From Thermogemmatispora onikobensis (GTDB lineage: Bacteria; Chloroflexota; Ktedonobacteria; Ktedonobacterales; Ktedonobacteraceae): 64,000 nucleotides of DNA. Below are positions 1 through 64,000 of the stretch, piece by piece. The stretch's first letter is position 1, and each line of letters starts with the position of its first letter. The stretch covers positions 1 to 64,000 of the forward strand of contig NZ_BDGT01000013.1 in assembly GCF_001748285.1 (NCBI RefSeq), written 5' to 3'. The notes under the pieces are model-generated. The model saw only the letters and a program-made list of their open reading frames with translations, was not told the DNA's origin and did not search any database. Position numbers and translations under genes: made by a program.

Positions 1-1470
1 CACGAGATACTACGACATAAGAATCCATTTATCAATAATTTCACTCTGACAGATTATCGTATCTATATTGATATTATTGATGATTATTATGAAGATACCG
101 GCGACGATGATAATATGGTTGTTAATGATAAATATGTAAAAACACTAGTAATAAGAAAATCTCAATCTCAAGATAGAAAACTGGAACTTCTGATTCAAAG
201 ATTACAAAAGCAAAATATTGATGAAGAGATAATGACAAATTTGTTAAATAAAATAGGAAAGCTCTATGATAGAGATGATAAAATAGAGTTTTTATTGACA
301 TTAGTAAGAACTGAGGGGTTGACTGTCAGGTTTCGCTCTGATTGTGTCATGCTGCTGGCTGGGATGCTAGAGAGCTACGGCGATGAGAAGGCGATAAAGA
401 TCCTCCTGTCACTGGTGAAGAATAAGAAGTTACCTGAAAAGGTGCGCGGCGATTGTATAGGAGTATTGACCAGTATATTAAGTAGATATTATAATAAGAA
501 GGCCATAGAGGTTCTGCTGTCATTGGTGAGAAATGAGAAGTTATCTATAGATATGCGTCAAAAATGTGTAGAAGGCTTGGCGAAGGTACTGGGCGGTCAT
601 GGCGATGGTGAGGCGATAGAGGTTCTGCTGTCATTGGTGAGGGACGAGCGGCTAGCGATAGTGTTACGCCTGGTCTGTGTCGAGGAGCTGGGCCACCTGG
701 CCAAAGAGGTCCCGCTAGCGCAGACGGGAGCGCTAGCTGCGCTGGCCGATCTCAGTCTGCACAGCGAAGTGCGTGCTGCTCTGGCTCTTGCTTTGGGGCA
801 AAGTGAACATCGCACCCTTGCTGCTCCCCTGCGCGTCTGTTGGCAGCGTGAGCAAGATGAGAGACTCAAACGCACCCTGCTGTTGGCCCTGGTATGCCTT
901 GATGATCTAGATCTGAGCGTTCTGGCAGAGGCTGAAGAGCTGGCTCTCCAGGGCCAGCCTGATAGGCTTTCCTCTTCAGAGAGTGCCCTATGGAAATCCC
1001 ATTTACCTGAGTATCTGGTAAAGCATAGCGGGGCAGAGACGCTGGGGCGCTTGCTGAGGAGGAGTCGGTTTGCGAGGGGACAGCTCTCGCTCTCGTTGAT
1101 AGAGGCAATAGAGGCCGCTGAACGTCGCGACCTGGTGCCTATGCTGCTCGACGTCTTGGAGCACTCATCGATGAAGGCGGCACTGATTAGCCTCAGAGGC
1201 GCAAAGCTCTGGAGACTCATACAGGCGATCAGCCAGCTCGGCGAAACGCCCGAAGTCGCCAGGCGCCTGCTCGCCCTCTTTCAAAAGGCAGTGATAGATT
1301 CCAACCTTTCGGTCCGCTACTGGGTAGTTGATTGCCTTTTCGAAGCGCTCTGGCACGTCACGCGGCGGGCTGGCCTGCTGGTCGTCGAACGCCCGCGCGG
1401 CAGCCAACGCTACGTCCTGCTCCCGCGCCGCGGCTCCAGTCCTGCCGACGGCCTGCCTAACCTCTCCTAG
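1..1470 (+). CDS. HEAT-repeat protein, C-terminal part (5' end outside window)
   Basis: The frame is open from base 1, with no stop before the first ATG at 115, so this is probably the 3' part of a longer gene; 489 codons are visible. The first ~110 residues are charged and Lys/Asn/Ile-rich. From about residue 95 there are 37-residue HEAT-like units of the type 'LLSLVRNEKL...MR..CVEGLAKVL'. The C-terminus ends with an 'EALWHVTRRAG' element that closely matches the end of the NACHT-HEAT protein at 16116-19319 ('EALWRISRRLG'). This suggests a paralogue whose NACHT ATPase would lie left of the window (inference). Base composition changes strongly inside the gene, from AT-rich before about 350 to GC-rich after about 590. 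A solenoid scaffold or sensor role is likely; the ligand is unknown. Confidence 0.75.
   Translation, partial: HEILRHKNPFINNFTLTDYRIYIDIIDDYYEDTGDDDNMVVNDKYVKTLVIRKSQSQDRKLELLIQRLQKQNIDEEIMTNLLNKIGKLYDRDDKIEFLLTLVRTEGLTVRFRSDCVMLLAGMLESYGDEKAIKILLSLVKNKKLPEKVRGDCIGVLTSILSRYYNKKAIEVLLSLVRNEKLSIDMRQKCVEGLAKVLGGHGDGEAIEVLLSLVRDERLAIVLRLVCVEELGHLAKEVPLAQTGALAALADLSLHSEVRAALALALGQSEHRTLAAPLRVCWQREQDERLKRTLLLALVCLDDLDLSVLAEAEELALQGQPDRLSSSESALWKSHLPEYLVKHSGAETLGRLLRRSRFARGQLSLSLIEAIEAAERRDLVPMLLDVLEHSSMKAALISLRGAKLWRLIQAISQLGETPEVARRLLALFQKAVIDSNLSVRYWVVDCLFEALWHVTRRAGLLVVERPRGSQRYVLLPRRGSSPADGLPNLS
505..641 (+). repeat. 26-bp direct repeat inside HEAT gene
   Basis: Positions 505-530 and 616-641 are identical over 26 bases, with a period of 111 bp (37 codons). 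They code for the same stretch of two adjacent HEAT units. Such identity points to recent unit duplication or gene conversion. Confidence 0.85.
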
Positions 1471-1534
1471 GCCCCGTCTCCATCTCCTCATAACGCAGCA
1501 GATGCGACCGCTGGCCAGGCCCAGCCTCACACAC

Positions 1535-2413
1535 TCACTCAAGCCTGGGCTGGCGGCCTTCCGTCTGCTCATCCTCCGTCACCACACGCTTCACCCCCCA
1601 CACGCAACTCGCCAGCCGCTCGTTATAGTCCTCGTCGCCCGGCTCCAGACTATTGATCACCACGCGATGATACTCCACCCCCTCCGCATGCACAAAGCGC
1701 CGCTCATCCAGAGCCAGCGCCACATGCGTAATCCGCTCGCGTCCAAAAAAGAGCAAGTCGCCGGCGCGCAGCTCCGTCAGCGGCACCGAGCGCCTCAGAA
1801 AAGCATACTGCTGATCCGCATCGCGCGGCAACACGTAGCCCGCCATCCGATAACACAGCTGCACCAGGCCGCTACAATCGATTCCCTCGCAGGTTGTCCC
1901 GCCCCATAGGTAGGGCGTGCCCAGCAGCTCGCGGGCATACCCCAAAGCCACCGTCATGGGGCGGCGCGGAAAAGCCTCGTGGGCCAGTTGTACTGCCACC
2001 GCCTCGCGCTCTAACCAGCCACGGCGCTCGCCCGGCAGAGCCACCTCCACCCGAGAGGCAAAACGCAGATCGGTCACCGGCAAGAGCGTCGACAGATAGA
2101 TCGGTTCCAGCGTCTCAGGACCCTCCGCCGCTGCAAAGAGCTGTGCCCGTGGCCTCTGCACCACTGCCACCAGCGGCAGGGCCGTTCCACAGCCCTCCCC
2201 AACTCGGCAGAAGCCCGTCACAATCGGCTCCTCCAGATTGGCCTCGTGCAGCCAGCCACTGTAATCCGAAAGCTGCCCATGTAGCCACTCGCCCTGCTCC
2301 CCATCAACTACCACCTCGCGGTTCAGCAGCGCCTGTGTCACCAGCTCTGAAGCCGCATCCGGCTCGCGTCGCACATCCGCCACCGGTACCGCCACCACCA
2401 GCTTCGTCGTCAT
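1535..2413 (-). CDS. NlpC/P60 family peptidoglycan endopeptidase with SH3-like domains
   Basis: A 292-residue protein expected to cleave peptide stems of peptidoglycan (C40 peptidases cut gamma-D-Glu-diamino acid bonds). Residues ~5-60 and ~85-140 look like bacterial SH3-type wall-binding segments ('VADVRREPDAASELVTQ...GEWLHGQ'). Residues ~150-280 are the NlpC/P60 domain: catalytic Cys180 in 'GIDCSGLVQ', His230 in 'RITHVALAL' and a following His242 in 'FVHAEG'. No signal peptide is evident at the N-terminus, which is odd for a wall enzyme; family relatives acting on muropeptides (YkfC-like) can be cytosolic. An AGGGGTGAG ribosome site precedes the ATG. It is convergent with the HEAT gene on its left and has proline dehydrogenase upstream on the same strand. 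Confidence 0.88.
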   Translation of the reverse strand: MTTKLVVAVPVADVRREPDAASELVTQALLNREVVVDGEQGEWLHGQLSDYSGWLHEANLEEPIVTGFCRVGEGCGTALPLVAVVQRPRAQLFAAAEGPETLEPIYLSTLLPVTDLRFASRVEVALPGERRGWLEREAVAVQLAHEAFPRRPMTVALGYARELLGTPYLWGGTTCEGIDCSGLVQLCYRMAGYVLPRDADQQYAFLRRSVPLTELRAGDLLFFGRERITHVALALDERRFVHAEGVEYHRVVINSLEPGDEDYNERLASCVWGVKRVVTEDEQTEGRQPRLE

Positions 2414-2477
2414 CAGCGCTCACCCCTTGCTTGCCTTTGTCTTGAACAATGCCGGGTGTCTGCCTGCACAAGAGTAC

Positions 2478-3386
2478 TCAGCGCCAGGCATTGCTCAACA
2501 CGAACATTAGATTGGCCGGACGCTCCGCCAGGCGGCGCATCAGATACGGATACCATTGCGAGCCGTAGGGCACGTAGACCCGCACATGATAGCCCTGACG
2601 CACCAGGCGCTCCTGCAAATCGCGTCGGATACCATAGAGCATCTGGAACTCGAATGCCTCGCGGCTGATCCCATGATCGCGCGCAAAGCGGCAGGCCGCC
2701 GTAATCATCGCCTCATCGTGGGTGGCAATGGCCGGGAAATTCCCGCGTGCCAGCAGCATTCCCATCAAGCGCACATAATTGGCATCCACCTCTGCCTTCT
2801 GGGGAAAAGCCAGATTCGGCGGCTCCTTATAGGCCCCCTTCACCAGGCGCACGCGCACCCCTTCTTGCAGCAGGTGCTCCAGGTCATCCTTGCTGCGATA
2901 CAGATAAGCCTGGATCACTGTCCCGACCTGGGTAAACTCGCGGTGCAGGCGCAGCGTTAGATCGAGCGTCCGCTCGGTATAGGCCGAGCTTTCCATGTCG
3001 ATACAGACAAAGATCCCCAGGCGACCAGCCTCCGACAAAAGGCGGCGCAGATTCTCCTCGCACAGCTCCTGAGCAATGTCCAGGCCCAGGGCCGTCAGCT
3101 TAATCGAGATATTGGCATCGAGGCCGCTCTCCTTAATGCTGCCCAGGGCCCGGATATAATCCTCGGTCGCCGCCCGCGCCTCGCGCTCGTCGGTAACGTT
3201 CTCGCCGAGATGATCCAGCGCCACGCTCAGCCCCCGCTGATTGAGCGTGCGAGTCACCTCAATACTGTCGCTCAGCTGCTCGCCGGCCACGAAACGATGA
3301 GAGAAATTGCGCGCTGCCCGGTTCGACAGCGCAAAGTTGCGCAGCCCATCATGCTGCGATAGATACAACAGTGTATCTCTGAGCAT
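2478..3386 (-). CDS. putB: Proline dehydrogenase (monofunctional, FAD-dependent)
   Basis: A 302-residue single-domain ProDH that oxidises L-proline to pyrroline-5-carboxylate with FAD, the first step of proline catabolism. Diagnostic stretches are 'ISIKLTALGLD', 'RLVKGAYKEP', 'ATHDEAMI', 'FEFQMLYGIR' and the near-C-terminal 'YVPYGSQWYPYLMRRLAERPAN', which forms the proline-binding barrel end. Length fits the Thermus/Bacillus-type stand-alone enzymes rather than bifunctional PutA. The P5C dehydrogenase is not in this window. The start is supported by a purine-rich AGAGGGGG site. Sixty-four bases separate it from the NlpC gene downstream, so co-transcription is possible but not shown. Confidence 0.93.
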   Translation of the reverse strand: MLRDTLLYLSQHDGLRNFALSNRAARNFSHRFVAGEQLSDSIEVTRTLNQRGLSVALDHLGENVTDEREARAATEDYIRALGSIKESGLDANISIKLTALGLDIAQELCEENLRRLLSEAGRLGIFVCIDMESSAYTERTLDLTLRLHREFTQVGTVIQAYLYRSKDDLEHLLQEGVRVRLVKGAYKEPPNLAFPQKAEVDANYVRLMGMLLARGNFPAIATHDEAMITAACRFARDHGISREAFEFQMLYGIRRDLQERLVRQGYHVRVYVPYGSQWYPYLMRRLAERPANLMFVLSNAWR

Positions 3387-3586
3387 CAGCGCCCCCTCTG
3401 GCCAATGACAAAATCGAAATGAGCAAGCATCAGCATAGCCTTGTCTTGCTAAGCTTTCCTGCCCCTATGATAGCACAAAAACAGCTGCTCTGGCTGCCTT
3501 GCCACCGAGAGCCAGAGCAGTTGAGCCAGCCAGGTGAGGGCTGCGGCTGCGGTCCGGGCCTAAGCTCAACCGAGGCCAGCACGAAG

Positions 3587-4459
3587 CTACCAGCGCAGTG
3601 AGCGACGAATCTGCCAGTCCCAGAAGCGATCGGGGAGCCAATAGCGCAGGCGCATTGCCCAGGCCATCGCTGGCGGAACAGCATAGCGCGTGCGTGGGCG
3701 AGAGCTGCGCAGAATCTTCTCAACCGTCTGAGCAAACTGCTCTGGCGGGAACCCTCCTCTGCCAGAGGCCAGGCGCATAGCGCTCTTCTCCATCACTGTA
3801 AGCAGGCGCTCGTAAGGACTCCCCTGGCCACGGTACTGTTCCAGCTTGCTGCGCGCGCGTTCCATGCTCGTACGCCAGATCCCTGTCGGGCTGGAAGTTG
3901 GCTCAATCACCACCACCTGCACCCCGAAAGGCGCCAGCTCGATCCGCAGGCTGTCGCTCAGCGCCTCCAGCGCGAACTTGCTCGCCCCATAGGGACCCAG
4001 GGCCGGCAAGGGAATACGGCCATTCACACTGCTCACATTGATAATCGTCCCACGCGCCGCCTTCAGCAGAGGGAGCAGCGCCTGCGTTACCCCAATATGG
4101 GCAATCGTATTGATCTCGAACTGCGTCCGCAGATCGTCGAGATCGATCAGCTCCAGGGGGCCGGCGAAGGCCGTGCCCGCATTGTTGAGGAGCGCTGTCA
4201 AAGCTGGCGTTGCCGCCGCCACCTGTTCACCCAGAGCCTTCACCTGGGCGGCGTCCGTAATATCACATAAGAGCGGCGTCAGGTTCCCATCGCTCCCGTC
4301 TGTCTTGGCCTCTGCCAGCAGCTGCTCGGCGTCCGCCTCACGTCGCACCGTGGCAAAGACCCGCCAGCCCCGTCGTGCCAGGTACAGGGCCGTGACTCGT
4401 CCGAAACCGCTGGAGCAACCCGTAATCACAATGGTCGCATTCCCTGCCGTCGTACTCAT
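3587..4459 (-). CDS. Short-chain dehydrogenase/reductase (classical SDR)
   Basis: A 290-residue classical SDR. The cofactor motif 'TGCSSGFG' lies at the N-terminus, 'NNAG' follows near residue 90, a catalytic Ser sits in 'NVSSVNGRIP', and the Tyr/Lys pair is in 'YGASKFALEAL'. The C-terminal half is longer than in minimal SDRs and resembles the retinol-dehydrogenase/DltE-like group acting on hydrophobic alcohols or ketones. An Arg in 'VRREADA' after the second strand would favour NADP(H), which is inference. Substrate is unknown. It is followed after 200 bp by proline dehydrogenase on the same strand, with no functional link evident. Confidence 0.9.
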   Translation of the reverse strand: MSTTAGNATIVITGCSSGFGRVTALYLARRGWRVFATVRREADAEQLLAEAKTDGSDGNLTPLLCDITDAAQVKALGEQVAAATPALTALLNNAGTAFAGPLELIDLDDLRTQFEINTIAHIGVTQALLPLLKAARGTIINVSSVNGRIPLPALGPYGASKFALEALSDSLRIELAPFGVQVVVIEPTSSPTGIWRTSMERARSKLEQYRGQGSPYERLLTVMEKSAMRLASGRGGFPPEQFAQTVEKILRSSRPRTRYAVPPAMAWAMRLRYWLPDRFWDWQIRRSLRW

Positions 4460-4511
4460 GTTGCTCTCTGCTCCTCTCTTCCTCTCCGCCGCTTTTGCCG
4501 CTGGCCAGAGA

Positions 4512-4769
4512 TCAGAAAAGCTCTTCGCCCTCCTGGTCTTCTGGGTGCGGACCAGGCCCGATGCGATCCCATAGACCTAGGCGGATCAGCTCACAGCGCG
4601 CCTCAAAGCCGAACTGCTCGGGGTCCATCTCGCGGCCATGACGGAGAACCAGACTGCGCAGCATCTCGATCTGCTCCGCCTTTGATGCAACATCTTGCTC
4701 AAAAGGAATATGCTGCGCCAGATGCTCTACTGCCTGGCGCTGATACCATTGCTCCTGTGACTCTGCCAT
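4512..4769 (-). CDS. Small acidic hypothetical protein
   Basis: The 85-residue product begins 'MAESQEQWYQRQAVEHLAQ'. A longer open frame starts at 4823, but its extra residues are hydrophobic and uncharacteristic, so the internal ATG at 4767-4769 is preferred. The protein is Glu/Gln-rich, predicted mostly helical, and ends in an acidic tail ('EDQEGEELF'). No family is recognised. It lies 52 bp upstream of the SDR gene on the same strand and may be co-transcribed with it. Confidence 0.5.
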   Translation of the reverse strand: MAESQEQWYQRQAVEHLAQHIPFEQDVASKAEQIEMLRSLVLRHGREMDPEQFGFEARCELIRLGLWDRIGPGPHPEDQEGEELF

Positions 4770-5146
4770 AGGCACCCACTTGGTAGGCAGCCAGATCAAG
4801 ACTAATAAGCTGCAGGTGGGCAAGCGCCGGAGGCGCAGCCAGCTAGCTGGTCGGTCAGCAGACAGACGAAAAAGCGGACCAGGCTGCGTCTGTCGGCCTT
4901 ACACTCCTTTCATCAAGATAATGCTATCATGGCCACTCCTGACGGCGCAAGGGCGCTCTTCTCCTGGCCATCCTGGCCAGACTCCTGGTGAGAGATACAC
5001 TCTGAAACAGATTTGTATACGTTGGACATAGCCATTTTGCCCTAAAGCGCCCGCTCACTCTTGACCGCACCAGGCAACAATGCTACTGTCAGAAAGGAGA
5101 TCGATGCTCGATAGATAACTTCCGGTAAATAGCGAAGGTGATTGTG

Positions 5147-6475
5147 ATGATGCTCTGTGTCCACTGTAATACGTATCGACCGGAGGGCGAGGGTCCCTGT
5201 CCCTATTGCGGCGGGCCGGCGCCGGCACCGGCCAATGGTGCCAACAGCAGCAACGGCAGCGGCTTCTTCTCCGCTGGCAGTGGTCACACGACGGTTGCCA
5301 TGCCTCCGCTGGGGGCCTCTTTTGGGACTGCCCCCGGGCCTGGGATTGGAACAGGGACAGAGTGGCAGGCACAATCACTGGAGAGCTATCAGCCTTATCA
5401 GCAGGGACTGGGCAACCTGGGCAATGGGGGAAGCCCGGGGGCGAACTACCCGCCCGTTGCTTCCAGCGGCTCGGATGTGAGCTACCCGGCTGTAAGTACC
5501 CCTGGCTTCAGCTCTCCAGGGGCCATGAACGCGACTGACGGTGTCTCCGTGCCTCTCTGGGGCCAGAATCAGCTGCTGCAACCGGGCGGGGCGAGCGAGG
5601 CTATTCCCCAGGAACCCTTCCCGACGGACCAGCAACAATTTCCTGGCGCTTACCCGGGCTTCGAGGGAATGGCGGTACAGCAACAGACTGGCCCTCAGCC
5701 TCCCCTTCAGGGCCAGGGTCAGCAGACGATGGCCATGCTGCCCGTGCTCTATCAGGACCCGGCCAACCCCTCGACGCAGTCGCTGATCCTCATTCCACAG
5801 GTCCAGGACCAGCGAATCAACACCGGCGCCCTCTTGCCATTCAACCAACAGGTGCCAGGGCCTCCGATTGCCGGCATCCCAACGGAGGAGGAGGCGCTCT
5901 ACATTCCGCCAATGTACACGAAGCCGAGGCCGATCATCCCGCGCTACCGCGCCATCAGCGGCTTTCTCAGCTTTGTGATCGTTATTCTCTTGCTGTGCAG
6001 CGCTGCAACCTATTACGCCAAAGTGACGGGCAAGCTGGCCTTCCTGGGCCAGCTAGTGGGCGCTGCCCCTCCCAACGTCGCGGCCACGCCGATCCCTAAC
6101 CTGCCCGACCCCAAGGCCAGCGAGACTGGACCGGCTTACGGCATCATTAGCTCGGCCACAACTGCGCCCAGCGTCGACCCCAAGACCGGCATCGCGCTCC
6201 AACCCAGCCAGGCCTTTAAACCGGGCCAAACCATTTATCTGACCTACAGCGTCCACGCCAAAAAAGCTGGCACAGTCACCGTCAAGTGGTACACCAATGG
6301 CCTGCTCTATCAGGTGCTCTCAAAGGCCACTCCAGACCCTAAAGGCGGCTCGTGGACGGGTGTCTCGATGATGCGCTTTACTCAGCCCCTCGAAGGCATG
6401 GTCGAACTCTACTGGAACGATGCGGGAAAACAGCCCCAACTAGCCATTCGCCTCTATTTCGTTGTGCGCCCCTAG
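5147..6475 (+). CDS. Zinc-ribbon, low-complexity, single-TM protein with extracellular C-terminal domain
   Basis: About 442 residues. A CxxC...CxxC zinc ribbon occupies residues 4-21 ('CVHC...CPYC'). Then come ~240 residues of Gly/Pro/Gln/Ser-rich, probably disordered sequence, one transmembrane helix at ~270-293 ('FLSFVIVILLLCSAA'), and a C-terminal β-rich domain of ~150 residues. Upstream GTG codons at 5138 and 5144 are in frame; the ATG at 5147 fits better with the AGGTG-like site six bases before it. The order (cytoplasmic zinc ribbon, disordered stretch, TM, exterior domain) is shared with the proteins at 7264-9372 and, without the ribbon, at 23594-24481. Function unknown; sensing or surface display are possible. 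Confidence 0.75.
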   Translation: MMLCVHCNTYRPEGEGPCPYCGGPAPAPANGANSSNGSGFFSAGSGHTTVAMPPLGASFGTAPGPGIGTGTEWQAQSLESYQPYQQGLGNLGNGGSPGANYPPVASSGSDVSYPAVSTPGFSSPGAMNATDGVSVPLWGQNQLLQPGGASEAIPQEPFPTDQQQFPGAYPGFEGMAVQQQTGPQPPLQGQGQQTMAMLPVLYQDPANPSTQSLILIPQVQDQRINTGALLPFNQQVPGPPIAGIPTEEEALYIPPMYTKPRPIIPRYRAISGFLSFVIVILLLCSAATYYAKVTGKLAFLGQLVGAAPPNVAATPIPNLPDPKASETGPAYGIISSATTAPSVDPKTGIALQPSQAFKPGQTIYLTYSVHAKKAGTVTVKWYTNGLLYQVLSKATPDPKGGSWTGVSMMRFTQPLEGMVELYWNDAGKQPQLAIRLYFVVRP

Positions 6476-6621
6476 CCTGACCCTGTCCTGAGCTAGTGGC
6501 CAGGAGCTGACCAGCTGACCACGAGGGAACGAATCAAGACCTTCCCAAAAAAAGGAGGAAGGAGACAAGGGCGGCCAGAAGCACAGGCCCTGCCCTGCTC
6601 CTTCTCAGCCTCTACCTGGCG

Positions 6622-6945
6622 CTAAGCTCCTTCCCCGCCTCTCTTGCACAACGTCTCAACATTGACGTCCCCGTAGACGCGCACCTGGCAGGCCAGACGC
6701 ACATTCGGGTTCTTCTTGAGATCGTTGCGCAGCCAGAACTTTTCCATGAAGGTCAGCTCATTCGTATTGCTGGCAGGGGAGACCGCGACGCGATCCGTCC
6801 CACAGAGTCCATTGCCGTGGCAATTGGCAAATTTCCACAAGCCGCAATAAACGGGTACATCATGCTCAAGCGCTGGGTAGCGCACGTTGTCGCCTTCAGG
6901 AACCTCAACCTTGACCTTTTCACGTACAAACGTAATCGTTGGCAC
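6622..6945 (-). CDS. 2Fe-2S ferredoxin-like protein with altered cluster motif
   Basis: A 107-residue protein with the β-grasp ferredoxin pattern. The usual plant/adrenodoxin cluster motif is C-x5-C-x2-C plus a distal Cys. Here the loop reads 'CGLWKFANCHGNGLCGTDRV', with Cys at 34, 42 and 48 and the distal Cys86 in 'RLACQVRV'. The position that should be the third ligand (51) is Asp, while an extra Cys34 sits eight residues upstream. A cluster ligated by Cys34/42/48/86 or by Asp51 is conceivable, or the cluster could be lost. The start is GTG with a strong GGAGGAAT site eight bases away. It would be an electron carrier if the cluster assembles; no partner enzyme is adjacent. Confidence 0.75.
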   Translation of the reverse strand: MPTITFVREKVKVEVPEGDNVRYPALEHDVPVYCGLWKFANCHGNGLCGTDRVAVSPASNTNELTFMEKFWLRNDLKKNPNVRLACQVRVYGDVNVETLCKRGGEGA

Positions 6946-7263
6946 GATGAATTCCTCCGCAGGAATGGTGCTGGCTCTCTTGATGTGCTCCCTTGCAGGG
7001 GACCAACCAGCCAGCCAGTCAGCAAAGCAGACGGGACCTGAACAGGCTGGTGGGAGAGGGCTCGCCCTGCCTCACCTCGCCTCTCTCTGGTTCCTCCATT
7101 TTCCCACGCGCTGACCTCTCACCTGTTAGCCTCGTAGCCGGGTCAGGCGCGTCGATGTCTGTTGCTGCTGTGCCTGGTGAGAGTGTAGCATAGAGCACCA
7201 GAGCTAGCAAGGGCGGCGAGGGAGAGCCAGGGGAGAGTACAAGGCCATATGCCTGAGCGAGCC
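6946..7263. other. Intergenic leader/spacer between surface-protein gene and ferredoxin gene
   Basis: No convincing coding sequence. It contains the ribosome site of the ferredoxin gene (6951-6958, minus strand) and the minus-strand promoter candidate at 7182-7210, which would give a leader of about 230 nt. Confidence 0.5.
7182..7210 (-). promoter_or_regulatory. Promoter candidate for ferredoxin gene
   Basis: On the minus strand TTGCTA (7205-7210) and TACACT (7182-7187) are separated by 17 bp. Good match to a housekeeping sigma promoter pointing at the ferredoxin gene; the long leader lowers certainty. Confidence 0.4.
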
Positions 7264-9372
7264 TTAGATGACAGCGATGAGAACAAGCACCTGCTGCGGG
7301 GGAACCAGAGAGGCCAGCTCAGGATCGCGTTCTGCCACCGTCAATGTCAGGCTGAGCGAGGTATTGGCAGGCACCTGAGAGAGCAGGGGAACAATACTGA
7401 CGGTCGTGTTTTGTCCCGGCGCCAGCGGGCCGCCGCCGGCGGGCGTGATCTGCAACGGCGGGTTACTCTTATCGACGGTAATGGTCCAGTTGAGCGGCGC
7501 CTTGCCGCCATTCGTGATGGTTACAGTCTGGGCCTTCGGCGTCGTCCCGTGCGGCACATCGAAGATGAGGATCGTGGGTTCAACAGTAATCGTGGGCAAG
7601 GCTGGCGCCTGCACCGTCAAAGCAACCGGAATTTCTTGTCTGAGCGAGCCGGCACTGAAGATCAGACGTCCCTGATAGCTTCCTGGGGCCAGGCCAGCCG
7701 CGTTGACCTGCACGCTCACCGTGGCGCGCACCCCGGGGGCTAGCGTCCCTGCCGTCGGCGTGGCTCCCAGCCACTGCTCTCCGTTGTTACCTGTACTACT
7801 TGTCAGGGACCAGCTCAGCGTGAGGCCACCGCTGTTCTGCAGCGTCAGCGACTGCGGAGCAGGATTCTGACCCTGGGTCGTTGTGAAGCTGAGAGCAGAC
7901 GGCGTCAGGGCCAGCTGGCCCGGTGCCACCACGTGCAGATTGACCGTCAACTGTGGTTCATCCCCCAGGCCACGACGGCTCTCAAAGAACACCGTCCCCT
8001 GATAGTCTCCCACAGCGAGCGAGGCAGGCGAGACCGTCACGCTGAGCGTGATGCTGGTTCCGGCCTCCAGGTGACCAGCGCTCGGTGTGACCTGCAGCCA
8101 GACCCCGCCGGCCTTGGTACTCACGTGGCTGCTCCAGTCAAGCGCCTGCTGGCTGTGATTCTGCAGAGCAACGGTCTGCGCCAGTGGGGCCTGCGCGCCG
8201 CTACTTGCCGTGTAGCTCAAACTGGCGGGCGCGATACTCAGGGTGGCCGAGGAACCCAGGACCGTCATGGTGACCGTCAAGACCTGCGCGTTTTTCCCCT
8301 GCTCGCCCGCCTGCTGGACAAAGGTCACATGGGCTGTATAGCTGCCGGCTGTCAGCTTGCCGCGCTGAGCCACCAGTTTCACCACTTCGCTCCCGACAAC
8401 GCTGCCGCTGGCCGGATCTACTTGCAGCCAGGAACGATCGCTACTGGCCCGCCAGTTCAGCTGACCGCCGCCAGCGTTGAGCAAGGTAATTGCCAGCTGC
8501 GTCGTCGTCCCTGGAAGATCGGCCCCCAGGTCAACACTGTAATCGGAAAGCCTCAGCTGCGGCGGCGTTGCCGTTGAAGGCAGCACAGTAATGGTCGTCG
8601 CGATGCTCAGCAGCTGCGTCTCATCGACGACCAGAAGCTGGTGTTCTCCAGGCTGCCAGTCCTGCGTTACGGTCACCTGAAGAGCAAAGGCGCCAATGGC
8701 ATTGGCCTGCACGCGCAATGGCTGACCGCGGGCGTCTCGTAATGGGATTGTTCCATCACGCTGCAAGGCGAGCAGGTCGCCGGCTCCAAATCCTTTGCCA
8801 ACCAGGGTCAGGCTCTCATTGAAGTGCAGCTGGCGCGGAATCACCGTCAGTGAAGGCGTCAGCGTCGCAACCGACCAGCGGCGGGTGAAGAACAGATAGG
8901 TCAGTGCCGCACTCATCGCCAGCACTACCAGGAACAACACCAACAAGACGCGCAGCAGGAGATGGCGTCGATGCAAAGAAGGGCCTGAAGACACGATCTC
9001 GTAGGCGCGATGGCTCCCCCCGCGCTGCATGCGCGCAGGGGAAGGCAAAACCTGCTGGCTCTGCAAGCGCATCGGCTGCGGCTCAGCCTCGTCGGAGCTG
9101 GTGGAGGAAGAAGCCAGCGGCTGGGGCCCCGGCTCCTCCCAGATAGCGGATGGCGGCACCGAAAACGGGCTAGAAAGATAGGGCTGATCCTCGGGGTGCA
9201 GTCCAGCATGATAGCCGATTGGCTGGGGCGAAGCCGGGGGAATGGAGCGTCTCCGAGGCCTCTCTCTTCTCTTCGGCACAGAAGAAGGCGCCAGGGAGCG
9301 CCCACAGTGACGGCACACCTGGGCATAAGCAGGCACTGGTTTATGACAAAAACGGCAACGCTTGGTCTGCAT
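7264..9372 (-). CDS. Zinc-ribbon, single-TM protein with multiple BACON/Ig-like extracellular repeats
   Basis: About 702 residues. The zinc ribbon is at 6-23 ('CRFC...CRHC'), a basic/Pro-rich linker follows, and a TM helix lies at ~138-162 ('LLVLFLVVLAMSAALTYLFF'). One filamin/Ig-like segment comes next, then four to five ~95-residue β-sandwich units from ~280 on. The units carry phrases typical of BACON/ASH-type repeats such as 'LQNSGG..L.WS', 'WLGATPTAGTLAPG' and 'GSYQGRLIFSAG'. BACON modules are proposed to bind carbohydrates or mucins, so an adhesion or glycan-contact role outside the cell is plausible (inference). An in-frame ATG at 9405 is an alternative start; the one chosen puts the ribbon at the N-terminus as in the 5147 protein. 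Confidence 0.8.
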   Translation of the reverse strand: MQTKRCRFCHKPVPAYAQVCRHCGRSLAPSSVPKRRERPRRRSIPPASPQPIGYHAGLHPEDQPYLSSPFSVPPSAIWEEPGPQPLASSSTSSDEAEPQPMRLQSQQVLPSPARMQRGGSHRAYEIVSSGPSLHRRHLLLRVLLVLFLVVLAMSAALTYLFFTRRWSVATLTPSLTVIPRQLHFNESLTLVGKGFGAGDLLALQRDGTIPLRDARGQPLRVQANAIGAFALQVTVTQDWQPGEHQLLVVDETQLLSIATTITVLPSTATPPQLRLSDYSVDLGADLPGTTTQLAITLLNAGGGQLNWRASSDRSWLQVDPASGSVVGSEVVKLVAQRGKLTAGSYTAHVTFVQQAGEQGKNAQVLTVTMTVLGSSATLSIAPASLSYTASSGAQAPLAQTVALQNHSQQALDWSSHVSTKAGGVWLQVTPSAGHLEAGTSITLSVTVSPASLAVGDYQGTVFFESRRGLGDEPQLTVNLHVVAPGQLALTPSALSFTTTQGQNPAPQSLTLQNSGGLTLSWSLTSSTGNNGEQWLGATPTAGTLAPGVRATVSVQVNAAGLAPGSYQGRLIFSAGSLRQEIPVALTVQAPALPTITVEPTILIFDVPHGTTPKAQTVTITNGGKAPLNWTITVDKSNPPLQITPAGGGPLAPGQNTTVSIVPLLSQVPANTSLSLTLTVAERDPELASLVPPQQVLVLIAVI

Positions 9373-9405
9373 TGGTGTGTCCCACTCTCTGACCTTGCTG
9401 CCCAT

Positions 9406-9808
9406 GAGCAGTGCTGACCAGCTGACTGGACCAACTGGACGAGCTCACCTCATGGCAGCTGTTCCGGCCCTCGGCTGCGCTGAGACCGGACTGTTGGGGA
9501 GGAAGTACTCACATGCTCTCTACTGAGAATAGACGTCAGACCTTGCCTGACATCCAGAGGAGAAGCAGGACCGATCATAGTGTATCATAATTCTTCAACA
9601 TGGGCACAAGAGTAGCTGAAGACCAGGCCCTCACCAGAGCGGCAGCGCTAAATGGGACAGGGGGTGAGTGGTGAATGCTGATATGACCGATGGCAGAAGA
9701 GCCTGGCAAGGGGCGAGAGAGAGGCAGACCCACAGGGAGAGAACAACAGGGGTTGCGAGGGGTGCATCATCAGCACTATCATGGCCCTCGCAGATCCCTG
9801 GGAGCGGC
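9406..9808. other. Intergenic, no gene seen
   Basis: About 400 bp between two minus-strand genes. Several short open frames exist but lack ribosome sites and look like chance. An AT-richer patch near 9570-9600 could hold the promoter of the surface-protein gene; no clear -35/-10 pair was found. Confidence 0.45.
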
Positions 9809-10834
9809 TTACAACTCGTCGCTTTCTTCGCTGGCGCGAGCTACCTGCGCGAAGAGCTCCTCTTCGAGTTGACACCAGACCAGAGCTTCGGCCTGACTGA
9901 CGTCAAGCGGATGATGCTGACGTGTGGCCTCGCTCATCATCCGTGCTACACGACGGCGTAGACCGGCGAGCAAGGGCTTTTGCACCTCCAGCGGAGGTAG
10001 CCGGTACAGGCGAATCTGGTCGATAGGATAGAATTCATCAGGTTCAAAGGCGAGCAGCAGCAGATCCCTGTATTTGTGCAGGAGAGAGAGCTGCTCCTGA
10101 GCGTGTAGCTGCAGCCGGCTGCTCACAGCTAGCAAGCAGCCAGCAACGCGACGAGCACGGACAATCGGACAGGCAACTGCGCTGAGAGCCTCGTCCTGCG
10201 CCAACGGCTCCAGGCCAGAAGCGGGAAGCGCAAGCAGAGCCTGGCCTGGTACCTGGAAGATGACCGTGCGAGCAATGGAGACGGCATGGCCAGCCAGGGA
10301 CTCGCTGCCATAAAAGCAGGCTTCGCTCTGAGAACTGAGCTGCCAGCGCCGGCTGTCGTTGACCAGTGCCATACGCAGACTGCGCACACACCCGCCACGC
10401 GAGGGCGGCATGCAGCGCACAATCATTAAGCTCAACCCCTGACGCCGAGGGTCAAGATGAATGGTGGCCTGCTGCAGCACAAGGTTGCTGATCGCCCAGG
10501 TGCGTAGCGGCATCGGTACCCTCAGCGCGGCATTCAAGACGCGATCATAGAAGACAGGGGCGATCTCCTGAGCCTCGCTGCAGAGAGAGGCCCCCTGGTC
10601 GCTCCGGCTCAATAGGGCAAATTCCTGCGCTACGTCCTCTAACAGCCCTTGATGGTGGTCTGGTAAGGCACAGAAGAGACGATAGAGTGCATAAGGACAG
10701 GGAGACTCTTCGCCGGCGGCCCAGCGTGCCAGGGTCTTGGAGGAGATACCTGCTGCTTCTAATAAGATCATTTGCTCTTGAGGATCGTTTTCGATGCTGT
10801 TCAGGAATTCATACCATCGTTGAGGCTTGTACAT
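9809..10834 (-). CDS. HTH and GAF-like domain regulator
   Basis: A 341-residue protein. Residues ~1-75 form a helical N-terminal domain with an HTH-like 'AAGISSKTLARWAAGEE' segment, of the kind that precedes sensor domains in Ktedonobacteria-type regulators. Residues ~120-260 resemble a GAF domain ('LAGHAVSIARTVIFQ...VACPIVRARRVAGCLLAVSS'), which in known proteins binds small ligands or haem. The C-terminal 80 residues are helical and charged. The ATG at 10834 is preceded by an excellent AAGGAAGGAAG site, so the upstream ATG at 10858 is rejected. Effector and targets are unknown. The divergent neighbour is mutL. Confidence 0.7.
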   Translation of the reverse strand: MYKPQRWYEFLNSIENDPQEQMILLEAAGISSKTLARWAAGEESPCPYALYRLFCALPDHHQGLLEDVAQEFALLSRSDQGASLCSEAQEIAPVFYDRVLNAALRVPMPLRTWAISNLVLQQATIHLDPRRQGLSLMIVRCMPPSRGGCVRSLRMALVNDSRRWQLSSQSEACFYGSESLAGHAVSIARTVIFQVPGQALLALPASGLEPLAQDEALSAVACPIVRARRVAGCLLAVSSRLQLHAQEQLSLLHKYRDLLLLAFEPDEFYPIDQIRLYRLPPLEVQKPLLAGLRRRVARMMSEATRQHHPLDVSQAEALVWCQLEEELFAQVARASEESDEL

Positions 10835-10882
10835 TCTTCCTTCCTTGGACCCTCTCAATAGCTACGCACCGCTCCTCACCTA

Positions 10883-10891
10883 ACTATAGCA
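10883..10891 (-). promoter_or_regulatory. Extended -10 promoter of HTH-GAF gene
   Basis: Reads TGCTATAGT on the minus strand, an extended -10 about 50 bp upstream of the ATG; no -35 is visible at 17 bp. Confidence 0.45.
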
Positions 10892-11133
10892 CGCTCCTCC
10901 GACCTCGGCCATTAAAATTCCGTTAAAATTATGGGCAATACATCTTTTATCTAAACTCAGCATAGATAAATAGTTATATCTCTGTCTGGGGGGCACTCGG
11001 GTGAGAGCAGGCGGCACGTGAGGCCCAAAAAGGCTACTGCGGCTCATTCTGCTCAGGAGCTGTGACAACGGGCGAACCCGCTCCCAGTCGGAGGCGGAGC
11101 CTGGTTCACAGCGCCCGCAAGGGGCGATCCTAT

Positions 11134-11141
11134 GGTATAAT
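11134..11141 (+). promoter_or_regulatory. Extended -10 promoter of mutL-priA
   Basis: TGGTATAAT at 11133-11141 (TATAAT 11136-11141), a consensus extended -10. Predicted start of transcription is near 11148, giving a leader of ~190 nt. Confidence 0.55.
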
Positions 11142-11151
11142 CAGTCAGTAC

Positions 11152-11163
11152 GAACACTCGTTC
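11152..11163 (+). promoter_or_regulatory. LexA/SOS-type operator (GAAC-N4-GTTC)
   Basis: GAACACTCGTTC is a perfect 4+4 inverted repeat matching the Bacillus-type LexA (DinR) box core. It begins ten bases after the -10 and so covers the likely transcription start, the classical repressor position. Confidence 0.5.
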
Positions 11164-11338
11164 TTGCCTGGCCTGGCCCGACCTGATCTGATCTGGTGTT
11201 CAAGTTGGGAGAGGGAAGGGGGCCAGGGCTGAACGAAGCCTGCCATCTGAGGAGTGGAGCGAGGGCGGGAGCAGCCTGGAGTTGCGTGTTTCTCCCAGCT
11301 CGCTTCAGCAGCGAAGCAGCGAAGGAAGAGTCTGCCCT

Positions 11339-13489
11339 ATGCCGATTCGCCAACTGGCCCCGGAGGTCGCAGCCAAAATCGCCGCTGGCGAGGTGGTGGA
11401 GCGCCCCGTCTCGGTCGTCAAAGAATTAATCGAGAACAGCATTGATGCCGGCGCCTCGCAGATTCGCGTCGATCTCATCCGCGGCGGTCTACAGCTGATA
11501 CGGGTGAGCGACAATGGTTGCGGCATCCCTGCAGAGGAGCTGCCGTTAGCCCTGGCGCGCCATGCCACGAGTAAAGTCAGCACGGTTGAGGATCTGGAGC
11601 GCATTCGTTCGCTGGGCTTTCGTGGGGAGGCGCTGGCGAGCGTCGCCGCGGTGGCCGAGGTGGTTTTGATCAGCCGTCCCCGCGGCGCCGCCCAGGGCGC
11701 TCAGGTAAGCGCCTGCAATGGGCAAATTTCGGCAGTCAGTCCTGCGGCCTCGCCCGAGGGCACCATTGTCACGGTGCGCAACCTGTTCAGTGCGGTGCCG
11801 GCGCGTCTGAAGTTTCTGAAGAGCCGTCAGACGGAGGTCAGCCACTGCCTGCATCTGCTCCAGCAGTATGCTCTGGCCTATCCCGAGATTCGCTTTACGG
11901 TCACCAGCGAAGGGCGCGAGGTCTTTACGACCCCTGGCGATGGTCAGCTGGCGACGGTGCTGGTGCAGATGTATGGCCCGGCGGTGGCCCGGCAGATGGT
12001 ACCGCTCAGCGGCCAGTCTGCCGATGATCCCGAGCGCCCGGTGATCAGCGGCTATGTCAGCCGGCCTGCATGCTATAAGAGCACGCGCCAGTATCTCTCT
12101 TTCTTTGTCAATCGCCGGTGGGTTCACAGTCGCTTGCTGATTGCCGCCGTAGAAGAGGCCTACCGAACGCTGCTGCTTAGCGGACGTCATCCTCTGGCGG
12201 TCATCAATATTCAGGTCGACCCGTCCCAGATCGATGTCAACGTGCACCCCGCCAAGACGGAGATTCGCTTCCTGCGCGAGCGCCGGGTCTACGCCGAGTT
12301 GATGCGTGCCGTGCGGCGCGCCGTCCTGGAAGAGGCCGAGGCTCCAGGCTGGCAGGAGGCGCAGCAGTTTGCCCCTGCGGCACCTGCCAGCGCCGTGGAG
12401 GCATCGCCTCCCGTCTCCCCAGTGTCGTCGCCCCTGTCTCCCGAAGAGTCCACCAGAGAGGAACTGGCGACTTCGTTGAGGCCGGAGGCGACCAGGTCGC
12501 AGCAGGCAGGTGCAAAGGAGCGAGGGGTTGCTCCTCTCTCTGATCCTGGTCGGAGCAAAGGCCCTGCGAGCAGCAACGACCTTGGGCTGCGACATGCTTT
12601 TCCCCTTGATAACCCCTGGCTGACGGTCAGCGAGGAGGAACGCGGGGAGCGAGCCGCTCTGCAGTCGCGCCTGTGGCAGAGCCATCTGCGCCCCCAGCAG
12701 GGTGAACCAGGGCCTGGGCGCCAGGCGCTGACAGCCGGGCCTCGCAAGCCCGGGCGGCCTGCACCGGGCGGCGCAGCGCCAGAGCAGGAGCAGGAGCAGG
12801 AGCAGGCCGCCCCGCCGAGGGAAGAAGGGCCTGCTCCTGCTCCTGCTCCGCTTGCCCCGGCTGAGGTCTTACCTGCCGTTCAGCCCGGACCTCGTCGGGA
12901 GCACAGCCACTTTCCTGAGCTACGGGTCATTGGGCAGCTACTCCAGAGCTATATTGTGGCGGAGGGACGCGATGGCCTCTATTTGATCGATCAGCATGCC
13001 GCTCACGAACGTATTATCCTGGAGCGCATGCTGGCCGCCCGCCAGGAGCAGACGTCGCTTGCTCAGGGGCTGCTGACTCCTCTGCGCCTTGACCTCTCGC
13101 CTGCTGAGCTGGAGGCCATCGAGGAGCACCTCGACGATCTACGTGGCCTGGGCTTCGAGCTGGAGGTGCTTGATCACGGGCAGATCCTGGCGCGCGCTGT
13201 TCCTTCTGTGCTTGCCAAGCAGCTCAGCGCACGCTCTCTGCAGGAGCTACTCAAGGACCTGACCGCCCCCGAACACGATGGCTACAGTCAGACCTGGGAG
13301 GAGCATGCTCTGGCCAACATCGCTTGTAAGGCAGCTATTAAAGCCAACTATTTTCTGACCAGCAGCGAAATGCGCGAACTGATCGAGCAGCTCGCCCACA
13401 CCCGTGCCCCGTTTAGCTGCTGTCATGGCCGACCGACGACCATCCATTTCAGCGCTGCCGCTCTAGAACGCGAATTCGGGAGGCGCTAG
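11339..13489 (+). CDS. mutL: DNA mismatch repair protein MutL
   Basis: A 716-residue MutL. The N-terminal GHKL ATPase is shown by 'IAAGEVVERPVSVVKELIENSIDAGA', 'DNGCGI' and 'RGEALASVAAVAEV'. A Pro/Glu/Ala-rich linker occupies ~340-520. The C-terminal domain carries the endonuclease motif DQHA(x)2E(x)4E at 551-562, so this MutL should nick DNA, as expected in bacteria without MutH. The zinc-site partner motif reads 'CCHGRP' where CPHGRP is usual. The ATG at 11339 is preceded by GAAGGAAGAG; a longer frame from 11282 is unlikely. Its stop overlaps the priA start by one base (TAGTG), giving translational coupling. A candidate SOS box overlaps the promoter. Confidence 0.97.
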   Translation: MPIRQLAPEVAAKIAAGEVVERPVSVVKELIENSIDAGASQIRVDLIRGGLQLIRVSDNGCGIPAEELPLALARHATSKVSTVEDLERIRSLGFRGEALASVAAVAEVVLISRPRGAAQGAQVSACNGQISAVSPAASPEGTIVTVRNLFSAVPARLKFLKSRQTEVSHCLHLLQQYALAYPEIRFTVTSEGREVFTTPGDGQLATVLVQMYGPAVARQMVPLSGQSADDPERPVISGYVSRPACYKSTRQYLSFFVNRRWVHSRLLIAAVEEAYRTLLLSGRHPLAVINIQVDPSQIDVNVHPAKTEIRFLRERRVYAELMRAVRRAVLEEAEAPGWQEAQQFAPAAPASAVEASPPVSPVSSPLSPEESTREELATSLRPEATRSQQAGAKERGVAPLSDPGRSKGPASSNDLGLRHAFPLDNPWLTVSEEERGERAALQSRLWQSHLRPQQGEPGPGRQALTAGPRKPGRPAPGGAAPEQEQEQEQAAPPREEGPAPAPAPLAPAEVLPAVQPGPRREHSHFPELRVIGQLLQSYIVAEGRDGLYLIDQHAAHERIILERMLAARQEQTSLAQGLLTPLRLDLSPAELEAIEEHLDDLRGLGFELEVLDHGQILARAVPSVLAKQLSARSLQELLKDLTAPEHDGYSQTWEEHALANIACKAAIKANYFLTSSEMRELIEQLAHTRAPFSCCHGRPTTIHFSAAALEREFGRR

Positions 13490-16095
13490 TGTTTGCCGAA
13501 GTGCTGACCGTGGCCGCCAGTTGGCAAGGCGAGCGGCCTCTGCTGACCTATGAGGTGCCGGCGGAGCTGGCGGGACAGCTTCAGCCGGGCCAGCTGGTGG
13601 CCATCCCCTATGGCGAGCGGCTGGTCGAAGGTATCATCTGGCAGCTGGCGGAGTCCTGTGAGCACAGCCTGCCAGAAACGTTGCGCTCCGTGCATGCGCT
13701 GCTTGACCCGCAGCCGGTGCTCTTGCCCCATCAGCGCGCACTGGCCGAGTGGATGGCCGACTACTACGTCACCTCGCTGGCGCTGGTTGTTCAGCTCATG
13801 CTCCCGCCCGGTCTATTGCAGGGGTCTCGCGCTGTGCTGACCCTCGCCAACGCAGAGCCGCGTGCGACAGCCTCGCTGCCGCTCCAGGCTCTGATCGGTC
13901 TACTCCTGGATGAAGGCGAGATCGATGTAGCCCGCCTGCAGGCGATGCTCGGTCCTACACGCGCCCGAGCCCTGCTCAAGGAGGCTGTGACCAGTGGCCT
14001 GATTGAGCGCGTGCCGCGTCTGGCGGAGCCACGTCTACGTCCGCGGCGTCAGCGCGCCGTTCGACTCTGCCTGGATGGGGAGAAGCTGGCCGCCTGGAAG
14101 CGTCAACTAGCAGAAAGCCTGCCGCCGCATCTGACACCCACTGCGACGCCAGGCACACGAGTGGACCTGCTGCCTCCCTCTCCCCCTCTGCGCCGGCGTC
14201 CACCTGCGGCGGCTCCCCTGTCGGTGCTGCAATCTGCTGCCACGGCCACAGCCTCCGTTGCAGCAGCGCGGGGTGGCCAGAGTCAGGAGAGCCAGCGGGC
14301 CCTGCGCGCGCTGGCTGCCGTCGACTTGCTCGAACACAGCCCGCCAGATGTACTCTGGACGCCGAGCCGCCTGGCGCGCGCCAGTGGCCTCACCCAGACC
14401 CAGCTGCAGCAGCTCGTCGCTGAGGGCGTTCTCGCCATTGAAGAGAACGTAGAAGTACGGCGTGATCCGTTGCGAGAGCGCCCCATTGTGCCCAGCTCTC
14501 CACTGCGGCTTACGCCTGCCCAGGAAGCTGCCTTACGCGCCATCCTTGCCCCTGAAGCTGCTCGGCGTCCCCTGCTCCTGCATGGGGTCACAGGCAGCGG
14601 CAAGACCGAGGTCTATCTGCAGGCCCTGTCGGCCCTCATTGCCCGTGGCAAGAGAGGCCTCGTGCTCGTCCCTGAGATTGCCATTACAGCCCAGGCCATC
14701 CAGCGTGTTGCCGGGCGCTTCCCGGGGCGGGTCGCCATTATCCACAGCGCCCTCAGCCCGGGCGAGCGTTACGATGAATGGCGACGCATTCGGGCCGGTC
14801 AAGTTGATGTCGTCCTTGGCTCGCGCTCCGCCCTCTTTGTTCCCTTGCCTGACCTAGGCATCATCATCCTGGACGAAGAGCACGAGACGGCCTACAAACA
14901 AGAGGAGCGTCGTCCCACCTACCACGCGCGAGAGGCCGCCTGCACCCTGGGGCGGCTTCTCGACATTCCCGTTGTCCTGGGCAGCGCTACCCCTTCCGTG
15001 ACCAGCTTCTACCGTGCCCAACAAGGAGCCTATCAACTGGTGGAGCTGCCCGAGCGCATCGGGGCTCCTCTGCCCCCCGTGGAAATCGTCGACCTGCGCA
15101 GCGAGCTGCATGCTGGCAACACCAGCATCCTCAGTCGTCGTCTGCGCAGCGAGCTGGAGAACGTCCTTGCCCGGCGCCAGCAGGCCATTCTCTACCTCAA
15201 TCGTCGAGGAGCAGCCAGCTGTGTTCTCTGCCGCGAGTGCGGCTATGTCGCCATGTGCGAGCACTGCGACGTACCGCTGACCTATCACGCCACTGAGCGC
15301 ATCCTCCTCTGCCACTACTGCAATCTTCGGCGCCCTGTCTTAACACGCTGTCCCCACTGCGACAATCATGGCCTGCGCTACTTCGGCATCGGCACCGAGA
15401 AGGTGGAGCAGGTGATCCAACAGACCTTCCCCCAGGCCCGACTGCTGCGCTGGGACCGCGACACGGCCCGCACGCGGCGCGCCCATGAGCAGCTCCTGGA
15501 CCGCTTTGCCAATCATGAAGCCGATATACTGATCGGCACCCAAATGATCGCCAAGGGTCTCGACCTGCCCGGCGTAACCCTGGTGGGTGTGGTTGCCGCC
15601 GACATCGCCCTCATGCTGCCGGACTTCGCCGCCACCGAGCGCGCCTTCACCCTCCTCACCCAGGTTGCAGGCCGGGCCGGGCGCGGCAGCGAGTCAGGGC
15701 AGGTCATCATCCAGACCTTCAACCCGGAGCACTTTGCCATTGAAACCGCCTCTCGCCATGCCTACCACGAGTTCTACGCTGCTGAGATCACCCTGCGCCA
15801 GCGCTACGGCTATCCCCCTTTCCGCCAATTTGTCAAGTTCACCTATAGCCATACCAACCGGCGCCGCGCCCAGAATGAGGCCCTTCTCCTGCGCGAGCAG
15901 CTCGATCGCGCTATTGCCGAGCTGGAGTTAGAGGAGACTGACATCGTGGGACCGGCCCCGGCAGTAATGGAGCGCATCCGCGACGAATTCCGCTGGCAGA
16001 TGATTGCGCGCGGTCCCGATCTGCGCCCTCTGCTACGCGCCATCACCATCCCCCCGGGCTGGCACATCGACATCGACCCGGTGAGCACCATGTAA
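13489..16095 (+). CDS. priA: Primosomal protein N' (PriA helicase)
   Basis: An 868-residue superfamily-2 3'-to-5' helicase that reloads the replisome at stalled forks. The N-terminal DNA-binding part is at ~1-200, followed by a variable Ala/Pro-rich insert (~200-300). Walker A 'GVTGSGKTE' lies at 366-374, Walker B 'ILDEEHETAYKQEE' near 460, and a zinc-binding cassette starting at Cys578 supplies paired CxxC motifs ('CRECGYVAMCEHC', 'CHYC', 'CPHC'). Helicase motifs V/VI ('GTQMIAKGLDLPGVTLVG', 'QVAGRAGRG') follow. The start is GTG overlapping the mutL stop. Pairing of mismatch repair with restart functions under one promoter makes sense for a damage response. Confidence 0.97.
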   Translation: MFAEVLTVAASWQGERPLLTYEVPAELAGQLQPGQLVAIPYGERLVEGIIWQLAESCEHSLPETLRSVHALLDPQPVLLPHQRALAEWMADYYVTSLALVVQLMLPPGLLQGSRAVLTLANAEPRATASLPLQALIGLLLDEGEIDVARLQAMLGPTRARALLKEAVTSGLIERVPRLAEPRLRPRRQRAVRLCLDGEKLAAWKRQLAESLPPHLTPTATPGTRVDLLPPSPPLRRRPPAAAPLSVLQSAATATASVAAARGGQSQESQRALRALAAVDLLEHSPPDVLWTPSRLARASGLTQTQLQQLVAEGVLAIEENVEVRRDPLRERPIVPSSPLRLTPAQEAALRAILAPEAARRPLLLHGVTGSGKTEVYLQALSALIARGKRGLVLVPEIAITAQAIQRVAGRFPGRVAIIHSALSPGERYDEWRRIRAGQVDVVLGSRSALFVPLPDLGIIILDEEHETAYKQEERRPTYHAREAACTLGRLLDIPVVLGSATPSVTSFYRAQQGAYQLVELPERIGAPLPPVEIVDLRSELHAGNTSILSRRLRSELENVLARRQQAILYLNRRGAASCVLCRECGYVAMCEHCDVPLTYHATERILLCHYCNLRRPVLTRCPHCDNHGLRYFGIGTEKVEQVIQQTFPQARLLRWDRDTARTRRAHEQLLDRFANHEADILIGTQMIAKGLDLPGVTLVGVVAADIALMLPDFAATERAFTLLTQVAGRAGRGSESGQVIIQTFNPEHFAIETASRHAYHEFYAAEITLRQRYGYPPFRQFVKFTYSHTNRRRAQNEALLLREQLDRAIAELELEETDIVGPAPAVMERIRDEFRWQMIARGPDLRPLLRAITIPPGWHIDIDPVSTM

Positions 16096-16115
16096 GAGTC
16101 AGCCCACCTCAATCA

Positions 16116-19100
16116 CTACGGGATGGCCTCGATCCGCACGCATCCCTGGCCTGGCATCAGGCGCACACCCAGACGGCGACTGATGCGCCAGAGCGCCTCA
16201 TAGACGGCGTCGGCGATATCCGTGTCCTGGAGTAGCCCCGTCAGCGTCTGCAGGGTCTCCTGATCCTGGGCGAGCTGCCCGAGCGCCTCCGCCAGGGCAC
16301 GGCGCAAGTACTTGTCTTCCTCCTCGCGACAGAGCAGATGCAGCAGCTGCGGCACAATCGAACGCTCGCCCAGCTGCCCCAGCGTATGGGCGATAGTGCA
16401 GCGCACCGGCAGCTCAACCTCCTGATCGCTCAGCAGCGCCAGTAAGTAGGGTCCCACGCTGCGCTCACCCAAATTGCCCAGCGTACGGGCGATCGCTTCC
16501 CGCATCCAGGAGCCGCGCCGCCGATCAGCCAGCAGCGTCAACAATTGCGGCACCACCCAGCGCTCGCCCAAATGGCCCAAAGCCCCGGCGATCGCCTCCC
16601 GCACCGGCAGCTCAACCTCTTCATCGGCCAGCAGCTGCAGCAGCAAAGGAATGACCGAACGCTCTCCCAGGTAACCCAGCACCACCGCAATAGCATGACG
16701 TACCGAACGGTCGATATATTCATTGTCAAGCAGGCCCAAGAGCTGGGGAATCAGGCTGCGCTCGCCCAGGCGGGCCAGAGCCGCCGCAATCGCATGGCGC
16801 AGCGGCAGTGGCAGGCGTTCGTCGGCGAGCAGACGCAGCAGCTGGGGAGCAACAGAGCGCTCGCCAAGCTGACCCAGGGCTGCCGCCAGCGTATGGCGCA
16901 GCGACAGTGGCAGGCGCTCATCGATCAGCAGGGCCAATAGCTGAGGGGCGACGGAACGCTCGCCGAGTTGACCCAGCGTCGCCGCAATCGCATCACGCAC
17001 CGAGGGATCAACCCCTTCATCCGTTACCAGGCGAAGCAGCTGGGGCGCAATGGAACGCTCCCCCAGGTAGCCCAGAGCGTGAGCGATGGCATAGCGCACC
17101 GAAGGGTCAATCCCCTCATCGGAGAGCAGGCGCAAAAGATGAGGAACAATCGAACGCTCCCCGAGCCGCCCCAGGGCATTCGCAATGGCATAGCGCACCG
17201 AAGCATCGAGCTGCTCATCGACCAGCAGATGCACGAGTGGCAGGGCCAGCGAGCGCTCCCCAAGCTGCCCCAGAGCATCGGCGATGGCATCCCGTACCTG
17301 AACATCGACCCCCTCGTCAGCCAGCAGATGCAAGAGGCCCATGTTGACCCACTCGCCACCGACCTCTGCCAGCACCTCTGCACTGTTGCGCCGGTCCAGC
17401 GGATAAGGCGTCGCGGTCAGCAAGGCAAAGAGACGACTGATGACTTCCTGGCGCAGACCACTCTCGCGCATCGTCGGACGCATCGCCAGGCAGCGCCCCG
17501 CTAACAAGAGATTGGTATGGAAGAGATCGTCACTGGAACGCCGCCGCCCACCATTGCCAAGCAAATGCTGGAGCAGCGGGCTGATATCGCTGACTCGCCC
17601 CGCATAGAGCAGAATCACCTCCTCCCACCAGGGATTACCGCGCCGTTTAATCAGCTCCGATAGCTTTCCATGCTCCACTGCATAGAGAGCACTCAAATAC
17701 TCCTGTAACGTCAAATGGAGAAATCCGTACCAGCCGCGAGCCTGCTCCTTCAAAAGAGTATGCTGCCCGATGATCTCGCTGAAGATCTCCTGACTCTGTT
17801 CAGGATCGAGGCCGATAGTCGGCAAGAAGCGAGCGATTTCCTGTAACAGCTCATCCTCGGGAAAGTAGCGCTGGCCGCGCAAGTGGAAATGCCAGGCGAT
17901 AGCCTCCAGCAACTGCAGCTTGTGCTGAGGTAAAAATTGACTGTGGCGATGAATATCGCGGCTGCTATCCCAACGTGTCAGCAGCGTCTCCACGCAGCGT
18001 CGATAGAGTTCTACACGTCGATCTGGTAGATCCAGCTGCTCTTCGTAGAGCAGGACGATCAGCGAGAGCAGCAGCGGATTGCCGGCCAGGGCCTGGACAC
18101 GAGGGCTGCGTTCGAGACGATAGATCAGATCGTTCGCAGCCTCGGGACCCAGCTGAGAGCCGGTCAGTGCCAGCCAGCGCTGGATGAACTGGCGGATATC
18201 CTCGGGCCGGAAATCGAGGACCTCCAGCTCGCGGAAGCCAGTCAAGCGGCTGCGCTGGTGGTAGCCGGCCTTACGAGCCGTCACCACGATCGGCACCTGG
18301 GGATAGCGCGTTGCCAGCTCTACAATCATCATCACGACAGAACGATAGGTTGACTCAGCCTCCTCTTTATTGGCGCCGGTCAGCGTCTCATCGAGAGCGT
18401 CAAGCAGCAGCAGTGCGCGCCCTTCCTGCAGGCGCGAGTGCATTAACGCCAGCGCAGCCGTGCGAGGAATGCGATAACGCTCCTCCCAGGTCCGCGCAGC
18501 AAATTGAATAATATCGATATGATGAGACGTAGCGGTGGGGCTGGCGGAGACGAAGGTATTCAGCTCGACGAAGATAGGGAGGTCGGGCAGGCCCTCGAGT
18601 TGGCCAGAGAGCGAGCGCAAAGCCAGATACTTCAGGAGGGTTGTCTTGCCGGCCCCGGGGTCGCCCAGCACCACGCTACGGCGATAGCGGCGAATAGCCT
18701 CATCCGGGTCGAGCGTCGAGGCCGTCTGGCTATCGCAATAGCGATGGCCCCTGCGGCAGAGGTCGACGAGATCACCGTTCAACTGCCATGTGTAGCGCTC
18801 CTCATCGAGCTGGTAGCCTGGGCGGGTCTCCTCGTGCAGGCGCACACGGATATAGAGATCGAGCAGGTTGATAGGAAGGTTCATATCAAGGATCTGAAGA
18901 TGAGTCAAGCGGGGATCAACCCGTAGCCCTGCTCGATACTGCTCAAGCGTCTGGCGCAGACAGCGAGCAGAGAGCCGCTGGCGCCAGGCGTTGGCCTCAT
19001 CCTCGCCCTGAGAGGCGCGCAAGCGTCCCAGATAGAGATTCACAGCGGCAGGGATAGCGGCGGCCAGCACAGCCCCCGCCAGAGAGATGAAAGCCACCAC

Positions 19101-19319
19101 GATTGGTGTATTTTCCCACCAGGCGCCGCTACTTGGGGAGCCAGCGAGCAGAGCCACCGCCATCAGCCCTGGCGCTGTCCGAGCGCCTACCGACTGTGCG
19201 GGCCCGCCGGAGGAAAGCGCACCTGGAACAGCGATGGAGCAGCCGACGAAGAGCGCCGAGGCCAGAACCATCGTCCCCATTGTTGCCGTTGCCAGAAGGC
19301 GAAGAGAGCGGGCACACAT
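16116..19319 (-). CDS. Membrane-anchored NACHT ATPase with C-terminal HEAT repeats
   Basis: About 1067 residues. Two hydrophobic segments lie at ~8-30 and ~71-98, which would place the rest in the cytoplasm. A NACHT-type STAND ATPase follows: Walker A 'GDPGAGKTT' at 219-227, Walker B 'LLLLDALDE', and the sensor region 'IVVTARKAGYH'. Residues ~690-1040 are HEAT units of 33 residues, ten of them starting 'GER(S/W)' followed by hydrophobics and 'LL.LL.DE'. The ATG at 19319 has a GAGGAC site; the frame is open further up to 19715, but that stretch is unlike protein. Bacterial NACHT proteins include anti-phage sensors and transcription regulators, and a defence or signalling role is inference. It is convergent with priA, with 20 bp between stops. 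Confidence 0.85.
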   Translation of the reverse strand: MCARSLRLLATATMGTMVLASALFVGCSIAVPGALSSGGPAQSVGARTAPGLMAVALLAGSPSSGAWWENTPIVVAFISLAGAVLAAAIPAAVNLYLGRLRASQGEDEANAWRQRLSARCLRQTLEQYRAGLRVDPRLTHLQILDMNLPINLLDLYIRVRLHEETRPGYQLDEERYTWQLNGDLVDLCRRGHRYCDSQTASTLDPDEAIRRYRRSVVLGDPGAGKTTLLKYLALRSLSGQLEGLPDLPIFVELNTFVSASPTATSHHIDIIQFAARTWEERYRIPRTAALALMHSRLQEGRALLLLDALDETLTGANKEEAESTYRSVVMMIVELATRYPQVPIVVTARKAGYHQRSRLTGFRELEVLDFRPEDIRQFIQRWLALTGSQLGPEAANDLIYRLERSPRVQALAGNPLLLSLIVLLYEEQLDLPDRRVELYRRCVETLLTRWDSSRDIHRHSQFLPQHKLQLLEAIAWHFHLRGQRYFPEDELLQEIARFLPTIGLDPEQSQEIFSEIIGQHTLLKEQARGWYGFLHLTLQEYLSALYAVEHGKLSELIKRRGNPWWEEVILLYAGRVSDISPLLQHLLGNGGRRRSSDDLFHTNLLLAGRCLAMRPTMRESGLRQEVISRLFALLTATPYPLDRRNSAEVLAEVGGEWVNMGLLHLLADEGVDVQVRDAIADALGQLGERSLALPLVHLLVDEQLDASVRYAIANALGRLGERSIVPHLLRLLSDEGIDPSVRYAIAHALGYLGERSIAPQLLRLVTDEGVDPSVRDAIAATLGQLGERSVAPQLLALLIDERLPLSLRHTLAAALGQLGERSVAPQLLRLLADERLPLPLRHAIAAALARLGERSLIPQLLGLLDNEYIDRSVRHAIAVVLGYLGERSVIPLLLQLLADEEVELPVREAIAGALGHLGERWVVPQLLTLLADRRRGSWMREAIARTLGNLGERSVGPYLLALLSDQEVELPVRCTIAHTLGQLGERSIVPQLLHLLCREEEDKYLRRALAEALGQLAQDQETLQTLTGLLQDTDIADAVYEALWRISRRLGVRLMPGQGCVRIEAIP
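16270..17350 (-). repeat. Tandem 99-bp coding repeats (33-aa HEAT units)
   Basis: About eleven units encoded head to tail with a fixed 33-codon period, each carrying 'ALG.LGERS..P.LL.LL.DE....S(V/L)R.AIA'. Uniformity in length and sequence indicates recent expansion. Confidence 0.85.
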
Positions 19320-20023
19320 ACCGTCCTCATTTCTGAGCTTGCGCGCGCTGCATGCGAATAGATACTGCCGCGAGCGGAGAGCTGTGAACCTGGAGTACAC
19401 TTTTGTCGGTATCAAACACATTGGACACATCACCACCTTCGTTTCCCCCGGTGCTGGCGGGCGAAGAGAACAAGGCGGTAGTGCTATGCAATCAAGCCTC
19501 TCTTGCCGCCTGCCACCAGGGGGGAAGAGAGGCAAGGATAAGAGAAGCAAAGTTGGCCCAGGCCCCAGACAGGAGGCTGGCTGTTGCCTGTGACTGCACT
19601 CCTCTTCCTGAGAAGCTGTACTACACTGTGCCAGCAGGCTCACGCGCAACGCTGCAAGAGGTGTATCGAAGGAAGAACGACCCAGGAACAACCCTGTCTG
19701 GAGGCACTGGGGCACCCTGTACCCCGTGGTCTCTCTGCATCCTAGAAAAGAGAATAGTTGTTAGTTTGTCATCTGTCAAAATAATTCCGCTATATGGAAC
19801 TATTCACCATTATTATGGATCTGTTTTGAAAAAGACACTCTTTATAATCTGATCAATAAGAATGAGATTAGCTAAAGAATCATTCGAAAGCTCTGAAGAA
19901 CAGGAAGATGGTGCTGTTCCTGACGCTGTCCAGGAACAGCACCAACGTGAGGTCATGATCCCCGGGCCAGGCGAGCGAAAGCGTTCCTGCGCATGGCGGG
20001 GGAAGGGGCGAAGAGGAAGGTCC
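19320..20023. other. Intergenic region upstream of NACHT gene
   Basis: About 700 bp between two minus-strand genes. 19320-19735 is GC-rich without a credible gene. 19740-19885 is an AT-rich island. The hairpin at 19910-19943 is listed separately. Open frames here lack ribosome sites or recognisable protein character. Confidence 0.5.
19910..19943 (-). terminator. 13-bp perfect hairpin downstream of first sedolisin gene
   Basis: GGTGCTGTTCCTG and its exact complement flank an 8-base loop. It lies ~80 bp past the sedolisin stop on the minus strand. There is no T-tract, so it is either a factor-dependent end or an mRNA-stabilising stem. Confidence 0.5.
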
Positions 20024-21418
20024 TCAGCGGGAGTGGGAGAGCAGCGGACGCATCGGGGCGGAGGAAGGTGGTTGGATCAGCAAAGGAAGCAGCTTGGCCA
20101 CGCGCGGTGTCCCCAGACCGGTCACAGCGTCCCAGCCGGCGCCAGCGCTATAGCCCTGGATGGCGACAGCGTTGCCCTGCCCATCCTGGCCGACAAAGGT
20201 ATTGTCGCCCGAGGTAACATCGTGGAAAGCCTGCGTATAGAGATTCGAGCGTCCGATCGCGTAGAGGGCCGGGTTCAGATTGCCCAGGCGGTGGCCGGCC
20301 AGTTGATCGGCCAGGGCGGCGATACCGGCCCACTGGGGTGAGCCAGCGCTCGTACCACCAAAGCGGAAGACCAGATCTTCGCCCTCGCCCGATGAACTCC
20401 AGACCACCAGCACGCCGCTATCGATGCCGGCGTTAAAGGCCACATCCGGCAGGCCGCGGTAGCCGCCGATCTGGGCAACCCCATTCTGGTAATCTGGCCG
20501 GGGATAGATGGTGCTGAAGCCCCCACCGCTGGCCGCCTGATACTGTGGCTCATCCCAGGCTTCCTCGCCCTGATAGCTCCCCTGCGTGCCGTTCGCTTCC
20601 AGCAGCGTCCCGCCGACTGCCGTCACCAGCGGATCGCTGGCCGGCGAAGAGACACTCAGGAAGTAGGAGTTGCCGTCGCAGGTATACTGAGCCGCGCCCT
20701 GATCACCCGAGGCCGCAAAGAGCGTCATACCTTGCGCCACCGCTTTGGAGAACAGCTCATGCTCCTGCTTGAGCAACTCGGGATCGACGCAGCTCTCACC
20801 TTCACCAAAGCTCTGCGAGATGATATCGCCCAGATTATGCTCGACCGCGTAGCGCGTCGCGTTCAGCACATCGATGTCCTGGTTGGACTTAGCCAGCACC
20901 AGGGTGATCGCTGCATCTGGGGCGATAGCATGGGCCCATTCAACATCAAGGCTGATCTCTGCGGCCCAGCCGACCTGCGTGCTGTCGAAGGAATTGAAAG
21001 GAGGCAGGCCATCGGGCGCCACAATGTTGAAGCTGGGCGGGTCCGGCAAACCGAAGAGCGTATCGAAGGTGTGCAGGTCATGGCGGATCGTCGGACTTTG
21101 GTAGGCGTCGATGATCACGATGGTGTGCCCTTTCCCGGTGATCCCCTTGGCCAGGACAGGGGCAACCTCGTAGGCAGCCTGAATCTGCTTCGGCCCAAAG
21201 CAGGTCGCCGGATTCGTGGTCTGGCACGGGAAGGTGCGGTCCTTGTTCACCGCGCCGGCGTAGATGTACTCGGGCCGGTTGATCACATAGTGCGGTTTGG
21301 CCGCCTGAACGATCTGATTGGCGTAGAAGTGGATCAGCGTCCCTACCAGTAAGCCACACAGGACGATGGCGGTGGCAACCAGGTGCGGCAGCCAGCGCGT
21401 AATGGGGGTTCTCTCCAT
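20024..21418 (-). CDS. S53 (sedolisin/kumamolisin) family serine-carboxyl peptidase 1
   Basis: A 464-residue acid-active endopeptidase. An N-terminal membrane anchor or signal lies at ~8-35. The mature catalytic domain starts around residue 70. The Glu/Asp pair is Glu154 and Asp158 in 'EISLDVEW', the oxyanion Asp239 is in 'SGDQGA', and nucleophile Ser357 is in 'GGTSAGSPQ'. The calcium-site end is 'FHDVTSGDN...GWDAVTGLGTP'. The ~180-residue activation propeptide typical of S53 zymogens is missing. The ATG at 21418 follows a perfect AAGGAGGT at ten bases, so the track start at 21511 is not used. It is adjacent to a close paralogue in the same orientation; both are probably secreted nutrient proteases. 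Confidence 0.93.
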   Translation of the reverse strand: MERTPITRWLPHLVATAIVLCGLLVGTLIHFYANQIVQAAKPHYVINRPEYIYAGAVNKDRTFPCQTTNPATCFGPKQIQAAYEVAPVLAKGITGKGHTIVIIDAYQSPTIRHDLHTFDTLFGLPDPPSFNIVAPDGLPPFNSFDSTQVGWAAEISLDVEWAHAIAPDAAITLVLAKSNQDIDVLNATRYAVEHNLGDIISQSFGEGESCVDPELLKQEHELFSKAVAQGMTLFAASGDQGAAQYTCDGNSYFLSVSSPASDPLVTAVGGTLLEANGTQGSYQGEEAWDEPQYQAASGGGFSTIYPRPDYQNGVAQIGGYRGLPDVAFNAGIDSGVLVVWSSSGEGEDLVFRFGGTSAGSPQWAGIAALADQLAGHRLGNLNPALYAIGRSNLYTQAFHDVTSGDNTFVGQDGQGNAVAIQGYSAGAGWDAVTGLGTPRVAKLLPLLIQPPSSAPMRPLLSHSR

Positions 21419-21781
21419 GAGAATCGTGACCTCCTTGTGAGCTAAACGGGACAATGTGCGCCGCAATCGATACCTTGCGGCACCCATCGATCTTAGTGTA
21501 GGAGGACACAACCGCTTTTGAATAGATAAAAACAGTTAAAACATGGTTGAAAGTAATGATGATCTAGTAAATGTTTGAGAGATACAGAGATAGAAATAAG
21601 CCAACGAAGCATGATGGACAGGGGAAGGGAGCGGTGTGAGGGAGGTAAACCGAGGGAGGGTTGGGCAAGAGAAGCTGGGAAGAGCGAAGAGCCGGGCGGC
21701 CCGGGCGAGGGCCGACGTTGCTCCACCTCTTCCCAGCCTGGTTTGATAGCCAGCCAGGCCCCTGGCTGGCCTGTCGTCATC
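21419..21781. other. Spacer between the two sedolisin genes
   Basis: About 360 bp. 21510-21610 is AT-rich and probably carries the promoter of the left sedolisin on the minus strand, though no clear hexamers were fixed. The remainder is GC-rich and non-coding. Confidence 0.45.
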
Positions 21782-23185
21782 TTACAGAGAGCGAGCGCGT
21801 GCCAGATCGCGGCCCGACGTACCGCAGCCGAAAGCCACTAGCAGCGGCAGGAGGTGGGCCACCCGTGGTGTTCCCCAGCCGGTCACGGGGTCCCAGCCCT
21901 TAGCGGCGGAGTAGCCGTTAATGGTCACCGGGTTGCCATTGGCGTCGGTGCCCGTAAAGGTATTGTTCCCCGTCGTAATGTCGTGGAAAGCCTGCCCGTA
22001 GAGCGGCGAATGGCCGATCAGGTAGAAGGCAGGATTGAGGAAGCCCACGCGATGGTGGCCGAACTGATCGGCCAGGGCCGTAATCCCGGCCCACTGAGGC
22101 GAGCCGGCGCTCGTACCGCCGAAGCGGAAGACCAGATCCTGGCCCAGGCCCGACGAACTCCAGACAGCCAGCACACCGCCGTCGACCGCAGCGTTGTAGG
22201 CTACATCGGGCACGCCGCGATAGCGACCGATTCCGGCGGTGCCGACCTGGTAGAATGGCTTCGGATAGACGGTGCTGAAGCCGCCGCCGCTGGCCACCTC
22301 GTACTGTGGCTCATTCCAGGCCGTCTCGCTCTGATAAGCGCCGGTCTGGCCATCGGCGATCAGCTTCGTTCCTCCCACGCCCGTCACCAGAGGATCACTG
22401 GCTGGCGAGCTCGCGCTGAGGAAATACGAATTGCCATCGCACGTCGGCTGAGCCGCTCCCTGGTCGCCTGAAGAAGCAAAGAGCGTGATCCCCTTCAGCG
22501 TGGCCTCCCGGAACAGCTCGTGCTCCTGGCGCAGCAGCTTCGGGTCGACGCAGCTCTCGCCCTCGCCAAAGCTCTGAGAAATGACGTCGCCCAGATTATG
22601 GCGAATCGCGTAGCGCGTCGCGCTGAGGATATCCGTATCCTGATTGGACTTGGCCAGCACCAGCACGATATGGGCGTCGGGAGCAATAGCGTGGGCCCAC
22701 TCCACATCAAGCGTGATCTCGCCCGCCCAGCTTACCTGGTTCGCATCGTTTGGATCGAAGGGAGTCAATCCATCCGGTGCAATGATGGTGAAAGGTGGGT
22801 CGGGCAACCCGAAGATAGAGTCGAAGGTCTGCAGATCGTGGGCGATGGTGGGACTCTGGTAGGCGTCAATAATAACGATCGAGCGTCCTTTTCCTGTAAT
22901 CCCTTTATTCAGGATCGGGGTGATCTCATATGCCTCGCGAATCTGCTTGGGGCCGTAGCAGTTGGGCGGCGTGGTCGTCTGGCAGCGGAAGGTCGTATCG
23001 CTGCGAGCAACACCAACATACTCGTACTGCGGACGCACTACGGCGAAGCCATGTACGCCGCGAGCCGTCAGTGCTGCCGCACTTGTTCCCCCGCTCAGAC
23101 CAAGGCTGAGCGCCAGCATGGCGCAGACCGCCACTGCGGTAATGAGCAGGCGCGAGAGCCGACGGACGAGAGCTAGATCGTTCAT
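21782..23185 (-). CDS. S53 (sedolisin/kumamolisin) family serine-carboxyl peptidase 2
   Basis: A 467-residue paralogue of the neighbour at 20024-21418, sharing the same landmarks: 'EITLDVEWAHAIAPDAHI', 'SSGDQGAAQPTCDG', 'GGTSAGSPQWAG' and 'HDITTGNNTF...GWDPVTGWGTP'. A hydrophobic N-terminal segment ('LLITAVAVCAMLALSLGLSGGTSAAAL') looks like a cleavable signal peptide, unlike the more anchor-like segment of paralogue 1. It also lacks the S53 propeptide. The ATG at 23185 is preceded by AAGGGGGTC at about eight bases. The tandem arrangement and high similarity indicate gene duplication. It has its own promoter candidate at 23285-23314. Confidence 0.93.
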   Translation of the reverse strand: MNDLALVRRLSRLLITAVAVCAMLALSLGLSGGTSAAALTARGVHGFAVVRPQYEYVGVARSDTTFRCQTTTPPNCYGPKQIREAYEITPILNKGITGKGRSIVIIDAYQSPTIAHDLQTFDSIFGLPDPPFTIIAPDGLTPFDPNDANQVSWAGEITLDVEWAHAIAPDAHIVLVLAKSNQDTDILSATRYAIRHNLGDVISQSFGEGESCVDPKLLRQEHELFREATLKGITLFASSGDQGAAQPTCDGNSYFLSASSPASDPLVTGVGGTKLIADGQTGAYQSETAWNEPQYEVASGGGFSTVYPKPFYQVGTAGIGRYRGVPDVAYNAAVDGGVLAVWSSSGLGQDLVFRFGGTSAGSPQWAGITALADQFGHHRVGFLNPAFYLIGHSPLYGQAFHDITTGNNTFTGTDANGNPVTINGYSAAKGWDPVTGWGTPRVAHLLPLLVAFGCGTSGRDLARARSL

Positions 23186-23593
23186 CGATGTCTGACCCCC
23201 TTTTTTAAAACATAGTGCCTTAAGACAGTAGAGAAAACTCGTGCCTGGTGCGGATAGAGGGGAATAGGAATGGCACCCGCTTATAGTATACATGGTCTTC
23301 CAGCTTTTTTTGAAGAGGAACAGGTTGATAGAAGGTAAAGATCTAGCTTAAGAAATCTAAACATATAGCGCTTCTTTGCCTGCTCGCCTGCTTAAGCGTG
23401 GAATCATCTCTAGCGGCGGATCAGCCGCCCTGTTGCGCTTCACTCTTGCTGTAAAGTCGTTGTCGAAGTCAAAGGCCCGCCACCACGGTGACTGCGTCAC
23501 CTTCTCGCCAGGCCGCTCGTATACTGAAAAAGAAGAGGAAAAGCAAAGCAGCATCACCCAGATGAGGAAGGAAGGAAGGAAGGAGAGATTGCC
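23186..23593. other. Divergent intergenic region
   Basis: About 400 bp between sedolisin 2 (minus) and the surface-protein gene (plus). It contains the minus-strand promoter candidate below, and an AAGGA-repeated ribosome site at 23570-23585 for the plus-strand gene. A TATACT at 23520-23525 may be that gene's -10, but has a poor -35. Confidence 0.5.
23285..23314 (-). promoter_or_regulatory. Promoter candidate of sedolisin 2
   Basis: Minus strand TTCAAA (23309-23314), 18 bp, TATACT (23285-23290). Leader to the ATG is ~95 nt. Confidence 0.4.
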
Positions 23594-24481
23594 ATGACCG
23601 GCTCACTGGAGAAACCATCGTTGAGAGAGTCGCGGCCTGGTGAGGAAAGTGCAGGTGGGTCGGAGCCGCGCCACCTCGCTGCTGTCGGCGAGGAAGCGGT
23701 ACCCACGGAGAAGAGAAAGAAAGTGGAGGAAGAGATTCCCGCCCGAACAGTCTCCACTGCCGCCGAGGGTGACGGGCGAGAGCAGCAAGCGCTGGTCGTA
23801 CCATCGCCCGATGCTATGGCGGCTGATCACCGTGAAGATACTCTTCCATTGGAGCGCCCTCCCCAGGACAGTGCAGGGCCGCAGGCGGCGTTCTATAGCG
23901 CGCCAACGCTGCCGGTGCTGCCGCACGGGTCATCCTCTGGTGCTCAGCGCTCCCAGGGCTGGCGCGGGCCAGGACCGCATCAGAGGGCCACTCAAAGAAC
24001 AGCGGCTGATCCCCCTTTCAAGAAGCTCTGGATAGGGACGCTCATCGCCTCTTTGCTTCTGCTACTGGTGAGTGTCAGCCTCCTGGTCTATCTTTTAGGG
24101 GTATTGGCGGCGCGTGAGGGGCTTACTCCGGCCTCGCTTCTTTCGGCCACTGCCAGTGGCAAGCTGGCAGGAACCCAAGGCGGACAGGGCGGCGCGGCTA
24201 TCGAGCTGGCCCTCTTTCCTCAGAGTTTTAGCCCGGCCAACTGTCTTCCCGATAACGGTTATCGCTGCACGGCCACACTCATGGCCAGTGGGCCGGCGGG
24301 CAGTGTGCGCTGGCAAGCCTGGTCCCAGGGCGTCGCCGCCCGCTTTAATCCCGCCAGTAGCAGCATTGAGCCAGGGCAACAGCAGCAGGTGATTATCTAT
24401 CTCCCCGCGACCTGTCCAGCCTCGGGAAAACTCATCTTCTCCTGGAATAATCGGCAGCTGAGCGCGCCCTGGCGCTGCTGA
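23594..24481 (+). CDS. Single-TM protein with disordered cytoplasmic part and extracellular β domain
   Basis: 295 residues. Residues 1-140 are charged/Pro-rich and probably disordered. A TM helix lies at ~146-172 ('LIASLLLLLVSVSLLVYLLG'). The C-terminal ~110 residues form an exterior domain with four cysteines and BACON-like wording ('FSPANCLPDNGYRCTATL', 'RFNPASSSIEPGQQQQV', 'LIFSWNNRQLSAPW'). A strong AAGGAAGGAAGGAGAG site precedes the ATG. It has the architecture of the proteins at 5147 and 7264 but no zinc ribbon. Function unknown; paired cysteines suggest disulfides outside the cell. Confidence 0.75.
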   Translation: MTGSLEKPSLRESRPGEESAGGSEPRHLAAVGEEAVPTEKRKKVEEEIPARTVSTAAEGDGREQQALVVPSPDAMAADHREDTLPLERPPQDSAGPQAAFYSAPTLPVLPHGSSSGAQRSQGWRGPGPHQRATQRTAADPPFKKLWIGTLIASLLLLLVSVSLLVYLLGVLAAREGLTPASLLSATASGKLAGTQGGQGGAAIELALFPQSFSPANCLPDNGYRCTATLMASGPAGSVRWQAWSQGVAARFNPASSSIEPGQQQQVIIYLPATCPASGKLIFSWNNRQLSAPWRC

Positions 24482-24626
24482 AGCGTCGCCGCGCCGGGAG
24501 CAGGCTGCCTGCGCAGTTGTGGCCTCTGGCATGAGGGCTGCGTGGCCCCGCTTTGTTGGTTCCCATCCTGTCCCAGCCTGGCCTGAGTCTGGCAGGCTCC
24601 AGGCCAGACCAGGTCAACCACTCGGC

Positions 24627-24923
24627 TCAGCGAGGAAGATCGGGACGCGACTTACGCAGCCGGAGCCAGCCTTTCTCTTTGGGCAGCTCTTCCTGGCTGT
24701 TCTGTCCTTGGGGTTTCAGCCCCATCTGCTCCAGGAACCGAATTCCCGTTTCACTCCACGTGACGCCAGCGGCCAGCTCAATGGCCTGATCGCTGCGTAC
24801 AGGCACCGGGCGATAGCCCGGCGGCGGCTCTGTGACCTGCGGTCCGGGGCGCGACGTCGGCCATTGCGGATACTTCGGCGCCACGGTCGGTACTTGTGAC
24901 GGCTTTACCTTTTCCAGCTCCAT
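24627..24923 (-). CDS. Small Pro-rich hypothetical protein
   Basis: 98 residues. The N-terminal half is rich in Pro ('PQWPTSRPGPQVTEPPPGYRPVP'). It is followed by 'SDQAIELAAGVTWSETGIRFLEQMGL' and a basic C-terminus. AAGGAAGGTGG lies nine bases before the ATG, which supports translation. No family is recognised. It is convergent with the surface-protein gene. Confidence 0.55.
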   Translation of the reverse strand: MELEKVKPSQVPTVAPKYPQWPTSRPGPQVTEPPPGYRPVPVRSDQAIELAAGVTWSETGIRFLEQMGLKPQGQNSQEELPKEKGWLRLRKSRPDLPR

Positions 24924-25392
24924 CTCTGTTGACCACCTTCCTTCTCTTTGCTCGCAGTCTCAAAAAGCGTAGCAGCGTAGAAAAGATGTGCTGAGCACGG
25001 TGCGCTCTCTACGCTGGAGATCAGTCCTCACTACGGTTGAAAACCTGGATAAGGGAGAGGAGACGACAGGTCATCCAGCTAGATGATAACGCAAAGCGAG
25101 CGCCTCGTCCATAGCGTGGTTGCGCTCCCTTGCCCCGGCCAGTGGGAGTGTGCGGCATTGGATGGCGAAGAAAGCAGCCTGTAGTCTTGCTTGAACGGGA
25201 CCTTTCTGCTATGCTGCCGGGCGGGGACGGGGAGACGATGTCTTGCCGGGCGAAGACGAGGGCCAGGTCGGCTTTTCCGTTTTGGCCAGTCGCGAAAAGA
25301 AAGAGTGAGTAGCAAGTCACCTGAAAAGCGCGCTTACTGCCATGCCTGGGGCAACCAGATCAGCTGAAACAAGACAAGGGGAGAGCATAGGC
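24924..25392. other. Intergenic, no gene seen
   Basis: About 470 bp upstream of the sigma-like gene. Short frames are present on both strands, but none has a ribosome site and protein-like composition. No clear promoter hexamer pair was identified. Confidence 0.45.
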
Positions 25393-26196
25393 ATGATCAA
25401 CCTGCAGGACCCTGCTCTCAGGGAGCAACTACGGCGCAGGACCCCAGAAGGCCGCTATCTGCTGAGCGAGGCCGAGCTGGTGCTCGCGATCCGTACCTGT
25501 GATGCACAGGGAGACAGCGAGCGTGTCCAGCTCCTCTGTGAGGCGCTGGTCGAGCGCTGTGGTCCAGAATTTCAGCGGCGCACTCAAGGCTTACGCCATC
25601 GGCCCGACCTGCGCGAGGAAGCGATCGCCAATATGGTTGAGCATCTCCTGCGCGAAGCCCGTGACTCACAGGAGGTGTTCATGACTCAGAATTTCGCCCA
25701 TTATTTGCGCTGTCTCTGCGCAGACGAGTTCACGCGCGTCCTCCGTCAGGAGGGACTGCACTACCGGCGCGACAGCGAGGGGCGCCCTGCGGGACAGCCG
25801 CAGCACATCCCTCGTTCTCTAATGGAATCGCTCCAGGCCAGTCCCTCCGAGGAAGAAGGATCGCCCGGCGCCGATGTGGCCGATCCCCAGGATGCCTATG
25901 AGCGCCTGCATGCTCTTGAAGAGAGCAGGCGCATTCTAACCTATCTCTCGGACCCGCTCGATCGCAAGATCGTGGTGCTGCGCGTCTTCCAGGGGTTGAA
26001 GTGGGACGATATCGCGCAGCTTTGTCAGCGGACCGAGCGCACGGTGCGCCTGCGCTACGAGAAGGCCCGAGCCTATCTGCGCGCCTGCCTCGATCGCGAG
26101 CGCGAGGAATTGGAAGCAGCGCTGATGCGTCAGCAGCATCAGCGACGACCAGCGCAGCATGTGCCCACAGCTTACGGGCAGAATCAGCAAAGGTGA
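25393..26196 (+). CDS. Sigma-70-like (ECF-type) transcription factor
   Basis: 267 residues. The central part contains a degenerate region-2-like helix set ('PDLREEAIANMVEHLLREARD...FAHYLRCLCADEFTRVLRQEG'). Residues ~178-233 are a clear region-4 HTH ('LSDPLDRKIVVLRVFQGLKWDDIAQL...RTVRLRYEKARAYLR'). It would direct RNA polymerase to alternative promoters. The C-terminal ~30 residues are Gln/Arg-rich. The stop is 13 bp before the ATG of an HTH protein that shares the operon, so the second protein may regulate or assist it. No transmembrane anti-sigma is nearby. The start is the ATG at 25393; an upstream in-frame ATG at 25342 is not excluded. Confidence 0.75.
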   Translation: MINLQDPALREQLRRRTPEGRYLLSEAELVLAIRTCDAQGDSERVQLLCEALVERCGPEFQRRTQGLRHRPDLREEAIANMVEHLLREARDSQEVFMTQNFAHYLRCLCADEFTRVLRQEGLHYRRDSEGRPAGQPQHIPRSLMESLQASPSEEEGSPGADVADPQDAYERLHALEESRRILTYLSDPLDRKIVVLRVFQGLKWDDIAQLCQRTERTVRLRYEKARAYLRACLDREREELEAALMRQQHQRRPAQHVPTAYGQNQQR

Positions 26197-26209
26197 GGAG
26201 GCGTCAATC

Positions 26210-26884
26210 ATGGCAAGCATCGACAGCCGGATAATCCAACAGCTGAAGATGGCCTGGCTGGCCGCCGAGGAACGCGGCGATAAGCAGGCTCAGATCGCCC
26301 TCTTGCGCGCGCATCCCGAGGCTCAGGAGGCTCTCATCGACTTTATCGCAGCCTACCACGCAACGGCCCTGGAGCAAGAACATGACACGCTCGCCTCGCC
26401 TGAAGAGATCCAGCTGCTGCCCCTGACGGAGCGGGCCTGTCAGCGTGCGCTGGCGCGCGTCTTCGGCCTCAACCAGGGCAGCGAGGCCGACGCTCAGGCC
26501 AGGCCCGAAGCCTCAGCCGCCTCGCTTGCTTCTGTTAAAACCTTGCGCGAGCTGCGCCAGCGACGCCGGCTGAGCCTGACTGAAGCGGCGCGCGGTTTGC
26601 ACCTGGGCGTCGATGTCTGGAAAAAGTTTGAAGATGGCCTGATCGATCTGCTGAGTCTTAGCGCGCGCCAACTTGAACGGCTGGCGAGCTTCTTCGACAT
26701 CAGTCCACAGGAGTTCGGCGAGCTGCTGCGCAACAGCCAGCCAACCCTCGCCCTCAATCGTCGGCAGACAGGCGAGGCGGCTCGGCGACAGCGTCAGGAA
26801 GCTCCTGCCAGGCAGAGCCTGGCTGAGGCCATTGCCCGCAGCGACATGAGCGAGCCAGAGAAGCGCGCCTGGTTAGAGGAGTAA
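26210..26884 (+). CDS. HTH (XRE-like) protein, partner of sigma-like factor
   Basis: 224 residues. The N-terminal ~90 residues are helical with 'LKMAWLAAEERGDKQAQIALLRAHPEAQEALIDFIAAY', resembling the N-terminal helices of anti-sigma or sigma-associated proteins. Residues ~109-173 are an XRE-type HTH ('LRELRQRRRLSLTEAARGLHLGVDVWKKFEDG'). The C-terminal tail has 'ARSDMSEPEKRAWLEE'. GTGAGGAGGCG precedes the ATG at ten bases. It lies 13 bp after the sigma-like gene and is probably co-translated. It could be a co-regulator or cytoplasmic anti-sigma; this is inference. Confidence 0.7.
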   Translation: MASIDSRIIQQLKMAWLAAEERGDKQAQIALLRAHPEAQEALIDFIAAYHATALEQEHDTLASPEEIQLLPLTERACQRALARVFGLNQGSEADAQARPEASAASLASVKTLRELRQRRRLSLTEAARGLHLGVDVWKKFEDGLIDLLSLSARQLERLASFFDISPQEFGELLRNSQPTLALNRRQTGEAARRQRQEAPARQSLAEAIARSDMSEPEKRAWLEE

Positions 26885-26946
26885 GCGCGCCGCTTTGCTC
26901 TCCGCCCAGTATCCTCTCGCTTCCTGCTTTGAACTGGCCTGGCTCG

Positions 26947-27729
26947 TCACCCAGCTTCCTGGCGAAACGGAGGGTCTGGTCGCCACGGCGGCAGGCGTAG
27001 GGCGTAGCCGAGGGAGCGGGCCCTCGTGACGCGGCTGAGGTTCAGGTGCCAGCTGGGGCCGCCGTGGGCAAGGTCGTGGGGGAGAAAGCGGCCTATCTCG
27101 CCGGGTTGCAGACCGTAGGCGGTGAGCAGGAAGGCCAGCTCGCGAGGACGAATGAAGCTCCGCGGGCGGCCAGCGTTCTTCTGCTCGCGAACCAGCGGCC
27201 AGCTCAACAGCAAGCGCGCTGGCCAGCTGCCATTGAGGGCCTCAAAGAGTAACAGGCCGCCTGGAGCCAGCACGCGCGCCATTTCGGCGATGGCCGCCCG
27301 CAGGTCCCTGACCTGCTCCAGGGCCTGCAAACAGACGACCATCGAGAAGGAGCCGGTGGCGAAAGGGAGGGCCTCAGCCCGCCCACACATATAGGCGATC
27401 AAATGACCCAGGCCACTCGCCCGGGCATGGCGCTGCGCCTGCTCCACAACGCGCGGCGAATCATCAAGCCCCACGATAATAGCCCCACGCCGCGCCAGCT
27501 CCTCGCAGAGCTGACCCTGGCCACCACAGCCCACGACCAGGATCTCCTCTTGCCCCAGAACTGGCCCCCCGTAGAAGCGCGCTGCTGCCGTCTCTACGTA
27601 ATCACCGCGCTCCACCGTCAGCTGCAACTGCCACCGAGAAGGGTGAGCACTGGAAAAAAACCTCTTCTGCCAGCGTTGTATGAGAAACATACCAGCCTTC
27701 TCCCTCATGAGACTATAGGCGATGCTCAT
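26947..27729 (-). CDS. Class I SAM-dependent methyltransferase
   Basis: Up to 260 residues with the Rossmann methyltransferase fold: motif I 'ILVVGCGGQGQLCEELARRG', motif II 'IIVGLDDSP', motif III 'GRAEALPFATGSFSMVVCLQALEQV' and post-III 'MARVLAPGGLLLFEAL'. It resembles the UbiE/UbiG group acting on small lipophilic substrates, though no substrate-specific motif is seen. Starts at 27729 and 27690 are both possible; the latter has a better purine-rich site (GGGAGAAGG). It is divergent from ffh. Confidence 0.85.
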   Translation of the reverse strand: MSIAYSLMREKAGMFLIQRWQKRFFSSAHPSRWQLQLTVERGDYVETAAARFYGGPVLGQEEILVVGCGGQGQLCEELARRGAIIVGLDDSPRVVEQAQRHARASGLGHLIAYMCGRAEALPFATGSFSMVVCLQALEQVRDLRAAIAEMARVLAPGGLLLFEALNGSWPARLLLSWPLVREQKNAGRPRSFIRPRELAFLLTAYGLQPGEIGRFLPHDLAHGGPSWHLNLSRVTRARSLGYALRLPPWRPDPPFRQEAG

Positions 27730-27823
27730 CGATTATATAGTAATAGGAATGGTCGCTTTTCGTCGGGGAGTTGTACAGAAAAGGGAGTATCCTTACAACG
27801 GGTGCGAACAGAGCCGGGAAAGA

Positions 27824-27832
27824 TGGTATAAT
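27824..27832 (+). promoter_or_regulatory. Extended -10 promoter of ffh
   Basis: TGGTATAAT, identical to the extended -10 of mutL, with transcription start expected near 27839. No -35 match is visible. Confidence 0.55.
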
Positions 27833-27876
27833 AGGGCGACTGATTACGCGATTGGTGGAGAGAGGAACCTGTTCCT

Positions 27877-29373
27877 ATGGCTATGTTTGAAAGTCTCTCA
27901 AAGCGCCTTGAAGGGATCTTCAGCGGGCTGAGTGGCAAGGGGAAGCTGACCGAGGCTGACGTCGACGAAGCCATGCGTGAGGTGCGCATGGCCCTGCTGG
28001 ATGCGGATGTCAACCTGCGCGTGGTGCGCCAGTTTGCCGAGCGCGTGCGGGCCAAAGCCATTGGCGCAGAGGTCTTGGGGAGCTTCTCGCCGGCTCAGCA
28101 GGTGCTGCAGATCGTGCATGACGAACTTATAGAGATGCTGGGTGGTGAAGGAAGTGAGAACCGTCTTGATCTGGGGGGGCCACCGCCCAATGTCATCATG
28201 CTGGTCGGGCTACAAGGCACAGGCAAAACCACCACGGCGGCGAAGCTGGCCAACTATCTGCGCAAGGAGGGTCAGCGTCCGCTGCTTGTGGCCGCCGACA
28301 TGTATCGGCCAGCGGCTGTGCGCCAGCTGCAGACCCTGGGCAAGCAGCTCTCGATTCCGGTGTATGCCGAGCCGATGGGGGCCAACCCGGTTGACATCTG
28401 TGTCCATGCTGTCGACTATGCCCGCGAGCAGGCTGCCTCTGTCGTTATTCTCGATACTGCTGGGCGTCTCAACATCGACGAGCAGATGATGCAGGAGGTC
28501 ATCGCCATTCGCAACCGTGTGCAGCCGCGCGAGGTCCTGCTTGTGGCCGACGCCATGACGGGTCAGGAGGCGGTGCGTGTGGCCAGCGACTTCAACCGGG
28601 CCGTAGCCCTCACGGGGATGATTCTGACCAAGATGGATGGCGATGCCCGTGGTGGCGCGGCGCTCTCGATCCGGGCGGTCACGGGGGTCCCCATTAAGTT
28701 CCTGGGTGTTGGGGAAAAGACGGATGCCCTGGAACCGTTTTACCCCGACCGTTTGGCCTCGCGTATACTGGGAATGGGCGACGTCCTGACCCTCATCGAG
28801 CGAGCACAGGAGGCCATTGATCAGCAGGAGGCGCTCCAGACCCAGGCCCGCTTGCAGCAGGGACAGTTTGACCTGGAGGACTTCCTCAAGGCGATGCGCC
28901 AGCTCAAGCGCATGGGGCCCCTGCGCTCCATTCTGGAGATGGTGCCTGGCTTCAACAAGCTGGCCTCCCTGCCCGAGATGGATGAGGCCCTGGAAGGCGA
29001 TCCTTTGAAGCATATCGAGGCGATTATCCTCTCGATGACACCCGAGGAGCGACGCAATCCCGATATTGTCAACGGCAGCCGACGCCGACGCATCGCACGC
29101 GGTAGCGGTACCAGCGTGCAGGCGGTCAATCAACTCCTCGCCCAGTTCAATGAGACACGTACCATGCTACGCCAGTTCTCCAGCGGCAAAGGTCCCTGGG
29201 CCCGCTTGCTGCGCCAATACGCCAGCGATGGTGGCGGCCTGGCGGCTGGCCTGCCCGGTATGCCGGCTGCTCCGAGCCTGCCTCAGCTGAACAGCGGGGA
29301 ACCCAGGAAGACTGGCAAGGCTGCCCGTAAAGAACGGAAAAAGCAAAAGGCCAAGCAGAAAAAGAGGAGGTAA
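27877..29373 (+). CDS. ffh: Signal recognition particle protein Ffh
   Basis: A 498-residue SRP54 GTPase that with 4.5S RNA targets nascent membrane proteins to FtsY. The N domain is at ~1-85. The G domain has 'GLQGTGKTTTAAKLA' from 111, 'DTAGRL' and 'TKMDGDARGGAALS'. The M domain has the RNA-binding 'SRRRRIARGSGTSV' and a C-terminal basic tail ('KAARKERKKQKAKQKKRR'). The M domain is less Met-rich than in enteric bacteria, as is common in GC-rich thermophile-like lineages. Its last codons contain the AGGAGG site of the next gene, five bases before that ATG, so the two form an operon. Confidence 0.97.
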   Translation: MAMFESLSKRLEGIFSGLSGKGKLTEADVDEAMREVRMALLDADVNLRVVRQFAERVRAKAIGAEVLGSFSPAQQVLQIVHDELIEMLGGEGSENRLDLGGPPPNVIMLVGLQGTGKTTTAAKLANYLRKEGQRPLLVAADMYRPAAVRQLQTLGKQLSIPVYAEPMGANPVDICVHAVDYAREQAASVVILDTAGRLNIDEQMMQEVIAIRNRVQPREVLLVADAMTGQEAVRVASDFNRAVALTGMILTKMDGDARGGAALSIRAVTGVPIKFLGVGEKTDALEPFYPDRLASRILGMGDVLTLIERAQEAIDQQEALQTQARLQQGQFDLEDFLKAMRQLKRMGPLRSILEMVPGFNKLASLPEMDEALEGDPLKHIEAIILSMTPEERRNPDIVNGSRRRRIARGSGTSVQAVNQLLAQFNETRTMLRQFSSGKGPWARLLRQYASDGGGLAAGLPGMPAAPSLPQLNSGEPRKTGKAARKERKKQKAKQKKRR

Positions 29374-29378
29374 TCCCT

Positions 29379-31085
29379 ATGCCGGCCAGACCCCAGCCTC
29401 GCGCTCGCCCGCCGGCTCCTGGCGCGCTGCTCTTGCTGAGCTTGATGCTGCTCCTACTGCTCATGAGCGCCTGCGGCGGCGATTCCCAGGCCCGCCAGCA
29501 GGCCAGCCAGAGCAAAGATCAGCTCGATCAGTTGCTGCACTATGCGCTCTCTATCGGCGTGCCCGCTACTCTATTGCAACCGATTCAAAAGCAGGAGGCC
29601 GCTCTCAGCAGCGGTTCCCCACCGTTCTCCCCATTCGACGATCGGCCAGTCACCGCCTATTATACTCGTCTGACCAATCAATACAAGCATTTGCAAGATC
29701 AAACTCAACAAGTTATTCATACCGCTACTGAACAGTTTCAGACGCGGGCCCAGCAGGATATGCAGAATTTTCAGGATGCCCTGACGGCGCGCCGCGTCGA
29801 TGGTTTTGGCAATCTGCAATTTTTTACGCAGCAATATCAGCATGATCAGGACCTGATGGCTACAGCGCGCTATCCCCGGGATTATGCTGCGATCAGTAAG
29901 GAGGCCCAAACCCATACCCAGGCTTTAAATCTGATGAAGACGACCCATGATCGTCTGGTGGCCTTGCAGAATACGATTAAACAGCTCCAGAAGGCAAATA
30001 TTGATGTCACGGCCATGCAAGCTCAATATCAAGACGACCTGCAGACCTTTAATCAGGCCAGTAAGCCCACCGATTTCCAGCATCTGCAGAGTCTGATCAA
30101 TGCCCAGTACGAGCTGGCCGTAGTCAATTCTATTCAGGCTGTTCCCTACGTTGGCAGCTTCAAGCTCAACACCTTTAAGGCCCAGATCGACGATCTCAAG
30201 AAATATGGTATCGATGCCAGCAGCTATCAGCAGCGCTACAATGCAGACAAGGCGGCGATGGAGCGGGCCACAACGCTAGAGCAGTACCTGGCCGTCTCGC
30301 GCCAGATCGATACCGATATGGCCGCCATGTATCCCGACCTTGTACGCGGAGAGGCTTACTGGCTGGTGAACGAGATCGATCGCCAGGCCCGTAGCTGGGG
30401 CAAAGCCCATCTCTATCATGATAAATTTGACGGCAACAACTACATTCTCGATGCGGGCTACACCCTCGACGGCATTGGCTACTGGCTCAATCGTGAGCTG
30501 AGCTGGACCTATACCACCGAGGACTATCAGGCGATCGTTGATGAAGAGCAGAATCAGCTCTTCAATCTCCACATGATGGAGCAGAATTACAACGACCACA
30601 CGCCGTATAACAAAGTGCACCAGACCGATCTACAGATCCTCGATCACTACCACCTGCGCGGCTCCCAGGTGCTGATGGTCTCCTTCACCGAGCAGGCCAT
30701 GCGCATCTACGATCACGGCAAGCTTGTGAATGCCTTCCTGGTCACCACAGGCCGGGTTGAGCGCCCGGCGCTGCCCGGGGTCTGGCCGACACAGAACCGT
30801 GAATCGCCGACCGAGTTTAAGTCGAGCGATCCTCCAGGCTCGCCCTACTACTATCCCCCCACCCACATCAACTATGCCATTCTCTATCACTGGGGCGGCT
30901 TCTTTGTCCATGATGCCTGGTGGCGCGCCGATTTTGGCCCGGGCACCCAGTTCCCTCATTATGACAGTGGCGGCGATGAGAGCTTTGCTGGCAACGGCAG
31001 CCACGGCTGTGTCAACGTCCAGGAAAGCCAGATGGCCTGGCTCTATGCTCACACCGACTGGAACACCGTCATCGTGATCTACTAA
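29379..31085 (+). CDS. Lipoprotein with L,D-transpeptidase (YkuD) domain
   Basis: 568 residues. A long hydrophobic signal ends in lipobox 'LMSAC' (Cys32), so the protein is anchored outside the membrane. Residues ~35-400 are helical, Gln-rich and coiled-coil-like. The C-terminal ~150 residues are a YkuD domain: 'VLMVSFTEQAMRIYDHGKLVNAFLVTTGR', His near 'YHWGGFFVHDAWW', and the catalytic 'SHGCVNV' with Cys544. It should make 3-3 cross-links or attach proteins in the wall. Co-transcription with ffh is strongly indicated by a 5-bp gap. Confidence 0.9.
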   Translation: MPARPQPRARPPAPGALLLLSLMLLLLLMSACGGDSQARQQASQSKDQLDQLLHYALSIGVPATLLQPIQKQEAALSSGSPPFSPFDDRPVTAYYTRLTNQYKHLQDQTQQVIHTATEQFQTRAQQDMQNFQDALTARRVDGFGNLQFFTQQYQHDQDLMATARYPRDYAAISKEAQTHTQALNLMKTTHDRLVALQNTIKQLQKANIDVTAMQAQYQDDLQTFNQASKPTDFQHLQSLINAQYELAVVNSIQAVPYVGSFKLNTFKAQIDDLKKYGIDASSYQQRYNADKAAMERATTLEQYLAVSRQIDTDMAAMYPDLVRGEAYWLVNEIDRQARSWGKAHLYHDKFDGNNYILDAGYTLDGIGYWLNRELSWTYTTEDYQAIVDEEQNQLFNLHMMEQNYNDHTPYNKVHQTDLQILDHYHLRGSQVLMVSFTEQAMRIYDHGKLVNAFLVTTGRVERPALPGVWPTQNRESPTEFKSSDPPGSPYYYPPTHINYAILYHWGGFFVHDAWWRADFGPGTQFPHYDSGGDESFAGNGSHGCVNVQESQMAWLYAHTDWNTVIVIY

Positions 31086-31216
31086 GCGCCTGATCAGGAA
31101 AGCAGAGGGGCTAGTCACATCAACAGTACGTGCGGGCGCTGCTCTCTCAAGCAGAGCAGCGCCCGTTTCTGGAGGAGAGCCATCGGCTGGGAGGACGACA
31201 GGATCTTTGAGGCGCC

Positions 31217-32743
31217 TCAAGCCACATCTTCGCCTTCGCTATCCGCCGCCAGCTCATGAGGGGCAGGCAATGGCGGCAGCAGATCGGCGCGCACGGGCGG
31301 CAGGCGCAGGTAGAGATCCGCTCCGCTCACGGGACGGCGCCAACTGCGGGCCGCGCGCAGGTCCCGCAGAAAATCGCTTTGGAGATCAACGCCCAAAGCC
31401 TGCCAGAAGAGACTGATGGCCCGCCGGGCGAAGGCCAGCGCATTGCGCGGCTCAATGCGGTCCAGATCCTCAAAGAAAAAGGCGCAGCTTGTAAAACTGC
31501 ATAGCAGGTAGTACTCGGCCTCCAGCAGTAGCAGGACGCGCCGACGCTTCTCAGCGAGAGCGGCTTTCCCCATCAGACCCTGGGGCCGGGCGACCTCTTC
31601 CCAGAAGTTTTCGAGTGAGCGCCAGCCATTGCGCAAGGCCAGGTAGCCATTGCGAGCCGCCCAGGGATCATGTAGTACCTCTGCCGTGGAGCGCTCGAAG
31701 AGCTGATCGCCGCGAGCAGCCAGGCGGTTCAGGGCCTGGCGCAAGGCCCCTTTCCAGTCGCTGCGTCCTTCGGTGCAGGCGCAGCCGCTGGCCCAGCGAT
31801 CGACCCCATGAAAGCAACTCCAGGACGTTGGTGTACGCAGCGTCACCTCGCGCCGGGGAGGATACAGGTGCAGGTAGCGCTCCAGGGTACACAACTGGAA
31901 ACCGGCTGCCTCGGCGCTATAGCGCACCAGGCGCGTCAAAAACTTATCGCGCCAGATCCAATGATGACCATACAGCTCGCCATCCGTCGCGATTAAAATC
32001 AGCTGAGGCTCATGCTGCTGCTGCTTTTCCGGCACCAGATGAGCGGGTACAATCGTCGAGGCGAACTGGTCGGCGTTCACCGTCACATTGCCATCGAAGG
32101 AGACCGCGCCTGAGAGCGAGGAGTGGTAGAAGAAGACCGTTATGCTGCGACCTCCTGGCAGGCGCACCAGATAGGGCTCCGTCACATCCACCGGGGTGGC
32201 GGCCTGCCAGGGAGCCAGGACTGTGAAGGTGATGCCGCAACGAGCCAGGAGATCGAGCGTCTCCATATCCACCGCCGTCTCGGGCAGCCACATCCCCGCT
32301 GCCTCGCGACCGTAGCGCTGGCGAAAATCCTCCAGGCCCCAGACGATTTGCGTATACTTATCGCGGCTATTGGCCAGGGGGAGGATCACATGATGGTAGG
32401 GATGAGCCAGGGCGTTGCCGCTGCCGTAGCGGGCGCGGTGCTGCCGGTCGGCCTCGATGATCGTCTGATGGACAGTGGGATGGTGGTTGGCCAACCAGGA
32501 GGCTAGCGTTGGCCCCAGATCATAGCTGATCAGCTCGAAATTACCAGCCTCAGCATTGGGGCGGTAGCACTCCGCCGTAATCTTCTCATTAAAATTGGCA
32601 AAGGGAGCGGCTTCGGCCTCGGCAGGAATAGCGCCAGTGAAAGGGTCCTCACGCGGGGGCTGGTAGAAGTGCCCGTGGAGGCAGAGGAAGAGAGGCGCAG
32701 CGCCGGGGCTTGCAGCCTCGCTCACCGCTTGCTGTTCAAGCAT
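31217..32743 (-). CDS. Glycoside hydrolase family 57 / DUF3536 protein
   Basis: 508 residues. It opens with the GH57 signature-like 'LFLCLHGHFYQPPRE' and continues with 'FNEKITAECYRPNAEAGNFELISYDLGPTL', 'GMWLPETAVD' (nucleophile-type Glu region) and 'ILIATDGELYGHH' (Asp acid region). The C-terminal portion matches the DUF3536 extension found in many bacterial GH57 homologues ('TSWSCFHGVDRWASGCACTEGRSDWK'). GH57 enzymes act on α-1,4/α-1,6 glucans such as glycogen; the exact activity of this subgroup is not established. No signal peptide, so cytoplasmic. The gene stands alone. Confidence 0.88.
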   Translation of the reverse strand: MLEQQAVSEAASPGAAPLFLCLHGHFYQPPREDPFTGAIPAEAEAAPFANFNEKITAECYRPNAEAGNFELISYDLGPTLASWLANHHPTVHQTIIEADRQHRARYGSGNALAHPYHHVILPLANSRDKYTQIVWGLEDFRQRYGREAAGMWLPETAVDMETLDLLARCGITFTVLAPWQAATPVDVTEPYLVRLPGGRSITVFFYHSSLSGAVSFDGNVTVNADQFASTIVPAHLVPEKQQQHEPQLILIATDGELYGHHWIWRDKFLTRLVRYSAEAAGFQLCTLERYLHLYPPRREVTLRTPTSWSCFHGVDRWASGCACTEGRSDWKGALRQALNRLAARGDQLFERSTAEVLHDPWAARNGYLALRNGWRSLENFWEEVARPQGLMGKAALAEKRRRVLLLLEAEYYLLCSFTSCAFFFEDLDRIEPRNALAFARRAISLFWQALGVDLQSDFLRDLRAARSWRRPVSGADLYLRLPPVRADLLPPLPAPHELAADSEGEDVA

Positions 32744-33029
32744 AGACGAATGAACCTTCTCACCTGCTCACAGAGTTAGCTGCTGCGCAACCAACCTCTG
32801 ACTCTGCCAGCGGCGCTTCTCCCTCCCCTCTCTGCGACAGCAGAACCAACCCGTGGCATATAAGATATACGCAGGCCGAGGGAAGCGCGTTCCATGCATG
32901 GCGCCACGGTAGCCAGAGAGAGAGCTGCCGCAGCAGCGCAGCTCAGCTGACCTCGGCCTGGCTCTGGTCGGCACGCCCGTTCTGGCCTGGTTGGTCGGGA
33001 GCGCCGAGCCGGTGGTTCTCGCGCTCGGT

Positions 33030-33560
33030 TCAGGCCGAGCGCGACTGCGTACTCATCAAGAACTCCTCATAAGCCTGGCGGAGCTTCGGGTAACGCAGTA
33101 GGAAGACGCCGGCGTACTCCTGCGTCAGCGGACGAGGCTGGCGGATCAGGCGCATATTAGCCTCTTTGAGGAGGCGATTGCCCTTCTTACTATTGCAGGC
33201 CTTGCAGGAAGTCACCAGGTTCTCCCAGGTGCTCTTACCGCCACGCGAGCGCGGGATCACATGGTCGAGCGTCAGCTCGCGTGTCCGCTTGCCGCAGTAC
33301 TGACAGGTTTCCTCGTCGCGCAGGAAGATATTCGCGCGTGTGGGCTGGAGGGCGACGCGCGGAACACGGACATTGGCGAGCAACTGTACGATTACGGGCC
33401 GCTCGTGGTCGAGGCGGCGGGCCTGAATATTCTCCTCAATGGCCTTGCGAACCTCGTCGTCCAGGAAAGTCACCTTTTTCTTTGACAGCAGGACGACCAG
33501 ACGACGCTCTGAGATGACCGAGAGAGGCTGAAAGGAAGAGTTCAGAACTAAGACAGGCAT
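33030..33560 (-). CDS. HNH endonuclease (McrA-like)
   Basis: 176 residues. The N-terminal half ('VLVLNSSFQPLSVISERRLVVLLSKKKVTF') is typical of a widespread HNH family in Chloroflexota and Cyanobacteria. The nuclease core has zinc cysteines 86/89 and 119/122 around 'LTLDHVIPRSRGGKSTWENLV' (His100, Asn114). The ATG at 33560 has AGGAAGGAAAG nine bases upstream; the frame from 33659 is not credible. It is expected to cut DNA with a metal ion. Its biological role (repair, restriction or mobile-element remnant) is unknown, and no partner methylase is adjacent. Confidence 0.88.
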   Translation of the reverse strand: MPVLVLNSSFQPLSVISERRLVVLLSKKKVTFLDDEVRKAIEENIQARRLDHERPVIVQLLANVRVPRVALQPTRANIFLRDEETCQYCGKRTRELTLDHVIPRSRGGKSTWENLVTSCKACNSKKGNRLLKEANMRLIRQPRPLTQEYAGVFLLRYPKLRQAYEEFLMSTQSRSA

Positions 33561-34034
33561 GAATGGCTTTCCTTCCTCTCTGTCAGAGCTGAACCACCGG
33601 GCAGACAGCGAGGAGAAAGCCGAACCGGGGCTAGAGGAGGAGAGAGGCCGGGGCCTCACCTCTCGTCAGCTTCTCATCGCCGCCTGCGTTGCTCACCGAT
33701 TGGCCAGGGAGACGGGCGTTGACCTTGCACGATCAGGCAGGGGTTGGACAGACCGCCGATCGGAGCGCCTGGGGGCTGGCGCAGCGCCAGGGGGGCCGCC
33801 TGCGAGCAGCCAAGAGATGAATAGGAGGGAGAGCCAGAAGGCAAGGCTCTGTCCACCATACTCTCTGCTGTGTTCAAGCGGCGTTCCACTGTAGTTGCAA
33901 GCTCCCTGCTCTAGCGGATCGGACCGGCAGTCGGGCCTGACCTAACCTCAGCCGACCGTTGAGCTAGCCGGCTGTTGGGCCGGCCAGGTAACAAACCAAC
34001 GAGAGATGAGCTCCAGGAAGAGAAAGTGCCAACT
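33561..34034. other. Intergenic, no gene seen
   Basis: About 470 bp between HNH nuclease and tRNA-Pro, both on the minus strand. GC-rich, without recognisable genes, strong hairpins or clear promoters. Confidence 0.45.
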
Positions 34035-34110
34035 TGGTCGGGGTGAGAGGACTCGAACCTCCGACCTCAGCGTCCCGAACGCTGCGCGCTAGCCACTGCG
34101 CTACACCCCG
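34035..34110 (-). tRNA. tRNA-Pro (CGG)
   Basis: Cloverleaf reads on the minus strand: acceptor CGGGGTG pairs with CACCCCG, the anticodon stem CAGCG/CGCTG encloses loop TTCGGGA (anticodon CGG), and the T-arm GGAGG-TTCGAGT-CCTCT is intact. Discriminator A is followed by a genome-encoded CCA. It decodes CCG, frequent in this GC-rich DNA. Confidence 0.95.
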
Positions 34111-34335
34111 CTAAACCGACTCGTGCAAGTTCTTCGCCGGTCTCGCTCGTTTGCCCTGCTCGGTTATTCCCTTCTGTACAATCGATGAGGCGAAACGAAC
34201 ATCCTACAAACGACGTCACCAGCGTGAGCTGGTGGTGAGGCAGAGCTGAAACGTGGCCTCCAGGTCGCTGCGACTGTGGCTCTTGACGAGCGGCCTGCAG
34301 GCGCGGGCGTTCTCGCATGCCTCTTGTCGTTGCAT

Positions 34336-34365
34336 AGTATAGCACAGGCGGTCTTGGCTTGGCAA
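34336..34365 (-). promoter_or_regulatory. Promoter candidate upstream of tRNA-Pro
   Basis: Minus strand TTGCCA (34360-34365), 18 bp, TATACT (34336-34341). It would start ~220 nt before the tRNA, so another unseen element may lie between, or the leader is processed. Confidence 0.4.
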
Positions 34366-34402
34366 TAGGGTAGGCGGACGAAGAGAGGCGGTGACTGAGC
34401 TG

Positions 34403-34783
34403 TTAGCCGGGAGCCGTCTCGCTGGCTGAGCCGCTGGCCGTCTCAGGCGTGCTCGCCTCGGGAGTAGGCGGAGCCTTGGCTGCTGTTTCGGGGGGGGCGG
34501 GCTGGGCTTTGACCTCGGCCTCCTCGATCACGCTGCCATCGGGTCGCTCATAGATAGTTCCCTTGAGCGAGGAGTAACCGATGGTGAAGCCGCCGGGCAC
34601 ATGACGCAGCCGCTCCCAATAGACTGGGAAGTCGGCGCGGCGGATGAACTCCTCGATCTGGCGGCGCACGTCGTTCTCATCGACGGCATAAAACTGCTGA
34701 AGGTAGAGGGCAGTGTCGCCCCGATTGTATTCAAAGAGCCAGAGGCTCTTCTTAATGAGCTTCCCTTCTTCTTCTTCCATCAT
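34403..34783 (-). CDS. Hypothetical protein with conserved-looking N-terminal domain
   Basis: 126 residues. Residues ~8-85 look folded ('KKSLWLFEYNRGDTALYLQQFYAVDENDVRRQIEEFIRRAD...VPGGFTIGYSSLKGTIY'); the remainder is a Pro/Ala/Glu/Thr-rich tail. AAGGAG lies just before tandem ATGs at 34783 and 34780. Family not recognised. It is divergent from the Rrf2-type regulator. Confidence 0.6.
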   Translation of the reverse strand: MMEEEEGKLIKKSLWLFEYNRGDTALYLQQFYAVDENDVRRQIEEFIRRADFPVYWERLRHVPGGFTIGYSSLKGTIYERPDGSVIEEAEVKAQPAPPETAAKAPPTPEASTPETASGSASETAPG

Positions 34784-35141
34784 CTAGCTCCTTGCTGTTC
34801 GCTGTCTACTCCCCTTGCTGTGGAGACCTCTCAGTCACATCACAGCTCTCCCTCTATAGTAGCCGTTTTTCGCGCGTCTTTGAAGATAGGATTGGTATCA
34901 TGCCAATAGAATGATCGGTTGGTCTCTACGGCCTGTTCTGGCGCTTTCCCGGCGGGTCTCTATCCTCTCCAAGCATGGCGAGCTGGCAGCGTCATTCCGC
35001 CCGCCACAGAGCGAGGTTGACGCTCTCCCGCCGGAAGTGCTAGAATATATCCTAGTGAGCAGGTCGGATTAAGAGTACCCTGCGTAGGAGCGATGAAAGC
35101 GAGGAATCAGTATTCCCCACGGGGCGAGAAAGGAGCGAGCC
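34784..35141. other. Divergent intergenic region holding the suf-regulator promoter
   Basis: About 360 bp. It contains the plus-strand promoter at 35017-35046 and a ~95-nt leader. An imperfect TATCC-N13-GGATT inverted repeat (35050-35072 region) lies just after the -10 and could be an operator. No gene seen. Confidence 0.5.
35017..35046 (+). promoter_or_regulatory. Promoter of Rrf2-type regulator
   Basis: TTGACG (35017-35022), 18 bp, TAGAAT (35041-35046), with TGC directly before the -10 making it also an extended -10. Confidence 0.6.
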
Positions 35142-35645
35142 ATGATTTTGAGAGTCTCCACAAAAGGCGAGTATGGCGTACGCCTCATGGTTGATCTGGC
35201 TCGCCACTATTACAGCTCGCGCCCGCGGTCATTGACCGATATTGCCCAGGCTGAGCAGTTGTCTCTGGCGTATCTGGAGCAGCTGGTGAAGCTTCTGCGT
35301 GAGTCTGAGCCGCCGCTGGTGGTCAGTACGCGCGGGGCGCATGGTGGTTATCGACTGAGCCGCCCGCCGGAGGAGATCACGATGGGGGAGATTGTGCGAG
35401 TCCTGGAGGGGCCGATCGCGCCCATGATCTGCGCGACGGAGGGAGAGATGACGCAGATTTGCAGTCTGCTCGACTCCTGCAAGACGAAGTTCCTCTGGGC
35501 CAGGGTGCGCGATGCTGTTGCCCAGACGCTGGATTCGATCACTCTCGCCGAGCTGGTCGGCGCCTCCGAGCAAGAGGCGCAGAACGCTCCAACGCACTTT
35601 ATCTCCATCTCGGATATCCGTGTGGCTCCGTCATCGGCTATGTGA
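35142..35645 (+). CDS. Rrf2-family iron-sulfur-sensing transcription regulator
   Basis: 167 residues. A winged HTH occupies the first ~80 ('YGVRLMVDLARHY...LTDIAQAEQLSLAYLEQLVKLLRE...RGAHGGYRLSRPPEEITMGEIVRVLEG'). Three cysteines at 97, 107 and 113 lie in the position where IscR-type members bind a 2Fe-2S cluster; the first spacing (nine residues) is longer than the CX5C seen in IscR. The location directly upstream of sufC argues that it represses or activates the suf genes according to cluster status (IscR/SufR-like, inference). It has its own strong promoter, and 413 bp separate it from sufC. Confidence 0.9.
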   Translation: MILRVSTKGEYGVRLMVDLARHYYSSRPRSLTDIAQAEQLSLAYLEQLVKLLRESEPPLVVSTRGAHGGYRLSRPPEEITMGEIVRVLEGPIAPMICATEGEMTQICSLLDSCKTKFLWARVRDAVAQTLDSITLAELVGASEQEAQNAPTHFISISDIRVAPSSAM

Positions 35646-36058
35646 GTTGAGCTGAGCCGGGTGGGGCCAGTGAGCCGGGGATGGGGCGGCGGGGTCTGCC
35701 GGTGGGGCGAGGGCTGACGAGAGCTGACGAGAGCTGAGCTGAGGTGGCGGGAGATGACCGCGAGGAAAGCTGAAGACCGGCTCGATCCGAGGGCCGCGCC
35801 AGCCTTCCCCGGACGCAGTGACATAGACAGGCAGACAGACTGACAGGCTGATGAGCGAACAGCTCCCTGCCTCCCTGCCTCCCTGCCTCCCTGCTCAGCA
35901 CAGTGCAGCACCCAGGCAGCCGGCCTGCCATCTTCTAATCAGCTCGCTCCGGCCCTTGCCGAGGCAGCGTTGCAGAGGACGCGCAGCGCAGCGATGGCTG
36001 TCAGGCTGAGGTAGTCTAGTCGTATCTCAAGCTCTTCCAAGGAGGATGGTTTTCGCTA
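35646..36058. other. Spacer between Rrf2 regulator and sufC, with simple repeats
   Basis: About 410 bp, no gene seen. It contains two tandem GCTGACGAGA units (35713-35732) and the 8-bp microsatellite at 35863-35894. An AAGGAGGA ribosome site for sufC lies at ~36040-36047. Confidence 0.55.
35863..35894 (+). repeat. Microsatellite, 4 x CTCCCTGC
   Basis: Four perfect copies of an 8-bp unit in the non-coding leader of sufC. Confidence 0.9.
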
Positions 36059-36874
36059 ATGGCTTCAGAATTGGTCATTAAGAATCTTCACGCCAGCATC
36101 GAGGGCAAGCCCATTTTGCGTGGCGTCAACCTGGTGGTGCGGCAGGGCGAGGTCCATGCTCTGATGGGCCCGAATGGCTCCGGCAAGAGTACGCTCGCCA
36201 ACGTCATTATGGGCAACCCCAAGTACGAGGTCACCGACGGCGAAATCTGGTTCAAGGGGGAGAATATTCTCGAATATTCCCCGGATCGTCGTGCTCGTAT
36301 GGGCCTCTTCCTGGCGTTCCAATATCCGATGGCGATCCCGGGGGTGAGTGTGGCCAACTTCCTGCGCCGCGCGCTGGAGGCGGTCCGCGAGGGTCCCAGG
36401 CCCGTCGGCGAGGAAACCCCTAGTGGTAGACCTGCCTCGCGCAAGACGATCCCTCCCTCTGAGTTCCGCAATCTGCTGCGCGAGAAGATGAAGCTGCTGA
36501 AAGTCGATAATAGCTTCATCAATCGCTCGATCAATGATGGCTTCTCTGGCGGCGAGAAGAAGCGCGCAGAGATCCTGCAGATGGCCCTGCTGGAGCCGGA
36601 GATCGCCATGATGGATGAAACCGACTCGGGCCTCGATATCGATGCCCTTAAGATCGTCTCCGATAGCGTCAATGCCCTCCGCGGCCCTAAGCTGGGCCTG
36701 CTGGTGATTACGCACTATCAGCGTATCCTCAATTATATTGTGCCTGATTTCGTGCATGTGATGTTCGACGGTCGCGTTGTGCGCTCCGGTGGCAAGGAGC
36801 TGGCCCTGGAGCTGGAGGAGAAAGGGTACGAGTGGCTCCGTCCCGAGGGGAGCGAGGTGGGCGCCAATGACTGA
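36059..36874 (+). CDS. sufC: SufC, ATPase of Fe-S cluster assembly
   Basis: 271-residue ABC-type ATPase: Walker A 'GPNGSGKST' at 37-45, a Q-loop in '[14 protein letters not shown]', signature '[11 protein letters not shown]', Walker B '[12 protein letters not shown]' with the Suf-specific Glu/Thr/Asp pattern, and 'VITHYQRIL' (H-loop). It powers conformational change of the SufBD scaffold. A ~20-residue Pro/Arg/Ser insert near residues 115-135 ('[14 protein letters not shown]') is longer than in E. coli. The end overlaps the next gene by 8 bp, giving coupled translation. Confidence 0.96.
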
Positions 36875-38327
36875 GGCTCTGGCGACAACTGGCTTTTCTC
36901 GCGAGGCGGTCATCGCGCTCTCGCGCCGCAAGGGTGAGCCTGAGTGGATGCTGCAGAAGCGGCTGGAGGCCTGGGAGATCTATGAGCAGACGCCGGCTCC
37001 TCTGGGACGGCGCGGCGACCTTGGGACGCTGCAGCGGCTGGCGCGCTTCCATTTCCAGGAGCTGCGTCCCTATCTGCCTGCTGATGGCGATGGGGCGCTA
37101 CCGACTTCCATTGAGGAGGGGTTGCGCGATGCTCTGGTCGGCGCTAATGAGCGCTCGGGCCTGGTGCTGCAGCGCAATAGCTCGGTGGTGCGCGTCGAGC
37201 TGTCCGAGGAGCTGAAGAGCCGCGGGGTGATTCTGACCGATCTTGATACGGCGGTGCGCGAGCACGGCGATCTGGTGCAGCGCTACTTTATGAGCCAGGC
37301 TGTGCCGCTGGCCACCGATAAGTATACGGCCCTCCATGCGGCCTTCTGGAGCGGTGGCGTCTTCCTCTACATCCCCAGCGGCGTGGAGATCGAAGAGCCG
37401 ATCCTGGCTCAGATCTGGCTCGATTCGCCGTCAGCAGCGGCCTTTGCCCATACCTTGGTGATCGCCGATGAGCTGAGCAGCGCGCGCTATGTGGAGGAAT
37501 ATGCCTCTACCTTCGAGGGTGAGCAGCCTTCTCTGCTGAGCGCGGTGGTCGAGGTCTTTACGAAGAATGGGGCCCGCATCGAGTTCACCAGCCTCCAGGA
37601 CCTGGGCCGCAATGTCTGGAGCGTGATGCATAAGAATTCGATCCATGAGGCCGACAGCAGCGTCTCGTGGGTGATGGCCGATCTGGGCAGCCGCCTGACG
37701 TTCTCCAATATTGGCTCGAATCTGATCGGCAATGGCAGCGCCGCCGAGCTGGTGGGCGTCTTCTTCAGCGACCAGGATCAGCGCTTTGTCATTAAGAGCC
37801 TCTCGAATCATGTGGGCCTCTCGACCAATGCTGAGACCCTGGTGCATGGGGCGCTGACCGATGAGTCGCGGGTGGAGTTCGATGGGATGATCCGCGTGCA
37901 GCCGGGCGCCCAGCAGACGGCTTCCTTCTTGTCGGAGCATAATCTGCTGCTGAGCAAGCATTGCCGCGCGGAGGCCATTCCTGGCCTGGAGATTGGGGCC
38001 AACGAGGTGAGCGCGAGCCACGGCGCAACAACTGGCCAGGTCGATGAGGAGCAGCTCTTCTACTTGATGGCTCGTGGCCTCCCCAAAGATGAGGCCGAGC
38101 GCATCATCGTCCAGGGCTTCTTTGAGCCGGTCCTGCAGCGTATTACGCTCGATAGCCTGCGCACGCGCCTGCGCCGCAATATTGTGCGCCGCATGCGGGG
38201 CGGCCACGAGTCAGAGGCCGACTGGATCGAGGCTCAAGAGCGCTGGGAGATCGAGGGCGTCGATGAGGGCGCGGTGAGCTTCGATCGCCCTTCGGAAGAG
38301 GAGGAGATCCGTCTGCTGCCAGAGTAG
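36867..38327 (+). CDS. sufD: SufB/SufD-family Fe-S scaffold protein (only one in cluster)
   Basis: 486 residues, starting at the ATG that overlaps the sufC end. The N-terminal part is SufB-like ('[20 protein letters not shown]'), while the core end is SufD-like ('[24 protein letters not shown]', His385). A single cysteine, Cys366 in '[17 protein letters not shown]', falls where SufB's essential Cys405 (E. coli numbering) lies. In known systems SufB and SufD form a heterodimer with clusters built at their interface. Here one chain carries both types of residue, so a homodimer is conceivable, or a second SufB is encoded elsewhere. The C-terminal ~50 residues are acidic and unusual. The symbol reflects the closer match of the core. 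Confidence 0.88.
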
Positions 38328-38506
38328 GCACGGGCAAGCAGAGGCTCCCCCTGCCCCGTCTGGCCAGGGAGGGAGGATGCGAGCCTTGCTCGCTCGCGGC
38401 TCCTCCTCTCTTTCTTTGCTTTCTGACTGGCTTTTGGCTGCTGTTGCGCTCGCCTGGCAGGCAAAGAAGGGGACTGGGGCATCCCTCTTCTGCCTCCTTT
38501 CCTTCC

Positions 38507-38522
38507 TGCCTGCCTGCCTGCC
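38507..38522 (+). repeat. Microsatellite, 4 x TGCC before sufS
   Basis: Four tandem TGCC units in the pyrimidine-rich spacer between the scaffold gene and sufS, 80 bp before the sufS ATG. Confidence 0.8.
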
Positions 38523-38602
38523 TTGGGCCGCACGGGAGAGGCGGCCCCGCCCGCCGAGCTGGCGAGCGCATTGTTGTAGAGAGAAAGAGATCAGGGAATA
38601 TC

Positions 38603-39862
38603 ATGCAGGACGTTGTTGAGGTGCGCCGCGAGCCACGCAGTGTGGAGGAGATCCGACGCGATTTCCCGATCCTGTCGCGGCGGGTCCATGACAAGCCGCT
38701 GGTGTATCTGGATAGCGCGGCCAGTTCGCAGAAGCCACTGGCGGTCATTGAGGCCATGAATGCCTACTATCGCAGCTCCCATGCCAATGTGCATCGTGGC
38801 GTCTATGAGATCAGTGAGGAGGCCACAGAGGCCCAGGAGCGTGCGCGGACAAAGGTGGCGCGCTTTATCAACGCGCGCCAGAGCAGACAGGTCATTTTTA
38901 CGCGCAATACGACCGAGAGCATTAATCTGGTGGCCTATAGCTGGGGCGGGGCGAATGTGAAGGCCGGCGATCTGATTGTGCTGACCACCATGGAGCATCA
39001 CAGTAATCTGGTCCCCTGGCAGCTATTGGCCCAGCGTAGCGGGGCGCGGCTCGAGTTTGTGCCGTTGACGCCCGAAGGGCTGCTGCAGCTGGATGTCTAT
39101 GCCCGCCTGCTGGAGCAGGGGCCGAAGCTGGTGGCCGTTACTCAGATGTCTAATGTGCTCGGGACAATTAATCCCGTGAAGGAGATGGTCGCTCAGGCCC
39201 ATGCTGCTGGGGCTGTGGTCCTGGTGGATGCCGCCCAGAGTGCTCCTCATTTGCCGCTGGATGTCCAGGAGCTGGATGCTGATTTTGTCTGCTTTAGCGG
39301 CCATAAGATGCTGGGTCCAACCGGGATTGGGGTGCTCTATGGCAAGCGCGAGCTGCTGGAGGCCATGCCGCCTTTCCTGGGTGGTGGCGATATGATCCGC
39401 AGTGTCAGTCTGCGCTCCTCGACCTGGAACGATCTGCCCTGGAAGTTTGAGGCGGGTACACCGGCCATCGCCGAGGCCGTGGGTCTGGGAGCAGCTGTCG
39501 ATTATTTGAGCGCGCTTGGCATGGAGTGGGTTCGCCAGCATGAGCAAGCGATTACGGCCTACGCGCTGGAGCGTTTGCAGACAGTTCCTCAGTTGCGCAT
39601 CTATGGACCAACCACTGTGGAGCAGCGCGGCGGGGTGGTTTCTTTTTCGCTGGCTGATATCCATCCCCACGACCTGGCTTCGATCCTCGATCAGGAGTTC
39701 GGCGTGGCTATTCGCGCTGGCCATCACTGCGCACAGCCTCTGATGGAGCATCTGGGTCTGGTGGCCACGGCCCGCGCCAGCTTCTATGTTTATACGCTGC
39801 CAGAAGAGATCGATGTGCTGGTCCAGGGACTGCGGCGGGCGCTGGAGATTTTTCAGCTCTAG
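38603..39862 (+). CDS. sufS: Cysteine desulfurase SufS
   Basis: A 419-residue PLP enzyme that takes sulfur from cysteine. PLP lysine Lys235 lies in 'FSGHKMLGPTG', the ring-stacking His is in 'TTMEHHSN', and active Cys376 is in 'RAGHHCAQPL', a short loop typical of group II (SufS) enzymes. The sulfur is passed to SufU encoded next. The ATG at 38603 is preceded by CAGGGA; the open frame upstream is non-coding in character. The spacer to the preceding gene is 275 bp with pyrimidine-rich repeats, so it may have an additional promoter. Confidence 0.97.
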   Translation: MQDVVEVRREPRSVEEIRRDFPILSRRVHDKPLVYLDSAASSQKPLAVIEAMNAYYRSSHANVHRGVYEISEEATEAQERARTKVARFINARQSRQVIFTRNTTESINLVAYSWGGANVKAGDLIVLTTMEHHSNLVPWQLLAQRSGARLEFVPLTPEGLLQLDVYARLLEQGPKLVAVTQMSNVLGTINPVKEMVAQAHAAGAVVLVDAAQSAPHLPLDVQELDADFVCFSGHKMLGPTGIGVLYGKRELLEAMPPFLGGGDMIRSVSLRSSTWNDLPWKFEAGTPAIAEAVGLGAAVDYLSALGMEWVRQHEQAITAYALERLQTVPQLRIYGPTTVEQRGGVVSFSLADIHPHDLASILDQEFGVAIRAGHHCAQPLMEHLGLVATARASFYVYTLPEEIDVLVQGLRRALEIFQL

Positions 39863-39870
39863 GTCTATAC

Positions 39871-39876
39871 TATAAT
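39871..39876 (+). promoter_or_regulatory. -10 element between sufS and sufU
   Basis: TATAAT at 39871-39876, overlapping TATACT at 39866-39871, directly after the sufS stop. The -35 region is only T-rich. It might give sufU its own transcript. Confidence 0.3.
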
Positions 39877-39910
39877 AATCCCGTGCCTGGCCGCTTTACG
39901 CTGCCTGCCT

Positions 39911-39928
39911 GCAAGCATGCATGCTTGC
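39911..39928. repeat. 18-bp perfect palindrome
   Basis: GCAAGCATGCATGCTTGC is its own reverse complement. It sits in the sufS-sufU spacer, 35 bp after the -10 element. Confidence 0.85.
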
Positions 39929-40061
39929 TTGCTTGCAATACTGCTGCTGCTCACTGGCTGGCCGCGCCCGCGCCGGGCCGTGGTGCACAGGAACCGGGTA
40001 AGGCGAGCTGGACCGAGATAGGCGGGGGATGGGGGGATGGCGGCAGGAAATGTCAGTCTGC

Positions 40062-40086
40062 CTTGTCTTGTCTTGTCTTGCCTTGC
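40062..40086 (+). repeat. Microsatellite, CTTGT/CTTGC x5 before sufU
   Basis: Five tandem 5-bp units (three CTTGT, two CTTGC) ending 33 bp before the sufU ATG. Confidence 0.85.
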
Positions 40087-40118
40087 CGCCTGGTTGATCC
40101 TTACCTGGAGGCAGCGCG

Positions 40119-40529
40119 ATGTCGATGGATTATCGTGAGTATATTCTGGATCATTATCGCGATCCGCGCAACTATGGGCGGCTGGAGAATCCGACGGTGC
40201 ACGTGGAGGATTCCAATCCGCTCTGTGGCGATCAGGTGAGCATGGATCTCCTGGTCGAAGGCGATCGCGTGACGGCTGTGCGCTTTCAGGGCCGGGGCTG
40301 CGCGATCAGCCAGGCGGCCACCTCTATGCTCACGGAGATGGTGCAGGGCAAGAACGTGGAGGAGGTGGTGCGCCTGGGCAAAGATGATATTCTGGAGGCG
40401 CTGGGTATTCCCATCAGTCCTGCGCGGATGAAGTGCGCCTTCTTAGGGCTGCGCGTCCTTCATAAAAGCCTGGTCCTGGCTGGTCTGGAGCGTCCAGAGC
40501 TTGCCGAAGAGGGCGAGGATGAGCTGTAG
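40119..40529 (+). CDS. sufU: SufU, zinc-dependent sulfur acceptor
   Basis: 136 residues. It has the SufU layout with zinc ligands Cys36 and Asp38 in 'NPLCGDQVSM', Cys61 in 'GRGCAISQAATSM' and Cys106 in 'RMKCAFLGLRVL'. SufU accepts persulfide from SufS by a zinc swap. The ~20-residue GRGCAISQ insertion distinguishes it from IscU scaffolds. It is typical of Gram-positive and related suf operons. CTGGAGG precedes the ATG. Confidence 0.96.
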   Translation: MSMDYREYILDHYRDPRNYGRLENPTVHVEDSNPLCGDQVSMDLLVEGDRVTAVRFQGRGCAISQAATSMLTEMVQGKNVEEVVRLGKDDILEALGIPISPARMKCAFLGLRVLHKSLVLAGLERPELAEEGEDEL

Positions 40530-40601
40530 GCTGTAGGCCCGGCTCATGGGGTCTGGCGAGGCTGCGGCTCTGTGAAGCGACGGAAAGGAGCTGCCTGAAC
40601 G

Positions 40602-41336
40602 ATGCGCCTGGAAGGAAAAGTTACGGTGATTACCGGCGTGAGCCACCCGGGTCAGATGGGGTTTGCCCTGGCCGGCTTTTTTGCTGAGGAGGGGGCGACG
40701 CTGGTGATCGCTTCGCGCAGTGCGGAACGTGTGGCGGCTCGGGCTGCCGAGCTGCAGGGACGTGGCGCCAGGGTCAAGGGGGTGGCTGTGGATCTGACCA
40801 GCGAGCAGGGGGCACAGCAGCTGGTTGCGGAGGCACTGGCCTGGCAGGGTCGCATCGATGTGCTGGTCAATCTGGCTGGTGGGCTGACGAAGTATGCTCC
40901 CCCTCACGAGTATGCGCTGCAGGACTGGGAGAGGGAGCTGAATAATAACCTGCGCACGGCCTTTCTTTGCACGCGCGCGGTCTGGCCGGTGATGCTGGGC
41001 CAGGGCGGCGGCAAGATTATCAACTTTAGTCGAGCCTACAGCATTCAGAACGCCGGGGCGCAGACGCTGGCCTACAACTGTGCCAAGGCGGGGGTGGATG
41101 CCCTGACCCGCACCTTTGCTCAGGCAGGCAAGGCGGTTGGGATCTCTGTCAACGCCATTGCCCCCGGCTTGATTGCCACGCAGTCCAATCTCGACGAATT
41201 GCATCCCTCCCCCGAGGAGCTGCGCGCCCGGTGGGTCAGTCCCCGTGAGATTGCCGAGGTGGCTATCTTTCTGGCCACCGCCGCCAGCGATGGCGTCACA
41301 GGGGCCATTATTCCTGTCCAGGGGCGCGGCATCTGA
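40602..41336 (+). CDS. Short-chain dehydrogenase/reductase
   Basis: 244-residue classical SDR. The cofactor loop is 'ITGVSHPGQMGFALA', a longer variant of TGxxxGIG. 'LVNLAGG' replaces NNAG, Ser is in 'IINFSRAYS', and Tyr/Lys are in 'AYNCAKAGVDAL'. Such variant loops occur in FabG/enoyl-reductase-like SDRs. Substrate unknown. GGAAAGGAG lies 12 bases before the ATG. It sits 72 bp after sufU and before a Rieske ferredoxin, probably in the same transcript. Confidence 0.9.
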   Translation: MRLEGKVTVITGVSHPGQMGFALAGFFAEEGATLVIASRSAERVAARAAELQGRGARVKGVAVDLTSEQGAQQLVAEALAWQGRIDVLVNLAGGLTKYAPPHEYALQDWERELNNNLRTAFLCTRAVWPVMLGQGGGKIINFSRAYSIQNAGAQTLAYNCAKAGVDALTRTFAQAGKAVGISVNAIAPGLIATQSNLDELHPSPEELRARWVSPREIAEVAIFLATAASDGVTGAIIPVQGRGI

Positions 41337-41404
41337 ATGGTAGGGGGGAAGGCTGCGACGAGCTGAGCACGAGCAGACCAACGCTTGCGAGGGGATGATG
41401 CGCC

Positions 41405-41722
41405 ATGAGTGAGTTTGTGGCCGTTGCGCGCTGGGATGAGCTGGGTGAAGGGGAGCTGTTGGGAGTCGAGGTTGAGGGTGAACCGATCTGCCTGGCCAAG
41501 CTCGACGGCGCGGTCTATGCCTGTAATGGAGAGTGTACCCACGTTGGTGGACGCCTTTACGAGGGAGAGCTGGAGGATGGCGTGCTCACCTGTCCCGTCC
41601 ACGGAGCCCAGTTCGATCTCCGTACTGGCAAGGTCCTGCGTGGTCCTGCCCGTCAGGATCTGGTGCTCTATCCTGTGCGTGTTGAGGACGGCCTGATTAA
41701 GGTGGCTCTTCCTCCCGAGTGA
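41405..41722 (+). CDS. Rieske-type 2Fe-2S ferredoxin
   Basis: 105 residues. The Rieske ligands are visible as Cys44/His46 in 'CTHVGGRL' and Cys63/His66 in 'CPVHGAQFD'. Length and absence of a membrane anchor match soluble ferredoxin components of non-haem oxygenases. Rieske proteins of this type are often carried in suf operons of Actinobacteria-like lineages. It may be an electron donor for cluster assembly or for the neighbouring SDR (inference). Confidence 0.93.
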   Translation: MSEFVAVARWDELGEGELLGVEVEGEPICLAKLDGAVYACNGECTHVGGRLYEGELEDGVLTCPVHGAQFDLRTGKVLRGPARQDLVLYPVRVEDGLIKVALPPE

Positions 41723-41921
41723 GCTGCTGCCTCACTCACTCAAGAGCCACGGCCAGGCGCCTCGGACTCTCTGGCCAGGTTTCTCACTGGCTTGTGGGCT
41801 GAGCTGCTGATTCTGCATGGGAATCCTCTTGCACAGTCACTGAAGACCCCCTACAATAGCCGCGTGAAACCTTCACTCAAGGACGAAGCCTAATTTTCGC
41901 TGCGGATGGAGAAACGCTGTT

Positions 41922-42521
41922 ATGGTAGGCAGGTCACATCTTCTGATTGGCCTCACGGCTGGTGTTGTTCTGGATAGTCTTGTTCACCTGAGTGGTCCCC
42001 CGATCACCCTGGCGCCCAGTGTTCCACTCAAGCTCGTTGTGGCGAAGGCGATCTACTATGTAGCCGTCGGTTTTGGCGCGTTGCTGCCCGACATCGATAA
42101 CGCCCATAGCACGCTTGGGCGCAGATTCGGCTGGATCAGCCGCGAGATCCAGCATATAGCGGGCCATCGTACCCTCTTTCACAGCCTTCTCGGCCTGTTA
42201 CTTGGCTCGCTGCTGGCACTGGGGGCGCAGCAACTGGTCCTCTCCCTGTTGGCAATGCGCGGCCTGAGCGCACCGGCGAGCCTCATGAATGCGACCCATA
42301 TGATCTTCTTCGCCGTACTCTTTGGCTGCGTTGTCCACATTCTCTGCGATGCCCTCACGGAGGGCGGAGTACCTTTGTTCTGGCCCAACCCGAAGCGCTT
42401 TGGCTTCCCTCCCAATCCAGACTGGCGCTTCCGCACAGGTACGTGGCCAGAGTATGTCATTGTCTGGTCCTTTATCATCCTGGTGGGTATCGGCATCTGG
42501 CAGAATGTCATTTATATATAA
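41922..42521 (+). CDS. YdjM/DUF457-type membrane-bound metal-dependent hydrolase
   Basis: 199 residues with three to four hydrophobic segments and the conserved metal-binding pattern 'RSHLLIG' (N-terminal His), 'ALLPDIDNAHS', 'GHRTLFHSLL' and 'HILCDALTEGG'. The E. coli homologue YdjM is LexA-regulated; the reaction is not well defined. The gene follows a 200-bp spacer after the Rieske gene. Confidence 0.88.
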   Translation: MVGRSHLLIGLTAGVVLDSLVHLSGPPITLAPSVPLKLVVAKAIYYVAVGFGALLPDIDNAHSTLGRRFGWISREIQHIAGHRTLFHSLLGLLLGSLLALGAQQLVLSLLAMRGLSAPASLMNATHMIFFAVLFGCVVHILCDALTEGGVPLFWPNPKRFGFPPNPDWRFRTGTWPEYVIVWSFIILVGIGIWQNVIYI

Positions 42522-42626
42522 GGGGACCGATGGAGGAGTGCGAGGTCAGGCGGGCGAGGGGGTAGGTGGGTAGAAGGGGGCCAGAAGACTAGAGAGCATT
42601 CGAAGAGAAAAGAGTAGCTCAGAGCG

Positions 42627-44399
42627 ATGGGGGCCATGAAAGTATTCAATCTGCGGGTCCAAATGTGGCTGGCCTGGGGCCTGGTTGTGCTGGCGACGCT
42701 GGTGTATTTCCTGGAGATGGGTCATCAGGCCGTGCTCCGCTATGATACGTTCAAGGCGACGGCCTTCGATCTGGGGAACTACGATCAGGCCATCTGGAAT
42801 ACCTTACATGGCCGGCCCTTCCAGTTTACGAACCAGGCGATCGACTGGTATGGTCCCCCTACCCGCCTGGGGGTGCATTTTGAACCCATCCTGTTACCGC
42901 TCTCTCTCCTTTATCTGATTCGCTCCGACCCGCGTACCCTGCTGGTATTTCAGACACTGGTACTGGCGTTGGGAGCCTTCCCTGTCTTCCTGCTGGCCCG
43001 CTACTATCTACCGCGCTGGCCGCTGTTGGCGGCTCTCTGCGTGGTGGCCTATCTGCTGGCGCCGGCCTTGCTGGGTCTCAACATCTTCGATTTCCATGCT
43101 GTGAGCCTGGCCACGCCGCTGCTGCTCTACGCTTTGCTGGCCCTCACCTATCGCCGCTATGTGCTCCTGGTCGTCTGCTGTTTCCTGGCGGCCTCTTGTA
43201 AAGAGGATGTGCCGCTGGCAATCGGTCTGCTGGGCCTCGTGATGATCTGGCGCTATCGTCTGCCGCGCCTGGGCCTGGCGCTTTTCATTGGCGGCTTCCT
43301 GTGGTCGGCCCTGGCCTTTGGGGTGATCATTCCCCACTTTTTCCCGGGCCAGCAGGCCAACAACTTCTGGTACCGCTACGAAACGCTTGGCAGCTCGCCC
43401 GGCGCCGCCATTTTCAATTTGCTGCTCCATCCCTGGCTGCTCTTCACCACTTTCCTGACGGTGGAGCGCTTCTACTATCTGGCCAGCCTCATCAGGAACA
43501 CGGGCTTTTTCGCTCTCCTCGCTCCTGAATGGCTGATTCCGACCCTGCCAAGCCTGGCGGTTAATATTCTGAATACGAACCCGGCTCTCTATAGCGGCGT
43601 CTACCACTACAATGCCACGATCATTCCGTTCGCGGTGATTGCGGGGATCATCGGCCTGCGGCGCTTCCTGGCCCTCTGGGCAGACTGGCGCGGGGAGCCG
43701 CTTCCCCCGCTAGAGCTGATGGTGCCGGAGCGGAGAGGAGAGGGGAGGCAGGGCGGGGCGTCCGAGAATGAGGGCAAGGGAACAATGGGCGGCGGGGGAC
43801 GATCGTGGCCGGCCTGGTTGGCAAAGTCTTTGCCGATAGAGCGCGCTCAAGCGCTACGAAGCAGGGGACAAGATGAGTATCTGCGCCTGCGGAAGCTGGC
43901 TCTGCGCCTGCTCCAGCCGGCCTGGTGGGGCAGGCACTGGCAGCGCTTCTGCGCGCGGATGATCCCACTGGCCCGGCAGATCAATCTGACGCGCCTGCAG
44001 TGGTATGTCATGCTCTGGATCTTGGTGCTCATCGGCGTCAATTATGTTGCCGAGGCGCCGGTGCTCAATAGTTTCTGGGCCGATCATGAGCCAGGGCCGC
44101 GTGAGCAGCACATCGAGCAGCTGCTGGCGATGATTCCTCCAGATGCTTCGGTCTCGGCAGGAGATAATCTCAATCCACATCTCAGCGAAAGGCAGCGATT
44201 GGCGGTTTTTCCTTCTTTTACCGGCACCATCGATGGCAAGCAGTATACGGTGGACTACATCATTGTCGACCTCAACGCGGTCTTTCCCGAGGATCGGGCC
44301 AGTACGATCGAGATTCTCAATCGCCTGACGGCCTCCGGGCAATTTCGTCTTATTGCGCGGGCCGAGGGGGTCGTTTTACTCAAACGCAATAGTTCATAG
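42627..44399 (+). CDS. DUF2079 polytopic membrane protein
   Basis: 590 residues with about ten predicted TM helices. The N-terminal pattern 'HQAVLRYDTFKATAFDLGNYDQAIWNTLHGRPFQFT' and 'LGVHFEPILLPLSLLYLI' is characteristic of DUF2079 proteins, which resemble glycosyltransferase-type (GT-C) membrane enzymes. A ~70-residue charged, Gly-rich loop at ~365-430 separates the main helix bundle from the last TM. The exterior C-terminal part ('ADHEPGPREQHIEQLLAMIPPDASVSAGDNLNPHL') matches the usual soluble end. Sugar transfer is suggested by fold resemblance only. Confidence 0.85.
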   Translation: MGAMKVFNLRVQMWLAWGLVVLATLVYFLEMGHQAVLRYDTFKATAFDLGNYDQAIWNTLHGRPFQFTNQAIDWYGPPTRLGVHFEPILLPLSLLYLIRSDPRTLLVFQTLVLALGAFPVFLLARYYLPRWPLLAALCVVAYLLAPALLGLNIFDFHAVSLATPLLLYALLALTYRRYVLLVVCCFLAASCKEDVPLAIGLLGLVMIWRYRLPRLGLALFIGGFLWSALAFGVIIPHFFPGQQANNFWYRYETLGSSPGAAIFNLLLHPWLLFTTFLTVERFYYLASLIRNTGFFALLAPEWLIPTLPSLAVNILNTNPALYSGVYHYNATIIPFAVIAGIIGLRRFLALWADWRGEPLPPLELMVPERRGEGRQGGASENEGKGTMGGGGRSWPAWLAKSLPIERAQALRSRGQDEYLRLRKLALRLLQPAWWGRHWQRFCARMIPLARQINLTRLQWYVMLWILVLIGVNYVAEAPVLNSFWADHEPGPREQHIEQLLAMIPPDASVSAGDNLNPHLSERQRLAVFPSFTGTIDGKQYTVDYIIVDLNAVFPEDRASTIEILNRLTASGQFRLIARAEGVVLLKRNSS

Positions 44400-44411
44400 T
44401 AGGCCATAGTA

Positions 44412-44420
44412 TGTTATAAT
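44412..44420 (+). promoter_or_regulatory. Extended -10 promoter of YggT-family gene
   Basis: TGTTATAAT (TATAAT 44415-44420), ~65 bp upstream of the ATG; the -35 is weak. Confidence 0.45.
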
Positions 44421-44486
44421 CCTTGCAGGTGAGACTCTCTGCTTTATTCGCTCCTGTGGACAGTTGATGAACAGAGGAGAGGTGCT

Positions 44487-45005
44487 ATGCACGGGGACCC
44501 ATTTTACAGTGATCCGACCAGTGCCGAACCTGGCAGAGTGCCGCCACCAGGCGCATTACCTCCGATGGAGGAATTGCAGCCGAAGCAGGCGCCTCCGCCG
44601 CATTACGAGCCGGTGGCAGCTCCAGCTCCGGCGGCGCCCTCGCTGCCGGTGGCTGAGCTGGAGATGGTCAACCGTGAGAATGAGGCTCGCACGCTGGTCT
44701 TTGCGATCGGCAAGTTTAAAGACTTTCTGTGGTGGTTTCTTGCAGTGTTGGAGGTGGCTTTGCTGCTCCGCTTTATCTTCCGCCTCATTGCTGCTGACCC
44801 CGGCAATGCCTTTGCTGGCCTGCTCTACGCCCTGACTGGGATTATCCTGTTGCCTTTCAATGGTATTGTTAAGACCCCATCGCTGCATAACTGGGCCTTT
44901 GAATGGCCGACGCTGATCGCGATGGCCGTCTACGCCCTGATCTTCCTGGCCATTACGAGCTTCCTGCGCCTGCTGATCTCGACCCCGAAGGAGCCAGCGG
45001 AGTAA
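44487..45005 (+). CDS. YggT-family membrane protein with Pro-rich N-terminal tail
   Basis: 172 residues. Residues 1-60 are Pro/Ala-rich, probably disordered and cytoplasmic. Two hydrophobic stretches ('FLWWFLAVLEVALLLRFIFRLI' and 'LIAMAVYALIFLAITSFLRLLI') flank 'ALTGIILLPFNGI', the YggT core. YggT proteins are linked to cell division or osmotic tolerance in some bacteria, with mechanism unknown. AGGAGAGG precedes the ATG. Its TAA overlaps the next ATG by one base, indicating coupled translation. Confidence 0.85.
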   Translation: MHGDPFYSDPTSAEPGRVPPPGALPPMEELQPKQAPPPHYEPVAAPAPAAPSLPVAELEMVNRENEARTLVFAIGKFKDFLWWFLAVLEVALLLRFIFRLIAADPGNAFAGLLYALTGIILLPFNGIVKTPSLHNWAFEWPTLIAMAVYALIFLAITSFLRLLISTPKEPAE

Positions 45006-45913
45006 TGGAGGGCCTGGCCCCTGTCTCCCCGGCGCTGGCCTGTAGCGAAGCAATTGCAGGGGCCATCGCCGGTGCGGTGCAGCGTGGAGAGGTACACAGC
45101 GTTTTCTCTGCCGCAGCTAATCTGCTCTTCCCGTCTGAGTTCGTGCTGTCACTGAATGCACAGGATGGCCCGGCTGTGCCAAATGGTATCCGTTTGAGAG
45201 CTGCGCGGGGGGCCTTTCCTTTCTGCGCCTTGCGGCCCGGTATGCCGGTGCTGCTGGGGGCCGGGCGCCTGTATATACCAGATCTTCATTGGTCGGTTGA
45301 CCTGCAAAGCTGCCCACGCTGGCGGACGCAGCTCAGGCGCCCGCCGCATCTTGAGCCAACTGTACTGGTGCGGAACCGGGAGCGCCTGCGCAGGCTGCTC
45401 CTGGCGCCTGAACTGCTGAGGGTGCGCCAGGAGGAGGGTCATCCCTTGCTGGCAGCTATGAGCGCGGCACTCCGCGGCGAGCGCTGGCTGCCAGAGGAGC
45501 CAAAGGCGCTGGCTGAGCTGCTGGCCGGACGCGGGCCGGGCCTTACTCCCTCGGGCGATGACCTGCTGGCCGGTTGGCTGGCCGCTGGCTGGTGGCTCCG
45601 TGGTGCTGAGCCAGGCTTCCTGGCGACCTGCGCGCAGCTGCTGGCGCTGGCTGGATCGCGGACGCACCTGCTGAGTCGAACCTGGCTCTCGTGGGCCGCG
45701 CGTGGCTGCTTTGCTCTGCCGCTGCTCCAGCTGCTGGAGAGTCTCGCCGAGGAGCATGAGGAGCGCCTGCTTGCACAAGCGCAGGCTGTGCTTGCCCTGG
45801 GGGCCAGTTCGGGTTATGATCTCTTATGCGGCCTGGTCTTGGGCCTGACCTCTCCGTCGCTTCAGCCCTGGCCAGGATCGGGCGGCGTTGGCTGCGCGCG
45901 TGGCGGCTGCTGA
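45005..45913 (+). CDS. DUF2877 (AllH-like) protein
   Basis: 302 residues. The diagnostic 'GRGPGLTPSGDDLLAGWLAAGWW' and the later 'HLLSRTWLSWAARGCF' fit DUF2877, the family of AllH, a subunit of oxamate carbamoyltransferase in allantoin use. No AllF/AllG partner genes are next to it, so the function here is uncertain. The start is the ATG overlapping the YggT stop; upstream in-frame sequence is YggT coding. Confidence 0.85.
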   Translation: MEGLAPVSPALACSEAIAGAIAGAVQRGEVHSVFSAAANLLFPSEFVLSLNAQDGPAVPNGIRLRAARGAFPFCALRPGMPVLLGAGRLYIPDLHWSVDLQSCPRWRTQLRRPPHLEPTVLVRNRERLRRLLLAPELLRVRQEEGHPLLAAMSAALRGERWLPEEPKALAELLAGRGPGLTPSGDDLLAGWLAAGWWLRGAEPGFLATCAQLLALAGSRTHLLSRTWLSWAARGCFALPLLQLLESLAEEHEERLLAQAQAVLALGASSGYDLLCGLVLGLTSPSLQPWPGSGGVGCARGGC

Positions 45914-46028
45914 GCCTGCTTTACACCTGCTGTTGCCTGGTCTTATTCTGCCGACTTGTTTTCTCCAAGCACGTAGCACCATTATTTCTCGATAAAATCT
46001 GAGCGGGTTCTTTTTAAGTCATCCATAG

Positions 46029-46057
46029 TTTACATCGAGGCAGGCTTGTGCTATACT
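46029..46057 (+). promoter_or_regulatory. Promoter of prs
   Basis: TTTACA (46029-46034), 17 bp, TATACT (46052-46057); transcription start near 46064, short leader. Confidence 0.65.
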
Positions 46058-46081
46058 GGGCGCAGGCAGGCCGGAGGTACT

Positions 46082-47020
46082 ATGAACAAGCTCAGTGTTT
46101 TCACAGGTAACGCCAATCCCGTGCTGGCTGCTGCCATCTGCCGTCACCTGGGGATCGAGCTGGGAAAGGCCGAGGTCTTCCAATTCAGCAACGAAAACAT
46201 TTTTGTGAAAATCAACGAAAACGTGCGTGGCCACGACGTTTTCGTCATTCAGCCTTTCAGCTCGCCGGTCAATCGCTCGATCATGGAGTTACTGATCATG
46301 ATCGATGCTCTCAAGCGGGCCTCGGCGCAGCGCATTACAGCGGTCATTCCCTACTATGCCTATGGTCGCACCGATAAGAAGGATCAGCCGCGGGTCCCTA
46401 TTACGGCCAGGCTCCTGGCTGATTGCATCACGGTGGCCGGGGCCCATCGCGTCTTGACCATGGATCTGCATGCTGGTCAGATCCAGGGGTTCTTCAATAT
46501 CCCAGTCGATGAGCTGACGGCCCAGACCCTGCAGGCGCGCTATTTCCGGGCCAAGGGACTGGAGAACTTTACCGTGGTCTCTGCCGATGAAGGGTTCGCC
46601 AAGAAGGCCCGCCAACTGGCAGACCGCCTGAATGCGCCGCTGGCCATCGTCGAGAAGCGCCGTTTAGGCAATGACGGGGTGACAGAGGCCAAGAATGTGA
46701 TCGGCAACGTGGAGGGGCGCCATGCCCTGATCGTCGATGAGGAGATCGATACAGCCAGCTCGATCACGCAGGCGGTGCGCGTCGTGCGTGAGCATGGCGC
46801 GCGCGAGGTCTATTGCTGTGCCTCACATGGCGTCTTCTCGGGGCCGGCGATCGAACGGCTGCGTGAGGCCGAGATTAAAGAGATCGTGGTGACGGATACA
46901 ATCCCTCTGCCGGAGGAGAAACGTTTGCCCAATATGACGATTCTGTCGGTGGCGGAGCTGTTCGCTGGGGCGATCAGTCGTATCCATGAGAATCGCTCGG
47001 TGACGGAGCTGTTCCAGTAG
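46082..47020 (+). CDS. prs: Ribose-phosphate pyrophosphokinase
   Basis: 312 residues. It makes PRPP from ribose-5-phosphate and ATP for purine, pyrimidine, NAD, His and Trp synthesis. Landmarks: 'FQFSNENIFVKINENVRGHDVFVIQ', the flexible 'IPYYAYGRTDKKDQPRVPITARLLAD', 'TMDLHAGQIQGFF' and the PRPP loop 'ALIVDEEIDTASSIT'. In most bacterial Prs the loop reads VDDxIDTxGT; here Ala-Ser-Ser replaces the Gly-Gly/Thr part, also seen in the shorter-regulated (class II/III-like) enzymes. The ATG at 46082 follows CCGGAGGT. Own promoter and terminator. Confidence 0.95.
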   Translation: MNKLSVFTGNANPVLAAAICRHLGIELGKAEVFQFSNENIFVKINENVRGHDVFVIQPFSSPVNRSIMELLIMIDALKRASAQRITAVIPYYAYGRTDKKDQPRVPITARLLADCITVAGAHRVLTMDLHAGQIQGFFNIPVDELTAQTLQARYFRAKGLENFTVVSADEGFAKKARQLADRLNAPLAIVEKRRLGNDGVTEAKNVIGNVEGRHALIVDEEIDTASSITQAVRVVREHGAREVYCCASHGVFSGPAIERLREAEIKEIVVTDTIPLPEEKRLPNMTILSVAELFAGAISRIHENRSVTELFQ

Positions 47021-47404
47021 AGGAAAAGAGGGAAGAGGCTGGACTAACAGCCTTCTTGCTTCTCGTAAAGCTGGCGCTGGCGTGTCGACGGAGTGACAAG
47101 AGAGCTGTCTCTCGCTCAGGCGGGCGGGCGCTGGTGGACGGCCTCCCCTGTAGCTGAGGCAGCAGGGTTGCAGGGGAGCGCTGTCGTAGTGGATATGAAG
47201 CTGGTATCTCTCATCTCTTGGGGAGCCCCTCCTCTTGCCAGCTGAGGAGAAGAGCAGACGCGAGCGGTTCGCTGCTGTTGCCAACCTCTCTCTGCCTCAA
47301 GCTGAAAAAAAGAAAAGATAGACCATGAGAGGCCTATCTTCTTTTTTTGGTCTTTTCGACCTACCTGCTCGTCTCTAGCGAGCGCCTCTACTCTCAGCGT
47401 GAAC
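47021..47404. other. Intergenic between prs and tRNA-Met
   Basis: About 380 bp. It contains the bidirectional terminator at 47304-47348; nothing else recognisable. Confidence 0.55.
47304..47348. terminator. Bidirectional intrinsic terminator (prs / tRNA-Met)
   Basis: AAGATAG pairs with CTATCTT, plus an inner CC/GG and a 6-base loop. It is followed by CTTTTTTT on the plus strand and mirrored by an A7 run giving a T-tract on the minus strand. Confidence 0.8.
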
Positions 47405-47480
47405 TGGTAGCGGCGGTAGGACTCGAACCTACGACCCAGGGCTTATGAGTCCCCTGCTCTACCGACTGAGCTACGCCGCC
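47405..47480 (-). tRNA. tRNA-Met (CAT), elongator type
   Basis: Minus strand: acceptor GGCGGCG/CGCCGCT, D-arm 'AGCTCAGTCGGTAGAGCA', anticodon loop CTCATAA, T-arm GTAGG-TTCGAGT-CCTAC, discriminator A and encoded CCA. The paired first base distinguishes it from the initiators nearby. A CAT anticodon could also be a lysidine-modified Ile tRNA. Confidence 0.93.
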
Positions 47481-47781
47481 ATTGAAGGGACTGGCCACAG
47501 GCAGCGCTGCTGTTGAGTGACAGCTGCTCCTGGGGGAGCCTTGACCTTGCCGGAGGCTTTTGCTCCGGCTGGCAGAGCTGCCTTGCTAGTGATTTCGACT
47601 TTATCTTACCACATCCTGTCAAGAGGGAGGGGGCCATCTGTGGGGGAAAATGCAGCCGAGCGAGGTTGCTTGAGGGGGATGGTTGGGGGAGATGGATGAG
47701 AAAAAGCCTCACTCGCAGAGACGAGTGAGGCGAACTAGACGTTGTCGCTAGAGCGTGCCTTAACGGAGGCAAGAGAAGAAA
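47481..47781. other. Spacer between tRNA-Met and initiator tRNA
   Basis: 300 bp holding the minus-strand terminator at 47700-47731; no gene seen. Confidence 0.55.
47700..47731 (-). terminator. Intrinsic terminator of initiator tRNA transcript
   Basis: GCCTCACTCG (47706-47715) pairs perfectly with CGAGTGAGGC (47722-47731) around a 6-base loop. On the minus strand the stem is followed by TTTTT. Confidence 0.85.
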
Positions 47782-47853
<72 letters not shown>

Positions 47854-47969
47854 TCATTGATAAGTAACGAAAAAGGCACAGTGCTGAATAGTACTGAAAT
47901 TCAACCTGCCAGCGTATCTAGCGAGCCTGCACCTCATAAGGAAGAGAGACAGGGGAGACGCTGACTGGA

Positions 47970-48041
<72 letters not shown>

Positions 48042-48052
48042 TCGGCGTTTTC

Positions 48053-48081
48053 ATGATACTACAAGGTTGCAAAGATGTCAA
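48053..48081 (-). promoter_or_regulatory. Promoter of initiator tRNA pair
   Basis: Minus strand TTGACA (48076-48081), 17 bp, TATCAT (48053-48058). Near consensus, directly in front of tRNA copy 2. Confidence 0.75.
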
Positions 48082-48161
48082 GGGGGTCACCTGGCTACTG
48101 GTAGCAGCCTGCTGCGAAACAGTTTTGAGGTGGGCTGAGCAGCATCGTCTATAAGAGTGGT

Positions 48162-48470
48162 ATGAAGATCGTGAGATCGAAGATGCTCATAGACAAAGGC
48201 GGCGTCGCAGCGAGCCAGCTATGGCAGCACATTCAGAGGGATGTGCTCCAGGCTATTACTTCAATTCAGTGGCCTCCAGGCTCTGGGGCTTTCATACTCT
48301 ACGATGAGCCGGGGAAGCGGCGAGGAGAGGGTAGCAATTTCCCTCTCTGGGAAGCTCTTGCTACTTTTGTAGCGAGGGGTGTGCTCTGGGTAGTTGCCAT
48401 TGAGCAAGATGCGGTAAGCAAGTCAGTGCCGCGCATCGAGAAAGGAACCGATGGCAGAGCACTTATGTAA
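48162..48470 (+). pseudogene. BamHI-like restriction endonuclease remnant lacking the catalytic core
   Basis: A 102-residue frame. The N-terminal part 'SIQWPPGSGAFILYDEPGKR' followed by 'RGEGSN' resembles the start of BamHI-type enzymes, and the C-terminal 'VPRIEKGTDGRAL' resembles their end (BamHI has VPLIPKGSDG). These enzymes are ~195-215 residues, and here roughly 90 residues between the two blocks are absent. The missing part is where the metal-binding Asp and Glu-x-Glu lie in BamHI. The deletion is in frame (GSN joins directly to FPLWEAL). No good ribosome site is visible. It is convergent and overlapping by 8 bp at the 3' end with a frameshifted methyltransferase, as in a type II system. 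Assignment rests on recalled sequence patterns. Confidence 0.55.
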
Positions 48471-49462
48471 GCTCTGCCCTGGCATTTCCATAGGCGTGAG
48501 GGATGGCTCCCTGTTCCCATTCGATGGGAACGCGCGCGACCTTGCCGCTTGGCTGATAGAGTTCACGCCCCAATGGCCTGAGCGGCAGGCGCCCCTCGAA
48601 AAAAGCTCGGATGCGCTCGCGCGTGATCTTGATGTAGGCTTCCTCCTTGTCGCACCCTGCTACACGCCGACCGTGCTTGATCCCTGCAATGAGAGACGAA
48701 CCAGCGCCGCAGTAGGGATCAAGCACCCATTCATCTTCATTCGTGAGTGCTAACACACAGCGCTCGGCTAACTCTACAGGGTACTGGCATGGATGGCTCG
48801 TCTTCTCGGGATGCGCCGCTTTCACATTGGGGATATACCAGACCTCCTCTTCCCAATCCTGGGCCACCACTTCCCAGAAATCTGAGGGATTTTTCCCTAG
48901 AGGGTTCCCCGACGGCGCCCCCTTATGGGGTCCCTTGTAATGCCGCTTGCCGGGATACTTGGCTGGAACACGCACGGGATCTAGATGAAATGTATAGTGA
49001 TCTCCTCTGGTAAACCACAGAATCGTTTCGTAGCGCCCAGAAAAACGACGAGACATGTGCATTCCATGACTATAACGCCATATTATTCTGTTCCTTAGAT
49101 TCAAGCCTTTTTTTCTTAAAGATGTCATAATAGAAGATATCTAGAGGAAATACCTCACCAGCTTCAACAAAGTTCCCGACCTGCCAGCAGATACTGCCCT
49201 CTGGACTGGTCACCCGAACGATTTCATCGATGACGGCTTCTTGCTCTTGCAAGTATGCCAGGACATCTTTGCGCGTCTCATACTCCTTGCCCAGGTTGTA
49301 AGGTGGAGAAGTAATGACCAAGGCAATGCTTTCTGAGGGCAGCGTCTTCAGGAAGTCCAGAGCGTCGCCTAGATGAACGACGATCCGCTGCTGGCTGTCG
49401 AAGTGCTCAACGCAATCAGGAGCCGACGACTCCCCGAACCAAGATAATTGATGAGTTTCCAT
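48463..49462 (-). pseudogene. Type II DNA methyltransferase, frameshifted
   Basis: Two overlapping frames make one β-class amino-methyltransferase. Frame one (49462 to ~49110) carries catalytic motif IV 'TSPPYNLGKEYE' (residues 51-55 TSPPY), typical of N4-cytosine and some N6-adenine enzymes. Frame two (~49120 to 48463) carries 'RNRIIWRYSHGMHMSRRFSGRYETILWFTRGD' and the SAM motif 'VLDPYCGAGSSLIAGI'. Removing one A from the A7 run at 49108-49114 (minus strand) joins 'YYDIFKKK' to 'GLNLRNRIIW' cleanly. Real frameshift, assembly error, or transcription slippage are possible. The protein would be ~330 residues if restored, complete at both ends. It is the partner of the endonuclease remnant. Confidence 0.8.
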
Positions 49463-50026
49463 AGCGGTGGTAGGCTGCTCCTCCCTCGTCTTTTCTCATC
49501 TATGATACCTTGCAGGGCGAGGTTGGGCATAGGCCTCGCTGTGTAGCTGACAGAAACTCTTTGTCGCTTACTCCGATCCTGGCGCTCGGCGGGCAGAGAT
49601 CCTGGCTCGCGCTCTCTCTTGCTGCCTGGCTGCGGGACGGGCCAATCGAGGGTTTCATAGCCCTCTGGGGAAACTATGGGAGAGGCGTGGGTCTTTGTCA
49701 AGACCTCGTGCCGTGCTGCAGCCAAAAGAAGGAGGCACCGGGCAGGTCGATGAAGGACCTATCCGGTGTCTCTTTATTAGAAGAAAAGGCTTCACGTTGT
49801 CAGCAGAGAAGATGCGTGGAGCGGGGGCCCGTGGAGCGTCTACCCTCTCGCCGTGCCGCTCTCACGTGCATTGGACAGGGCGCTAGCTCCGACGAGCACT
49901 GCTGCTCTAGCTTCAGCTCGGTGGGCGGTTCTTGCCTCCTTTCCTTAAGGGAAATGCCTGGTGTCGCTGAGGGAGATCGGAGGGGAAAGATCCCTGCTCC
50001 TCCGATCTCCCTCAGATCATCCCAGC
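49463..50026. other. Intergenic between methyltransferase and GH30 gene
   Basis: About 560 bp. It contains the 17-bp hairpin at 49967-50015. Open frames here have no ribosome site or family signal. The methyltransferase promoter should lie at 49463-49560 (minus strand), but no clear hexamers were fixed. Confidence 0.5.
49967..50015 (-). terminator. 17-bp perfect hairpin after GH30 stop
   Basis: Left arm 49967-49983 and right arm 49999-50015 are exactly complementary with a 15-base loop, 12 bp past the GH30 stop codon. No T-tract, so probably a transcript end protected by a stem. Confidence 0.65.
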
Positions 50027-51925
50027 CTAGACGACGCTACAGGTCGCTCCATTGAGCGTGAACGAAGTCGGCGCGGGATTGCTACCATTCCAGGTAGCCA
50101 GGAAGCCTGGTGAAGCGCCCAGAGTAGCGCCCGCCGGGATCTGGGCGTTGTAGGAGGCGTTGGTGATCGTCACCTGCGCCCCTTGCTGCGTGTAGCTCCC
50201 ATTCCAGAGCTGGGTGATCTGCTGACCAGCCGTGAAGCTGAAACGCAGGGTCCAGCCGTTGATGGGGCTGCTACCCGTGTTCGTGATGGTGATGCTGCCC
50301 TGGAAGCCACCCGGCCACTGGCTCACGACGCTATAGTGCACCTGGCAGGAAGCGCCAGGGGTCGGGGTGCTGGTTGGGGCCGGCGTAGGCGATGGAGTTG
50401 GCGACGGCGTCGCCGTTGGGCTGGGGGACGGAGCCGGGGTCGGGGTGCTGGTTGGGGCCGGCGTGGGAGTCGGTGTAACGCCTCCGGTGCCAGCGGGGAT
50501 AACGTAGGTCACCAGCGAGCGAGCCGGCACGGTCGCGCTGAAGGAGCCACCGCTCACCGAGAGCGTCGCCTGGGCCGCCGTGTTATTGGTGTTATTCGTC
50601 AGATAAGGGGTCACCGTGGCCCCGTTCGCCACAGAGGTGTTCTGCAGTGAGAAGGTCGTCGCCGTATTACTGCTCGCCAGATTGATGACCACGATGGCCA
50701 GCGTGCCATTCGTATTGCGGTAAGCCGAGACCAGCAGATTGCTATCGGAGCTGCTGGCGCCGATGCGCACCGCTCCGGGTCGGACGAAGCGGCTGTAGTT
50801 GGCGAAGGCCCATAGGCGCTTCGATGGCGTGATGGTCGAGCCGTTCAACTGGATCAGGCCCTGGTTGTCGGTCGAGACCGAGGTGCTGGCCACGCCCCAC
50901 CAGTAGAGGAAGGCGCTCAGATTAGCCGAGGTCAGTCCGACATGGATATGCTGGGCCCAGGTCAGGCCGGAGGCGTCGCTGCCATCGTCCCAGGCGGCAT
51001 CAAAGCTATCGAAGGTCGACCACTCGGTCTCCCAGACTGGCTTGCCATTGGAGTTGAGTGCCGAAGTTGGGGCGGCGGTATAGCCGTGGCTGGAGATCAC
51101 CTTGACATAGGAATTGGCGGTTGCATCGTTGACGATGGCGCTGGTGTAGCCTGGGGCCAGGTCCCAGCCCTCAGCATCGCAGCAAACGATCTGTGCCGAC
51201 ACACCCGCATTGGCCAGGGTCGGCCCCAGAATCTTGGCGAAGTCGGCGGTCTGCGTGGGGTTCATGACCATGCTGGAGTAGGAGGTGGTCAGATTCGGCT
51301 CGTTGACAAAGCCTATGTTGGTGATGGTCACGCCCGCCGCCTGATAATCCTTAATGTACTGCACCAGATAGTTGGCATAAGCCTGGCGCCAGTCGCCCGA
51401 GCTGCAGGTCGCGCCAGGAGCACCGCAGAGGGTGCCGCCGTTGCTCTCGGAACCGTTGGTCTTCATGAAACCGGGAGCGCTCCAGGCGTCAGCGTAGATG
51501 CGCGTCACGCCGTAGTTCTGAATCACCTGCTGAGTCAGAGGCAGCTGCCCCCAGTCGGTCCCAATCGGCACATATTGCGGCGTGGCCGTCGGGCTGCCCG
51601 GGCTGTTTGGCTCAATTGTGTGACTGCTGTCCGAGGGGATCAGGTTGCGCAGAATGGTCAGCCCGGCGCCGGTCGTCGGACTGAACAGCAAGTCCAACAT
51701 CTGTCTCTCAAGTGTGGAGCCTGCGTTGATCATGGCCTGGGCCTGCCCGAAGGCTTCGGAGGCCCCAAAGCCATCGATGGTCTGGTAGGTCGTCGCACCA
51801 TTAATGGTGACGCTTGATGCCGCGTAGGCCGGGTGCGCCTGGACAACGATACTGAGCGCCAGGGCGCCGATCAGCGCCAGGAGCGCCAGCCCGGCGCTGA
51901 GAGTTTTGAGCTGTTTCCTGAGCAT
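50027..51925 (-). CDS. Secreted GH30-family glycoside hydrolase with CBM2
   Basis: 632 residues. A Sec signal peptide ends near 'AHPAYAA' (~36). The GH30 (α/β)8 plus β-domain region spans ~37-470: 'TIDGFGASEAFG', acid/base Glu209 in 'IGFVNEPN' and nucleophile Glu301 in 'VWETEWS'. A ~45-residue Pro/Thr/Ser linker follows, then a family 2 carbohydrate-binding module (~530-632) with conserved surface Trp ('WPGGFQGSITITNTG', 'INGWTLRFSF', 'WNGSYTQQG'). Likely a glucuronoxylanase or related β-glycanase attacking plant hemicellulose. AAAGGAAG precedes the ATG. First of three minus-strand polysaccharide-degrading genes. Confidence 0.92.
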   Translation of the reverse strand: MLRKQLKTLSAGLALLALIGALALSIVVQAHPAYAASSVTINGATTYQTIDGFGASEAFGQAQAMINAGSTLERQMLDLLFSPTTGAGLTILRNLIPSDSSHTIEPNSPGSPTATPQYVPIGTDWGQLPLTQQVIQNYGVTRIYADAWSAPGFMKTNGSESNGGTLCGAPGATCSSGDWRQAYANYLVQYIKDYQAAGVTITNIGFVNEPNLTTSYSSMVMNPTQTADFAKILGPTLANAGVSAQIVCCDAEGWDLAPGYTSAIVNDATANSYVKVISSHGYTAAPTSALNSNGKPVWETEWSTFDSFDAAWDDGSDASGLTWAQHIHVGLTSANLSAFLYWWGVASTSVSTDNQGLIQLNGSTITPSKRLWAFANYSRFVRPGAVRIGASSSDSNLLVSAYRNTNGTLAIVVINLASSNTATTFSLQNTSVANGATVTPYLTNNTNNTAAQATLSVSGGSFSATVPARSLVTYVIPAGTGGVTPTPTPAPTSTPTPAPSPSPTATPSPTPSPTPAPTSTPTPGASCQVHYSVVSQWPGGFQGSITITNTGSSPINGWTLRFSFTAGQQITQLWNGSYTQQGAQVTITNASYNAQIPAGATLGASPGFLATWNGSNPAPTSFTLNGATCSVV

Positions 51926-51966
51926 CGTCTGTCTTCCTTTCTCCAGAGGACTCTCCTTGTTGTTTG

Positions 51967-51988
51967 GTCAGTCAGATGTCAGTCAGAT
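51967..51988 (-). repeat. Tandem 11-bp direct repeat upstream of GH30 gene
   Basis: GTCAGTCAGAT occurs twice head to tail, 42-63 bp before the GH30 start. Could be an operator for a cellulase regulator. Confidence 0.6.
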
Positions 51989-52166
51989 GTGTTGGTCTGA
52001 AGAGGTAGATTTATGTGAGCGGACCCCGGGCTGAGTCGGGGGGCCTGGCCACCATCGCTGCGTGCGTTGCGCTGGAGACCAGCACCTGACCCAGCCCAGT
52101 GCCCGTCACGGGCAAGTCCGGTATTGCTCCAAGGTCCTCCACCGTCCGGCTCGACCTATCCCGTGG

Positions 52167-53624
52167 CTAGACGGTGTTGCAGGTCACGCCGTTGAGGGTG
52201 AAGACCGTCGGATCACTGTGGTTGCTGGTCCAGGTGCCATTGAAGCCGATAGAGACCGAGCTACCGGCGGCAATGACGTCGTTGTAGCCCACATCACGGG
52301 CCGTGACCTGCTGGCCCTGCTGGCTCCAGGTGGCGCTCCAGCCCGCCGTAATCTGCTGGTCCCCAGGGAAGGTAAAGACCAGGGTCCAGCCGACAATGGC
52401 TGCGTTGCTGATGTTAGTGATCGTGATGTTGGCCGTCATGCCACCCGTCCAGTAGCTGGCGCTATAGTGGACCGCGCAGTAATGGCCGGGCAGCGGTGTG
52501 GGCGTTGGCGTCGGAGTGACGCCGTTGGCGAGGTCCGTCAGGTGGTTCAGCAAACCCTGCCCGTAAGGCGTCGGTGTGCCGTTGTAGTCGCTGATGAGCG
52601 ACGGGAAGCTCCAACAGTTGTAGGTGTCCCAGGCCCAGGCCAGATAGCCGATGTTGTTCTGGTCCAGCCATGTCATGGCTGTATCGATGAAGCCGTGAGC
52701 ACAGTCGTTCTCGCCGATCTCCCCGGCGATCACCGGCACCTGGGCTGACACGGGCGCCACCGTCAAAATCCAGCAATTGACGTAGTTACATGTATTGAAA
52801 TTGTAGAGATGGAAGGAGGCAGCCAGGTTATTCAAGGGATCGCTGGGCTTATGAGAGAGCCAGCCTGATAGATCGTTGGCGTAGGCCAGGCCGCCGAGCA
52901 TGATCACATTGGTGGCCCCGGAGGCGCGCACGGTGTTCACCAGGGTTTGCATGCCGGCCACAGCGAAGGGGACGTCAGGGCAGGGGCTGGCGTTGGCCGC
53001 CGTGCTCCCGTTGAGCCAGCAATCCCAACTTGTGGTAAACGGCTCGTTGTAGAGATCGAAGATTACCGATGAATTGTTCTTGAAGGTATTGGCCACCGAG
53101 GTCCAGAAGGTTGGCGCGTGGTCCAGGTCAGGCATCGCGAGCTGCTTGTTAGCCTGCTGGGTGCCGGGGGCGCTCCAGTGCAGGTCGAGGATCGTGATCA
53201 GGTTATTGGTGGTCAGCAGGTTGACATAGTCGACGATGGCCTGCCGGTACTGAGCCGCGGTGTACTGAGCGGCGGGATAGCCATTGATCCCGAGCCAGCA
53301 GTCCTCATTGAGCGGGAGGCGCACGGCGTTGATGTGCCAGCTCATCATGGCGGCCACGGAAGCGGCATCGCTCGGCCCGTCGAAGACGGTGGTGTCGCCG
53401 GCGGCGTCGCACATATACTCGGTACCCGAGCGATCCACTCCCAGCGGGCGAACCGGCTGACCGGAGCCATTGAGGAGCTGGTTGCCCGAGACGTGCAGGC
53501 CGCTATAGGAGGTTGCGGCCTGGGCGCGCTGCGCCTGACGGGGCGCATACCAGATCAGGCCCGCCAGTGTCAGGGCCAGCAAGGCCAGGAGCGCTGGCAG
53601 ACTGCAGGACAGGGCTTTCTTCAC
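52167..53624 (-). CDS. Secreted GH5 endoglucanase with CBM2
   Basis: 485 residues. Signal peptide 1-~36 ('LLALLALTLAGLIWYAP...AQAA'). The GH5 catalytic domain runs to ~370: 'VRLPLNEDCWLG', 'ILDLHWSAPG', acid/base Glu194 in 'FDLYNEPF', and nucleophile Glu302 in 'VIAGEIGEN'. A short Pro/Thr linker follows, then a CBM2 (~385-485: 'WTGGMTANITITN', 'VGWTLVFTFPG', 'WSATWSQQG'). It cleaves β-1,4-glucan internally. The start is GTG with GAGGAGGG seven bases upstream. Linker and CBM2 are shared in style with the GH30 protein. Confidence 0.94.
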   Translation of the reverse strand: MKKALSCSLPALLALLALTLAGLIWYAPRQAQRAQAATSYSGLHVSGNQLLNGSGQPVRPLGVDRSGTEYMCDAAGDTTVFDGPSDAASVAAMMSWHINAVRLPLNEDCWLGINGYPAAQYTAAQYRQAIVDYVNLLTTNNLITILDLHWSAPGTQQANKQLAMPDLDHAPTFWTSVANTFKNNSSVIFDLYNEPFTTSWDCWLNGSTAANASPCPDVPFAVAGMQTLVNTVRASGATNVIMLGGLAYANDLSGWLSHKPSDPLNNLAASFHLYNFNTCNYVNCWILTVAPVSAQVPVIAGEIGENDCAHGFIDTAMTWLDQNNIGYLAWAWDTYNCWSFPSLISDYNGTPTPYGQGLLNHLTDLANGVTPTPTPTPLPGHYCAVHYSASYWTGGMTANITITNISNAAIVGWTLVFTFPGDQQITAGWSATWSQQGQQVTARDVGYNDVIAAGSSVSIGFNGTWTSNHSDPTVFTLNGVTCNTV

Positions 53625-53759
53625 GAGCGTTCCCTCCTCATGTGTTGCGGCTATCTCATCCCTGAGAGCAGGCCCTCTCAGTTCCTGCTGCCCTGGTATA
53701 CTTGATTGTCAGACTGCCTCTCTTGCTTCCCCCTTTGGGATGGGGAGCCGCCGCTGCGG

Positions 53760-55877
53760 TTATGACTTTGGAGGCTCCTGCCCAAAAACCAGCGTGCCGT
53801 TGCGGTAGACCGGTATATACTGAGTGACTGCCCTGGTCGAGGTCAGACCCTGACGACTCCAGTCGTTCGACGAGTCCCAGTGATACTTGTAGTCGCTGCC
53901 GATGGCCACGATCAGGGCGAATTCGAGATCGCGCGTGTACCAGAGTGGGTAGGCCGACCAGTCGAATTCGTAGTAGTAGACCGTGGTGGAATTGCCCCAG
54001 GCGTAGGGGCCGTGCACGGCGACCGGGCCGCCGTTGGGCAGGTACTGGTTCTGGTCGTAGTAGATGGCCACTGAGACCGAGTTGATCGACTGACCGACGG
54101 CCTGCAGCTCGCTGATGTTGAAGAAGTAGCGCACCTTGAGGCCGGTGACGAACTGCGGCGGCTGGGTGGTGTCGCTATGAAGCGTCAGGGTGATCTGTGT
54201 GCTCTGGTTGCTATCCTGGTTGACCAGCGCTTCGACGAAGAAGGGATTGACCGGCGTTTCGGCAGTCGAGAAATTAGGATTGGGCTGTTGGCCGGAGCCA
54301 TAGTAGTAGTAGAGGCCCGCCAGGGCTCCCACGAAGGCCGCGCTGTAGTCGACCGCCACCTCATTGTAGACGAAGTCGTTGGTAGCGTCGTCGTGATAGT
54401 CGCTGGTGTCAGGTCCTCCGACCAGGCCGCCCCAGAGGGTATGGCGATGATTGGGAGGGTCAGACATGCTGTTGGTAAAGGAGCCGTGGGCCGCACGATG
54501 GTGAGGATGTTTGGCCGCGTTAGAGGAAAAGCCCACCATGTAGCAGCGATTCATCGGATTGCTGCCCAGAATATAGTTCATCTGCCCCAAGGCCCAGTCG
54601 GAGAAGCGCGAGTCACCAGTGTACTTGCGATAGACCAGGGCGCAGAGCTGGGCGGCGGTGTTGTAGCGGCAGGACCCCCAGGTATTGATGACCATGAAGC
54701 CGCCGGGCGTCGGCTTGAGGAAATTCTTGTCGTTGGGGTCCTGATGGGCCACATTGGACCAGTATTCCAGGTTCCAGCGGGCGATGTACCAGTGCTTGGA
54801 GTCGTTGGTGATGGGCGCGAGCTTGAGGAACATACCACCCCAAACGGCATCCCAGCAGTGTACCCAGGTATTTTGCCAGTTGTCCTGAGTGCTGTTCATA
54901 ATGGCCTTGAGGTAGCCAGTATAGTGGCCGCTGGAGTCGGTGGCGATAATATCGTTGAGATAGGACTGCTGGCCGGTAGCGATGTAGAGCCAGATAGCGG
55001 CCCAGGCCAGGTCGTCACTGTCGCCGCTGGAGTTGTAGAAGCCTCCGGAGTAGCCAAGACCGCGATTGGCGACGGCGAAGCGATAGAGCGCCTTGGCATA
55101 GTCCAGGCATTTGGCGGCGTAGCTGGAGTCGCTGCTCTGGCTATTGAGGTACATGATGGCCAGAGCAGCAGCGGCCTGCCCGCACATGTCGCTGGCCGGC
55201 GTCTCGGCGGTGGCGAAGTAGGCCGGGCGCGCCAGGTTCTCTACTTCGGGCGGGGCCCAGACGGTATGATCGATGGAGCCTTCGCCGACCTGGTAACAGA
55301 AGGCCACGACGTTGCCGCTGCTATCGCGGAAGGTAGAGCGCAGGAGGTAATCGCAGCCCCAGCGCAGGATGGCCATCATGTGGGCGTCCTGCCCGGCGGC
55401 GACGAAAGCCTGGCGGAATTCGTAGAAGCCCCAGCCCAGCGTAGAGATGGCGTACGCTTGAGGCAGGCCAAATTTAACGTGGTCGCCAGCGTCGTGGAAG
55501 CCTCCGCTGACATCGACAGTCCCTTTGCCCGCCGGGTCAAGCACCTGCCGATGGGCGGCAATAAAGGAGGCCGACATGTTGGTCCCGATGTTGTTGCTAT
55601 TCTTGGGCTGTAAGGGAACGGCGGCGTCGGAAAGGTCGCTGTCGCCGCGCCAGGGGAGGAGACCACCGGTAACGCCCGGCCCGGATTTCTGGGCGTCATA
55701 GAAGTAGATCGACATCTGTAAGGCTGCGGCCAGGTTGTACTGGGGAGCGGGAGCCGCGCTTGCACCGATGCTGCTTTCAACACCCGCAAGCGCTGCTCCC
55801 AGGGAACCTAGCGGCAGCGCTACCAGCAGATTGCGCGACTGCTGCAGTAGTTCGCGCCGCGAGATGCGGGTAGACAC
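53760..55877 (-). CDS. Secreted GH9 endoglucanase/processive cellulase with CBM3
   Basis: 705 residues. The N-terminus has a twin-arginine signal ('STRISRRELLQQSRNLLVALPLGSLGAALAG'), so export is probably by Tat, unlike its two Sec-type neighbours. The GH9 (α/α)6 domain ~45-520 contains 'SGGFHDAGDHVKFGLPQAY' (catalytic base Asp pair), 'HHRAAHGS' and the acid Glu in 'FVYNEVAVDYSAAF'. A family 3 CBM at ~545-700 ('FFVEALVNQDSN...TGLKVRYFFNISE') follows directly, an architecture of processive theme-B cellulases. GTG start with AAAGGAG. No dockerin, so a free enzyme system. Confidence 0.94.
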   Translation of the reverse strand: MSTRISRRELLQQSRNLLVALPLGSLGAALAGVESSIGASAAPAPQYNLAAALQMSIYFYDAQKSGPGVTGGLLPWRGDSDLSDAAVPLQPKNSNNIGTNMSASFIAAHRQVLDPAGKGTVDVSGGFHDAGDHVKFGLPQAYAISTLGWGFYEFRQAFVAAGQDAHMMAILRWGCDYLLRSTFRDSSGNVVAFCYQVGEGSIDHTVWAPPEVENLARPAYFATAETPASDMCGQAAAALAIMYLNSQSSDSSYAAKCLDYAKALYRFAVANRGLGYSGGFYNSSGDSDDLAWAAIWLYIATGQQSYLNDIIATDSSGHYTGYLKAIMNSTQDNWQNTWVHCWDAVWGGMFLKLAPITNDSKHWYIARWNLEYWSNVAHQDPNDKNFLKPTPGGFMVINTWGSCRYNTAAQLCALVYRKYTGDSRFSDWALGQMNYILGSNPMNRCYMVGFSSNAAKHPHHRAAHGSFTNSMSDPPNHRHTLWGGLVGGPDTSDYHDDATNDFVYNEVAVDYSAAFVGALAGLYYYYGSGQQPNPNFSTAETPVNPFFVEALVNQDSNQSTQITLTLHSDTTQPPQFVTGLKVRYFFNISELQAVGQSINSVSVAIYYDQNQYLPNGGPVAVHGPYAWGNSTTVYYYEFDWSAYPLWYTRDLEFALIVAIGSDYKYHWDSSNDWSRQGLTSTRAVTQYIPVYRNGTLVFGQEPPKS

Positions 55878-56474
55878 GGTCTGACTCCTTTCAAGACGCT
55901 CCTGGGTATCATCCTTGACTCACTCGCTCGTGTCTTGTCCTGTATAGTCAGCGCGCTGCCTTCCGCTTGCTAGCTGATCGCTGGCTGATCGCTGGCCGGC
56001 TCATATCGGCTCGTGGCGAAGACAGACAGGCGGATCACCAGAATGCGCGCAATCACCAGCGCGCAACCCAACCACCTGGAGGCGAGCGCGCCACATTGGC
56101 TGAACGAGGCCCGGCCTGCGCTCCTTGTCTGGCTCCTTCCACTGTCCTCTGCCGGGGAAGGTCGGTGCTCTGCACTGTCTGCCTGAGAGCAGTATAGGCA
56201 GCGGGCACGGCAATGGCCAGAGCAGGTAGAAGGCAGATGCCAGTCAGTGAGATGACAGCCTTCCTTGCTCTCCCTGGGAGTACTTTCCTTCCATTGATGA
56301 GATTACTGCAATTGCGGTATCTCTGTAGCTGCTGTTCCAGCAAGACTCGACAACATTGACAGCTTCCCCTATCGCTCGGTACAATTAGTAGAGAGCTAAT
56401 CTTATCTGATCAAAGGGCTTCCACTGTTCGTAAAGTCGTCTGCGTTCACTGGAAGCGGCAGGTAACACGTATAG
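55878..56474. other. Divergent intergenic region between cellulase and ECF transporter genes
   Basis: About 600 bp. It contains the ECF promoter at 56356-56385 with a ~85-nt leader. No clear promoter for GH9 was fixed on the minus strand. 55970-56000 carries two copies of GCTGATCGCTGG. No gene seen. Confidence 0.5.
56356..56385 (+). promoter_or_regulatory. Promoter of ECF transporter operon
   Basis: Consensus TTGACA (56356-56361), 18 bp, TACAAT (56380-56385). Confidence 0.7.
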
Positions 56475-58193
56475 ATGGTTACTCATCCCGACAACACGAG
56501 AGATGCATCGCAGGACGCACCTCCAGCTGTTGCTGTCAAGGGATTGAGCTTTCGCTATCGCGCCCTCGATGAAGAGTCGCCCCCATCGAAGAAGACCAGG
56601 ATAGCTGTCCCTGATTCTTCTGTTGCCGGTGCGGAGGCGGAGCCCTCGTATGCCATTCGAGATATTTCCTTCTCGCTCGCACATGGGGAGCTTTTGCTGA
56701 TTGCCGGGCCGAGTGGCTGTGGCAAGAGCACGCTGCTCAAGTGTCTTAACGGCCTCATTCCTCATACCTTCCGCGGAGAACTGAGCGGGGAGATCTGGAT
56801 CGAGGGCCGCTCTGCTGCTGGTATGAGCTTGCGCGAGCGGGCGCGCTACATCGGCACGATGTTGCAGGACCCCGAGAAGCAGATCGTCGGCAGCACCGTT
56901 GAGCAGGAGATTGCTTTCGGCCTGGAGAACCTCAACGTGCCGCGGGCCGAGATCCGTCGGCGGGTTGACGCTGTGCTGCGGCGTCTCCATCTGGAATCTT
57001 TCCATCAGGAAGCGACCTTTGCCCTTTCGGGCGGGCAACGTCAGCAGGTGGCGGCGGCAGGGGTCCTGGTGATGCAGCCCTCGATTTTCCTCTTCGATGA
57101 GCCATTTGCCAACCTGGATGCCCGTGCGATCGATGAGTTGGAAGAGCTGATCAATGGCCTGCGCGCCGAGGGGCGGGCCGTCATTATTGTGGAGCATCGC
57201 GTCGAGGAGACCCTCAAGCTGCGCCCTGACAAGGTGCTCCTCATGCGGGACGGGCGGCAGGTCTTTCTAGGTGATGTGCCCTCCTTTCTGGAGGTAGCCG
57301 ATCCGGAGCAGGTGAAGCTGCCGATCGAGGCGACACTGCGCCGCGCTGCCGAGCCTCGTCAAGTGGTCGAGCGACTGGTGCGCCCAATTGTGACCAGGAC
57401 TGTGGGGACAGCGGAGGCTCACTCAGCTGAGCCGGTGCTTGTCTTCCAGGATGTCCACTATCGCTATGAGGCCGATGGCGAGGAGATTCTGAATGGCATT
57501 TCGTTCAGGGTGCATCGTGGCGAGACGATCGCCCTGCTTGGGCCGAATGGAGCTGGCAAGACCACCCTGGTCAAGCAGGCGCTCGGATTGCTGCGTCCGA
57601 CGGCGGGGACAGTCTTGCTCTACGGCGAGGATACGCGCAGGCTGAGCGTGGCCCAACTGGCGACGCGCATCGGCTACGTCTTCCAAAGCCCAAGCGCCAT
57701 GCTCTTCGCTCCTACGGTTCAGAAGGAACTGAGCTTTGGCCCCGAGAATCTGCGCTTCCCGCCCGAGCGGCTCCAGCGCGCTGTTCAGCGGGCTGCCGAG
57801 GCCCTGGATGTAGCTCGTTTTGCCGAGCGCCCGCCTCTTTCTCTGAGTTTCGGGCAGCAGAAGCGGGTAAGCATCGCCTCGGTCCTGGCGATGGAGAGCC
57901 GTATTCTGCTGCTGGATGAGCCGACGGCGGGTCAAGATTATCGCTCCTATATCTCCTTTATGGAGCATCTGCGAGAGCTTCCTGAACTGGATGCCCTCCT
58001 CTTCATTACGCATGATCTCGATCTCGCGCTGCGGTATACCCAGCGCGTTCTTCTCCTCAAGGATGGCCACCTGGTGGCCGATGGAGCACCGCTAGAGGTG
58101 CTGGCCGATCAGACCTTGCTGGAAAGCTGTAACTTGCGCCCGACTTCGCTCTTGCGCTATCTGCTGACGGAATGTAGTCGCAGCCTGGCGTGA
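56475..58193 (+). CDS. ECF transporter ATPase, fused EcfA1-EcfA2
   Basis: 572 residues containing two complete ABC ATPase domains. Domain 1 (~20-290) has 'GPSGCGKST' from 78, signature 'LSGGQRQQ' and Walker B 'FLFDEPFANLD'. Domain 2 (~315-560) has 'GPNGAGKTT' near 356, signature 'LSFGQQKR' and Walker B 'LLLDEPTAGQD'. The second signature has Phe for the second Gly-position residue, a mild asymmetry also known in ECF A subunits. A ~35-residue Ser/Pro/Glu-rich insert lies inside domain 1 before 'YAIRDISFSLAH'. It energises uptake with the S and T proteins encoded next. A strong promoter lies 90 bp upstream. Confidence 0.93.
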   Translation: MVTHPDNTRDASQDAPPAVAVKGLSFRYRALDEESPPSKKTRIAVPDSSVAGAEAEPSYAIRDISFSLAHGELLLIAGPSGCGKSTLLKCLNGLIPHTFRGELSGEIWIEGRSAAGMSLRERARYIGTMLQDPEKQIVGSTVEQEIAFGLENLNVPRAEIRRRVDAVLRRLHLESFHQEATFALSGGQRQQVAAAGVLVMQPSIFLFDEPFANLDARAIDELEELINGLRAEGRAVIIVEHRVEETLKLRPDKVLLMRDGRQVFLGDVPSFLEVADPEQVKLPIEATLRRAAEPRQVVERLVRPIVTRTVGTAEAHSAEPVLVFQDVHYRYEADGEEILNGISFRVHRGETIALLGPNGAGKTTLVKQALGLLRPTAGTVLLYGEDTRRLSVAQLATRIGYVFQSPSAMLFAPTVQKELSFGPENLRFPPERLQRAVQRAAEALDVARFAERPPLSLSFGQQKRVSIASVLAMESRILLLDEPTAGQDYRSYISFMEHLRELPELDALLFITHDLDLALRYTQRVLLLKDGHLVADGAPLEVLADQTLLESCNLRPTSLLRYLLTECSRSLA

Positions 58194-58327
58194 CGGGCGA
58201 AGGTGAGTAGAGCTATCTGCTCTTCTCCGCTGGTTTGCTTCTTCCTGTGACTGTCGTCCCTGGTCTGTGTTATTTATCCCAAGGATCTGCGATCATTGCG
58301 ATCATCCAGAAAGGAGTTCATTGCTTT

Positions 58328-58915
58328 ATGGCTACGACCGAGAGAGAGAACCTGCGTGAGCGCGAGGCCACAAGCCGGGTGTGGGGTATTGGGGTCCGGC
58401 ACATTGTCTATATGGCCCTCGGCGCGGCGCTCTATGGCATTTTCAGTTACGCTACAAATCTCATCCAACTCCCCAGTGCTGGCAATGTCTCGTTCCGCCC
58501 GGCCATCGTCATCCCTCTCTTTTTTGGGGCCGTCTTTGGTCCCTGGGTGGGCCTCTTCTCCGGCGGTGTGGGCAACCTCCTGGGCGACTATATCTCGGGC
58601 TATGGAGTCTTCTGGAACTGGGATGTAGGTAATGCCCTGATCGGCTTTATCGCCGGCCTGGTGGTCTACTTTACTTGGGGCGTCTATCGCAATTCGCGCT
58701 CCATCGTGCTGGCAGAGGTCTTTGCCGCGCTGGGAATCATCATCGGCATCGGTTTCGCCTCCATTATGGAGATCTGGCTCTCGAAGCTCAGCTTCGCGAC
58801 TGCTGTTGTCGGCTACTGGCTGCCAGCGGCTCTCTCTGATCTGATCAACGGCCTGATCCTCTTGCCCATTCTGCTGCTGGCTTATCGGGCTGCGATGGCG
58901 CGCTTCGGGCGCTGA
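58328..58915 (+). CDS. ECF transporter substrate-binding (S) component
   Basis: 195 residues with five to six TM helices and a charged cytoplasmic N-terminus. 'ALGAALYGIFSYAT' resembles the conserved Ala-rich helix 1 that touches EcfT, and 'FRPAIVIPLFFGAVFGPWVGLFSGGVGNLLGD' is typical of S components. The substrate cannot be told from the sequence; vitamins, queuosine precursors or metals are family options. AAAGGAG precedes the ATG at 58328; the longer frame from 58235 is unlikely. Set between A and T genes. Confidence 0.85.
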   Translation: MATTERENLREREATSRVWGIGVRHIVYMALGAALYGIFSYATNLIQLPSAGNVSFRPAIVIPLFFGAVFGPWVGLFSGGVGNLLGDYISGYGVFWNWDVGNALIGFIAGLVVYFTWGVYRNSRSIVLAEVFAALGIIIGIGFASIMEIWLSKLSFATAVVGYWLPAALSDLINGLILLPILLLAYRAAMARFGR

Positions 58916-59185
58916 CTGGTCGCTCCGCTCGCCCAGTCCATAGGGTAGCCTCGGACTCCTGTGCCGTCACCTGGCTGGCGCAGCGGAGGCTGAGGGTCTG
59001 CGCTTTCCGCTCTGGTCTGATCGGAGAATCGGCTCTGTTCTCGCGAAGATGAGCAACCGAGGAGAAGGGGGAGAGCGGTGGGAGGGCCGACGATAGAGGC
59101 TGTCGCTGGTCTCGCTCTCGGCTTCCTGTTGCCGCTCTCCCTTCTCTCTCTTGCTCTGTGGTGTTGGCAGAAGGAAGCATGTGCC

Positions 59186-60097
59186 ATGCTTATAACGCTC
59201 CCTTATATCAAGCGCGATACGCCTATTCATCGTCTTGATCCTCGGGTCAAGCTGCTCTTGCTGCTGGCCTATGGCCTGGCCGCGGCTCAGACCTCAAATG
59301 TCTGGCTGATTCTGGTCGGCTTTGTGGGATCAGCTTGCTACTATGCGCTGGCACGCCTCAAGTGGTCGGAGACGAGGCGGGCCTGGCTCTTCATTATCTT
59401 TCTCAATGTGGTCCTGGTCTTTGGCAACTATTTTCTCTCCGGCGGCGCCATTGTCCAGGGAATCGATCTGAGCCACCAGCATCAATTGTTCTCGCTGCCG
59501 TTCCTCGGCTTTCTGAATCATCCTCCCTATGTTGGTCCGAAGCCGCTGGTCTTCAGTGTAGAGAGCATAACGTACATGCTGACGATGGGCCTGCGCAACT
59601 TCAGCATTGCCTTCCTGGCGGTGGCGATCCCCTATACGACCAATCCCGGCCAGATTGGCGTGGCTTTCAGGCAGCTGGGTCTGCCGGACCAGTTCGCTTA
59701 TGCCATCGATCTCTCGTTCCGCTTCCTGCCAACGCTGGCCCGCGATTTCAGTGTGACGCTGGATGCGCAGCGCGCGCGGGGCTTCGAGCTGGATAAGCTG
59801 CGCGGCGGTATCTTCGGCAGGATCGCCCGCCTGGCGCCGCTGGTAGTGCCCATTGTGATCGGCTCGGTGGTGGGGGCGGAAGATATTGTCAATGCAATGG
59901 AGCTGCGTTGCTTTGGCGTGGGACGACGCACCTGGCTGACGGAGCTGCAGACTCGTCCGCTCGATCGCCTGTTGATGGCTCTAATCGTTGCGCTCTTTGT
60001 GCTGGTGACGGCCCTCAACATTCTTGGCAACTTCTATGCCAGTGGTCCGCTGCATATCCTCCATGAGCAGGGCTTGCCGGCTTTTCTCCTGCGCTGA
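59186..60097 (+). CDS. ECF transporter transmembrane (T) component
   Basis: 303 residues: 'HRLDPRVKLLLLLAYGLAA' at the N-terminus is the EcfT hallmark. The two coupling-helix motifs are visible as 'AQRARGFELDK' and 'AMELRCFGVGRRTW' (the Ala-x-x-x-Arg-Gly type, second one degenerate). Six or so TM helices. The ATG at 59186 follows AAGGAAG; the frame from 59078 overlaps non-coding sequence. The gap of ~270 bp after the S gene contains nothing recognised. Confidence 0.9.
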   Translation: MLITLPYIKRDTPIHRLDPRVKLLLLLAYGLAAAQTSNVWLILVGFVGSACYYALARLKWSETRRAWLFIIFLNVVLVFGNYFLSGGAIVQGIDLSHQHQLFSLPFLGFLNHPPYVGPKPLVFSVESITYMLTMGLRNFSIAFLAVAIPYTTNPGQIGVAFRQLGLPDQFAYAIDLSFRFLPTLARDFSVTLDAQRARGFELDKLRGGIFGRIARLAPLVVPIVIGSVVGAEDIVNAMELRCFGVGRRTWLTELQTRPLDRLLMALIVALFVLVTALNILGNFYASGPLHILHEQGLPAFLLR

Positions 60098-60237
60098 GTT
60101 AACGATGAGCGAGGTCGGCGGTCGCTGGAATTTGCTGAGGCCGCCGACCTGCACTGCACTGCAGACCGAATGGCCCAGGCCGTGCCGGGACTCGGCTTCT
60201 CTTGCTATGATATAGACGACAGCTTGTTTTTAGGCGA

Positions 60238-61143
60238 ATGAGGTCCCGGATGAGACGTACGTTTCTGACACGCCTGCGGATCAATGGTTCCTATTATGTG
60301 CTTGGGGGGCTGCTGTTGCTGCTTGGCGCGCCGCTCTACCAGTGGCTCTGGTTGCTGCCGCAGGGCTACGGCGAGGCCCTGACCGCAGCCAGCCGCGGCC
60401 AGTTTGCTGACTATGTTCTCTGGCTTCATCTGCATGTCTGGTCTTTCGCTCTCTACCGCCTGCTTCAGATGGTGGCCTTCGCTCTCACGCTTAGCTTGCC
60501 TTTCACGCTCTTTCGCATTATTGTCGCCCAGGAGGTACTGGGACGCGACGAGGAGGAGGCCGGTGCGACAACAGGCGAGGAAGCCTCCCCTGCGGCAGAG
60601 GAGGGGGCCGCCGATGGTCCAGGGGCTGCTGTGGCTGCCAGCGACAAGCCGTTGCCGCAGACAGCGGAGGAGCTGCTGGCCGTGCCCTGGCGCGGGAAGG
60701 GTTTTGCGGTCATTGCAGCCTGGGCTGGCATGCTGGGTATCCTCTTGCTGGTCTTGGGGAATCTGGCCAGTACGGTCTACCAGGTAGGAGTGGCGCGCAC
60801 TTTCACGGCTGAGATGGTGCTGACGCCGAGTTTTGCGCTGGTGGCGGGGATCTGCACGCTCGTGAGCACTACGGCTGGCGGGCTGCTGCTGGCGCTGGCA
60901 ACGCTGCTGTTCGGGTTCATTATTGTGCGTAGTGGCCTGCAGCTCTGGCCGCCGCTCTGGGTGGCTCTGGGCTATGTGGCGATGCTGCTGGCGCTCTTCC
61001 TGACGGGTAGTGCCGTGCAGGTGGCTCTGTCGCCGGCCAGTGGCCAGGCATTCTTGACGACGCCGGCTTTCCTGCTCTTCGCCTGCTGGACCCTCTGGCT
61101 GGGCCTCATCCTGGTACGACTGCGACCCTCGCCTGCCTCCTAG
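60238..61143 (+). CDS. Polytopic membrane protein of unknown function
   Basis: 301 residues with about seven hydrophobic segments. After the first three helices a cytoplasmic loop (~100-140) is Glu/Ala/Gly-rich ('DEEEAGATTGEEASPAAEEGAADGPG'), followed by four more helices. It begins 'MRSRMRRTFLTRLRINGSYYVLGGLLLLLG'. No family recognised. The gene stands 140 bp after the EcfT gene with a weak -10-like TATGAT before it. Confidence 0.7.
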   Translation: MRSRMRRTFLTRLRINGSYYVLGGLLLLLGAPLYQWLWLLPQGYGEALTAASRGQFADYVLWLHLHVWSFALYRLLQMVAFALTLSLPFTLFRIIVAQEVLGRDEEEAGATTGEEASPAAEEGAADGPGAAVAASDKPLPQTAEELLAVPWRGKGFAVIAAWAGMLGILLLVLGNLASTVYQVGVARTFTAEMVLTPSFALVAGICTLVSTTAGGLLLALATLLFGFIIVRSGLQLWPPLWVALGYVAMLLALFLTGSAVQVALSPASGQAFLTTPAFLLFACWTLWLGLILVRLRPSPAS

Positions 61144-61661
61144 CGCGGGTGGTCCGGGCCGGGTCGGGCTGCGCCGCGCGAGCCTGGGCCGCAGCCCCTC
61201 TCTTCCCCCCTTTCCTCCCAAAAAAGAAAGAAACGGGATATCTGAATCCCCACCACCGCGCCCACAGAGTGGTAGAGCGACTCCCGTCCCCTACAGTATA
61301 ACCTAAATGCCTCTTGTAACACAAGATATATAGGAGAGATTGGATATAAGGTACCCCTGGTTCTCTGCCCCTCGTGTTGCAAGGAAGAGCTGCACTCACG
61401 ATGCTCGGCACGGGAACCTGGGGAATCTGTGTGAATAAGGCAGAGCTTTTGAGCGTAACTGCACAAAAGTGCTCACCCGTCTCAGAGATCTGTCCCAGTC
61501 CGCTGAGGAGCAATTGTCGCCCATTCTCGTCTCGCGTTTTTGCGAGGGGGGACAAAGCGGGGTTGGGCCTGGCCAGGGTTTGGCTGGCCGACCCCGCTCG
61601 TCAGTCCGCCTGCTCTTGCCCGTCTTCTTCCTTCTAGCGGGCCGGCCTCAGATCCGTTCCT
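61144..61661. other. Intergenic with candidate small RNA
   Basis: About 520 bp between convergent genes. It contains the minus-strand promoter/terminator pair described as candidate sRNA; the rest (61340-61660) has no supported feature. Confidence 0.5.
61221..61288 (-). ncRNA. Candidate small RNA (~67 nt) with own promoter and terminator
   Basis: Promoter on minus strand: TTGTGT, 18 bp, TATACT (61295-61300), predicted start ~61288. The transcript would contain a CCAC-TCT-GTGG hairpin and end in a GGGAT/ATCCC stem (61235-61250) followed by a 14-base T-rich tract. No ORF inside. Not similar to a known RNA that I can name. Confidence 0.35.
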
Positions 61662-62435
61662 CTAAGACTGAGCGGGAGGCTCATCGCTGGTAGCTGACGA
61701 AGAGGAGGGACCTTCTTCCGCGTGGCTGCTCTCGCTGGAGGGGCCGGTGGGGCTATTGCTGGCAGCTGACGAAGGCGAGCCATAGATCAGGTCGGTCAGA
61801 TCCTTATGCGTGCGCTCGAGGATGCTGCGCAGGCGTGACAGGCGGTTAGGATCGCCCACGGAGGAGCGTCCGGCGATCATGAAGAGACGAGCCACCTCGC
61901 CGGCCTCCTGGCGCAGCGCCTGCAGCTCTGGCGACCAGCCACGGGCCTTCGCCGCATGCAGTGGCCAGCCTGGGCCGAAGCGTTCCGCCTCGTGCTGGTG
62001 CTCGGCCAAAAAAGCGCGTCCAGCCTCAGTGATCGTATAGACCTTGCGCCCCTCAGCCTCGCTAGAGGTGATGAAGCCGCGATCTTCCAGCATTTGCAGC
62101 GTTGGATAGATCGAACCCGGGCTAGGGGTATAGAAGCCGCCAGCTCGTTCTTCCAGCACCTTCATCATCTCATAGCCGTGCATGGGACGCTCCTGGAGCA
62201 GCTCCAACAACACATATTTGAGATCGCCGCGCCCGAAAAAGCGCAGACGCTCAAAGAAGGCGGCGGGGCCACGCGGGCCGTGACCATGTGGGCCGTGTGG
62301 ACCGGGTCCGGAGGGAGGCCGCCCACGGCGTGCCTGCCAGAAGTGTGGAACATCTGGGGTAGGAGGACGCTGCCAGGGGAACGAGCCGCCATCATCCCAA
62401 CCGTAGGACTGCCAGACGAAGCGTCGACCGAACAT
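61662..62435 (-). CDS. PadR-family transcription regulator
   Basis: 257 residues. A Gly/Pro/His-rich N-terminal extension (~1-60: 'GPGPHGPHGHGPRGP') precedes the PadR winged HTH at ~65-140: 'GDLKYVLLELLQERPMHGYEMMKVLEER...SPGSIYPTLQMLEDRGFITSSEAEGRKVYTITEAGRAFL'. A helical C-terminal dimer segment and a Ser/Pro-rich tail follow. The ATG at 62435 has AAAGGAG nine bases upstream; sequence further up is the promoter. Two identical 10-bp palindromes at the promoter argue for autorepression. The His-rich stretch could bind metal (speculative). Confidence 0.93.
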   Translation of the reverse strand: MFGRRFVWQSYGWDDGGSFPWQRPPTPDVPHFWQARRGRPPSGPGPHGPHGHGPRGPAAFFERLRFFGRGDLKYVLLELLQERPMHGYEMMKVLEERAGGFYTPSPGSIYPTLQMLEDRGFITSSEAEGRKVYTITEAGRAFLAEHQHEAERFGPGWPLHAAKARGWSPELQALRQEAGEVARLFMIAGRSSVGDPNRLSRLRSILERTHKDLTDLIYGSPSSAASNSPTGPSSESSHAEEGPSSSSATSDEPPAQS

Positions 62436-62515
62436 GAAACGGTGCTCCTTTCTCTGCTCTATCTCCAGCGTCGGGTCCCCACGCTGGTGAGGGCCGCCAG
62501 GACGCCACGGGATAA

Positions 62516-62525
62516 CGATATATCG
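62516..62525 (-). promoter_or_regulatory. Operator palindrome CGATATATCG, downstream copy
   Basis: Perfect 10-bp palindrome, about 10-20 bases after the predicted padR transcription start, identical to the copy in the promoter spacer (centres 32 bp apart, three helical turns). Confidence 0.7.
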
Positions 62526-62540
62526 CAAACCACTGTGTTT

Positions 62541-62569
62541 AGTATAACGATATATCGTGTCCATGTCAA
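62541..62569 (-). promoter_or_regulatory. padR promoter with operator in spacer
   Basis: Minus strand TTGACA (62564-62569), 17 bp, TATACT (62541-62546). The spacer contains CGATATATCG at 62548-62557. Confidence 0.8.
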
Positions 62570-62838
62570 GGGTTCGAAAGCTGTCCGCTTGCAGAAGGGA
62601 GGGGGGCGTGATAGGATAAACTGAGGGAAAGAGGGGGTGGGTGGGGGAGTGGAAGAGCCAGCCAGCAGTGCAGGCGAGACAGCAGCCAGCCAATCAGGCC
62701 CCGCACAGAAGAGAGAGCCGAGAGACTTGTCGACAGCGTTCACCGACCGTGTATAGTGTCTCTTAGGTTAGGAAAATCGCCAAGAGAGGTAGACGTCGTT
62801 TGTCAGTTGAGACTGGAATCAGCCACAGGAGATGTGAG

Positions 62839-63867
62839 GTGCCAGAACAGTATTATCGCCCAGGAGAGCGGCACGTCGGAAAGCGAGTCGTCACCATTGG
62901 CGGAGGCTCTGGAACCTTCGCCCTCCTTTCGCATCTCAAAAAGTACCCGTACAACATCAGCGCCATTGTCACCATGTCGGACAGTGGGGGAAGTTCGCGT
63001 CGTCTCATGGATGAGTTTCGGCGTCAATTGCCGCTGGGGGACCTGCGCATGTCGCTCGTTGCTCTGGCGCGCAATGGAGCGCTGTGGCGTGAGGTCTTCA
63101 TGCACCGCTTTGAGAGCACAGATGAGCAGGGAGAGGGGAAAGGAGGAGTTGGTGGCCACAGCCTGGGGAATCTCATTCTTAAGGGTCTCCAGGACATCAA
63201 CAATGGCGATCTCATGCTGGCTATTGAGGATGCGCAAGAGCTGCTCAACACCGCCGGGCGGGTGCTGCCTGTCACGCTGGCGCAAACCACCATCTGCGCC
63301 GACCTGGAGGATGGTACCACTATTTGTGGCGAGACCGACATTGACACGCGCGGCAAAAAGAAGCTGGAGCCGCTCTCGCCCATTGTCCGCCTGCGCATGG
63401 TGCCCGAGGACGCCCCGGCCTGTCCCCAGGCCATTCGCGCCATTCGCCGGGCCGATGTCATCATCATTGGTCCCGGTGATCTCTACACGAGTCTCATCCC
63501 TAATTTCCTCGTCAAGGACATCGCGCGCGCCGTGCGTGAGTCCGAAGCCGAGAAAGTCTATGTCTGCAACCTCATGACCAAGCACGGCGAGACTGACGGC
63601 TACAAGGCCTCTGATTTTGTCAGCGAAATCCATCGCTACCTTGGGGGCCGCGTCGATCGGGTGATTGTCAACGATGGCCCGTTCCCTCCCGAAGTGCTCC
63701 GCACCTATGCTGAGGAGAAGAGCGAGCCTGTGGTCGTCGATCGCGCTCGTTTAGCCAGGCTGGTGCCAAATGTCGTCATCGGCCATTTCAATCTCGAAGA
63801 TGACATGTTGGCTCGCCATGATCCCGAGCGTCTGGTCAAGGCGATCTTCTCTTCCGATCCTTTCTAG
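62839..63867 (+). CDS. yvcK: YvcK (CofD-like gluconeogenesis/morphogenesis factor)
   Basis: About 342 residues. 'VVTIGGGSGTFALLSHLKKYPYNISAIVTMSDSGGSSRRL' is the nucleotide-sugar/phosphate-binding start of YvcK/CofD proteins. 'PLGDLRMSLVAL', 'GHSLGNLILKGL', 'IIIGPGDLYTSLIPN' and 'KYVCNLMTKHGETDGY'-type segments follow. YvcK binds UDP-GlcNAc and adjusts cell-wall precursor flow in Gram-positives. The GTG at 62839 has AGGAG seven bases upstream; a TTG at 62800 with AGAGGT is an alternative. RapZ (yvcJ) and WhiA (yvcL), its usual neighbours, would lie right of or outside the window. Confidence 0.95.
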   Translation: MPEQYYRPGERHVGKRVVTIGGGSGTFALLSHLKKYPYNISAIVTMSDSGGSSRRLMDEFRRQLPLGDLRMSLVALARNGALWREVFMHRFESTDEQGEGKGGVGGHSLGNLILKGLQDINNGDLMLAIEDAQELLNTAGRVLPVTLAQTTICADLEDGTTICGETDIDTRGKKKLEPLSPIVRLRMVPEDAPACPQAIRAIRRADVIIIGPGDLYTSLIPNFLVKDIARAVRESEAEKVYVCNLMTKHGETDGYKASDFVSEIHRYLGGRVDRVIVNDGPFPPEVLRTYAEEKSEPVVVDRARLARLVPNVVIGHFNLEDDMLARHDPERLVKAIFSSDPF

Positions 63868-64000
63868 TTCCAGCCAGCCTGGACCTCTCCCATCCGATCT
63901 GACCACCTCTGCTTGCAGTCGGCTGCTTCCCTTTTCCAGATAGAGGACCGGCTGCCAGCCACGGCTGGGACAGGCGCCGCGCTTTGTTTGGGACCGTGGC
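63868..64000. other. Window end, nothing seen
   Basis: 133 bp after yvcK with no recognisable signal. Confidence 0.5.

Follow-up and report, generated by a model that had tools for sequence, protein, structure and literature searches.

In part of PMC12169576, bNACHT proteins are described as built on a three-part plan with nuclease or undefined N-termini. Conflict systems of multicellular bacteria, as characterized in excerpts of PMC7159879, include NTPases with membrane segments that are thought to work near the membrane, and plants, in the portion of PMC10410763 that treats them, have TIR sensor NLRs alongside membrane helper NLRs such as NRG1. Here we describe a gene for a membrane-anchored NACHT protein with a C-terminal HEAT solenoid in Thermogemmatispora onikobensis, contained in a 64,000-nucleotide stretch of DNA (the window), and we compare it with its counterparts in other species of the genus, with relatives in other genera and with a TIR-bearing paralog in the same locus.

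Gene, domains and membrane segment

The NACHT-HEAT gene is part of a gene order running NlpC, proline dehydrogenase, SDR, MutL, PriA, NACHT, two subtilase-like genes, ECF sigma factor, HTH, methyltransferase and SRP54. The order from NlpC to SRP54 is kept in congeners wherever the compared stretches reach, and the NACHT-HEAT gene itself is present, intact and syntenic in 6/6 Thermogemmatispora. Over the segments compared, the congeners' NACHT-HEAT proteins are 88-96% identical to that of the window, with corresponding ranges of 86-97% for PriA and 79-94% for MutL. In other genera, none of these neighbors was found beside the relatives (0/6 loci).

Both the ATG and the GAGGA four bases 5' of it are kept in 6/6 Thermogemmatispora genomes, and in an alignment of the six species every indel 3' of the ATG has a length divisible by three, which is not true of all those upstream, bearing out the start at 19319 used in an earlier note on this DNA. 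A TTGACA-17-TATTCT promoter-like site lies ~430 bases upstream of the ATG. Because this conserved site and a terminator-like hairpin separate the upstream protease gene from the NACHT gene, an operon with the upstream proteases is ruled out, and the arrangement suggests that the gene is transcribed alone.

The NACHT domain scores 55.7 bits against Pfam PF05729 (residues 213-384; cutoff, 26.7), and the matches to HEAT_2 (196 bits) and HEAT_PBS (97 bits) are likewise above their Pfam cutoffs. In proteins of the NACHT type, the Mg-binding Asp of Walker B is followed by a small residue, as is the case here in DALDE, which comes after a Walker A of GDPGAGKT. The C-terminal helical region of the NACHT module (residues 391-655) presumably forms a winged helix. 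With an output slot at the N-terminus, an NTPase in the center and superstructure-forming repeats at the C-terminus, the protein has the tripartite plan of STAND proteins. The earlier proposal of a sensor, an ATP switch and a membrane part is thus upheld by NACHT and HEAT matches above the Pfam cutoffs and by a membrane segment with a charge bias.

The two hydrophobic segments at the N-terminus differ in quality. Residues 73-91 have a Kyte-Doolittle value of 2.44 and are near-invariant in the genus, with a dN/dS of 0.057 for residues 67-100. The first segment (residues 8-26) is weakly hydrophobic (1.77) and bears an indel in the congener alignment, and residues 1-66 have a dN/dS of ~0.51, close to the 0.50 given by an in-frame reading of the upstream sequence; this segment could be a signal peptide or a poor membrane helix, or the protein may be able to do without it. 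The double membrane anchor proposed earlier is therefore uncertain: its second member (residues 73-93) stands as strong and near-invariant, but the first is weak, fast-changing and indel-bearing. A lipoprotein anchor was considered and rejected, since the five congeners have FVGW, FGW or CGW in place of the FVGC of the T. onikobensis protein.

In 9/9 family members examined, K+R residues are more numerous on the side of the membrane segment that faces NACHT, predicting that NACHT is cytosolic; for L040 and L039 the automatic choice of segment drifted away from the most hydrophobic residues, such that hydropathy and motif values cannot be relied upon for these two, although their charge direction stands. 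Small-xxx-small helix-packing motifs show no general enrichment in the membrane segments (shuffle P from 0.02 to 1.0). Residues 101-205 are strongly conserved (dN/dS, 0.077). By eye, a relative from another Chloroflexota family (L051) starts with what resembles a signal peptide, and a membrane segment comes next.

Table 1. Coordinates of the NACHT-HEAT gene, its parts and associated features in the window
Feature	Coordinates	Strand	Basis or remark
Membrane-anchored NACHT-HEAT protein, 1067 aa	16116..19319	(-)	Open frame; start backed by congeners
Hydrophobic segment 1, residues 8-26; signal peptide, weak membrane helix or neither	19242..19298	(-)	Kyte-Doolittle 1.77; fast-changing, with indels
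Variable stretch, residues 27-72, predicted extracytoplasmic	19104..19241	(-)	Alignment; side assigned from charge pattern
Main transmembrane segment, residues 73-93	19041..19103	(-)	Kyte-Doolittle 2.49; positive charges on NACHT side; residues 67-100 dN/dS 0.057
NACHT NTPase domain, residues 213-384	18168..18683	(-)	Pfam PF05729
Walker A GDPGAGKT, residues 219-226	18642..18665	(-)	Sequence; invariant in 6/6 congeners
Walker B DALDE, residues 307-311	18387..18401	(-)	Sequence; invariant in 6/6 congeners
NACHT C-terminal helical region with FLHLTLQEYL motif, residues 391-655	17355..18149	(-)	dN/dS 0.019
HEAT solenoid, eleven tandem 33-residue units, residues 657-1019	16263..17351	(-)	Repeat analysis; AlphaFold2 paired helices
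C-terminal cap, residues 1020-1067	16119..16262	(-)	AlphaFold2: helices and low-confidence beta hairpin
Shine-Dalgarno-like GAGGA	19324..19328	(-)	6/6 Thermogemmatispora species
Promoter-like site TTGACA-17-TATTCT	19751..19779	(-)	10/12 consensus matches; TTGACA invariant 6/6
Terminator-like hairpin 3' of upstream protease gene	19909..19944	(-)	15-pair stem
TIR-NACHT-HEAT paralog, C-terminal (sensor) part	1..1470	(+)	N-terminal part on contig C70 (L049); join based on congeners
mutL	11282-13489	(+)	
priA	13489-16095	(+)	Convergent with NACHT gene

Evolution of the HEAT solenoid

The solenoid had been described in the earlier note as at least ten almost identical 33-residue repeats. Tandem units of 33 residues are indeed present, and they number eleven: self-identity at offset 33 is 0.576, as against values that never exceeded 0.16 in 500 shuffles at offsets 20 to 44, and ten LGxLGER anchors recur at a spacing of exactly 33. 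The near-identity does not hold. Mean pairwise identity among the eleven units is only 0.553 for amino acids and 0.602 for nucleotides (best pair, 0.788 for amino acids), indicating that the units, although regular, are old.

Within the genus the array does not change. Repeats correspond position by position in 5/5 congeners (11/11 repeats, by protein and DNA alike), and there are 0 gap columns in the solenoid across the six species, from which the number of repeats has evidently remained the same since these species diverged. The solenoid dN/dS is 0.044 (mean dN over mean dS for 15 species pairs), a ratio that rests mainly on the closer pairs because pairwise dS to G004 is 1.4-1.5, near saturation. 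Neither repeat-number variation nor diversifying selection, the marks of a fast-diversifying repeat receptor, is seen between congeners. Fast turnover by recombination, which the uniformity of the repeats had been taken to imply, is hence refuted within the genus by the fixed number and order of units, the lack of indels and a dN/dS of ~0.04. The comparison of repeat number that had been put forward as a check, made across six species, revealed a fixed number with no variation, and the combination of conserved repeats with housekeeping neighbors that had been set against the proposal is what occurs within the genus, where the repeats are fixed and mutL, priA and SRP54 keep their places near the gene. 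A visually regular repeat array is, by itself, no sign of rapid turnover.

Other genera carry arrays without repeat-by-repeat correspondence to this one. Among arrays with five or more comparable units, identity in the best register is at most 0.40, barely exceeding an overall mean of 0.29-0.38, as judged by a repeat finder whose consensus came from this protein, such that divergent units in other proteins may have escaped it. With these arrays out of register and those of congeners fixed, the array appears to have been rebuilt or homogenized ahead of the radiation of the genus and to have stayed frozen since.

Changes between species at the repeat-variable positions fall less often in helix B (6/55 cells) than in helix A (15/44 cells; Fisher P = 0.007 in a post hoc comparison picked after inspection of the repeat data), consistent with helix B as a conserved binding face. 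An AlphaFold2 model computed from six near-identical sequences folds the solenoid into paired helices with pLDDT values mostly of 80-93; outside the solenoid the model is poor (mean pLDDT, 55) and uninformative on the switch and the membrane part. Foldseek against the PDB gave matches to alphaRep and to karyopherin/CAND HEAT proteins; their query-normalized TM-scores are low, and they are uninformative on function.

Exchange at the N-terminus and the TIR paralog

Of the 47 genomes of the class that were searched, 21 have relatives at E <= 1e-20, and these 21 belong to the same GTDB family. In a tree built from 29 NACHT cores, which lacks G014b (L046) and G027 (L075) because the P-loop pattern missed them, the membrane protein falls in a clade of 21 rows. 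Of these rows, 13 carry a membrane segment at the N-terminus and 8 have a TIR or TIR-like domain there; the TIR set lies on one side of a branch with support of 88/87. Against Pfam TIR_2 (cutoff, 28), the Thermogemmatispora paralog scores 33.5 and G022 scores 41.4, with G011 just under at 26.3; a Pfam scan of the N-termini of G026 and G014b gave no TIR match, and G026 and G024 were labeled as TIR by eye. G014b has neither a TIR nor a membrane segment before NACHT. Because membrane-segment and TIR N-termini both occur in one clade, the output slot has been switched between the two at least once. The earlier notion of a membrane part instead of an enzyme is borne out to the extent that the membrane segment fills the slot held by TIR in sister proteins.

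All 12 of the more distant Chloroflexota loci inspected (L096-L107, drawn from a search of 400 genomes of which 42 were positive at E <= 1e-25) have no membrane segment before NACHT. In the T. onikobensis genome, 12 of the 13 NACHT-profile matches were inspected, and only the window protein has such a segment; the match L115, at which there is no frame of >300 aa, lies outside this count. One of the 13 (L112) resembles transcription terminator Rho and was dismissed as false.

The TIR-NACHT-HEAT paralog is located ~15 kb from the NACHT-HEAT gene, in the opposite orientation, and its NACHT region is 43-45% identical to that of the membrane protein. Like the window protein, this paralog and its clade join NACHT to a C-terminal HEAT-like sensor, but a TIR takes the place of the membrane segment and the sensor is degenerate and variable. 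In three species pairs the sensor of the paralog has a dN/dS of 0.59-0.66 and 5-33 gap columns, whereas the membrane protein, compared over these three pairs, stands at a dN/dS of 0.033-0.044 with zero gaps. Differences between the species' copies of the paralog cluster in an island just after NACHT (residues 687-986), where dN reaches 0.35. In G001, only residues 762-1235 of the paralog are left, the TIR-NACHT part having been lost with both flanks in place; the G004 contig stops short of the paralog locus.

Between G003 and G005, dS in the NACHT core of the paralog is 0.042, compared to 0.43-0.65 for proline dehydrogenase, SDR and the membrane protein (the adjacent NlpC gene is at 0.19). This difference from the genes of the locus points to a recent exchange of the paralog between species. 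The TIR paralog has the pattern that an arms race would be expected to leave in a receptor, and the membrane protein lacks it. The two paralogs share a switch and differ in the N-terminus and in how recognition evolves. A frozen membrane-type STAND and a hypervariable TIR-type STAND in one conserved locus lend themselves to a natural comparison, bearing on the role of the N-terminal output slot and on the division between constant and changing recognition in a mycelium-forming bacterium.

Interpretation and comparison with known systems

We favor, at a probability of about 0.5, a membrane-anchored STAND switch that senses a constant ligand and acts at the membrane. The architecture, the slot exchange, the fixed repeat number, the purifying selection and the genus-wide synteny are direct observations. 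The N-terminal segment would anchor the protein in the cell membrane, NACHT and the solenoid lying on the cytosolic side according to the charge pattern, and the solenoid, probably through its helix-B face, would bind a ligand that has been constant over the life of the genus, either a guarded host component or an invariant feature of invaders. NACHT/STAND proteins in general undergo ATP-dependent oligomerization upon release, and in this protein ligand binding would free NACHT for that step. The resulting oligomers would cluster the membrane segments and produce an output at the membrane, by permeabilization or by recruitment of a partner.

Location in a defense island or a patchy distribution, which is usual for bNACHT genes although not obligatory, is not seen here, where the gene has core synteny in 6/6 congeners; because it is neither in a defense island nor patchy nor diversifying, the immune reading is weakened. 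The protein could instead be a housekeeping or developmental transducer, that is, a membrane STAND responding to a cell-intrinsic cue (envelope state, a metabolite, or mycelium or spore development) unrelated to invaders. We regard this as possible but appreciably less probable than the switch favored above. It would suit a gene that is intact in 6/6 congeners, syntenic with mutL, priA and SRP54 where contigs reach, and about as conserved as PriA and MutL, in an organism that makes aerial mycelium and spores (as stated in part of PMC5064121), but it sits poorly with the swap of the N-terminus for TIR in the closest relatives and with the arms-race appearance of the TIR paralog in the same locus, and a scan of the neighboring genes recognized no developmental gene. 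A rapidly recombining antiphage recognition protein, as tandem repeats joined to NACHT and arrays that differ between genera might lead one to expect, is very improbable given the fixed number and order of repeats, a dN/dS of ~0.04 and zero solenoid indels in six species, together with the core-genome location.

Two further possibilities concern the output. The membrane segment might only position the protein, with the output coming from a partner recruited to NACHT or to the linker. This is rather unlikely, since the segment occupies the TIR position of sister proteins, although there is a single clearly hydrophobic helix, the packing motif is not enriched and residues 101-205 are strongly conserved. 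By analogy with plants, the two paralogs might form a sensor/helper NLR pair, in which the TIR protein would detect invaders and make an NAD-derived signal that the membrane protein would receive and act upon at the membrane. The chances of such a pairing are slim: outside Thermogemmatispora, 0 genomes in the tree have both types, and in G001 the membrane protein is intact although its partner has lost the TIR-NACHT part. Plant NRG1 resembles the arrangement in being a conserved membrane-acting NLR beside TIR sensors, in the portion of PMC10410763 describing it, but the likeness is one of analogy, with homology limited to the STAND NTPases.

No defense model is matched over its full length in NCBIfam or PADLOC. 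PADLOC matches are to the repeats or weak, the best in the NACHT region being PDC-S60 at 19 bits. The NACHT antiphage protein EruA (NCBIfam NF058535) aligns best at the start of NACHT, but its 65 bits against a cutoff of 1000 place the window protein outside that family; a literature search on the name EruA gave only a paper on an unrelated protein. In the open-licence PMC literature, nothing on the window protein was found under membrane-anchored NACHT-HEAT proteins. The artificial alphaRep HEAT proteins, whose repeats are similarly consensus-like, provide the best PDB sequence matches and the top fold match, but these are designed binders, and a shared function is not implied. The conflict systems of multicellular bacteria are multigene in the sections of PMC7159879 that present them, whereas no such partners were recognized among the neighbors scanned here. 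With bNACHT25, as set out in part of PMC12169576, the window protein shares a central NACHT, a C-terminal sensor and an N-terminal output slot, but bNACHT25 has a PD-(D/E)XK nuclease where this protein has a membrane segment, and the HEAT solenoid and conserved core-genome location are also particular to the latter. What is new here is a membrane segment and a conserved HEAT solenoid on the three-part NACHT plan already known from bNACHT proteins.

The TIR-NACHT-HEAT paralogue

Between-species comparison of the TIR-NACHT-HEAT paralogue places a hypervariable island C-terminal to the NACHT region, at approximately residues 687-986, and outside this island the body of the protein is nearly identical and common to different species. 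The copy in one congener (G001) is truncated. In the KEL stretch of the TIR domain, valine replaces glutamate, presumably the catalytic TIR glutamate, in congener G003 (locus L030), and the glutamate is kept in congeners G005 and G002.

Features of the window and of related loci
Feature	Position	Description
TIR-NACHT-HEAT paralogue	window 1-1470 and L049 (contig C70) 1-2184; also loci L030, L031, L036	
713-aa protein	window 7264-9405	BACON/Hydin-type Ig-like domains
Leader of membrane NACHT-HEAT gene	window 19320-19750	~430 bases, conserved promoter-like site to start codon
Two tandem peptidase genes	window 20024-23293	Pfam Peptidase_S8

Surroundings of the membrane NACHT-HEAT gene and an extra-generic relative

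Conservation is poor across the leader, unlike that of the promoter-like site bounding it. The tandem peptidases, which we take to be S53-like, share approximately 67% identity with each other, and the synteny of the gene for the Ig-like domain protein is kept within the genus Thermogemmatispora. The nearest extra-generic relative in the tree is locus L040 (G021:C1:4438352-4441276), whose reading frame is split by a single in-frame TGA, reflecting either a pseudogene or a sequencing error.

Other NACHT proteins and profile matches

The Pfam NACHT profile also matches L112 (G000:C28), a locus of the window genome that looks like transcription terminator Rho; this match is a false one. Among the more distant Chloroflexota, the NACHT protein of L096 ends in an odd, low-complexity tail comprising a long run of ALDLDRDLAL-like repeats. 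A NACHT family alike across several other Chloroflexota genera (L098-L103, L106 and L107) has a C-terminal domain that, judged by motif, we take to resemble formylglycine-generating enzyme.
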